NCBI GenBank assembly: GCA_020047755.1
Contig: JAIFNL010000280.1
Coordinates: 1-36,417, forward strand
Source: Bacteroidota bacterium
GTDB lineage: Bacteria; Bacteroidota; Bacteroidia; Bacteroidales; JAIFNL01
DNA length: 36,417 nucleotides
Direction of reading: 5' to 3'
Shown: positions 1 to 36,417 of the stretch, piece by piece
Numbering within the stretch: the first letter of the stretch is position 1
Layout: each line of letters starts with the position of its first letter
The notes under the pieces: model-generated
What the model saw: only the letters and a program-made list of their open reading frames with translations
Database searches by the model: none
What the model was told of the DNA's origin: nothing
Position numbers and translations under genes: made by a program

Positions 1-138
1 AGCCCAATCGAGCATAGGACCAAAAAGATCGAGCGCATTATCAGGAATAGAACGACCACCTAAAAACATCTCTCCCTTTATTGGGTCAAGAATAATATTT
101 GGGCTTTTACTCGATTGCTTCAATTCGTATTTTTGCAT
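1..138 (-). CDS. SiaC-like DUF1987 protein, N-terminal 46 residues (partial)
   Basis: The minus strand reads from an ATG at 138 into the window edge, so only the N-terminus is seen. The start is MQKYELKQSSKSPNI, followed by ILDPIKGEMFLGGRSIPDNA and then a segment reading LDLFGPMLDW. This matches the opening of the DUF1987/SiaC family (a short segment that binds the substrate-like element, then the GRSxPENA motif). SiaC proteins are small phosphoproteins that are controlled by a SiaB-type kinase and a PP2C phosphatase and that set c-di-GMP or biofilm signalling in Pseudomonas. Their role in Bacteroidota is less clear. A possible -7 box TACATTTG lies at 215-208. The partner genes, if present, are outside the window. 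Family assignment rests on a short N-terminal stretch. Confidence 0.7.
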   Translation of the reverse strand, partial: MQKYELKQSSKSPNIILDPIKGEMFLGGRSIPDNALDLFGPMLDWA

Positions 139-207
139 TTTTTTATTTTTTTTATTCTTTCTAAATTAAAAACTTGGTATTTTATTCAAAAAAGAATCCA
201 ATTTTTA

Positions 208-215
208 CAAATGTA
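208..215 (-). promoter_or_regulatory. Putative -7 box for the SiaC-like gene
   Basis: TACATTTG on the minus strand fits the Bacteroidota -7 consensus TAnnTTTG, about 70 bases before the ATG. The nearest upstream TTTG is 25 bases away, longer than the usual 17-23, so only the -7 element is supported. Confidence 0.35.
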
Positions 216-700
216 AATATACATACTTTTTTTAATTATTCAAAAAGTTTATCAATTATACACTTTTTTTTTAATAATCAGATTTTATTTAACTCTAAAA
301 AATAATCTGTATTTTTTAACGAAATAAGCTGATTTTAAAGACAATAAAAACAGATACAACAAAGTAGGTTTAATTCTATACCAACTTACTATTCAGACAA
401 TTAGCCTTAATTTTATCGATGTTCAAAATTTTAATTTAATACAAAATTAATTTGAACTTTTATTTTTTTCAAAATAGAAAACCCACTTTTATATTTTATT
501 TTTGACCTACAAAGATAAAAAAAACTATCCAAACTCTAAATTTTTTTTGAATTATTAACCTTTTGTTTTAAGAAAAAGCAAAAAATAGTAAATAGTATCT
601 GACAGAAAGCGCACCGTTTTTCGTTTTTAGCCCGCTTTTAACCTTTGTAAATGACAAATAGCGATAGAAAAAGAAATTCATAAATATTCAATATTTTTTT

Positions 701-708
701 TAGATTTG
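701..708 (+). promoter_or_regulatory. Putative -7 box for the dipeptidase gene
   Basis: TAGATTTG matches TAnnTTTG 22 bases before the ATG at 731, which would give a short 5' untranslated region. No matching TTG/TTTG is seen at the expected upstream spacing. Confidence 0.35.
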
Positions 709-730
709 CAAAAAAAATAAACTCAAAAAT

Positions 731-1993
731 ATGCAAAACAGACGAAATTTTCTCAAAACGAGTGTTATAGCTGGAATAGGATTGGTGCTATCTCCTACCT
801 TACTTGGCGAAAATCTACAACTATCAGCCGAAAATGACGATAAAATAAAACAAAAAGCAGCCAAAATACACAAACGTATTTTCAAACTCGACTCGCACTG
901 CGATACTCCCTTGCAGTTAATACGCACTGATTTTCAGATAAATCAATCCCACGATGGGTTAAAAACTCACAGTTGCGTAGATTTTCCTCGCATGACTCAA
1001 GGCGATATGAACGCCATGTTTTGGGCTGTTTTTGTAGGACAAAGCGAGCGTTCCGAAGCCGGAAATGAAAAAGTAATAGCCAAAGCAAAACAAATTTTCG
1101 ATGCCATTCACAAAACAATAGCCGAAAATTCGCAAGTTGCCGAAATTGCAATAAGTTCAACCGATGGAATAGAAATAGCTAAAAAAGGCAAACATGCAAT
1201 CTACATTGGCGTAGAAAATGGCTATGCCATAGGAAATAACCTCAACTTGCTAGAAGAATATTACAAAAAAGGCGCTCGCTATATAACACTTTGCCACAGT
1301 GCAAACAACGATATTTGCGACTCATCGAGCGATAAAAATGGCGCAGAACATAATGGCGTAAGCGAATTTGGCAAAAAAGTAATTGCCGAAATGAATCGGC
1401 TTGGAATATTAATCGATGTATCGCATATTTCAGACAAAGCGTTTTACGATGCCATCCAACTATCTAAAACACCGATAGTTGCGACACACTCGTGTGCACG
1501 CGCCTTGTGCGACCACCCACGCAACATGACCGATGACATGATAAAAGAGTTGGCAAAAAACGGTGGCGTTATTCAAATGTGCATTTTGAGCGACTATGTA
1601 AAAACGCCCGAACCTTTCCCCGAAAGAGATGCAGCCAAACAGAAAGTGCGCGATAAATACAACAATTTCAAGGATTTAACCGACCAAGAAATGGCTGAAG
1701 CCTCAAAAGCTTGGTATGCGATAAACGACGAATTTCCGCCAAAATTAGCTACAGTAAAAGATGTAGTAAACCATATCGACCACATAGTTAAACTTGTGGG
1801 AATAAACCATATAGGCATTGGAACCGATTTCGATGGCGGCGGTGGAGTAGCTGATTGCTACGATGTTAGCCAAATTGGTAACATCACAGAAGAGCTCGTG
1901 CGACGTGGTTACTCCGAAAAAGAAATTCGCAAAATTTGGGGAGAAAATTTTCTACGAGTAATGCAAAAAACAGAAGCCTTTGCTGCAAAATAG
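731..1993 (+). CDS. Membrane dipeptidase, peptidase family M19, Tat-exported
   Basis: A 420-residue zinc dipeptidase of the renal-dipeptidase family (M19), which cleaves dipeptides including L-D or D-amino-acid forms. The N-terminus (residues 1-26) has RRNFLK followed by a hydrophobic stretch, a twin-arginine signal, so the enzyme should be folded and metal-loaded before export. The family's binuclear zinc ligands are all visible: H56 and D58 in the HxD motif, E162 in GVENG, H232 in DVSH and H253 in ATHS. The substrate-contacting DHPRN segment follows at 261-265, and GTDFDG near residue 366 is the C-terminal signature. It is transcribed alone; the next gene converges on it. Substrate (peptidoglycan fragments or scavenged peptides) cannot be told from sequence. 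Confidence 0.92.
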   Translation: MQNRRNFLKTSVIAGIGLVLSPTLLGENLQLSAENDDKIKQKAAKIHKRIFKLDSHCDTPLQLIRTDFQINQSHDGLKTHSCVDFPRMTQGDMNAMFWAVFVGQSERSEAGNEKVIAKAKQIFDAIHKTIAENSQVAEIAISSTDGIEIAKKGKHAIYIGVENGYAIGNNLNLLEEYYKKGARYITLCHSANNDICDSSSDKNGAEHNGVSEFGKKVIAEMNRLGILIDVSHISDKAFYDAIQLSKTPIVATHSCARALCDHPRNMTDDMIKELAKNGGVIQMCILSDYVKTPEPFPERDAAKQKVRDKYNNFKDLTDQEMAEASKAWYAINDEFPPKLATVKDVVNHIDHIVKLVGINHIGIGTDFDGGGGVADCYDVSQIGNITEELVRRGYSEKEIRKIWGENFLRVMQKTEAFAAK

Positions 1994-2036
1994 TATCAAT
2001 CAACAATAGACTTGTTGTAAACTGAATTTCAATATT

Positions 2037-2127
2037 TTACCACAAAGAAACATTTTTTTTTGCACAAAGAACACAACGAGTTTAACACTTAGTGTTCTTT
2101 GTGTTCTTCTTTGTGTCTTTGTGGTAA
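2037..2127. repeat. Long interrupted inverted repeat of the CACAAAGA type between convergent genes
   Basis: The outer arms TTACCACAAAGAAACA (2037-2052) and TGTGTCTTTGTGGTAA (2112-2127) pair over 15 of 16 positions. The inner arms CACAAAGAACAC (2063-2074) and GTGTTCTTTGTG (2092-2103) pair perfectly around a 17-nt loop. Both arms are copies of one ACCACAAAGACACAAAGAACAC-like unit in opposite orientation, with a T-run interrupting the left copy. It lies between the stops of two convergent genes and could act as a bidirectional terminator. I know similar CACAAAGA units as scattered intergenic sequences in many Bacteroidota genomes, but that is recall, not a search. Confidence 0.75.
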
Positions 2128-2174
2128 CTCTATTTTTTCGATTATACCGCTTAATTAATCTAATTTACTGAATA

Positions 2175-3224
2175 TCAATTTGCATCAAGCCCAATATAAT
2201 CAGTTAATTCTTCCGCCGAAAGGATGCCATACTCGGTAATGTAACCTGTAATGTACTGAGCAGGAGTTACGTCAAATGCCGGATTTATTGCCATAGAATT
2301 GGGCGAAGCTATCAAAATTTCGCGCCAAATGCCTTCTTTATCAAAGCCACTTTGATAAAGAACTTCGCGCTCGCTTCTAAATTCGATAGGTATTTCTTTG
2401 CCCGATTTACAACTAAAATCGATTGTAGAAATAGGCGCAGCTACATAAAACGGAATACCAAATTCATAAGCCACAATCGCTTTTTCGAGCGTTCCAATTT
2501 TGTTGGCAGTATCACCATTTATTGCAATTCTGTCAGCACCAACTATATACATATCAATTTCGCCACGCTGCATAAAAAAAGCAGCAGCATTGTCAACAAT
2601 AATTCGGTGTGGCACGCTTTCTTGCTGCAATTCCCAAGCAGTAAGGCGTGCTCCCTGCCCACGCGGGCGAGTTTCATCTACATACACAAACGGTTTTTTG
2701 CCCAAATTTTTAGCTTCATAAATAGGTGAAAGAGCGCTGCCATAATCGGTAAAAGCCAACCAACCCGCATTGCAATGTGTTGCAATACACATATTTGAAG
2801 TAATAATTGAATTTCCATTAATTCCTATTTTCCGACAAGCATCAACATCGCGTTGTGCAAAATTTTGAGCCGCATGATAAGCCTTTTCTGGCGATTCTAA
2901 AGCCGCTTTGAAAACAAAATTAGTAGCCGAAAAAAGATTTTGAGCTGTTGGGCGTGTATTTTCAATTGCCTTTTTAGCAAATTCTATTTCTTGCAAATAG
3001 CTTTTTTTAGAGGCTTTCAAAGCAGCCTGAGCAAGTGCAAAGCCCGCTGCACTTCCTATAGCTCCAGCACCTCTAACTATCATATTATTAATAGCTTCAC
3101 AACTTTCTTGCAAAGAATTTAAGCTTACAATTTCAAATTTAAAAGGCAACAAATTTTGATTTATCATGTAAATTGTTTGTTGCTCCATCGAAACTGTTCG
3201 ATAATGCTTTCCGTTTACTTTCAT
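2175..3224 (-). CDS. mtnA: S-methyl-5-thioribose-1-phosphate isomerase
   Basis: A 349-residue aldose-ketose isomerase of the methionine salvage pathway, converting 5-methylthioribose-1-phosphate to methylthioribulose-1-phosphate. It belongs to the eIF2B-like fold. Visible motifs: VRGAGAIGSAA at 50-60, the catalytic cysteine C151 in THCNAG, DETRPRGQGARLTAWEL at 183-199, and the catalytic aspartate D231 in GADRIAINGDTANKIGT. Length is normal for MtnA. The start at 3224 gives the usual short N-terminal strand. No other methionine-salvage gene is next to it. It is 249 bases downstream of the aromatic operon in the same direction, with a terminator-like inverted repeat between them, so separate transcription is more likely. 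The homologous ribose-1,5-bisphosphate isomerase is possible, but the motif set fits MtnA better. Confidence 0.92.
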   Translation of the reverse strand: MKVNGKHYRTVSMEQQTIYMINQNLLPFKFEIVSLNSLQESCEAINNMIVRGAGAIGSAAGFALAQAALKASKKSYLQEIEFAKKAIENTRPTAQNLFSATNFVFKAALESPEKAYHAAQNFAQRDVDACRKIGINGNSIITSNMCIATHCNAGWLAFTDYGSALSPIYEAKNLGKKPFVYVDETRPRGQGARLTAWELQQESVPHRIIVDNAAAFFMQRGEIDMYIVGADRIAINGDTANKIGTLEKAIVAYEFGIPFYVAAPISTIDFSCKSGKEIPIEFRSEREVLYQSGFDKEGIWREILIASPNSMAINPAFDVTPAQYITGYITEYGILSAEELTDYIGLDAN

Positions 3225-3397
3225 TTAGTAATTGCTCGTAAAATAATATGCGTTTTTTTATAAAAATTATAAAATTTAATTAAAAGACAAAAAATTAAAC
3301 AAAACAATAAAATTGTCTTGCTTAAAAATTTAATAATATATAAAAATAGCAATTTTTAATAAAAATTAGCTATAATTATAAAAAATAATAATAAAAA

Positions 3398-3472
3398 TTT
3401 TGATAGCGTAAGACTAATAATTTAAAAATATTCAAAATTATATTTTCAACTATCAAGTTACGCTACCCAAAA
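3398..3472 (-). terminator. Inverted repeat right after the DAHP synthase stop, possible operon terminator
   Basis: TTTTGATAGCGTAA (3398-3411) pairs with TTACGCTACCCAAAA (3458-3472) with one small mismatch or bulge, enclosing an AT-rich loop of about 46 bases. It starts one base after the stop codon at 3474. Read on the minus strand, the distal arm is followed by a T-rich tract (TTTTTATTATTATTTTTTA). The loop is long for an intrinsic terminator, so function is uncertain. Confidence 0.45.
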
Positions 3473-3473
3473 T

Positions 3474-4562
3474 TTACGCATTCATTATATCCGTTTGTAT
3501 TCTAATCGATTCTTGGTGAACAAGTTGCAACATTCGTTTCATAAAGCTATTGCTCAATCCCATGGCTTCGCCAAGTGCAACACGCTGATTTAGAATTTGT
3601 TCCCAACGATTCATCTGCAAAATAGTAACTTCGTTGTCGCGCTTGTACTGACCTATTTTAGCCGCCACATTCATACGCGCCGAAATAATTTTGATAATAT
3701 CATTGTCGTATTGGTCAATTTCTAACCGCAGTTTTTCTAATTGAGTTTTGAAAGCAGGATTGTCGCCTTCGTGTTTTCTCAAAACTAACTCTTTGATAAT
3801 TTGCGCTAAAACAGCCGGCGTAACTTGCTGAGCATTGTCGCTCCAAGCAATATCGGGCGTTATGTGCGACTCAATCATCAAACCGTCCATATTTAAGTCA
3901 AGAGCTTTTTGCGAAATAAACGGCACTAATTCTCGTTTTCCTGTAATATGACTTGGGTCTGTAATAATCGGAATTTGAGGACATTGTCTTTTCAATTCAA
4001 TGGGAATATCCCACATAGGCGAATTGCGGAAAACTTTTTCATCGTAGTTGGAAAAACCTCTATGAATTGCACCCAATTTTTTCACTCCAGCTCTATTAAT
4101 ACGCTCCAGAGCTCCTATCCAAAGCTGAAAATCTGGGTTTAATGGATTTTTAACCAATACCGTAATGTCCGTTCCACGCAAAGCATCAGCCACTTCTTGA
4201 ATAGAAAATGGATTGGTAGAAGTTCGTGCTCCTATCCAAATCATATCTAATCCGGCTTCTAAACACAACTCAACATGCTCAGCTTTAGCTACTTCCGTTG
4301 AAATTTTCAAACCAGTAACTTCGCGCACTTTTTTGAGCCATTCCAAGCCCTTCGCTCCTACTCCTTCAAAAGCTCCCGGGCGGGTTCTTGGTTTCCACAA
4401 ACCTGCTCTGAAATAGCTAACTTTGCCTGTTTCAGCTAATTGAATAGCAGTACTAAGCATCTGTTGCTCGCTTTCGGCGCTGCAAGGTCCAGAAATTAAA
4501 ATAGGCCATTTTGCATTTTGCAAATTATTATCGATATTCTCAATTTTTAAGTCTAATCCCAT
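3474..4562 (-). CDS. Bifunctional DAHP synthase / chorismate mutase (type II)
   Basis: A 362-residue fusion combining the first step of the shikimate pathway (phosphoenolpyruvate plus erythrose-4-phosphate to DAHP) with the chorismate-to-prephenate step. Residues about 10-260 form the KDO8P-synthase-like DAHP synthase barrel: ISGPCSAES at 23-31 with the metal-binding cysteine C27, KPRTRP at 57-62, and IITDPSHITGKR further on. Residues about 268-362 are an AroQ-type helical chorismate mutase (LRLEIDQYDNDIIKIISARM, then KIGQYKRD). In such fusions the mutase domain usually also acts as the sensor for feedback inhibition by prephenate or its products. It is the last gene of the pheA-aat-tyrA operon, after a 212-base gap. 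A perfect small hairpin, AATTGATT-AAA-AATCAATT (4578-4596), lies just before its ATG. No aromatic-rich leader was found in that gap. Confidence 0.93.
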   Translation of the reverse strand: MGLDLKIENIDNNLQNAKWPILISGPCSAESEQQMLSTAIQLAETGKVSYFRAGLWKPRTRPGAFEGVGAKGLEWLKKVREVTGLKISTEVAKAEHVELCLEAGLDMIWIGARTSTNPFSIQEVADALRGTDITVLVKNPLNPDFQLWIGALERINRAGVKKLGAIHRGFSNYDEKVFRNSPMWDIPIELKRQCPQIPIITDPSHITGKRELVPFISQKALDLNMDGLMIESHITPDIAWSDNAQQVTPAVLAQIIKELVLRKHEGDNPAFKTQLEKLRLEIDQYDNDIIKIISARMNVAAKIGQYKRDNEVTILQMNRWEQILNQRVALGEAMGLSNSFMKRMLQLVHQESIRIQTDIMNA

Positions 4563-4774
4563 CTTTTTTATTTTAATAATTGATTAAAAATCAATTTAGT
4601 TATATTTTATTATAGTTAATTTTCCTTTATTAAAAAGCATCTATTCATTGTTCTACATAAAAATCTAAAATTCAATATTTTATAATTGTCATGATAAAAT
4701 AACAATAGAACAATTTAAAATTTATCAAATTATAATTTAGAATTTAAGCTATTAGCAATTTAATTATCTGCTAT

Positions 4775-5614
4775 TTACGATTTAATAATTCTACCTATTT
4801 TGTTTGCTTCTTTCATCAAATCAAACAATTTAGCTGTTTCTCCATTTTCCATACTCTCCTTAAACTCGGTAAGTCGCTTAATGTAAGCAGCTAACGCATT
4901 ACTCAAGTGTACTTTATTTTGCATAAAAATAGGATTCCACATTTCTGGAGAACTCTTTGCTAATCTGACAGTTGAAGCAAAACCGCTACCGGCAAGGTCA
5001 AGTATATTTTTTTCATTTTTCTCGATGTCCAAAACAGTAAGTCCTAAGGTAAACGACGAAATATGAGAAAGATGCGAAACATAAGCTACATGTAAGTCAT
5101 GCTCATCAGGTTTCATATATACTACTTTCATATTCAATAGTTTATACATCTCCTCCACCATCTTGAGAGCAAAATCAGCACTTAATTCTTTTTCGCAAAT
5201 AATAGTTGTCTTTCCATTAAAAAGAGAACTAAATGCTGCTTTAGGTCCACTATATTCTGTACCTGCAATGGGGTGAGAAGCAACATAATTTGCTCTTTTT
5301 GAATGATTTCGCACGTTTTGGCAGATTCCCGATTTTGTAGAACCCATATCCACCACAACAGCTTTAGAGGGAATTAAATCCAAAATAAGCGATAACGTAT
5401 TACGAGCCGCATCAACCGGAATAGCCAAAATTATTAAATCAGCAATTTTCACAGCTTCTTCGAGGTTCAAAACTACATCTATAATTCCAAGTTCCAAAGC
5501 CATTTGACAATGCTCTGGGCTTTTATCAACTCCTATCATGTGAGTTTGAAATCCTCTGAGTGCCAAAGCTAAAGAGCCGCCTATTAAACCTAAACCTACT
5601 ACTGTTATATTCAT
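4775..5614 (-). CDS. tyrA: Prephenate dehydrogenase
   Basis: A 279-residue NAD(P)-dependent dehydrogenase converting prephenate to 4-hydroxyphenylpyruvate in tyrosine synthesis. The N-terminal Rossmann motif GLGLIGGS is at residues 7-14. The catalytic-histidine motif SHPIAGTEYSGP follows in mid-protein, and HDLHVAYVSHLSH marks the start of the helical dimerisation domain. There is no C-terminal ACT domain, so feedback must act elsewhere, for example on the DAHP synthase/mutase or by attenuation. It lies third in the aromatic operon, 70 bases after the aminotransferase gene. Specificity between prephenate and arogenate cannot be read from sequence, but the neighbouring pheA and chorismate mutase favour prephenate. 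Confidence 0.92.
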   Translation of the reverse strand: MNITVVGLGLIGGSLALALRGFQTHMIGVDKSPEHCQMALELGIIDVVLNLEEAVKIADLIILAIPVDAARNTLSLILDLIPSKAVVVDMGSTKSGICQNVRNHSKRANYVASHPIAGTEYSGPKAAFSSLFNGKTTIICEKELSADFALKMVEEMYKLLNMKVVYMKPDEHDLHVAYVSHLSHISSFTLGLTVLDIEKNEKNILDLAGSGFASTVRLAKSSPEMWNPIFMQNKVHLSNALAAYIKRLTEFKESMENGETAKLFDLMKEANKIGRIIKS

Positions 5615-5684
5615 TTTACAAAAATTTATCTTTTTTTTTATATGAAACTTTAAAATTACTCAAAATTTATAGTTAAATATAATT

Positions 5685-6854
5685 TTACTTTTTAGCAAAA
5701 AATGTTTCAATTCGTTGTTTTGCTTGCCTAAAAACTTCTGGTTTTGAGGTAAGCGAAATGCGAACAAAACGTTCACCATTTGAGCCAAAAATAAATCCCG
5801 GTGTAATAAAAACTCCGGCATTTTGAAGTAACTGCTCAACTAAAATTTCAGAGCTCGAAATATTATCGGGTAGTTTTGCCCAAATAAACAAACCCGATTG
5901 GTTTTCAGAGTATTTGCAATTTAATAAATCAAAAATTTCGAAAACCAATGCACGGCGTTGTGCATAAATTTCATTATTTTGCCGCACCAGTGAGTCTGAG
6001 TTTGCAAGTGCTTCAGCAGCCGCTTTTTGCAAAGGCAAAAACATTCCTGAATCCATATTACTTTTGAATTTGAGGATAGTAGAAATGTAATCGCTTGCGC
6101 CTGAAACCCAGCCAATTCGCCAGCCTGCCATGTTGTGCGATTTACTGAGCGAATTTAATTCGAGAGCAACTTCTTTTGCGCCTTCGTAAACCAAAATACT
6201 TTTAGGCTTTCCGTTCAAAATAAGGCTATATGGGTTGTCATTTACTATCAAAAAATGATGTTTTTTTGCCAATTCAATTAATTTAATATAACTTTCGTCG
6301 GCAATAGTAGCTCCCGTAGGCATGTGCGGATAATTTATCCACATTATTTTAACTTTGTCTAAATCAGATTTTTCGAGTTCTTCAAAGTCAATATCCCAAT
6401 TTTTGTCTTCTCTCAAGTTGTAGTAACAGATTTGTGCTCCTGCCAAATTACTAACCGAAGTGTAAGTTGGATAACCCGGATTGGGCACTAAAACAAGGTC
6501 GCCAGTATTTAAAAACGACATGGAAATGTGCATTATCCCTTCTTTTGAGCCCATCAAAGGAAGTATTTCGGTGGCAAAATCAAGTTCTACTGCATACGTT
6601 TTTTTATAGAAATTAGCTATTTCTTTGCGCAAAAAATCTGTACCTTTGTAGCTTTGATATGCGTGTGAATTTTCCTGCAATGAACTCAAATACAATTCTT
6701 TAATTATATTTTCGGAAGGCATCAAGTCGGGACTCCCAATTCCAAGATTAATTATGTTTTTACCTTCGGCATTGAGTTTTGCTATTTCTTGAAGTTTTAT
6801 CGAAAAATAATATTCCGACACAAAATTAAGTTTTTCTGCTTGTTTTATTATCAT
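5685..6854 (-). CDS. PLP-dependent class I/II aminotransferase of the aromatic operon
   Basis: A fold-type I aminotransferase of about 389 residues. The start was placed at the ATG at 6854 (MIIKQAEKLNF); the frame is open to a TTG at 6866, four codons earlier, which is less likely. Numbered from 6854, the PLP-binding lysine is about K238 in SLSKSHNMAGWRIGW. NDNPYS is about 205-210 and NYPHMPTG about 174-181, a variant of the usual NYPNNPTG. Its place between pheA and tyrA suggests it transaminates phenylpyruvate and 4-hydroxyphenylpyruvate to Phe and Tyr. By sequence alone it also resembles LL-diaminopimelate or aspartate-type aminotransferases, so specificity is inferred from context. It lies 35 bases after pheA and is very likely cotranscribed. 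Confidence 0.88.
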   Translation of the reverse strand: MIIKQAEKLNFVSEYYFSIKLQEIAKLNAEGKNIINLGIGSPDLMPSENIIKELYLSSLQENSHAYQSYKGTDFLRKEIANFYKKTYAVELDFATEILPLMGSKEGIMHISMSFLNTGDLVLVPNPGYPTYTSVSNLAGAQICYYNLREDKNWDIDFEELEKSDLDKVKIMWINYPHMPTGATIADESYIKLIELAKKHHFLIVNDNPYSLILNGKPKSILVYEGAKEVALELNSLSKSHNMAGWRIGWVSGASDYISTILKFKSNMDSGMFLPLQKAAAEALANSDSLVRQNNEIYAQRRALVFEIFDLLNCKYSENQSGLFIWAKLPDNISSSEILVEQLLQNAGVFITPGFIFGSNGERFVRISLTSKPEVFRQAKQRIETFFAKK

Positions 6855-6889
6855 GACTTTTTTCAAAGAATTAATATTTTTTTATAATT

Positions 6890-7744
6890 TTACTCATTAA
6901 GTTTAAAGGTTGCCGATTGATGGAAAGCACCTTTTTCGTATTCGCCCAAAATGGAAAGTGTGGCGACAGATTTGAGAATATAATGTATTGCCTTTTCGTA
7001 ATTTGCATTATTTTTCCACTCCAAATCTACATAAAACGAGTATTCATAAGGCTTTCCGAGGATTGGAACAGATTGTATCTTGGTCATATTAATTTCATAA
7101 TCCTTCATAATAAGCAAAACATCAGCCAATGCACCAACTTGATGCCGCAACTCGAAGCAAATGGAAGCTTTATTTACGGGTTGCAAAGTTTCTGCATTTT
7201 TGCTCAAAATAAGAAAACGGGTAAAATTACGCTTGTTCGTTTCAATTCCTCTATCTAAAATTTGCATGTCATAAATTTCTGCAGAATAAGCACTTGCTAT
7301 TGCAGCAGTATTCATTAACCCTTTTTCGAGAATATGTTTAGCCGATTCGGCAGTGTCGGCAGTTTGTATAACCTTCACATTTTCAAATCGTTCTAAATAA
7401 TCCTCGCATTGTTTTAAGGCAATGGGGTGCGAATGAATTATTTCTATATCACTGTGTTTCACGCCTTTATTTACTATCAAACTCATTTCGATGTGCAAAT
7501 AAATTTCGCCTATAATTTTAAAATTGTATTCTTTAAGAAGAGCATAATTGGTTAATAAACTTCCTGCAATCGTATTTTCGATAGCCATTACTGCAAAATC
7601 AGCTTCGTCGATAGCTAGTTTTTCGCAAAGTAATTTGAATGAATCGCATTCGATGGTTTTAATATTTTTACCAAAATATTTATAAGCAGCCATTTCATGA
7701 AAAGACCCAACTACTCCTTGTATTGCAATTTTTTTTGGTTTCAT
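6890..7744 (-). CDS. pheA: Prephenate dehydratase with C-terminal ACT domain
   Basis: A 284-residue monofunctional prephenate dehydratase producing phenylpyruvate. The periplasmic-binding-like catalytic lobes cover residues 1-180 (IQGVVGSFHEMAA near the start, AIENTIAGS at 54-62) and carry the catalytic T-R-F motif at 175-177 in KRNFTRFLIL. Residues about 195-275 form an ACT domain with GALADVL at 204-210. The second ACT motif, usually ESRP in Phe-regulated enzymes, reads QSVP here (224-227); similar forms occur in other Bacteroidota as far as I recall. It is the first structural gene after the attenuator-like leader, with about 100 untranslated bases between the terminator tract and the ATG. 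Confidence 0.94.
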   Translation of the reverse strand: MKPKKIAIQGVVGSFHEMAAYKYFGKNIKTIECDSFKLLCEKLAIDEADFAVMAIENTIAGSLLTNYALLKEYNFKIIGEIYLHIEMSLIVNKGVKHSDIEIIHSHPIALKQCEDYLERFENVKVIQTADTAESAKHILEKGLMNTAAIASAYSAEIYDMQILDRGIETNKRNFTRFLILSKNAETLQPVNKASICFELRHQVGALADVLLIMKDYEINMTKIQSVPILGKPYEYSFYVDLEWKNNANYEKAIHYILKSVATLSILGEYEKGAFHQSATFKLNE

Positions 7745-7845
7745 TTTTTATTTCTTAAATTTTAATAATACAATTTTATACTATAATTTTGATAAAGTGC
7801 GTGGATTATGCGCAATTTTAAATTTTAATCTTTTTACGATTGTGC

Positions 7846-7884
7846 AAAAAATAAAAAAAAAATCTCGGCTTAGAACCGAGATTT
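7846..7884 (-). terminator. Intrinsic terminator in the pheA operon leader (attenuator terminator)
   Basis: On the minus strand the stem is AAATCTCGG (7884-7876), loop TTCTAAG, and CCGAGATTT (7868-7860): nine perfect base pairs. It is followed at once by seven further Ts, one A and six Ts (7859-7846). It lies 29 bases after the leader-peptide stop codon and 102 bases before pheA. A strong intrinsic terminator between a promoter-bearing leader and the first gene of an operon is the hallmark of premature termination control. It could also simply end transcripts from the upstream receptor gene, whose stop is 263 bases away. Confidence 0.9.
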
Positions 7885-7924
7885 AAAATTTCTTTATACA
7901 ATAGATTTTCTATCAATCCCGGTT
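7874..7924 (-). promoter_or_regulatory. Putative antiterminator structure of the pheA operon
   Basis: The segment AACCGGGATT (7924-7915) covers the last three codons of the leader ORF plus the first base of its stop. It can pair along all 10 positions, with one G-U pair, with AATCTCGGTT (7883-7874), which is the 5' arm of the terminator plus two loop bases. The pairing excludes the terminator. The 31-base loop holds a small hairpin, ATAGA-AAA-TCTAT (7913-7901), that would draw the two arms together. A ribosome at the leader stop would cover the first arm and let the terminator form; one stalled in the Phe/Tyr run would leave it free. Structure is deduced by hand pairing. Confidence 0.75.
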
Positions 7925-7975
7925 TTTCAGTATTGTCCAAAAAAAATAGAAAAAATAGTTAGAGAAAAAGTTCAT
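7913..7975 (-). CDS. Aromatic-rich leader peptide of the pheA operon (20 residues)
   Basis: An ATG at 7975 opens a 20-codon frame, MNFFSNYFFYFFWTILKNRD, ending at TGA (7915-7913). Residues 3-13 hold 6 Phe, 2 Tyr and 1 Trp in 11 positions. The last Phe codon ends 15 bases before the antiterminator arm, so a ribosome stalled there would leave the arm exposed; one at the stop would mask it. The following genes make Phe and Tyr. Poly-T DNA gives Phe codons by chance in AT-rich genomes, so the composition alone is weak evidence. The fit with the two alternative RNA structures is what supports it. Promoter-like boxes lie at 8003-7996 and 8082-8075. Confidence 0.78.
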   Translation of the reverse strand: MNFFSNYFFYFFWTILKNRD

Positions 7976-7995
7976 ATATTAATTTTGCTTTTATT

Positions 7996-8003
7996 CAAAA
8001 ATA
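7996..8003 (-). promoter_or_regulatory. Putative -7 box for the leader and pheA operon (proximal)
   Basis: TATTTTTG on the minus strand matches TAnnTTTG and would start transcription about 10-15 bases before the leader ATG. No clear TTG/TTTG is present at the upstream position. An alternative exact match, TACGTTTG, lies at 8082-8075, so the start site is unsettled. Confidence 0.35.
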
Positions 8004-8074
8004 AATTTCTAATTATTAGTAAAAAAGAATTACATATTAGAAATATAGATGCTTTAAAAATTAAAATCTGAAAG

Positions 8075-8082
8075 CAAACGTA
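8075..8082 (-). promoter_or_regulatory. Putative -7 box for the leader and pheA operon (distal)
   Basis: TACGTTTG on the minus strand is an exact TAnnTTTG match 65 bases after the receptor-gene stop codon and about 100 bases before the leader ATG. It has no well-spaced -33 partner. Confidence 0.35.
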
Positions 8083-8146
8083 CAAATAAAGTTTCAATTT
8101 ATAAAATAAAATGAAGAGAAATTTTAATATTTAACAATTTCTTTAC

Positions 8147-10099
8147 TTATTTGATTTCTTCTTCTTTTATCGAAAATACCATAACCCTCTCAAAATCACC
8201 ATATTCGTTGCGTTTCGGGATATAACTTTCAAGCATTTTATAAATATTTTCGCCATGCGTATAAATGCGTTTACCACTTCTACGAATGCCTTTTGAGAAA
8301 TCGTCGAAACTTTCCATAAAAGTCTTCAATTCTTTTTCAGAAGGAATAACAATACTTACATTTGAGTGAATCATATCGTAAGATTCTAACTCAAACAGCT
8401 CTGCAAAATAATCGTTTACATAAGTTATATTTCCTTCAAAATCAAGCTCATAAACGCCAATATAATCATTAATTTGGTCGAGCTGGTTTTGTAATTCTCT
8501 CAGTTTTCTGTGCGATTCTTCTTGCGTTGCTTGAAGTTCTTCAAGATTTTGCCGCATTTCTTCTTCTTGCTGAATAAGTTGCTCGCCTTGCATTTTCGAT
8601 TCTTCGAGCAAACGGGCTGTTCGCGTGTTAATTTTAACGCTCGAAATGGTTGTAGCGATGCTTTCTGCTACTTTTTCAGTAAATTCGATGAGGTATTTTT
8701 CAAATTTATAGAACGATGCAATTTCGACCACGCCATATACATTGTCGTTTACCATAAGTGGCACGATAAGCAAATATCGCGGGTTTGCTTTTCCTAATCC
8801 TGAGGTTACGTGCAAATAAGAATCGGGAATTTCGGTCATGTAAATGGTATGTTTTTCGACGTAACAAGTACCAATAAGCCCTTCGCCATAACGAATAATT
8901 CTATCAGCAAATTTGCGACGATCGTAAGCGTAAGAAGCCGTCATGTGCAATTCAATGTCTTTGGCATTGTAGCTATTTTCGTTTTCGATAATAAAAACTC
9001 CTCCTTGATTTGCATTGAGATATTTTACCAGATTACTTATTATGTCGTAAGAGAGTTCGTTAATATTGTCGTTGTTTTTTCTTAAAATATCACCAAACAT
9101 AGCCAATCCACGCGTTCCCCAATTTCGTTGGTCGTCTTCTTTTTTTCTAATACTTTCATTTCTATTTGCATCTTTTAGGTTTGTGCGCATATCAATCAAA
9201 GCATTTCCCAAAATGTCGCTTTCACCAAGTGGCTCAAAATCAGTTTGAAAATTTCCCGTTCCTATTTCTTTGGCAAATTCAGATGTTCGTTTGAGAGCCA
9301 AAACATGTTCGTTTAGGGCTTCTGTCATTTCGCCGATTTCATCGTTGCGTTTATGCTCGTTGATGGGAGGCAAAATACCTTTCGACATATCTAAAAGAGT
9401 GAATTTTAGCCTATTAATTGGATTAACTATGCTTTTTATTGTAAGAAAAGCAATTGTAAATCCTAAAAGAATTACAAAAATGCGTGATATTTCTAAATCC
9501 TTCGACAAAGCATCAAAGGCTTCTATCATAGCAATATTACTTTCTTTAGATTTTTTTTGCGAATCTTTGAGCAACATACCAAGTTGCATCAAAATCTTAT
9601 CAGTCAGAATAATAACTTCTCCTTCTTCTTCAACCAACATCGAATTGGTCATCATTTTGGTATCATCATTATAATCTTCAAAGTTTTTCAAATCGTTCAT
9701 GATTTTTGTGTGAAAAACAAAAAGACTGTCCTCGATAAGTTTTGTAATTTGTGTGTATTTTTCAACCTCGGCAGGTTCCCATTTAGAGGAAAGCGTATCA
9801 AGTGCTTCTTTGACATCGTAATAATTTAAAGATAAATCTTTTAACTCTCGCTTGCCAGTTGTATTGTCGAGTTTATCAATCAAAACCCAGTTTTTGATTA
9901 ACATTTTAGAATTGTTAATCAACACATACAAGTTGTTTATATTATAAAACGAAGGTGCTGTTACGTTAATCAAATCTTCTGTTATTTTTTTATTTTTGCG
10001 TAATGTACTATATATCATTATGCCTGTAAGTAACACAAGTGATAAAATAATAACATAGCCTAAGGCTAATTTTTTTGCAAGAGTAATCTTCAATTTCAT
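8147..10099 (-). CDS. Membrane receptor with HAMP, GAF and PAS domains and no output domain
   Basis: A 650-residue protein with a membrane segment at about 12-32, an extracytoplasmic helical region (33-200) of four-helix-bundle sensor type, and a second membrane segment at about 205-225. A HAMP domain (226-280) and a second HAMP-like stretch (about 280-325) follow. Then come a GAF domain (about 345-500), a coiled coil with QQEEEMRQNLEELQATQEE near 520, and a PAS domain (about 555-645). The chain ends directly after PAS. There is no HisKA/HATPase, GGDEF, EAL or SpoIIE domain, and no frameshift is visible downstream. It must signal through a partner, or the PAS/GAF part may scaffold another protein. 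It follows the YfiR-like gene after 122 bases in the same direction. Confidence 0.82.
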   Translation of the reverse strand: MKLKITLAKKLALGYVIILSLVLLTGIMIYSTLRKNKKITEDLINVTAPSFYNINNLYVLINNSKMLIKNWVLIDKLDNTTGKRELKDLSLNYYDVKEALDTLSSKWEPAEVEKYTQITKLIEDSLFVFHTKIMNDLKNFEDYNDDTKMMTNSMLVEEEGEVIILTDKILMQLGMLLKDSQKKSKESNIAMIEAFDALSKDLEISRIFVILLGFTIAFLTIKSIVNPINRLKFTLLDMSKGILPPINEHKRNDEIGEMTEALNEHVLALKRTSEFAKEIGTGNFQTDFEPLGESDILGNALIDMRTNLKDANRNESIRKKEDDQRNWGTRGLAMFGDILRKNNDNINELSYDIISNLVKYLNANQGGVFIIENENSYNAKDIELHMTASYAYDRRKFADRIIRYGEGLIGTCYVEKHTIYMTEIPDSYLHVTSGLGKANPRYLLIVPLMVNDNVYGVVEIASFYKFEKYLIEFTEKVAESIATTISSVKINTRTARLLEESKMQGEQLIQQEEEMRQNLEELQATQEESHRKLRELQNQLDQINDYIGVYELDFEGNITYVNDYFAELFELESYDMIHSNVSIVIPSEKELKTFMESFDDFSKGIRRSGKRIYTHGENIYKMLESYIPKRNEYGDFERVMVFSIKEEEIK

Positions 10100-10221
10100 G
10101 CTTTTATTTTTTATTTATAGCTCTTCAAATATCAAAAAAATTATAACTAAATAATTTAGACTATCAATTTTATACTAAAAAAATAGAATATAATTTAGTC
10201 TTTTTTTCCGTAACACAAACA

Positions 10222-10755
10222 CTAATTAACGACTCGGCTAGCCATCTGATTACTAAGCGTATTGTTTACGTTCAAACTTCTATTTTCGGTTTCTTTCATA
10301 TTCAACTCAAACCCAATTTTTCCAGTTGCTGTTTGCACAAAATTGATGCAAGCACCATCGTTAATAAGTCCGTTTTTTTCTGTAATAATCAAAATGCTTT
10401 TGCCCTGAACAGCATTCATAACTTTTGGCAATAAATTGCTACTTGCTGTTGGAATATACAAAATATGACATTTTGTAATATGCTCAACCATAGGATATTC
10501 CCTTATTTCAATTTGTTGGTCGCCGCAAAGTTTAGCATTGAGCATTTTTTTCAGCTCAGGCGTTATTTTATCATCTCCAAGTACAGCAATAATAAAATTT
10601 CCGGTTTTGTATGATGTAGGCCAGTTGATATATTTTGTAAAATTATAAATCAACAAGGTCTTCAATTTGTTATTACTGCTTTCATCTTGCCCAATAACTC
10701 TGTGAAAACTAAGGAAAATGATAAAAAAAAGTATAACGTATTTAGTTTTTCTCAT
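10222..10755 (-). CDS. YfiR/DUF4154-family periplasmic protein
   Basis: About 177 residues from the ATG at 10755, which gives a standard signal peptide (MRKTKYVILFFIIFLSF, cleavage near IGQ). An earlier ATG at 10782 would add nine residues and weaken the signal. The mature part matches the YfiR family: LLIYNFTKYINWP after the signal, CHILYIP in the middle, and the late motifs ILIITEKNGLINDGACINF, then KIGFELN and the NNTLSNQMAS end. In Pseudomonas YfiR is a periplasmic redox-sensitive repressor of the membrane diguanylate cyclase YfiN. Here the gene precedes a HAMP-containing receptor without GGDEF, so a YfiR-receptor pair with a different output is an inference from synteny. Confidence 0.82.
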   Translation of the reverse strand: MRKTKYVILFFIIFLSFHRVIGQDESSNNKLKTLLIYNFTKYINWPTSYKTGNFIIAVLGDDKITPELKKMLNAKLCGDQQIEIREYPMVEHITKCHILYIPTASSNLLPKVMNAVQGKSILIITEKNGLINDGACINFVQTATGKIGFELNMKETENRSLNVNNTLSNQMASRVVN

Positions 10756-10913
10756 ATCAATTAAATTGCTTAAGCATGTCATTGACTATGCTCAAATGCC
10801 TGAATTTATAGAAATAAACTATTTCCTAAACTAAAATATACATCAAGAATTTCTTCTTAATTTTAGATAATTTCATCGTGTTTCTAAAATTATTTTTTTC
10901 AATAAAAAAATAG

Positions 10914-11120
10914 CTAAAGTTTGCTATCGATTGATTCCATTGTATTTTCGATTGCTGGAGGCAAATCTATGTTAAAATGGTACAATAAATAAAACGTTGC
11001 AAGAACAACAACTACCAAAAGTACTATTCTAATTAACGTTTTGACTACAAATTTTGTAATTAAATAAGCTAAAATTAAGCCTATTCCTACTATAACTATA
11101 TTATTGCTTAACATTTCCAT
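10914..11120 (-). CDS. Small hydrophobic membrane protein, function unknown
   Basis: A 68-residue protein with a hydrophobic stretch at about 8-25, a short positively charged turn (TKFVVKTLIR), a second hydrophobic segment at about 30-48, and an acidic C-terminal tail ending MESIDSKL. A two-helix hairpin membrane protein is likely. A -7-like box TATATTTG lies at 11196-11189, 69 bases or more before the ATG. I do not recognise the family. It stands alone between the YfiR-like gene (same strand) and mnmA (opposite strand). Confidence 0.6.
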   Translation of the reverse strand: MEMLSNNIVIVGIGLILAYLITKFVVKTLIRIVLLVVVVLATFYLLYHFNIDLPPAIENTMESIDSKL

Positions 11121-11188
11121 ATTTAACTTACTATAAATTAACTAATTAAATTACGTAAAATTGTTTTTTATGCTCAAAAACGAATTTT

Positions 11189-11196
11189 CAAATATA
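11189..11196 (-). promoter_or_regulatory. Putative -7 box for the small membrane protein gene
   Basis: TATATTTG on the minus strand fits TAnnTTTG. No TTG at acceptable spacing was found upstream. Confidence 0.35.
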
Positions 11197-11435
11197 CTAA
11201 AAAAATTGATAATATAAATAATATGCAAGTTAAAAAAATAAACTTAAAACAAAAAATGGATTCCTTTTGTTTTAAAGTTTAAGTGCCTAAAATAAAGAGA
11301 ATAAAAAAAGGACAAAAGTATCTAAAATATTGATTGATAAAACTTTAAATTTTAAAAACGATAAAAAATATAAATCATAAATTATATTTTTTGAAAAAAA
11401 TAGAAAAAAAAGTAGCTCGGATAGATAGAATTGAG

Positions 11436-11443
11436 TAATTTTG
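11436..11443 (+). promoter_or_regulatory. mnmA: Putative -7 box for mnmA
   Basis: TAATTTTG fits TAnnTTTG. It would start transcription near 11450, just before the upstream ORF at 11465 and about 65 bases before the mnmA ATG. The -33 element is not clear. Confidence 0.35.
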
Positions 11444-11464
11444 CGACATAAAAAAATCAAAATA

Positions 11465-11527
11465 ATGAAACTTTTCATTTTGTTAGAAGTTTACATAACC
11501 GAATATTTTCAAGAATGGCAAAAGTAG
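11465..11527 (+). CDS. Possible upstream ORF overlapping the mnmA start (20 residues)
   Basis: ATG at 11465 to TAG at 11525-11527 encodes [20 protein letters not shown] in a frame different from mnmA and overlaps the first 13 bases of mnmA. The stop-start overlap would allow translational coupling. Codons GAA (three), CAA (two) and AAA/AAG (two) are read by the very tRNAs (Glu, Gln, Lys) that MnmA thiolates, and five of these seven codons lie in the last eight sense codons. Such codons are common in this genome, so this may be chance. Confidence 0.3.
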
Positions 11528-12708
11528 TAATTGGCTTATCTGGAGGCGTTGATTCAAGCGTGGCTGCCCACGTTCTAAAGCAAGAAGGGCACGAAGTAAT
11601 TGCGCTTTTTATGATTAATTGGCACGATAAAAGTGTAACATTATCAAGCAATTGCTCATGGAGCGATGATTTAATCTATGCCGAATTAGTTGCTCGACGG
11701 TTAAATATTCCCTTTCACACAGTCGATTTGAGCGAAGAATATAAAAAGCGCGTGGTTGATTATATGTTCTCGGAATATGAAAAAGGAAGGACTCCAAACC
11801 CCGATGTGCTTTGCAACCGAGAAGTAAAATTTGATGTTTTCATGGAAAAAGCTCTTGAACTTGGTGCCGAATTTGTTGCAACAGGGCATTATGCACGCAA
11901 AGAAACGATAGAAGTAAATGGTAAAAAAACGTATCGCTTGCTTGCTGGAACTGACCAAAACAAGGATCAATCATACTTTTTGTGCCAACTTTCGCAGTGG
12001 CAATTAGAAAAAGCCCTTTTTCCGATAGGCGATATTGTAAAGCCAGAAGTAAGGCGAATTGCTGCCGAGTTAAAATTGGCTTCTGCCGAAAAGAAAGATT
12101 CGCAAGGTATTTGTTTTGTAGGCAAAGTTGATTTACCAGTTTTTTTACAACAAAAACTAAAACCAAAAGAGGGAAATATTATTGAAATAGACAAAAATTA
12201 CTATTCTGAAAAAATTAATATTCAACTGAATAAGAAATTTTCGTCGTGCGAACTTAAAACGCTTACCGTTGATTATATTTATATGCCCAAAGATGGACAA
12301 ATAGTTGGTAAACATAATGGTGCTCACTATTTTACAATAGGTCAACGCAAAGGTTTAGGTGTGGGCGGAAAAGTTGAGCCGCTTTTTGTGATAGCTACTA
12401 ATGTAGAGCAAAATGTGGTTTATGTAGGTCAAGGTCAAGAACATAGCGGTCTTTACCGAACAGGTTTATTTATTGACCAAAGCGAGCTTCACTGGGTTCG
12501 TCCAGATTTTGAAATGAAAGAAGATGATAATCAAGAATTTATGGTACGTATTCGTTATCGGCAACCACTTCAAAAAGCCAAGCTTTTTAGAAAAAACGAA
12601 GGCATGTATATTTTATTTGAAGAACCACAACGTGGCATTGCAGCAGGGCAATTTGCTGCATGGTACAAAGAAGACGAACTTATAGGCTCAGGTGTAATCA
12701 ACAGCTAA
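11515..12708 (+). CDS. mnmA: tRNA-specific 2-thiouridylase MnmA
   Basis: A 397-residue ATP-pyrophosphatase that thiolates U34 of tRNA-Glu, -Gln and -Lys using sulfur relayed from a cysteine desulfurase. The PP-loop SGGVDSS is at 9-15. The catalytic cysteine pair is C100 (TPNPDVLCN) and C200 (DSQGICFVG). GHYAR (124-128), DQSYFLCQL (151-159) and [15 protein letters not shown] are the other family motifs. The C-terminal beta-barrel carries VRIRYRQ and ends with [11 protein letters not shown]. It is about 30 residues longer than the E. coli enzyme, mostly from an insert around residues 205-265. The start at [11 protein letters not shown] is fixed by the PP-loop position. Confidence 0.95.
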
Positions 12709-12727
12709 TTATCTATTTTTCAAAAAA

Positions 12728-12783
12728 TTACTAGCACTTTTTTAAAATTTTAAAACTATAATTTTAAAAAATAAGCTGGTAAA
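12728..12783. terminator. AT-rich hairpin downstream of mnmA
   Basis: TTTTTTAAAATT (12738-12749) and AATTTTAAAAAA (12760-12771) form a perfect 12-bp stem with a 10-nt loop. The stem is extended outward by TTACTAGC against GCTGGTAA. It begins 20 bases after the mnmA stop codon. GC content is low, so termination strength is uncertain. Confidence 0.4.
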
Positions 12784-12942
12784 AATAGAAAATAAAATAA
12801 AAAAATTCTACTTTACAACAAAAAAAATAAACTTGTATAAAAAAAGCATGATTAATAAATTAAATAAGCTTTTTTATTCAAGAAAATCAAAATTATTAAA
12901 AGCTAAAACTTTCAAAATTAAGAATAATTTATTCACTCATTT

Positions 12943-14373
12943 ATGAAATTAGACGATTCAAAAACTAAAATTATTGCCACAATTGGTCCCAAATCGAGCG
13001 ACAAAGAAGTGCTACGAAAAATGTTTCTAGCAGGTGTAGATGTTTGCAGAATTAACCTTTCGCACGATGTGCACGAATCGCAAGCAACTAAAATTAAGAT
13101 AATTAGAGAACTTAATGCAGAGCTTGGTATCAATGTTGCAATACTTGCCGATTTACAAGGTCCCAAATTGAGAATAGGCGAAGTAAAAGACAACGAAGTT
13201 ATTTTAAATGATGGCGATATAGTCGAATTTGTTACAAAAGAATGTATTGGAACTGCAAAAAAATTATATCTTAGTTACGAAGACTTCCCAAAAGACGTAG
13301 CCAAAGGCGATGTTGTTTTAATCGACGATGGAAAATTGAAATTAGAAGTAACCGAAAGTAATGGAAAAGATTCGGTAAAAGCAAGAGTAATTTATGGAGG
13401 AAAACTTTCTTCAAAAAAAGGAGTTAATTTGCCAAATACGAAAATTTCACTTCCTAGCTTAACCGAAAAAGATATTGAAGATGCTAATTTTGCACTTGAG
13501 CATAATGTCGATTGGTTGGCTCTTTCGTTTGTGCGCCAAGCCAGCGATGTGATAGAGCTGAAACAGATGATTAAACGCAAAAAGAAAAATGTACGTGTAA
13601 TAGCAAAAATTGAAAAACCAGAGGCAATCAAAAACCTCGATGAAATAATCAGAGAGTCCGATGCGATTATGGTAGCACGTGGCGACTTGGGTGTAGAAAT
13701 TGATTTTCAAGAAGTTCCAATGCTTCAACGTGAAATAGTAGAGCGTTGTATTGATGCATCTCGCCCTGTAATTATTGCAACTCAAATGATGGAAAGCATG
13801 ATTACTAATTTTCGTCCTACACGTGCCGAAGCTAGTGATGTGGCAAATGCTGTTTTGGCAGGTGTTGATACTCTGATGCTTAGCGGAGAAACCTCGGTTG
13901 GGCGTTTTCCGGTAGAAGTAATTGAAAGCATGCACAAAATCATAGAACATACCGAAAAAACACGCTATCAATACAATAGAGGTTTGCCTCCAAAGCCTGG
14001 CGATGAGCGTTTTATTTCAGATTCAATCTGTTACAGTGCCTCAATTATGGCAGAACGCATTGGTGCTAAGGCAATTATAACTTTTACTGACAAAGGAAAA
14101 ACGGCTTACCGTATTTCGGGCTATCGCCCCAAAGCCGAAATTTTTGCTTTTACAAATCACCCTGAGTTAATTAGTTCAATGTCATTACTTTGGGGCGTTA
14201 GAGCTTTTTATTTTAATAATTTCAACCACATAGATGCTGCAATTGCAAATTCGATTGAAATACTAAAAGAGAAAGGCTTAGTGAAAGAAGGCGACATGGT
14301 TATTCATGTAAGTAGCACTCCTTTGAGCATAACAAGAACAACAAATATGCTAAAAATAACAAAGGTTGAATAA
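12943..14373 (+). CDS. pyk: Pyruvate kinase
   Basis: A 476-residue glycolytic enzyme transferring phosphate from phosphoenolpyruvate to ADP. KTKIIATIGPKS near the N-terminus, CRINLSHD (34-41) and LADLQGPKLR are the substrate-site strands. The B domain spans about 70-165. The signature VIAKIEKPEAIKNLDEI is followed by DAIMVARGDLGVE, holding the metal-binding Glu and the MARGDLG motif. RPVIIATQMMESM and PTRAEASDVANAVLAGVDTLMLSGETS follow. The C-terminal regulatory domain is complete (ends ITRTTNMLKITKVE). Length is normal. It is 234 bases after mnmA in the same direction and ends before a strong terminator. Allosteric effector specificity was not judged. Confidence 0.97.
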   Translation: MKLDDSKTKIIATIGPKSSDKEVLRKMFLAGVDVCRINLSHDVHESQATKIKIIRELNAELGINVAILADLQGPKLRIGEVKDNEVILNDGDIVEFVTKECIGTAKKLYLSYEDFPKDVAKGDVVLIDDGKLKLEVTESNGKDSVKARVIYGGKLSSKKGVNLPNTKISLPSLTEKDIEDANFALEHNVDWLALSFVRQASDVIELKQMIKRKKKNVRVIAKIEKPEAIKNLDEIIRESDAIMVARGDLGVEIDFQEVPMLQREIVERCIDASRPVIIATQMMESMITNFRPTRAEASDVANAVLAGVDTLMLSGETSVGRFPVEVIESMHKIIEHTEKTRYQYNRGLPPKPGDERFISDSICYSASIMAERIGAKAIITFTDKGKTAYRISGYRPKAEIFAFTNHPELISSMSLLWGVRAFYFNNFNHIDAAIANSIEILKEKGLVKEGDMVIHVSSTPLSITRTTNMLKITKVE

Positions 14374-14428
14374 AAAAAAATTAAGTAAACTGCACGTAAA
14401 TTTAGTGCTTCTAATTTTATTAAAAATG

Positions 14429-14463
14429 AAAGGTTGTATAAAACTATTTTTTATACAACCTTT
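14429..14463. terminator. Strong bidirectional terminator between pyk and the metal exporter gene
   Basis: AAAGGTTGTATAAAA (14429-14443) and TTTTATACAACCTTT (14449-14463) form a perfect 15-bp stem with a five-base loop CTATT. The stem is flanked by A- and T-rich sequence on both sides. The flanking genes converge, so it can serve both. Confidence 0.85.
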
Positions 14464-14480
14464 TAAATTTTCAAAATTTT

Positions 14481-14516
14481 AAATAGTATTTTTTTTGCAT
14501 TAAAATTATACTATTT
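14481..14516 (-). terminator. Second weak hairpin after the metal exporter gene
   Basis: AAATAGTA (14481-14488) pairs with TACTATTT (14509-14516), only two bases beyond the stop codon of the minus-strand gene. The 20-base loop is AT-rich and a T-tract is only partial, so this is a weak terminator candidate beside the stronger one. Confidence 0.35.
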
Positions 14517-14518
14517 TT

Positions 14519-15682
14519 CTAAAAAAAAGTAATACCTATATATCCTATCGCTAAAGCAAGAATTCCTTTTATCAATTTAGCTACAAGAAAACTCTTCTTC
14601 GATTCAGCCAAAAGAGGCAAAGCGCCATGCCCATCTTGCGAAATAGAGCTTGCCAAAAGAATGCTCAAAGGAATAGTTCCGGCAGCAAACATGCTTACAA
14701 AAATCATGTGAGGTCCCGATTCGGGAATAAATCCAATGAGAACAGCAGCTACGAGAATAACAAACAAATTATCTTGTACCCAACTACTTACATCGATAAA
14801 TTCCTCTACATAATGTACAAATAAAAGTGCCCCCAAAGTCCATAAAAATATTTTAAGAAAATGAACTTTAATTACATGTTTCCAAATATGATGTTCCAAA
14901 AAGTGTTCAGGAACAGTTGAAACAATAAAAAAAGCAAAAATAGCCAATAATCCAAACGAAAAAGTAATCCATTTTGGGTGTTCATGGTTATCATCAAACA
15001 AAACTGTTGCTTTTTCTTTATGAATATCAATAACTTCATGCTCATGCCCTTCGTGCTCGCTATGCGCGTCTGAATGCTGTTCAACATCGGTAGCATTTTC
15101 ATTATCAGAATGTTTGTGTGTTCCTCCATGCTCATCGGTAACTAAAAGGCTAAAAATAAAAAGCCCCAAAACAAACATCAAAACCGCTCGCAAAAAAGTA
15201 ATGTTTTTAAGTTGCTTCAAAATAATATCGGGCTGAAAAGGTTTACACTCTATATGTTTATCATGTAATTGAAAATGAGACTCTTGCGTTTCATCTAAGT
15301 TATTTTTGCGAATAAATAAATTCACAACAAGCCCCGAAGCAATTGCAATTGCAAACAAACCTAAGTTCAACCAAAGTGCAGTTTCGGGAAATAAAGTAAG
15401 CATGAGAAAAGCCTCGTCGCCAGTAGTTGCAATCAAAGCGGCAATCAAAGCACCAAAATTTACAATATTGTGAGTATAAAGCGAAACAACTGTGTAAGTA
15501 CCTAAACACCCAGGAGTTATACCCATAAAAGTAGCAAATAAAATTTGTAAAAATTTTGATTTTTGAAAAGGCTTGCTCCACGATCCATGCGATTGTGTGT
15601 TAATATATTCAATAATCAACATTACTACCAATACAAAGGCAGTAATCATTAGTGTTTGTTTAAAAATATCTACTATCCACAT
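14519..15682 (-). CDS. ArsP_2-type putative heavy-metal (manganese) exporter
   Basis: A 387-residue polytopic membrane protein with two related halves. The first half carries GITPGCLGTYTVVSLYTH (54-71) and ATTGDEAFLML (85-95); the second carries GFIPESGPHMIFVSMFAAGTIPLS. This pattern belongs to the putative 10-TM heavy-metal exporter family (ArsP_2), often annotated as a putative manganese transporter. The halves are joined by a long hydrophilic loop (about 185-245) rich in His, Asp and Glu, with about 15 histidines, probably a metal-binding segment. It is the last gene of the bat run, 41 bases after the ankyrin gene, and faces the pyk terminator. The transported ion is not established by sequence. 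Confidence 0.8.
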   Translation of the reverse strand: MWIVDIFKQTLMITAFVLVVMLIIEYINTQSHGSWSKPFQKSKFLQILFATFMGITPGCLGTYTVVSLYTHNIVNFGALIAALIATTGDEAFLMLTLFPETALWLNLGLFAIAIASGLVVNLFIRKNNLDETQESHFQLHDKHIECKPFQPDIILKQLKNITFLRAVLMFVLGLFIFSLLVTDEHGGTHKHSDNENATDVEQHSDAHSEHEGHEHEVIDIHKEKATVLFDDNHEHPKWITFSFGLLAIFAFFIVSTVPEHFLEHHIWKHVIKVHFLKIFLWTLGALLFVHYVEEFIDVSSWVQDNLFVILVAAVLIGFIPESGPHMIFVSMFAAGTIPLSILLASSISQDGHGALPLLAESKKSFLVAKLIKGILALAIGYIGITFF

Positions 15683-15723
15683 TATAATTAACTGTATATT
15701 TTATTAAAATTATCAATATTCTA

Positions 15724-17169
15724 TTATCTCAAAAGCTGAATAATTTTAGAACTAGCACCACATTGTAGAGCATAATCAGCAAGTGTTTTTTCTTGATATT
15801 TTATCTGACTATTTGCGCCATTTTCTAAAAGTAACCGAGTCATAGCCAAATCATTAGCTTCAATGGCATACACCAAACAAGTTTTATTTTGGTTGTCAAT
15901 TTTATTCACATCAGCTTTGTTTTCTATCAAAACTTCAGCAGCTATGTATTTTTCGGTTTTTACCGCAAAAATTATTGGAGTTTCGCTGTCAATAACTTGA
16001 TTTACATTTGCCCCTTTGCGAATCAAAAAAGTAATTATAAAATCATTATTCATTGTAATAGCTTCTTTTAGAGGAGTATCCCCTTTCCAATCGCTGCTAT
16101 TCACACGTAAGCCCAATTCTATAAAGTAGGCTATTTTGGTGGTATCTTGCACTCTTATTGAAGCAATTATCGGCGATGCGTAAAATTGCATTGCGCAGTC
16201 AGTATTATAATTACCTCCTTTTTGAACTACTTTTTTTACTTGTGCCAATGTTCCGTACTCAATAGCACCGTATAGCAAATTGCAGGTAAAAGGAAATGCT
16301 CCTTTGATATTTGGGTCTAAACCATTATCTAACAATAAATTAAAGACATCATCATTTTTAAACAAAATGTCGAACTTTAACTCAGCACTTGATAAATCGG
16401 GTTTTAGGGTTAGAAGTTTTTTTAAGTCTTCTGGTTTTTCAAGGGCATAATTTATATCAATTCGTTTAGGATTAGCTCCTAATTTAACTAATTTTATAAT
16501 TAAATCGGTATTTTCAGAAAAAGCCAAATTTGCATTTTTCAAATTAACTTGCTTTTCTAAAAGCAAATCAATCATATCTAAATCATTGTTTTTCAATGCT
16601 AAATCTATTGGGAAAATTTCATCTCTGCTAGGAACGTTGCAAGAAAAACCTAAATCGAAAAAAAGCTGTACCAATTTTATATTTTCATCTTTCACTGCCA
16701 CATGAAAAGCAGTAGTGTAGCTAACTCCAGAGTTATATTTTCGCTTAATAAAGTTCTTAACTATAGGAATATAGCTTACATATCTACGTGAAATCCAGGT
16801 TTCTTCAATATTTTTATTTGGATTTGCACCTTTTTCAATAAGAATTTTAACATTTTCGGTAAATTTTTTCTCCGAAAATTTATCTTTTTCGCGAATCAAT
16901 CTAATAAGTTCAATATCAACAGAATCTTTCGAAATTGCCAAATTTGCATAATCAGTTGTATCTAAAAAAGCATCGGAAAGAGAATCGTCAAATCTAGCGG
17001 AATTATTGGTCGAAGTATTTAATACACAAGAATTTAATATCAAAATAGCGGCAACAAAAAAATGAATATAAGGAAAGTGAAAATTTAACGCTTTCAAGTA
17101 ATCGAAAAAAAATTGCTTTAAAACAAAAAAATATTTTTCGCTATTATTTCCTTCAGTATCTCTTCTCAT
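15724..17169 (-). CDS. Ankyrin-repeat protein, probable lipoprotein
   Basis: 481 residues. Residues 34-47 are hydrophobic and end in LNSC (C48), a plausible lipobox, preceded by an unusually long 30-residue amphipathic leader. An internal non-ATG start nearer the signal would look more typical. From about residue 60 to the end come degenerate then canonical ankyrin repeats, including DTPLKEAITMNNDFIITFLIRKGANVN-like units ending at KTLADYAL near the C-terminus; the exact count is uncertain, roughly ten. The ATG overlaps the stop of yggS by four bases (ATGA), so translation is likely coupled, and this supports the long N-terminus. The binding partner is unknown; surface or periplasmic location is inferred from the lipobox. 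Confidence 0.75.
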   Translation of the reverse strand: MRRDTEGNNSEKYFFVLKQFFFDYLKALNFHFPYIHFFVAAILILNSCVLNTSTNNSARFDDSLSDAFLDTTDYANLAISKDSVDIELIRLIREKDKFSEKKFTENVKILIEKGANPNKNIEETWISRRYVSYIPIVKNFIKRKYNSGVSYTTAFHVAVKDENIKLVQLFFDLGFSCNVPSRDEIFPIDLALKNNDLDMIDLLLEKQVNLKNANLAFSENTDLIIKLVKLGANPKRIDINYALEKPEDLKKLLTLKPDLSSAELKFDILFKNDDVFNLLLDNGLDPNIKGAFPFTCNLLYGAIEYGTLAQVKKVVQKGGNYNTDCAMQFYASPIIASIRVQDTTKIAYFIELGLRVNSSDWKGDTPLKEAITMNNDFIITFLIRKGANVNQVIDSETPIIFAVKTEKYIAAEVLIENKADVNKIDNQNKTCLVYAIEANDLAMTRLLLENGANSQIKYQEKTLADYALQCGASSKIIQLLR

Positions 17170-17858
17170 ATTTTTTTATAATTGCGTTCTCCAAAAATAG
17201 TGCTCCCAATTCTAACCATTGTACTACCTTGATTTATAGCAATTTCATAATCGCCAGACATACCCATCGAGAGTTCTTTGAAATTATCATCGTCGTTAAA
17301 AAACTCTGATTTTAATTTATCAAAGCAGTTTTTAAGATAGGCAAATTCAGAATTAATTTGTTCATTATCATAAGTATAAGTAGCCATTCCCATCAAACCT
17401 GCAATTTGAACTCCCGCATTTTGGTCTGTTTGCAATTCTTTATAAAACTCGGAAGATAAAATAGTTCTTAATTCCTCAAAATCAAGACCAAACTTGGTAT
17501 CTTCATCGGCTATATATAATTGAAGCAAGCAAGAAATTTTCCGATTTATTTTTTTTGCCTCTTTATTTATAGTTTCCAACAGTTTCAAACTATCAACTGC
17601 ATGAATCAAATCAACAAACGGCACAAGGTACTTTACTTTATTCGTTTGCAAATGACCAATAAAATGCCAGCTAATATCTTTCGGCAATTCATCATATTTT
17701 TTTATAAGTTCTTGTATTTTATTTTCTCCAAAAACACGCTGCCCAGCTCGATAAGCCTCTAACAAATCTTCGTTAGGCTTTGTCTTTGAAACAGCTACTA
17801 ACAGCACATTTTGGGGTAACTTACCCTTAAATTCTAAAATATTTTCTGCTATCGACAT
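17166..17858 (-). CDS. YggS-family pyridoxal phosphate homeostasis protein
   Basis: A 230-residue single-domain alanine-racemase-fold PLP-binding protein. The PLP lysine is K25 in LVAVSKTKP. FGENKIQEL, WHFIGHLQTNKVKYL and the C-terminal SMGMSGDYEIAI, then GSTMVRIGSTIFGER, are the family signatures. YggS/PROSC proteins have no known enzymatic reaction; they buffer PLP and affect amino-acid and keto-acid pools. It is 59 bases after batE and overlaps the ankyrin gene by four bases, so it probably rides on the bat transcript. No functional link to Bat is evident. Confidence 0.92.
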   Translation of the reverse strand: MSIAENILEFKGKLPQNVLLVAVSKTKPNEDLLEAYRAGQRVFGENKIQELIKKYDELPKDISWHFIGHLQTNKVKYLVPFVDLIHAVDSLKLLETINKEAKKINRKISCLLQLYIADEDTKFGLDFEELRTILSSEFYKELQTDQNAGVQIAGLMGMATYTYDNEQINSEFAYLKNCFDKLKSEFFNDDDNFKELSMGMSGDYEIAINQGSTMVRIGSTIFGERNYKKI

Positions 17859-17917
17859 GTAAAATAATTTTAAATCAAATTAAGGCACAAAAAATAAAAT
17901 ATTCAATTACTCCCAAA

Positions 17918-18676
17918 TTAAATTTCCAAAATGCTTTCTTTTTTTAGCCAAGCTTGCTTTCCATCAGCAACTTTTACCTGAGTCCATTCGCCAATATTTT
18001 CAAGCATTTGCACTTTAGTACCTTCATGCAAAGGGAAAATATTTGTCCCGCTTTCAGATGGTGAGCTTTTGAGGGTAACAGTAGTTTCGTAAATAATGGC
18101 GTATTTTGTTTCCACCTGATAATAATGTTGCTTGCGTGCAAAAACAAAAGATAAAATTGCCATCAAAAGCAAGAAAAAAGCAAAGAAAAATGAAAATTTA
18201 CGAAAAGAAAGTAATTTAGAAAAGAAATAAATACCCAAAAAAAGCAAGCAAAGCAAAAATAAAAATACGCTCAAATATGCCCAAGTGTCGAAACTAAACA
18301 TCAAAATAATAGCTTTGAACCAAGTAGTTAGAAAAAATTCTGGCACAATTTCTATTTTATCTATTATTAGCTTATTTGCCATATCTAAGTTATAGCGCGC
18401 ATCATCAAAACTAGGTTTCAATTTCAAAGCACGCTCATAATTTACTATCGCTAAAGCAATCTTATTTGCTTTATAATAAGCATTTCCCAAGTTATAATAC
18501 AGTTCTGGCGATTCATAACCAAGCTTCACAATCGAATTATAAGTTTTGGCTGAAGCTTCAAAATTTTTAGCCAAATAAAGCTTATTTGCCTTCTTTATTG
18601 AATCTTGCAATGCTTCACTGGCATTAATTTGAAAAACCGAAAGTAATACGAAAAATAATAAAACTATCTTTTTCAT
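17918..18676 (-). CDS. batE: BatE: TPR and SH3-like protein of the Bat system
   Basis: A 252-residue membrane protein. A signal peptide (about 1-19, cleavage after NAS) is followed by TPR units (about 25-105, with ESPELYYNLGNAYYKANK and the next helix pair). Two hydrophobic segments lie at about 118-150 and 160-182, and a C-terminal SH3-like domain at about 190-250 (TVTLKSSPSESGTNIFPLHEGTKV, then WTQVKVADGKQAWL). This order is characteristic of BatE. Bat proteins are linked to aerotolerance and envelope stress in Bacteroides and to late steps of stress resistance in Leptospira. It is separated from batD by an exonuclease gene. Confidence 0.85.
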   Translation of the reverse strand: MKKIVLLFFVLLSVFQINASEALQDSIKKANKLYLAKNFEASAKTYNSIVKLGYESPELYYNLGNAYYKANKIALAIVNYERALKLKPSFDDARYNLDMANKLIIDKIEIVPEFFLTTWFKAIILMFSFDTWAYLSVFLFLLCLLFLGIYFFSKLLSFRKFSFFFAFFLLLMAILSFVFARKQHYYQVETKYAIIYETTVTLKSSPSESGTNIFPLHEGTKVQMLENIGEWTQVKVADGKQAWLKKESILEI

Positions 18677-18773
18677 GTGTATTCTTTAAATTATATATTT
18701 TGTTATTAGTTTGTCTGTCTATAAAAATCTATTTATCAATAAATTAAAATCAAATATCACATTTTTGTTATAG

Positions 18774-19247
18774 TTATTCGCGATTTAATTTTAAAAATAA
18801 TTGAGCACAAGCCATAGAATCAGCCAACGCATTATGGTGATTATCAAGCTTTACACCATATTGCTTACAAGCCAAATTCAATTTTAAACCTGTACGCTTG
18901 TATGTGCATTCCGATTTAAAATCAGGAATATCTAAATTGTAGAAATCCAGCGTTTTGCGCAAGCAATCCATGTCAAAAGCCGCGTTATGCGCTACCAACA
19001 ATTTATCGCCAATAAATGCGCTTATTTCACCCCAAAGTTGATAAAAAAATGGCGACTTTACCGTATCAAATGGCTCAATTCCATGTATTTGAGTATTCCT
19101 ATAAAAATACTCATTTCCAGGAGGTTGCACCAATTTATCGTAAGTTCCTGTAATTAGACCATTCTCCACTTTTACCATTCCTATTTGGCAAATACTCCAC
19201 CGCTTGCCTTGCGCTGTTTCTACATCAATTGCTACAAAATCAACCAT
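18774..19247 (-). CDS. DEDDh 3'-5' exonuclease (DnaQ/RNase T fold)
   Basis: A compact 157-residue exonuclease domain with all the DEDDh elements: D8 and E10 in FVAIDVET, HNAAFDMD with D92, and HHNALADSMA with H138 and D143. It consists only of the catalytic domain, without BRCT or polymerase-subunit motifs, so it could act in repair proofreading, oligoribonucleotide or RNA trimming. It sits 31 bases after batD and 97 before batE on the same strand. The insertion of a nuclease inside the bat operon may simply reflect cotranscription. Exact substrate unknown. Confidence 0.88.
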   Translation of the reverse strand: MVDFVAIDVETAQGKRWSICQIGMVKVENGLITGTYDKLVQPPGNEYFYRNTQIHGIEPFDTVKSPFFYQLWGEISAFIGDKLLVAHNAAFDMDCLRKTLDFYNLDIPDFKSECTYKRTGLKLNLACKQYGVKLDNHHNALADSMACAQLFLKLNRE

Positions 19248-19278
19248 TTCCCTACGTTATAATCAAAAAAAATAATAT

Positions 19279-21078
19279 CTACATGCGTTGCTCCATTGCC
19301 AAAATTACCTCACTTGCATCTTTATAAACTTGCTGCATATCGGCTTGTCCAGCAGGTGAGTATTTTGCAAATTCGCACTCATCAAGAACTTTAATAAATT
19401 TTACCAATAAACTTTCCTCTATACTTTTATTTTTAAATGTTTCCAAGATATTATCTCTCGAAAGTTGAGCTTGCGGAATATTAAGCTTATTGCTCACATA
19501 ACCCCACATTGCCAATAAAATTTCATCATAAAATGCCTCTTTTTTATTTTCTTTCAAAAATTGATTTGCCAATTTTAGTCTTTTTTGCGACACTTTATTC
19601 GCCCTCCGATTTTTCAAACTCACAACATCTGAATTTCGCTGAATTTGCTTGCGACGAAGCACAAAAATCACCAAAAATAAACCAAGTAAAATAACATACG
19701 ACAAATAAAACTTGAGTGTTCCATAAAAAGCACTTCCAGCTTTTGCTATATCAAACCTACTCTCTTTTATATGGCGAATATCATTACCCATCATTTGAAT
19801 ATCTTTTTTGGTAAAACTAATTGCCTCTTGAGTTCCAGAACCATCATCGTCAGATTTTTGAATAGTAAAATTAAAATCGCCCGAATTTTTTGTTACATAA
19901 ATTCCCTTTTGAGGGTCAAAATACGAAAATTCAATTGCTGGAACAGTAAATTTACCAGCAGTACGTGGAATAACAAGATATTCAATGGTAGTAGTGCCTT
20001 TTGCGCCATCGGCAGTATTTTTAATATCACTCTGAATTTGAGGGTCATAAAGTTCAAAATCTGGAGGAAAGTTAACTTTCAAAGGGTCAATTAATTTCAA
20101 ATTTCCATTACCCGAAATTGTAATTGTAAGTTTTGCAGCATCATTGGCTTTAAGCTCTGTTTTGTCAAATTTTGCCGAAAATTCAAAACTTCCAACTGCA
20201 CCATTGAAGCTTTCAGGCTTGCCTGCCGGAAGCGGCTTTACAGTTACTTTTTTTACGGCACTTTTTATTTTAACAATCACATCATCATAAGTAGGTCCCC
20301 AAAACGAACGGCGATCAACCACTTTTCTCACAATTGCCTCTAACTGAATAGGGTCAATCGAAATGCTTCCCGATTGTTGTGGAAAAAGAAGCGATTTGTG
20401 CAAAACACCCATATCATATACTTTTCCATTATAATTGGTGCGTTGCAACTGAATATTATTAGCTGTTGGAATTTCCTGCGACCAAAAACCTTGATAAGAA
20501 GGCAGTTTTATATCATTAAACCCACGAAGTGTTTCGCGCGTATAAATTTGAGCCGATGCAACTAAGTGTTCTCCTTGATAAACAGAGTTTTTGCTTAAAT
20601 TCAAAACCACAAACACATCACCAGTTTCTGTACCCGAAGTTGTATTAGAATTTGTATTATTCCCTGTATTAGAAGTACTTCCAGAAGTAGAATTTCCTGA
20701 CGAACCACTAACTACTTCAATAGTAATAGGACTTGTCTGATATGATTTGCCTCCAACGGTAACTTGTGCTGCGCCAATAGTAAATTTTCCGGTTTTTTTT
20801 GGCATCATAAAAAACACATACGAAAATTCAAAACTCTGCTGAGTTTTCCCATTTATCATCTGAAAACTACTTGATTGCGAAGTACTTGGACCCGAAAAAT
20901 TAAAAGCACCCAAATCAGGAGCCTTAAAACCCGAAGGCTGAGCATTTACAGTAAAAGTAAGTCGAAATTGTTCATTCAACTCTACCACTTCATTAGCCCT
21001 AGCAGTGAATTTCACATCTTGCGCAAAAGCCCACAAGCTTAGCGTAAAAAGCAAGATAAATGAAATAATTTTTTTCAT
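19279..21078 (-). CDS. batD: BatD: oxygen-tolerance family membrane-anchored protein
   Basis: 599 residues with a signal peptide (1-19, cleavage near WAFA-Q). Repeated beta-rich domains follow, bearing the BatD pattern: ANEVVELNEQFRLTFTVNA, then a FVFFMMPKKTGKFTIGAA-like segment and EYLVIPRTAGKFTVPAIEFSYFDP. A Ser/Thr/Asn/Gly-rich linker lies at about 130-150. A single membrane helix at about 450-470 (YVILLGLFLVIFVL) leads to a cytoplasmic helical tail of about 130 residues. BatD is thought to be the large envelope-spanning partner of the VWA proteins BatA and BatB. It is 107 bases after batC. Confidence 0.9.
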   Translation of the reverse strand: MKKIISFILLFTLSLWAFAQDVKFTARANEVVELNEQFRLTFTVNAQPSGFKAPDLGAFNFSGPSTSQSSSFQMINGKTQQSFEFSYVFFMMPKKTGKFTIGAAQVTVGGKSYQTSPITIEVVSGSSGNSTSGSTSNTGNNTNSNTTSGTETGDVFVVLNLSKNSVYQGEHLVASAQIYTRETLRGFNDIKLPSYQGFWSQEIPTANNIQLQRTNYNGKVYDMGVLHKSLLFPQQSGSISIDPIQLEAIVRKVVDRRSFWGPTYDDVIVKIKSAVKKVTVKPLPAGKPESFNGAVGSFEFSAKFDKTELKANDAAKLTITISGNGNLKLIDPLKVNFPPDFELYDPQIQSDIKNTADGAKGTTTIEYLVIPRTAGKFTVPAIEFSYFDPQKGIYVTKNSGDFNFTIQKSDDDGSGTQEAISFTKKDIQMMGNDIRHIKESRFDIAKAGSAFYGTLKFYLSYVILLGLFLVIFVLRRKQIQRNSDVVSLKNRRANKVSQKRLKLANQFLKENKKEAFYDEILLAMWGYVSNKLNIPQAQLSRDNILETFKNKSIEESLLVKFIKVLDECEFAKYSPAGQADMQQVYKDASEVILAMEQRM

Positions 21079-21185
21079 AAATAAATTATTTTATAAACCA
21101 ATATTGTTTTTATTGTAAAAATTTTAAAAGCTAGAAATAAAAAAACAGATATAATTGCAAACAGAAAATGACTGTTAATTAAAAA

Positions 21186-22172
21186 TTACCAATCTTTTTC
21201 GTTTTTAACTTTCGCTTTTTTTGCATTTTGTTCTTTTAATTTTTTCTGCAAATCTTTTTCATCATTTTCCAAAGCCTCTAAAATCCGTTTAGCGTCTTCT
21301 TTTGAAATACGTTGAACAGTTGGTTTTTCTTTATTATCGGGAATACCATCGTTGTCTGAATCGGTATCTCTATAATCAGGAACGCCATCTTTGTCAGTAT
21401 CTTTGGGATTTTTAGGATTTTCACCTGCCTCTTGATTATCTGGAACATCATCGTTATCAGCATCTTGATCTTGATAATCGGGTTTTCCATCTTTATCAGT
21501 ATCACGAGGTTTGCTCGGATTGTTTCCTTTTTCGGTTTTATCCGGAATACCATCACCATCTTGGTCATCTTCCTTATTATTTCCCTCGTTTTTTTTATCT
21601 TTGTTGTCCTTATTATCCTTGTTTTTATCGTCTTTTTTCTCTTTGTCCTTATCCTTATCGTCCTTATTTTCGTTATTTTCATCACCATCTTCGTTCTTTT
21701 TCTGCTGATTTTGCTGTTGTTGCTCAACTAATTTTTTTTGAGCATACGCCAAATTGTAACGAGTTTTCTCGTCGTTCGGGTTTCTACGCAAAGCTTCTTT
21801 ATAAGCCTTAATGCTCTCAGCATATTGCTTTTGCATGAGTAAAGAATTGCCCTTATTATGAAAAACTTTAGCCAAATCAGTTTTAGAAAGTTTCTCATTT
21901 TCTGTATATTTTCCAAATTCAGAAGCTATTTGAGTAAAAATAGAATCAGCCTGAGCATATTTTTTTTGTTTGTAAAGAGAATTTCCCAAATTATATTTTG
22001 CTTCAAAAGAATTTTCATTGGCATTTAAAGCTTTAATATAATTTGTTTCGGCTTTCACAAATTCTTTCTTGTTGTAAAAATCATTGCCTTCTCTAATTAC
22101 TTTGCGTTCGCTTTGAGCGAATAAATTGGAAATAAACAAAGTGAATAATACGAACAATACTACGTTTTTCAT
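21186..22172 (-). CDS. batC: BatC: TPR protein carrying thrombospondin type-3 repeats
   Basis: 328 residues. Signal peptide 1-19 (cleavage near LFA-Q), TPR units about 24-145 (NDFYNKKEFVKAETNYIKALN, NKGNSLLMQKQYAESIKAY), a Gln run at 151-157, and a Lys/Asp/Asn/Glu low-complexity stretch at 158-200. Residues 203-281 are Ca-binding thrombospondin type-3 repeats: DQDGDGIPD, DTDKDGKPD, DADNDDVPD, DTDKDGVPD and DSDNDGIPD. The usual BatC C-terminal helix (SKEDAKRILEALENDEKDLQ, 290-309) follows, so the repeats are an insertion in the linker of an otherwise ordinary BatC. The assignment rests on the TPR, the C-terminal motif and the position before batD. Confidence 0.88.
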   Translation of the reverse strand: MKNVVLFVLFTLFISNLFAQSERKVIREGNDFYNKKEFVKAETNYIKALNANENSFEAKYNLGNSLYKQKKYAQADSIFTQIASEFGKYTENEKLSKTDLAKVFHNKGNSLLMQKQYAESIKAYKEALRRNPNDEKTRYNLAYAQKKLVEQQQQNQQKKNEDGDENNENKDDKDKDKEKKDDKNKDNKDNKDKKNEGNNKEDDQDGDGIPDKTEKGNNPSKPRDTDKDGKPDYQDQDADNDDVPDNQEAGENPKNPKDTDKDGVPDYRDTDSDNDGIPDNKEKPTVQRISKEDAKRILEALENDEKDLQKKLKEQNAKKAKVKNEKDW

Positions 22173-22339
22173 TTTGAAGAATATATATTTTAAAAATTTG
22201 ATTATTAATTATTTAAAACAAAAATACAAAAAAAATCACTAAAAAATAAACACAAAAATAGTATAAAATGAATTATTTAAGTTAAACAATTCATATAATA
22301 ATAGAAAATTATAAAACGTAATTGCAAAAAATAAATCAA

Positions 22340-22891
22340 TTATTTTCTAACAATTGTAACTAACCGTTTCTTGTAATACTCACTTTCACTGAGCTTTGTA
22401 ATAATTATTCCTCCATCAGTACTTCGTGTGGAAGCATGAATAAACTCAATGTCGTTGTTGGCAATAGAAGAAACAATAGCCACATGCCCTATGGGTCGTT
22501 TTGCAGGATTTCCGCCTGCAAAAACCAGAATATCACCTACTTCACATTCTTCTTTTTTCACTTTTGTTTCAATGGAAACAAACTCGCGCGAAGAACGTGG
22601 AAGTTTTACACCAAAATTGAGAAAAACAAAATTAACAAAACCAGAACAATCAAAGCCTGTAGTTGGCGACATGCCTCCGTATCTATAACGTGTACCAAGA
22701 TACTTTTTGGCAAAAGTTATAATACTGTCGTTTCTACTTTTCAAATTGTTTCCAACGTACACCTCTTTCACATCAAAAGTTGGTGTTTGAGCTACTTTAG
22801 CGTCAAGTTCAACATTACTCAATTGCGAAAAACCCAAATTAGAAAGTACCACAATAAAGAAAATGCTTAGGTAAAATTTCGTGCTATTCAT
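22340..22891 (-). CDS. Exported NlpC/P60 (C40) peptidoglycan hydrolase
   Basis: A 183-residue secreted cysteine peptidase. Signal peptide about 1-22 (VVLSNLGFSQ). NlpC/P60 domain about 54-180 with catalytic C82 in GFDCSGFV, H136 in PIGHVAIV and H152 in EFIHAST. Such enzymes cleave D-Glu-mDAP or related bonds in peptidoglycan stems. It has no SH3 or LysM targeting domain, so localisation must come from partners. It sits between batB and batC on the same strand (128 and 167 bases from them), an unusual neighbour that suggests the operon has a cell-wall side. Confidence 0.92.
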   Translation of the reverse strand: MNSTKFYLSIFFIVVLSNLGFSQLSNVELDAKVAQTPTFDVKEVYVGNNLKSRNDSIITFAKKYLGTRYRYGGMSPTTGFDCSGFVNFVFLNFGVKLPRSSREFVSIETKVKKEECEVGDILVFAGGNPAKRPIGHVAIVSSIANNDIEFIHASTRSTDGGIIITKLSESEYYKKRLVTIVRK

Positions 22892-23019
22892 TTTAAAATT
22901 TAGTTAAATTTTTCATACCTGGAAATTAAAAGAATTTACTAAAATGATAATAAAAATTATCAAGTAAAAAAACTAACCTCCAATTTATAGAATTTATTAA
23001 GTTTAAGAATTTTGCAAAT

Positions 23020-24048
23020 CTAATCAAACAAATTGATATTTTTTGTTAATTTATTTTTTCTTTCCAAAATAAAGAAATCAAAAACTAAAATAAACAAAAC
23101 AATTGCCAATAAATATTGAAATCTATCCTCATAATCATCGAAAATACTTGATTCCAACTCCATTTTATCCAAAGCATCAATTTCGTCAAAAATAAGGTCA
23201 AGTCCTGCATTGGAATTATTTGCTCGCACATAAACGCCATCACTTTCTAATGCTATTTGCTTCAAAATCTGCTCATTAAGCTTCGACATAACGATGCTTC
23301 CATTCATATCTTTTTTAAACTCATTCGAGCCTTCTTCCATAGGAATAGGCATAGGTTTTGTGCCTCCCATTCCTATTGTGTAAACTCTAATGGCTTGTTC
23401 CTTAGCTAGTTTAGCTGCTTCAATTGCTTTTTGCTCATGATCTTCACCATCGGTAATTATGATAATCGCTTTTGTTTTGCCTTCCTCGGCTGTAAAAGAC
23501 TTGGCAGCAAGCTCTATTGCAGAAGCGATATTGGTTCCTTGTTTTGGTACTACATTGGTAGTTATGGTTTTAAGAAACATTTTTGTAGCTCGGTAATCGG
23601 TTGTAATAGGAACCTGAACATAAGCATCGCCAGCAAAAACGATTAAACCAATTTTATCGTTCCTAAGTTTGTCCACAAGTTTTGAAATAGCTCTTTTTGA
23701 GGCAGATAGCCGATTAGGCGTAATGTCTTCCGAAAGCATGCTATTTGAAACGTCGAGGGCAATCATTATTTCAACTCCTTGTCTTTTAACCTCTCTAAGT
23801 TTTGAGCCAAATTGAGGCTGCGACAAAGCCAAAATAAGGAAAAAAAGAGCCAACATGATAAAAGCAAATTTAAAAATAGGCCGTGTTTTAGACAAATTGG
23901 GCATAAGTCGAATAATTACATTCCAATCACCAAATTTTTGTAATGCCTGCTTTTTTCTTTTTTCAGCATACCAAAACAATAAAACTAAAACCGGAATTAA
24001 TACCCAAAAATAAAGCATTTCGGGATTTTGAAATCTAAAAATATTCAT
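23020..24048 (-). CDS. batB: BatB: membrane-anchored VWA-domain protein
   Basis: 342 residues. An N-terminal membrane region has helices at about 10-28 and 60-78. The von Willebrand A domain covers about 88-300 with the complete MIDAS D99-x-S101-x-S103 in ALDVSNSML, then the Thr-containing NDKIGLIVFAGDA and AIIIITDGEDHE segments. A C-terminal helix (about 312-330) follows, with a short cytoplasmic tail. It pairs with BatA, which is 42 bases upstream; the two arose by duplication and probably form the core envelope complex assembled by the MoxR ATPase. Confidence 0.9.
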   Translation of the reverse strand: MNIFRFQNPEMLYFWVLIPVLVLLFWYAEKRKKQALQKFGDWNVIIRLMPNLSKTRPIFKFAFIMLALFFLILALSQPQFGSKLREVKRQGVEIMIALDVSNSMLSEDITPNRLSASKRAISKLVDKLRNDKIGLIVFAGDAYVQVPITTDYRATKMFLKTITTNVVPKQGTNIASAIELAAKSFTAEEGKTKAIIIITDGEDHEQKAIEAAKLAKEQAIRVYTIGMGGTKPMPIPMEEGSNEFKKDMNGSIVMSKLNEQILKQIALESDGVYVRANNSNAGLDLIFDEIDALDKMELESSIFDDYEDRFQYLLAIVLFILVFDFFILERKNKLTKNINLFD

Positions 24049-24090
24049 TTTACTTGTTTTATTTTTTTTGAAAAATCAAATCCTAAAAAA

Positions 24091-25092
24091 TTACGGAATA
24101 CTTCTCAAAATAGTATTTCGCATTACCATTTCGATACCTACAAACAAAAAAGCAAGCAACGCAAAAATTAGAAATTCTTCTTTTATGCTACTAAATTCTT
24201 TTACGTCTATTTTCGATTTTTCAAGCTTATCTATCTCTTGGTAAATATCGGCAAGACCTTTAGTAGTTGTTGCTCTAAAGTACTTTCCATCAGTTATTTG
24301 CGAAATTTCTTTCAACGATTTCTCATCAATTTTCACTTCAACTTGCTGGTACTGAATACCAAAAGGCGTTTGAAACGGATAAGGCGCTGTGCCAATTGTT
24401 CCTACTCCAATTGTATAAACCCTTATTCCAAAGGTCTTTGCAATATCAGCCGCCGAAAGTGGCGCAATGTCTCCTCTATTATTCTCGCCATCGGTAAGTA
24501 AAATAACAACTTTGCTAATTGCCTCGCTGTCTTTCAAGCGATTAACGGCATTTGCCAAGCCCATTCCTATCGCAGTTCCATCTTCAATCATTCCACTTTC
24601 GATGTTCTTAAAAAGATTGATAAGTATCGCATGGTCAGTAGTTAAAGGGCTTTGTGTAAAACTTTCGCCACTAAAAACCACCAATCCCATTCTATCGAGG
24701 GGTCTTCCCGAAATAAATTTAATGGCAACCTCTTTTGCCGCTTCTAAACGGTTAGGGCGTAAATCTTCGGCAAGCATACTGCTCGAAATATCCAAAGCAA
24801 GCACTATATCAATACCTTGCGTAGTTTCATTTTGCCAATTATCAAACGATTGAGGGCGAGCAATAGCAAAAACAAGCGCAATAATTGCCATAAGCCTCAA
24901 AAGAACAAGCACATAACGCAAATAAAACTTATAACTTTTCGTCAATCCCTCAAACGGCTTTAATGTCGAAAATCGAACAGAGGCTTTCAAGCTCGAGTGC
25001 TTGAAAAAATAATAAACCGCCATTGGTATCAAAACCAATAAAATATAAAATAATTCGGGATTTGCAAAAGTAATTCTATTCCAAAATTCCAT
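24091..25092 (-). CDS. batA: BatA: membrane-anchored VWA-domain protein
   Basis: 333 residues with the same plan as BatB: helices at about 12-30 and 58-78, VWA domain about 92-290, and a C-terminal helix near 312-328. The MIDAS is intact (D101, S103, S105 in LDISSSM), followed by DRMGLVVFSGESF and VVILLTDGENNRG. BatA is one of the genes whose loss reduces aerotolerance in Bacteroides fragilis. It begins 62 bases after the BatD-like accessory gene. Confidence 0.9.
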   Translation of the reverse strand: MEFWNRITFANPELFYILLVLIPMAVYYFFKHSSLKASVRFSTLKPFEGLTKSYKFYLRYVLVLLRLMAIIALVFAIARPQSFDNWQNETTQGIDIVLALDISSSMLAEDLRPNRLEAAKEVAIKFISGRPLDRMGLVVFSGESFTQSPLTTDHAILINLFKNIESGMIEDGTAIGMGLANAVNRLKDSEAISKVVILLTDGENNRGDIAPLSAADIAKTFGIRVYTIGVGTIGTAPYPFQTPFGIQYQQVEVKIDEKSLKEISQITDGKYFRATTTKGLADIYQEIDKLEKSKIDVKEFSSIKEEFLIFALLAFLFVGIEMVMRNTILRSIP

Positions 25093-25154
25093 AGTTTAAC
25101 TTCTTTTTTTGAAATCAAATTTGATTCATTAACAATATGCTAAATATTTCAAAT

Positions 25155-26123
25155 TTAAGCATTTATAGTTTTTACATTTTCCGAAACCATTTGCACTTCT
25201 TTTGTCTGTTGAACAAAATTAAGTGTCTTAGAAAATGCCAAATCATTTTCATCTGCCAAAGGTTCCGATTTTGCAAACTTAGCCAAATCGGCAAAAGAAA
25301 AAATAAGCTTCAACTCACTAACTCTATCACTCTGAATTCCAATATTTTTCTCACAAGCCTCTATCGTTTCTGTGCTTGTTTGCTCAGCAGTGCTAATTTT
25401 ATATCTATTTTCGATATATTCACGCAAAATATCTGTCAATTCAGTATAATATTGCTTAACTTTTCCCGACTGCCAAAGTTTTTCAGCCTTCAGCTTTTCT
25501 AGTTTTTCAATTGCAATAAAATGCGGAAGAGTAATTTTCTTTGGCTTTTCAACTTCCTGTTCTAAAGGCTTTTTACGCCATCGTTTATAATACAAAACAA
25601 GCAAAATAATAGCAGCTAGTAATAAAATACCAGCAAGCAACCAATATTTATATTCGTGAATGAACTCTTTGAAAGTCAAAGGCGTATCGTAAACACTGTG
25701 AATATCTTTCACCGATTTTTCGGTGGTATCTATCGCAATAGTTTTTACTGTCAAAAGCAACTCATTGGTACGCAAACTATCTCTGTTATTTGCAAGAAAA
25801 ACAAAAGGCGGTAAAGAATAACTACCTGAATCAAAAGAAGTTATTGTAATTTCCTGCGAAAGTAAATAAGTAGAATTTGCTTTTGAAAAAACTGTATCAA
25901 TTTCACCAATTTCTACAATTTCAACACCCTTTATAATAGAGTCTTGTAAAAGAGGAAATTTAATAGCCTGAACCGCATAAACACTAGCCTGAAGCTTAAT
26001 TTTCGCCTGCTTTCCTATTACAATTTGGCTGCTGTCAAGCAATGCTTTTACTTCTATTTTTTGGGCAATTGCAGAAAAAAAAGCAAAATAAAAAATCCCT
26101 AAAAATATTATCTTTTTTACCAT
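25155..26123 (-). CDS. Bat-operon accessory membrane protein with BatD-like periplasmic domain
   Basis: 322 residues. Signal peptide about 1-20 (FSAIAQ). A beta-rich extracytoplasmic domain (21-155) resembles BatD (QIVIGKQAKIKLQASVYA, then SFDSGSYSLPPFVFLANN). A single membrane helix at 161-179 and a basic stop-transfer (YYKRWRKK) follow. The cytoplasmic helical part (about 190-322) contains KVKQYYTELTDILREYIENRY, a motif shared with C-terminal regions of such accessory proteins. It starts six bases after the DUF58 gene, so they are translationally close. It is a regular member of Bacteroidota bat operons, usually annotated as hypothetical or DUF4381-like. Confidence 0.75.
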   Translation of the reverse strand: MVKKIIFLGIFYFAFFSAIAQKIEVKALLDSSQIVIGKQAKIKLQASVYAVQAIKFPLLQDSIIKGVEIVEIGEIDTVFSKANSTYLLSQEITITSFDSGSYSLPPFVFLANNRDSLRTNELLLTVKTIAIDTTEKSVKDIHSVYDTPLTFKEFIHEYKYWLLAGILLLAAIILLVLYYKRWRKKPLEQEVEKPKKITLPHFIAIEKLEKLKAEKLWQSGKVKQYYTELTDILREYIENRYKISTAEQTSTETIEACEKNIGIQSDRVSELKLIFSFADLAKFAKSEPLADENDLAFSKTLNFVQQTKEVQMVSENVKTINA

Positions 26124-26129
26124 ATCTTT

Positions 26130-26999
26130 TTATCTACTTTTAAACATTTGCATCAAGGGTTTAACATAATCTTCGTGAGTAAATAACTCGGCAAAACTGA
26201 CACCTCGCTTTTTCAAAATAGTCTTCAGTTCGTCATTTTTCTTCAAATAATATTTTTTAAATTCCTTCCGAACTTTAGCATTTGACGTATCAATCCATTG
26301 ATATTCACCACTTTCAGAGTGTTTCATTTTCACTAAACCAATATCGGGAAGTTCAATTTCGCGCAAGTCGGTAATTTTCAATGCAATCAAATCGTGTTTA
26401 TAACTTGCTATTTGCAAAGCTTTTTCGTAATTAGCATCTTCAAAATCCGAAATCAAAAAAGCTGTACAACGCTTCTTAATTACATTGGTAAAATATTTTA
26501 AACCTTCAGCTATATTTGTGCCCTTATTTTGGGGAGTAAAATCAATTAATTCCCTAATAATGTGAAGAATATGCGATTTTCCTTTTTTTGGCGGAATAAA
26601 TTTTTCAATCTTATCGGAAAAAAAGATAACGCCCACTTTGTCGTTGTTTTGGATAGCCGAAAATGATAGAGTCGCAGCAATTTCAGTTACTACCTCCCGT
26701 TTAAACATCAACTTACTACCAAAATCTTCAGAGCCGCTAACATCGATTAGCAGAACAACAGTCATTTCGCGTTCTTCTTCAAAAACTTTCACAAAAGGAT
26801 TTTTGTAGCGTGCAGTTACGTTCCAATCAATATTGCGAATATCGTCGCCATATTGGTATTCACGCACTTCGCTGAAAGTCATACCACGCCCTTTGAATGC
26901 TGTATGATACTCGCCAGCAAACACTTCACGCGATAAACCTTTGGTTTTTATTTCAATTTTGCGTACTTTTTTTAATAGTTCGCTTGCATTTTCTGCCAT
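26130..26999 (-). CDS. DUF58 protein with degenerate-VWA fold
   Basis: 289 residues without signal peptide or membrane helix. The DUF58 core GRGMTFSEVREYQYGDDIRNIDWNVTAR is at 37-64 (quoted as consecutive parts GRGMTFSEVREYQYGDD and IRNIDWN). A VWA-like MIDAS follows, D86-x-S88-x-S90 in LIDVSGSED. DUF58 proteins regularly accompany MoxR ATPases and are thought to be their substrates or adapters. It is the second gene of the run, 100 bases after moxR. Confidence 0.9.
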   Translation of the reverse strand: MAENASELLKKVRKIEIKTKGLSREVFAGEYHTAFKGRGMTFSEVREYQYGDDIRNIDWNVTARYKNPFVKVFEEEREMTVVLLIDVSGSEDFGSKLMFKREVVTEIAATLSFSAIQNNDKVGVIFFSDKIEKFIPPKKGKSHILHIIRELIDFTPQNKGTNIAEGLKYFTNVIKKRCTAFLISDFEDANYEKALQIASYKHDLIALKITDLREIELPDIGLVKMKHSESGEYQWIDTSNAKVRKEFKKYYLKKNDELKTILKKRGVSFAELFTHEDYVKPLMQMFKSR

Positions 27000-27099
27000 T
27001 TTAAAATCAATTTAAGAATCATTAAAAATTGAAAATAAATAATCTTCAATTTACTCTAAATCAATATATTAGTTCAGTTTTTACACCACTCCAAATGGT

Positions 27100-28092
27100 C
27101 TAAGGAACTTCTACTGCATTTAAAATTTCGCTAATGATTTCTTCGCTTGTAATATTCTCAGCTTCAGCCTCATAAGTTAATCCAATTCTGTGTCGCAATA
27201 CATCGTGCGCTATTGCACGAATATCTTCGGGCAATACATAGCCTCTGCGCTTTATAAATGCGTAAGCCTTAGCAGCTTTAGCCAAATTGATGCTTGCACG
27301 TGGCGACCCTCCAAAATTGATAAGTTCTTTGAATTTAGCCAAGCCATATTCTTCAGGATTTCTTGTAGCAAACACAATATCAACAATATACTTCTGAATT
27401 TTTTCGTCCATATATACTTCTTTCACTGCATCGCGAGCACGTAAAATATCTTCGGGTTTAATTACAGAATTTGCTTTTGGAAAACTTTTCATTAAATTTG
27501 CCTTAATAATTTCTCTTTCCTCTTCTTTTTTAGGATAAGTAATTATCACTTTCAACATAAATCTGTCCACTTGAGCTTCTGGCAAAGGATATGTTCCTTC
27601 TTGCTCTATTGGGTTTTGAGTAGCCATAACCAAAAACGGCTCTTCGAGTTTGTAAGTTACCTCTCCAATAGTAACTTGTTTTTCTTGCATTGCCTCTAAA
27701 AGTGCGGATTGTACTTTAGCAGGAGCACGATTTATTTCATCGGCAAGAACAAAATTGGTAAAAATAGGTCCTTTTTTTACAACAAATTCTTCCTTTTTTT
27801 GCGAATAAATCATCGTTCCTAAAAGGTCAGCAGGCAAAAGGTCTGGTGTAAATTGAATACGACTAAAATCAACGCTAATGGCTTGCGCAAGTGTGTTGAT
27901 AGCCAACGTTTTAGCTAATCCGGGAACACCTTCCAATAAAATGTGCCCTCCAGTAAGCAAGCCTATTAAAAGGCTCTCTGTCAGGTGCTTTTGTCCCACA
28001 ATCACTTTATTCATTTCCATGTTCACCATATCTACAAAAGCGCTTTCCTTTTGTATTTTTTCATTAATTTCACGAATATCAACTGATTCCAT
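27100..28092 (-). CDS. MoxR-family AAA+ ATPase
   Basis: 330 residues. Walker A GVPGLAKT (55-62), Walker B FVLADEINRA with D118 and E119, sensor 1 ATQNPIEQEGTYPLPEAQVDRF, and a sensor-2/lid region with GGSPRASINLAKAAKAYA. MoxR ATPases act as chaperones that mature or insert metal cofactors into VWA-domain partners; here BatA, BatB and DUF58 are the likely clients. It is the first gene of the minus-strand run. A full promoter match lies 98-129 bases upstream of its ATG, with a perfect dyad between promoter and gene. Confidence 0.95.
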   Translation of the reverse strand: MESVDIREINEKIQKESAFVDMVNMEMNKVIVGQKHLTESLLIGLLTGGHILLEGVPGLAKTLAINTLAQAISVDFSRIQFTPDLLPADLLGTMIYSQKKEEFVVKKGPIFTNFVLADEINRAPAKVQSALLEAMQEKQVTIGEVTYKLEEPFLVMATQNPIEQEGTYPLPEAQVDRFMLKVIITYPKKEEEREIIKANLMKSFPKANSVIKPEDILRARDAVKEVYMDEKIQKYIVDIVFATRNPEEYGLAKFKELINFGGSPRASINLAKAAKAYAFIKRRGYVLPEDIRAIAHDVLRHRIGLTYEAEAENITSEEIISEILNAVEVP

Positions 28093-28161
28093 CTTTATAA
28101 ATGCACTTAAAGTTAGTAATTTTTATCTTAAAATATAAATTAACTTTGTTTTTATCTTATT

Positions 28162-28181
28162 TTTATATGCTTGCATATAAA
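28162..28181. promoter_or_regulatory. Perfect dyad in the moxR 5' untranslated region
   Basis: TTTATATGC-TT-GCATATAAA is a perfect palindrome with 9-base arms and a two-base centre, starting about 10 bases past the TAnnTTTG box at 28197-28190. This is close to the expected transcription start, a common place for a repressor operator. It is AT-rich, so chance cannot be excluded. Confidence 0.4.
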
Positions 28182-28189
28182 TTTTAATG

Positions 28190-28221
28190 CAAATATAGAA
28201 TTTTTAATCGGGCAAAGCAAA
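28190..28221 (-). promoter_or_regulatory. Promoter of the moxR-bat operon
   Basis: On the minus strand TTTG (28221-28218), a 20-base spacer and TATATTTG (28197-28190) match the Bacteroidota primary-sigma consensus TTTG-N19-21-TAnnTTTG exactly. Expected transcription start is about 28183-28186, some 90 bases before the moxR ATG. This is the best complete promoter match I found in the window. Confidence 0.65.
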
Positions 28222-28366
28222 AAAGCAATTAAATATTAAGAAATGTTTAACTTTTTTTAAAAAATTAAAAATTTTACGCTACTTTAGCACACTTTCGTTT
28301 TTGTACAAAATCAACAAAATTTGCTGAAAAATGAAGCCCTAAGCTGCAAAAAAAAAGAAATAGCAC

Positions 28367-29725
28367 ATGTTAAAAAAAGTAAAAAAATATATACACAACC
28401 ACAATTTATTTGACTCGTCCGACAAAATATTGCTTGCAGTAAGCGGTGGAATAGATTCGATGGTCTTGCTTGATTTGTTACAAAAAATGAATTGCAATTT
28501 TGCTGTTGCGCATTGCAATTTCAACCTTCGCGGGCAAGAATCAGATGGCGATGAAGCCTTTGTAAGCAGCTATTGCGAAGAAAAAAAAATTGAATTATTT
28601 AAAATTTCATTCCAAACAAAAACTTACGCCAACGAAAAAAAAATTTCGATACAAATGGCTGCTCGCGAATTGCGCTATAATTGGTTTCAAGAAATATACC
28701 AAGCTAATGACTTCAAATACATTGCATTAGCACATCATGCCAACGATGTAGTAGAAACGTTTCACATCAATTTGAGTAGAGGGACCGGAATAAAAGGACT
28801 GAGTGGAATTAAAGCCAAAATAGGCAATTTAATTCGTCCTTTGTTGTTTGCAACAAGAGACGAAATAATTGGTTACCAAAAAGAAAACAAGTTAAATTTT
28901 CGCGAAGATAGCAGCAACTCGTCAGTAAAATATGCGCGCAACAAGATACGGCATGAAATTATTCCCAGTTTAGAAAAAATAAACTCGGCTTATAGCCAAA
29001 ATGTGCTAAAAAGTATTGAAAATTTATTGGAAGTTGAAAAAATTTACAACCAACAAATAGAAGAAAAACGGAAAGAAATTGTAATATTTGAAAATCACCT
29101 TTACAAAATAAACATTGACAAATTGCTCAAAACAGCTGCTCCAAAAACATTTTTGTTTGAATTTATCAGAGAATTTGGATTTGAAAGCGATAATTTAGAA
29201 CAAATTTATGAATCAGTTACGAATCAAACAGGCTGCGAATTTTTGTCAGAAAATTTTATTCTTTTAAAAAATAGAAATGAATTTATAGTCAAAAGGAAAG
29301 AAAATGCGCAAAAAACAGATATTTTTATTGATAAAAATTGCTTGCAATTAAAAATAGACGAAATAAATTTTACTTTCTCCGAATTTGAAAAAAAACAAGA
29401 TTTTGTAATGGAAAAGAAGCAAGAAATTGCGCTTTTAGATTTCGATAAACTAGAATTTCCTCTTCAAATAACAAATTGGAAAACAGGCGATTATTTTTAT
29501 CCGCTAGGCATGGAAAAGCGAAAAAAAATATCTGATTTTTTGATTGATAAAAAAATTTCACTTTTTGAAAAAGAAAAACAATTAATTCTAAAATCAAAAA
29601 ACGAAATAGTTTGGATGGTTGGAAAACAAATAGATAACCGATTTAAGCTAACTCAAAGTACAAAAAAAATTCTACGAATAGAGATAACAAATGATTTTTT
29701 TATAAATTTGCAGGAAATACAATAA
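28367..29725 (+). CDS. tilS: tRNA(Ile)-lysidine synthetase
   Basis: 452 residues. The enzyme attaches lysine to C34 of the CAU-anticodon tRNA-Ile so it reads AUA. The PP-loop SGGIDS is at 26-31, VAHCNFNLRG follows near 47, and ALAHHANDVVETFHINLSRGTGIKGLSGI carries the family's second signature (quoted in parts ALAHHANDVVETF and GTGIKGLSGI). NKIRHEIIP is also typical. A linker and C-terminal TilS substrate-binding domain end at about 445 (TNWKTGDYFYPLGM, then KKISDFLIDKKI). Transcribed divergently from moxR. Confidence 0.95.
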   Translation: MLKKVKKYIHNHNLFDSSDKILLAVSGGIDSMVLLDLLQKMNCNFAVAHCNFNLRGQESDGDEAFVSSYCEEKKIELFKISFQTKTYANEKKISIQMAARELRYNWFQEIYQANDFKYIALAHHANDVVETFHINLSRGTGIKGLSGIKAKIGNLIRPLLFATRDEIIGYQKENKLNFREDSSNSSVKYARNKIRHEIIPSLEKINSAYSQNVLKSIENLLEVEKIYNQQIEEKRKEIVIFENHLYKINIDKLLKTAAPKTFLFEFIREFGFESDNLEQIYESVTNQTGCEFLSENFILLKNRNEFIVKRKENAQKTDIFIDKNCLQLKIDEINFTFSEFEKKQDFVMEKKQEIALLDFDKLEFPLQITNWKTGDYFYPLGMEKRKKISDFLIDKKISLFEKEKQLILKSKNEIVWMVGKQIDNRFKLTQSTKKILRIEITNDFFINLQEIQ

Positions 29726-29811
29726 CAAAGGACTTGTAGAAATTAAAATCTAACGCAAAAAAAGTTCCGCTAAGCATAATTATTGTTATAGTTTTATATA
29801 CTTCAAAGCGA

Positions 29812-31728
29812 ATGAAAATAAATACATTTTTTTTACTAATTCTCTTATTTACAAGTGATTTTGTTTCTTCTCAAACAAAACAAATTCAAAGCAATCGTAT
29901 TGCTAATTATGATATCGAAGTCAGCTTAAACACTGAAAACAAAATACTTAAAGGAAAAGAAATCCTTATCTGGACAAATACTTCGCGCGACACATTGCAC
30001 GAATTTCATTTTCATTTATATTTGAATGCTTTCAAATCTAAGCATTCTAGTTTTATGCAAGAACTTGTAAATGAGGCAACTAAAGAAGATGCTGGATACA
30101 TAGAAATTTCCGAAATTAAGCTGTCGAATGGTGAGAATTTAACTAATAATCAGCAATTTATATCACCCGATGATAAAAACAATCAAGACGAAACAGTTGT
30201 AAAAATAAAAAGCAAAACAGGAATTTTGCCAGATTCTACGGTAAAATTTGAGATTCATTTTACTGCAAAACTTCCAAAATTAATGTTCAGAACAGGTTAT
30301 GCAAAAGATTATTTTTTCGTAGCACAATGGTTTCCAAAAATAGGTGTCTATGAACCTGAAAATAAGCAAGATTCGAGTAAATGGGCTTGGAATTGTCATC
30401 AGTTCCATGCACATTCTGAGTTTTATGCCGACTTCGGAGTTTATAATGTAAAAATCACTGTTCCAGAGAATTATGTAGTTGGAGGAAGCGGAATTCTTTG
30501 GGACGAAAAAAAGAATAACAATTCGAGCAAAACACTACACTTCAAAGCCAACGATGTTGTTGATTTTGCATGGACAGCTTCACCTAATTACATGGTTTAC
30601 AATGAAAAATGGAACGAAACATCTATCACATTTCTATACCAAAAGGAGCATAAAAAGCAAATAAAGCGACATATAGATGCGCTAAAATTTGCAATTGATT
30701 ATTTTGAAAAAAATGTAGGACAGTATCCATATCCATCTATTACAGTGATAGATCCGCCACTTTATGGGTTAGGTGCCGGCGGAATGGAATATCCGATGCT
30801 GATAACAGTAGGCACGGTAAAATATTTGCCCGAGGGAATTAAAATTCCAGAGCTCACAACTATTCATGAGTTTGGACATCAATATTTTATGGGTCTTATT
30901 GCTACAAATGAATTTGAAGAAGCTTGGCTTGACGAAGGGATTAATTCGTATTACGAAACTCGCATAATGGACGAAGTTTACGGGTATTCTAATTCGCTAA
31001 TCAACTTTGCTGGATTTACTATTGGAGATGGTGAAACACAACGATTTGATTACCTAAATCTAGAAAATTTACGTATAGCTCCTATCTATAATTATGCTTG
31101 GAATTTTCCTTCGCAAAGTTACGGAACTTTGGTTTACAGCAAAGCTGCAGCCCTACTACAAACGCTAGAAGGCATTGTGGGAAAGGAAGTTATGGATAGA
31201 ATTATGCAAACTTACTTTGACGAATGGAAATTTAAGCATCCCAAAACAGAAGATTTTATAGAAATAGTAAGCCAAATAATTAAAAAGAAACATGGTACTC
31301 TTTATGGCGAAAATATGAATTGGTTCTTTGAACAAACTTTATTCGGAACAGCCGTTTGCGACTATGCTGTTGAATCAATTTCGAACACAGAACTAATTAA
31401 AGGTGAGGATATTGAAAGTGATGGAATAGTTTCAAAAGTACGAGTTCATCGTTTAGGAGATATGTATTTGCCCAATGAATTGCTTGTCCATTTTACCGAT
31501 GGCACCGAAATACTCGAAAAATGGGACGGAAAGGCAAGCACAACGGTTTTTACGTTCAAAGGAAAAAGCATAAAATGGGCACAGATAGACCCAGAGAATA
31601 AGCTAAAATTAGATATTAATTTTTCAAACAACAGCAAAACCTTAGAACCAGAAAATGGTGTTTTTTGGAAATATGCTGAAAAATTGATGTTTTGGCTTCA
31701 AAATATCATGCAACTATTTGTTTTTTAA
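29812..31728 (+). CDS. Secreted M1-family zinc metallopeptidase
   Basis: 638 residues. Signal peptide 1-20 (LLFTSDFVSS-Q). An N-terminal beta domain (about 25-270) precedes the gluzincin catalytic domain. Zinc ligands are H352 and H356 in HEFGHQYF, and E375 in EAWLDEG, spaced as the family requires; E353 is the general base. GAGGMEYP (331-338) replaces the GAMEN exopeptidase motif of classical aminopeptidase N. That points to the gluzincin branch common in Bacteroidota, with uncertain aminopeptidase specificity. The C-terminal region (about 520-615) is a beta domain. No T9SS C-terminal domain was recognised. It is 86 bases after tilS. Confidence 0.9.
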   Translation: MKINTFFLLILLFTSDFVSSQTKQIQSNRIANYDIEVSLNTENKILKGKEILIWTNTSRDTLHEFHFHLYLNAFKSKHSSFMQELVNEATKEDAGYIEISEIKLSNGENLTNNQQFISPDDKNNQDETVVKIKSKTGILPDSTVKFEIHFTAKLPKLMFRTGYAKDYFFVAQWFPKIGVYEPENKQDSSKWAWNCHQFHAHSEFYADFGVYNVKITVPENYVVGGSGILWDEKKNNNSSKTLHFKANDVVDFAWTASPNYMVYNEKWNETSITFLYQKEHKKQIKRHIDALKFAIDYFEKNVGQYPYPSITVIDPPLYGLGAGGMEYPMLITVGTVKYLPEGIKIPELTTIHEFGHQYFMGLIATNEFEEAWLDEGINSYYETRIMDEVYGYSNSLINFAGFTIGDGETQRFDYLNLENLRIAPIYNYAWNFPSQSYGTLVYSKAAALLQTLEGIVGKEVMDRIMQTYFDEWKFKHPKTEDFIEIVSQIIKKKHGTLYGENMNWFFEQTLFGTAVCDYAVESISNTELIKGEDIESDGIVSKVRVHRLGDMYLPNELLVHFTDGTEILEKWDGKASTTVFTFKGKSIKWAQIDPENKLKLDINFSNNSKTLEPENGVFWKYAEKLMFWLQNIMQLFVF

Positions 31729-31840
31729 GTAGTTCACTTTAATATTTTATAGAATAAATTTAAAAATACAAATTTTAAAACTATTTTAAAACACACAAAA
31801 CGTTTTAAATTGTTTTTGAAAAATAAGAAATATAGCTAAA

Positions 31841-33112
31841 ATGAAAGTAAAAGAATCATATATAAAAGGTTGGAAATTAGCAATTAAAACAATACAAAAT
31901 GCCTATTTGCTTTACGCTGCTAATTTTTTGCTTGCACTTATTATAGGTGTCAGTTTTGCAACATCAATTTCATCGGATAGCTTGTTATTCAATAAGTTAT
32001 TCAAGCAATTTAATTTTACAATTTTCGCTGAGTTTTTACAAAATTATAAGGCTTTAATTTCTATGTTAAAGTCTCAATTCGTCTTATTTTCAGCAATTTA
32101 CCTGCTTATAACTATTTTTTTGACGGGCGGAATTATTGACAGTTTCTACAAAGGAAAATTTGAATCGTCGCAATTTTGGACAAATTCGAGCAAGTTTTTT
32201 TTCCGATATTTACGACAGGCTATTTATATCTTAATAATCAATGCATTACTTCTAGTATTGCTCTTGGTATCTATTTCAGCTATATTTTCTAATTTAATAG
32301 AAAAAGAATCTACGGAAAATGCCTTTATTTTATTTAGCATTTTATTATTTATAATTTATTTATTATTAAATAGTTTTGTATATATTATTTCGGATTATGC
32401 AAAATTTGGAATTTATTTTACAGAAACAGATAAAGTGCTAAGCGCAATTTGGCGCAGTACAAAATATGTGTTCAAAAACTTCGGAAAAGTGTATTTGCTT
32501 TTCATTTTTTTAATGGCTTCGCCATTTGTTTTAATTTCAGCTAATTTATTGGTTAGCATAAAATTAGAAGCAAATAATTACCTTAGTTTGATTTTAATTT
32601 TTCTAATTGGTCAAATGTTTATTTTTGCTCGAATTTTTGCCCGAACTTGGGTTTTAAGTGGGCAATATAGTCTATTTACGCTAGATTTTAACAAAAAAAT
32701 AGAAAATAAACGTGCTGAATTTATGGCGCTCGATGAAAAAGCAGAACAAATAAGTAAAACACAATTTGAACAAGAAAAATCGGAAATTCGGCAAAATAAA
32801 GAGGAAAAAGCCCAAACAGTAATTCAAGAAGTAAATGAAATGCTTAAAAATATTCAAAAACAACTTGAAGAGATTGAAAAAGAGGCTCGTCCAGAAATAA
32901 AAGAGCAATTGATAGAAAAATTAATTCAATCGTCGGAAAGCGAAGAGTGGGAAATTTTAGAAGAAAAAGCAGAAGAAAGCAACAAGCAAAAAGAACTGAG
33001 CAAAGTAATGTCTCTAGTAGATGAAATAAAACTCGAAAAAATAGCTAAAAAGACTAAAATTGAGAAAAAAGTGCAAAAAACAAGTGATGATTTATTCGAT
33101 TTTGACGAATAA
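31841..33112 (+). CDS. Multi-pass membrane protein with charged coiled-coil tail, function unknown
   Basis: 423 residues. About six hydrophobic segments lie within residues 15-280 (around 20-42, 82-105, 128-152, 160-185, 215-240 and 250-275). The intervening motif YAKFGIYFTETDKVLSAIWRST resembles the DUF4013-like or stage-II-type membrane proteins that carry W-x-S-x-K-Y near a helix. I cannot assign it. From about 288 onward the chain is very Glu/Lys-rich, predicted coiled coil, ending KKVQKTSDDLFDFDE. The gene is 112 bases after the M1 peptidase and 46 before recR; a shared transcript with recR and the glycosyltransferase is possible. The acidic Phe-Asp C-terminal tail looks like a short docking peptide. 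Confidence 0.6.
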   Translation: MKVKESYIKGWKLAIKTIQNAYLLYAANFLLALIIGVSFATSISSDSLLFNKLFKQFNFTIFAEFLQNYKALISMLKSQFVLFSAIYLLITIFLTGGIIDSFYKGKFESSQFWTNSSKFFFRYLRQAIYILIINALLLVLLLVSISAIFSNLIEKESTENAFILFSILLFIIYLLLNSFVYIISDYAKFGIYFTETDKVLSAIWRSTKYVFKNFGKVYLLFIFLMASPFVLISANLLVSIKLEANNYLSLILIFLIGQMFIFARIFARTWVLSGQYSLFTLDFNKKIENKRAEFMALDEKAEQISKTQFEQEKSEIRQNKEEKAQTVIQEVNEMLKNIQKQLEEIEKEARPEIKEQLIEKLIQSSESEEWEILEEKAEESNKQKELSKVMSLVDEIKLEKIAKKTKIEKKVQKTSDDLFDFDE

Positions 33113-33158
33113 TAGTTTAAAAAAAAGTAACTGATTACTTTCTAAAAAGCATAATTAA

Positions 33159-33764
33159 ATGACAGAATTGCCCTCAAAATATTTATCAAATACCGTAAAT
33201 GAATTTGCAAATTTGCCCGGAATAGGTAAAAAAACAGCGCTTCGCTTAGTTTTGCATTTATTAAAACACGAAAAAAAAGAAATTTTGCAATTTAGCCATT
33301 CGCTAAACGAGTTGGCAGAAAATATTAAAAATTGCAAAATTTGTCATTCAATTTCAGATACGGACGTGTGCGAAATTTGTGCAAATCCCAAACGCACGCG
33401 CAATACCATTTGCGTAGTGGAAAGTATTCGAGAGGTTTTAGCCATCGAAAACACACAGCAATACAACGGTTTGTATCACGTTTTGGGTGGAATAATCTCG
33501 CCAATCGACGGAATTGGTCCAAGTGATTTAACGATTGATAATTTGCATCAAAGAGTTGAAAATGAAAATATTGACGAAATAATTTTGGCTCTAAGTACAA
33601 CTATGGAAGGCGACACAACTAACTACTTTATTCACAAAAAGTTAAGTGGTTTGAATGTAAAACTAACCACTTTAGCTCGTGGTATTTCCTTTGGCGATGA
33701 GCTAGAATATACCGATGAAATAACGCTAGGACGCTCAATTTTAAACAGAATTGAATTCCATTAA
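33159..33764 (+). CDS. recR: Recombination mediator RecR
   Basis: 201 residues, normal length. Helix-hairpin-helix at the start ([18 protein letters not shown]), four-cysteine zinc finger C59, C62, C71, C74 (CKIC and CEIC), then a Toprim domain ([29 protein letters not shown]) and the C-terminal Walker-B-like region ([22 protein letters not shown]). RecR, with RecO or RecF, loads RecA on gapped DNA. Followed after 16 bases by the glycosyltransferase gene. Confidence 0.96.
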
Positions 33765-33780
33765 ACCCTTAAAATAAAAA

Positions 33781-34968
33781 ATGCAACTCTCAATAATAAT
33801 AGTAAGTTACAATGTTCGGAATTTTATCAATTTGTGTCTGAGTTCGGTAAAAGATGCTCAACAAAATATTGATTTAGAGGTAATTATAATTGATAATAAT
33901 TCAACTGACGAATCGGTCAGCTTTATAAAAGAAAAATATCATTGGGTAAAATTAATAGAAAACAAAGAAAATTTAGGTTTTTCAAAAGCTAATAATCAAG
34001 CAATTAGACAAGCAAAAGGCGAATATGTTTTGCTGCTAAATCCAGATACAATAATGGAAGAAAATACACTTGCAGATTGCCTCGAATTTATGAGTCAAAA
34101 CACTAATTGTGGGGCACTTGGCGTAAAGATGATAGGTATTGATGGAAGGTTTCAACCAGAATCCAAAAGAGCATTTCCTACTCCAGCGGTTTCCTTTTAT
34201 AAGATGTTTGGATTTTCGAAATTTTTCCCAAAATCCAAACGATTTGGACGTTATAATTTAAGCTATTTACCTGAAAATGAGACAAATGAAATAGAAATAC
34301 TTTCAGGAGCTTTTATGTTTATCCGCAAGCAAGCACTGCAACGAGTAGGTCTTTTTGACGAAAACTATTTCATGTATGGTGAAGATATTGATTTATCGTA
34401 TCGAATTTTACAAGGTGGTTATAAAAATTATTACTTTCCTAAGACACAAATACTACATTTTAAAGGCGAAAGTACAAAAAAAGGGGAGGAGAAATATATT
34501 TATACCTTTTATAATGCAATGAAAATCTTTGCAATAAAATATTTTAACAAAAAAAAGACAAAATTTTTCTTTGTATTTATAAAAATTGCAATAAATTTAC
34601 GCATTCTTTTTTCACTTTTGTATTTGAAATCAAAAAAGGCATTTAAACTCCAAAAGAGAGAAAAAAAGAATCAGAATTTGCTAATAATTTCAGAGAAGAA
34701 AGAATTATCGGAAATGAAAAAAGTTATTATTAGCGATTTCGAAAAACAAAATTATCAACATCTGGAATTAGACAAAATTAAAGATTTAGATGAATTTGAA
34801 GAAGCAAAAAAGCAAATTAAAAAAAATAAGATAGAGAAAATCATAATTTCATTTTCGATACAAAAGAAACTACTTTTATATATTATTCATTCATTATCAA
34901 CAGAATCTATTGAATTTAAAATATACGATTCGCTAGAAAAAAAAGTTTTTTCATCTAAAAATGAATAA
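33781..34968 (+). CDS. Family 2 glycosyltransferase with C-terminal extension
   Basis: 395 residues. GT-A fold at about 1-255: SIIIVSYNVRNFI at 4-16, IIDNNSTDESV with DNNSTD at 38-43, LNPDT at 86-90, and the acceptor-side GAFMFIRKQALQRVGLFDENYFMYGEDIDLSYR (parts quoted GAFMFIR and GEDIDLSYR). This resembles rhamnosyltransferase-type enzymes of polysaccharide synthesis. A hydrophobic segment at about 265-287 follows. The last 100 residues (NLLIISEKKELSEMKK onward, IEKIIISFSIQ near 355) look like a reduced nucleotide-binding-type domain seen at the end of some Bacteroidota glycosyltransferases. It is short and very Lys-rich here. Sugar donor and acceptor are unknown. Confidence 0.85.
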   Translation: MQLSIIIVSYNVRNFINLCLSSVKDAQQNIDLEVIIIDNNSTDESVSFIKEKYHWVKLIENKENLGFSKANNQAIRQAKGEYVLLLNPDTIMEENTLADCLEFMSQNTNCGALGVKMIGIDGRFQPESKRAFPTPAVSFYKMFGFSKFFPKSKRFGRYNLSYLPENETNEIEILSGAFMFIRKQALQRVGLFDENYFMYGEDIDLSYRILQGGYKNYYFPKTQILHFKGESTKKGEEKYIYTFYNAMKIFAIKYFNKKKTKFFFVFIKIAINLRILFSLLYLKSKKAFKLQKREKKNQNLLIISEKKELSEMKKVIISDFEKQNYQHLELDKIKDLDEFEEAKKQIKKNKIEKIIISFSIQKKLLLYIIHSLSTESIEFKIYDSLEKKVFSSKNE

Positions 34969-35155
34969 AAAGAAAAAAAATTATGTATTATCTACAAATT
35001 TATTTATTTTTGTGAAAAATTATGCAGAAGAAAATTTTGATAGTTAATTAAAATTTTATTGAATTGATTAATTTTAAAAAAATAAATAGAAAATTTATTA
35101 ACAATTAAAATTATAATCAAATTACTTTATATCAAATGATTAAAGTATAAACTTT

Positions 35156-35171
35156 AACTATAAATACGAAA
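35156..35171 (+). repeat. 16-base direct repeat, copy 1
   Basis: AACTATAAATACGAAA, identical to 35285-35300, 129 bases apart. It lies about 54 bases upstream of the putative -33 element. Confidence 0.6.
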
Positions 35172-35224
35172 TTATCCATTTTTATTTTGAATAATAGTAT
35201 TTAATTTCATATTTTTTTTGTAAA

Positions 35225-35258
35225 TTGCGAAACAAATAAAAATATTTTTTTATATTTG
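35225..35258 (+). promoter_or_regulatory. Putative promoter of the PorE-like gene
   Basis: TTG (35225-35227), a 23-base spacer and TATATTTG (35251-35258). The -7 matches exactly; the spacer is at the long end of the known range. The start would be about 35263, 70 bases before the ATG. Confidence 0.45.
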
Positions 35259-35284
35259 TATAATCAAAAAAAGAAAAAAACAAA

Positions 35285-35300
35285 AACTATAAATACGAAA
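35285..35300 (+). repeat. 16-base direct repeat, copy 2
   Basis: Second copy of AACTATAAATACGAAA, in the predicted 5' untranslated region 33 bases before the ATG. Confidence 0.6.
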
Positions 35301-35332
35301 AAATTTAATAAAACTTTATAATCTTTATTGTT

Positions 35333-36417
35333 ATGAAAAATTTTTATATCCTAGTTATTTTAATGTTTTTAACCGGGAGTTATAGTATTGCGAATTCAGT
35401 GCCCAAAGATACTACAATATCTGCCGAAAAACGCTTTGCGAAAGCAGAAAGCTATATTGATGCGGGCAATTTTGAAGAGGCTGTTGTAATGTACGAGAGC
35501 TTATTAAGAGAAGATCCGAACAGTGCAATATTAAATTTTTATTTAGGTTACTGCTATCTAAATATAACTGATAAAAAAGATAGAGCAGCCAAGTATCTAA
35601 AGAAAGCTGTACAAGACATCCCTGAAGGTGCTGAAAGTGAGACCTATATTAAAGTAATAGGGAAAACTAAAGAGCTAAGCGAAGTGCCTTTGGAGGCGAT
35701 GTACTTTCTAGGGAAAGCGTACCACGCAAACTATAAGTTTCAAGAGGCTCTTGATGTGTATAACAAATTATTAGTAAAGCTTCCGCCCAAAAGTGAGGAT
35801 TTTGAAAAGGCAGTAAAACGAGAAATTGTTTACTGTAAAAATGGTATCGAGCTTACTAAAAATCGTGTTGAGATGGAAGTTATTCCATTGACTAATTTAA
35901 GTTCGGACTATAGTGACCATAGTCCTGTGCTTTCAGCTAATGAAGAAACACTTATATTTACCAGCTTACGCGAAGGTAATAAAGGAAAGCAATTAGCAGA
36001 AGGTCAATGGGCTGAGGATATTTACATTTCGCAAAAAATAGATGGAGAATGGACAGCTCCGAAGTTAATTAGCGATAATATAAACAGCAAAGGCAATGAT
36101 GCTAGTATTTCTTTATCGGTAGATGGGAAACAATTGTACATTTATAAAGATGCCACAGGTAAAGGTGATATTTATTATTCGGAATCTGAAAATGGACAAA
36201 CTTGGTCAAAACCAGAAAAATTAAATGACAACATCAATACAAAATACAAAGAAACTCATGCCTCTATTTCTGCAGACGGACAGTATTTGTATTTCGTTAG
36301 CGATAGAGAAAAGCAAAAAGAAGAAGGAAAACTATTTAAACAAAAAATAGGCTATGGTGGTCTAGATTTGTATGTTTCAAAAAGACTTCCTGATGGTTCA
36401 TGGGCTAAAGCTAAAAA
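35333..36417 (+). CDS. TPR plus PD40 beta-propeller protein, PorE/OmpA-like (partial, N-terminal)
   Basis: The ATG at 35333 opens a frame that runs to the window edge, giving at least 361 residues. Signal peptide about 1-20 (LMFLTGSYSIANS). TPR-like helices about 28-170 (KRFAKAESYIDAGNFEEAVVMYESLL; LEAMYFLGKAYHANYKFQEALDVYNKLL, quoted in parts). From about 195 come PD40/WD40-like beta-propeller blades: HSPVLSANEETLIFTSLREG, DASISLSVDGKQLYIY, KETHASISADGQYLYFVSDRE, and DIYYSESENGQTWSKPEKL. This order is that of PorE-type proteins of the type IX secretion system and related OmpA-family proteins. The C-terminal OmpA domain would lie outside the window, so PorE itself is unproven. Confidence 0.8.
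   Translation, partial: MKNFYILVILMFLTGSYSIANSVPKDTTISAEKRFAKAESYIDAGNFEEAVVMYESLLREDPNSAILNFYLGYCYLNITDKKDRAAKYLKKAVQDIPEGAESETYIKVIGKTKELSEVPLEAMYFLGKAYHANYKFQEALDVYNKLLVKLPPKSEDFEKAVKREIVYCKNGIELTKNRVEMEVIPLTNLSSDYSDHSPVLSANEETLIFTSLREGNKGKQLAEGQWAEDIYISQKIDGEWTAPKLISDNINSKGNDASISLSVDGKQLYIYKDATGKGDIYYSESENGQTWSKPEKLNDNINTKYKETHASISADGQYLYFVSDREKQKEEGKLFKQKIGYGGLDLYVSKRLPDGSWAKAK

Follow-up and report, generated by a model that had tools for sequence, protein, structure and literature searches.

The window analysed in this study is a 36,417-nt stretch of DNA from a member of the Bacteroidota (contig JAIFNL010000280.1, positions 1 to 36,417). Four genes lie on its minus strand, all downstream of a short leader: pheA, encoding prephenate dehydratase (6890..7744; PF00800, E 7.3e-56), a gene for a class I/II aminotransferase (5685..6866; PF00155), tyrA, encoding prephenate dehydrogenase (4775..5614; NF006307, above its cut-off), and a gene for a DAHP synthase with a C-terminal chorismate mutase (3474..4562; PF00793 and PF01817). 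The leader, its arms and the gene order are all retained in two relatives from the same genus, both metagenome assemblies with isolate names beginning SulCav. Upstream of the leader, the same strand carries a gene for a HAMP-GAF-PAS protein (8147-10099), in which the Pfam search showed no kinase domain and which keeps its position in both genus relatives.

The leader ORF (7913..7975, minus strand) has 20 codons, MNFFSNYFFYFFWTILKNRD, running from an ATG at 7975-7973 to a TGA stop at 7915-7913. Nine of the 11 residues from 3 to 13 (the control codons, 7937..7969, minus strand) are aromatic, comprising 6 Phe, 2 Tyr and 1 Trp, and 2000 dinucleotide shuffles of the region upstream of pheA in the window yielded no ATG ORF in which 12 codons held 9 aromatic residues. 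The predicted antiterminator arm AACCGGGATT (arm B; 7915..7924, minus strand) overlaps the end of the leader coding sequence and the initial base of its stop codon, and lies 12 nt from the end of Trp13, the last control codon. Arm B and AATCTCGGTT, part of the terminator 5' arm, form a 10-position duplex of -13.1 kcal/mol that includes one G-U pair, and the leader ends of other genomes offer the window's terminator 5' arm no better partner than its own. The intrinsic terminator (7860..7884, minus strand), AAATCTCGGTT-CTA-AGCCGAGATTT, is composed of a 5' arm (arm C, 7884-7874), the loop CTA and a 3' arm (arm D, 7870-7860); its 11 pairs consist of 9 uninterrupted Watson-Crick pairs, then U-G and U-A, followed by a T tract extending to about 7846. 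In a scan of positions 1-12000 of the window, this site ranked first among terminator-like sites. Direct reading therefore confirmed three claims of an earlier note on this DNA, namely the 20-codon aromatic ORF with its coordinates and composition, the 10-position pairing of the arms (with one G-U pair) and a perfect 9-bp terminator with a T tract (within 11 pairs).

The regions upstream of pheA were compared at 170 loci, 109 from the same order (110 genomes, 109 of which could be judged) and 61 from elsewhere in the class and phylum, where a locus was considered to have an aromatic leader if it contained an ORF with at least 7 Phe, Tyr or Trp in 12 codons. Such leaders were found at 97 of the 109 same-order loci, compared to approximately 1 of 109 after shuffling (93 compared to 0.9 when only ATG starts were counted), and at 42 of the 61 further loci; a strict scan detected a terminator for 84 of the 97 same-order leaders. 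The aromatic codons, whose fate in relatives the earlier note had suggested following, are thus kept despite sequence drift. Within the phylum, a few leaders were found outside the class Bacteroidia (L159, L162, L170), and none at 20 loci from deep phylum lineages with divergent pheA, a distribution that makes the element mainly a trait of that class. Among the minority of loci without the leader are L005, L006, L007, L011, L113, L118-L121, L126, L128, L131 and L150-L152, some of which (L005-L007 and L011) have a pheA closely related to that of the window. At L005 and L007, a tblastn search of 1.5 kb on either side identified none of the remaining genes of the operon, and loss of the attenuator may accompany break-up of the operon.

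Within the control window, 75% of in-frame residues are Phe, Tyr or Trp, with 0.8% Leu and 0.5% Ile, while the other two frames contain 24-25% aromatic residues, 11-45% Leu and 7-18% Ile. Phe and Tyr are each written with either of their codons (TTT 378, TTC 140, TAT 192, TAC 157), and Phe and Tyr replace one another at residues 4 and 8 within the genus. Judging from the frame comparison and the synonymous interchange, it is the amino acids, not the U tract, that are under selection. The mixture of Phe, Tyr and Trp codons described in the earlier note holds in part: Phe and Tyr are both present in 138 of 139 leaders, whereas Trp appears in 43 of 139 and is therefore optional, leaving Phe and Tyr as the conserved signals. 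Leaders mixing these two residues fit an operon that makes both amino acids and feeds all three pathways. In the genus of the window, the attenuator perhaps senses tRNA-Trp as well.

Since the arms are highly variable in sequence and share mainly their pairing and spacing, pairing was scored directly, by energies; percentages of paired bases in these duplexes presuppose pairing, and the test lies in the swapped and shuffled energies. At 122 loci where a terminator lies close to a leader, the stretch downstream of the last aromatic codon was paired with the terminator 5' arm, with a mean of -12.83 kcal/mol within genomes, compared to -8.62 kcal/mol when arms were swapped between genomes, an exchange that leaves relatedness and genome composition uncontrolled; the observed value was reached in none of 5000 permutations. 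Double changes are frequent in the arm pairs, with one column containing CG 22, AT 21, GC 20 and TA 11, and, given the size of the effect and the number of these changes, relatedness and composition are insufficient to explain the matching. The covariation check proposed in the earlier note was thus borne out.

The spacing of the leader can be expressed as a ribosome ruler, counted from where the last aromatic codon ends to where arm B begins to pair. Among the 109 loci with a duplex of -9 or better, its median is 11 nt, and it falls between 6 and 16 nt at 104 loci, compared to 24% of shuffled leaders. The distance from the stop codon to the arm is far looser (-31 to +6 in the same-order set, one outlier aside). 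The footprint of a ribosome extends approximately 10-11 nt past the codon in its A site; with a median ruler of 11 nt, the arm would therefore be free while the ribosome awaits the last Phe, Tyr or Trp, and covered when it stands at the stop codon. Folding constrained by a ribosome on the last aromatic codon yielded the antiterminator at 98 of these 109 loci, and folding constrained by one at the stop codon yielded the terminator at 107; for the window, the constrained folds were -12.7 kcal/mol (antiterminator) and -12.4 kcal/mol (terminator). In equilibrium folding, the terminator still forms at 95 of the 109 loci when the antiterminator arm is free, and because the terminator is favored at equilibrium, the choice between the two must be made kinetically, as it is in attenuators already known.

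Two further structures were considered as conserved parts of the element and rejected. In a 1:2 protector hairpin between leader and antiterminator arm, a locus's own pairing exceeds swapped pairing, yet it exceeds that of shuffled leaders at just 55 of 109 loci, so composition explains it. For a hairpin between the arms, the mean fold was -2.3 kcal/mol compared to -1.7 kcal/mol in shuffles, a weak difference with little signal outside the genus. The small AU-rich hairpin that the earlier note placed between the arms of the window (7901..7913, minus strand; ATAGA-AAA-TCTAT) is present there and visible in the two genus relatives; it has only one G-C pair and scant conservation beyond the genus.

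A candidate promoter element precedes the leader. The sequence TATTTTTG (7996..8003, minus strand), 28 nt before the leader ATG, matches TAnnTTTG, the consensus of the Bacteroidota sigma-A -7 box (PMC9723704). Across the 97 same-order loci with leaders, this motif occurs 64 times in the 20-40 nt bin before the leader ATG, where approximately 1.4 occurrences are expected, and in the same-order loci it is nearly absent before pheA itself. No matching -33 box is evident by TATTTTTG in the window. The position of the motif supports a transcription start upstream of the leader ORF.

An ORF rich in codons for the end products, an intrinsic terminator and a mutually exclusive antiterminator, three features of ribosome-mediated attenuators, are all found ahead of pheA. 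The element is very probably a ribosome-mediated transcription attenuator of the classical type, with charged tRNA-Phe and tRNA-Tyr as the signals it senses, and the ribosome-stalling reading given in the earlier note is supported by the retention of aromatic codons, the covariation of the arms, the lack of a matching Rfam family, the position of the start-site motif, the spacing and the constrained folds. Comparison among genomes shows the leader with its arms, their alternative pairing and spacing, the motif at the start site and how widely the element is spread, and stalling, termination and the response to amino acids would follow by analogy with the mechanism in Proteobacteria. Transcription would begin just upstream of the leader. 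When Phe and Tyr are sufficient, the ribosome would reach the stop codon and mask the antiterminator arm, so that the terminator folds and transcription ends before pheA. When either amino acid is short, the ribosome would stall in the aromatic run with its leading edge just short of the antiterminator arm; the free arm could then pair with the emerging terminator 5' arm, and the antiterminator so formed would allow RNA polymerase to read into pheA, the aminotransferase gene, tyrA and the DAHP synthase/chorismate mutase gene.

There are several alternative explanations for these features. The region is AT-rich, so that T-rich runs and Phe codons are cheap, and it follows a gene on the same strand (8147-10099); runs of six TWY codons number 280 in the genome compared to 217 for the reversed pattern; chance could therefore have placed an aromatic ORF in a T-rich intergenic region beside the ordinary terminator of the upstream gene. 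However, shuffling failed to reproduce either the ORF or the whole cassette (the latter in none of 1700 shuffled upstream regions), and the element recurs with drift at approximately 140 loci with covarying arms. Chance is refuted by these comparative sequence data and retains a negligible probability. It is also conceivable, though very unlikely, that the leader is a real short ORF and that a protein, riboswitch or T-box acts on the same terminator, since a terminator by itself would suit any antitermination system. For a riboswitch or T-box, however, there was no Rfam match at the gathering threshold and a permissive search returned only sub-threshold, chance-level matches, and the spacing of 6-16 nt at 104 of 109 loci is predicted by the ribosome ruler but by none of the other proposals.

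Translation of the leader might instead serve to boost that of pheA by ribosome reinitiation, with no attenuation of transcription. Leader ORFs near structural genes are common in Bacteroidetes and have been proposed to act in this way, but the spacing that supports reinitiation there peaks at 11-14 nt (PMC4833913), whereas the leader stop of the window lies 168 nt from pheA with the terminator in between, and this explanation is extremely improbable.

The leader-terminator cassette also occurs in a serial form among the relatives. At 14 of the 170 loci (L020, L022, L024, L042, L044, L045, L057, L059, L087, L092, L097, L106, L110 and L147), representing ten family-level groups, pheA is preceded by two aromatic leaders in a row; each has a terminator to itself, and usually a matching arm as well. 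The window's own locus is a single cassette. Arms are weak in two of the 28 tandem cassettes, the first of L044 (-4.4) and the first of L022 (-8.0). The TAnnTTTG motif is located before the first leader at 8 of the 14 loci and before the second at none. The paired cassettes share little sequence similarity and, by this measure, are not recent duplications. It is likely that dual Phe/Tyr pheA attenuators are widespread and uncatalogued in the Bacteroidia, and that at least ten families stack two complete cassettes behind one promoter, forming a two-step amino-acid gate. We know of no description of peptide attenuators in series, although this was not the subject of a dedicated literature search and is weak evidence of absence. 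The serial cassettes would provide a natural test of how attenuators combine.

Similar elements precede other operons of the same genome. Upstream of hisG (L196, G000:C34), a His-type leader, MIFQLHTIRHHHNLLFEVGG, precedes a terminator and has an arm that pairs at -10.7 kcal/mol. Upstream of trpE (L197, G000:C300), a Trp-type leader, MTNLSLNINWWRFLENKFVKGTKRM, comes with a downstream terminator and a TATATTTG motif; it scores 39.4 bits against Bacteroid-trp RNA (RF01692), near the cut-off of 49, and is probably a divergent member missed by the Rfam threshold. With pheA included, at least three amino-acid operons of this organism thus appear to be under leader-peptide attenuation.

The literature searched says little about amino-acid regulation in the Bacteroidia, and these findings could have several uses. 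The sharp ribosome ruler may make the attenuator usable as a ready reporter of tRNA charging. In addition, because the leader ribosome must keep pace with RNA polymerase, the attenuator offers a direct test of transcription-translation coupling in the Bacteroidota, a phylum in which mRNAs are generally without a Shine-Dalgarno sequence. Leaders that mix Phe and Tyr would also exemplify a single switch tuned to both end products of one operon.

Ribosome-mediated attenuation is a textbook mechanism in Proteobacteria. The E. coli pheA, pheST, trp and his attenuators (Rfam Phe_leader RF01859, Trp_leader RF00513) likewise have a leader peptide rich in control codons, an antiterminator arm near the leader stop, a rho-independent terminator and an operon for the same amino acid. 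Unlike the Phe-only leader of E. coli pheA, however, 138 of the 139 Bacteroidota leaders mix Phe and Tyr codons, and no conserved protector hairpin was found in the pheA leaders of this study. The window's leader is not a member of Phe_leader (20.6 bits, compared to a gathering cut-off of 55), and the Rfam search suggested in the earlier note returned no family at the gathering threshold. Bacteroid-trp RNA (RF01692) is also a peptide-leader attenuator of an aromatic amino-acid operon in this phylum; it differs from the pheA leader in operon, control codons and sequence, and a permissive Rfam search gave no match between the two up to E = 10. Older comparative surveys of attenuation, for example Lopatovskaya 2010 (cited in PMC4833913), may list some Bacteroidetes cases.

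The nearest precedent lies in Flavobacterium psychrophilum, where a transcribed, structured 5' element without an Rfam hit precedes pheA and is conserved in other Flavobacteriaceae, and where leader-peptide attenuation has been proposed for amino-acid operons; for pheA, the main text of that report presents neither a leader sequence nor control codons, and does not analyse arms (PMC9723704). The earlier note could name no described pheA-type attenuator with mixed Phe/Tyr/Trp codons in Bacteroidota; as far as that main text goes, such attenuators are essentially undescribed, with no Rfam family and the F. psychrophilum element as the prior hint. The attenuator examined here shares both gene and phylum with that element and carries the observation into many families of a different order, as well as into further orders of the class, with its mechanism tested by comparison. 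The mechanism is known, while the pheA attenuator family that employs it is essentially undescribed and widespread in the class.
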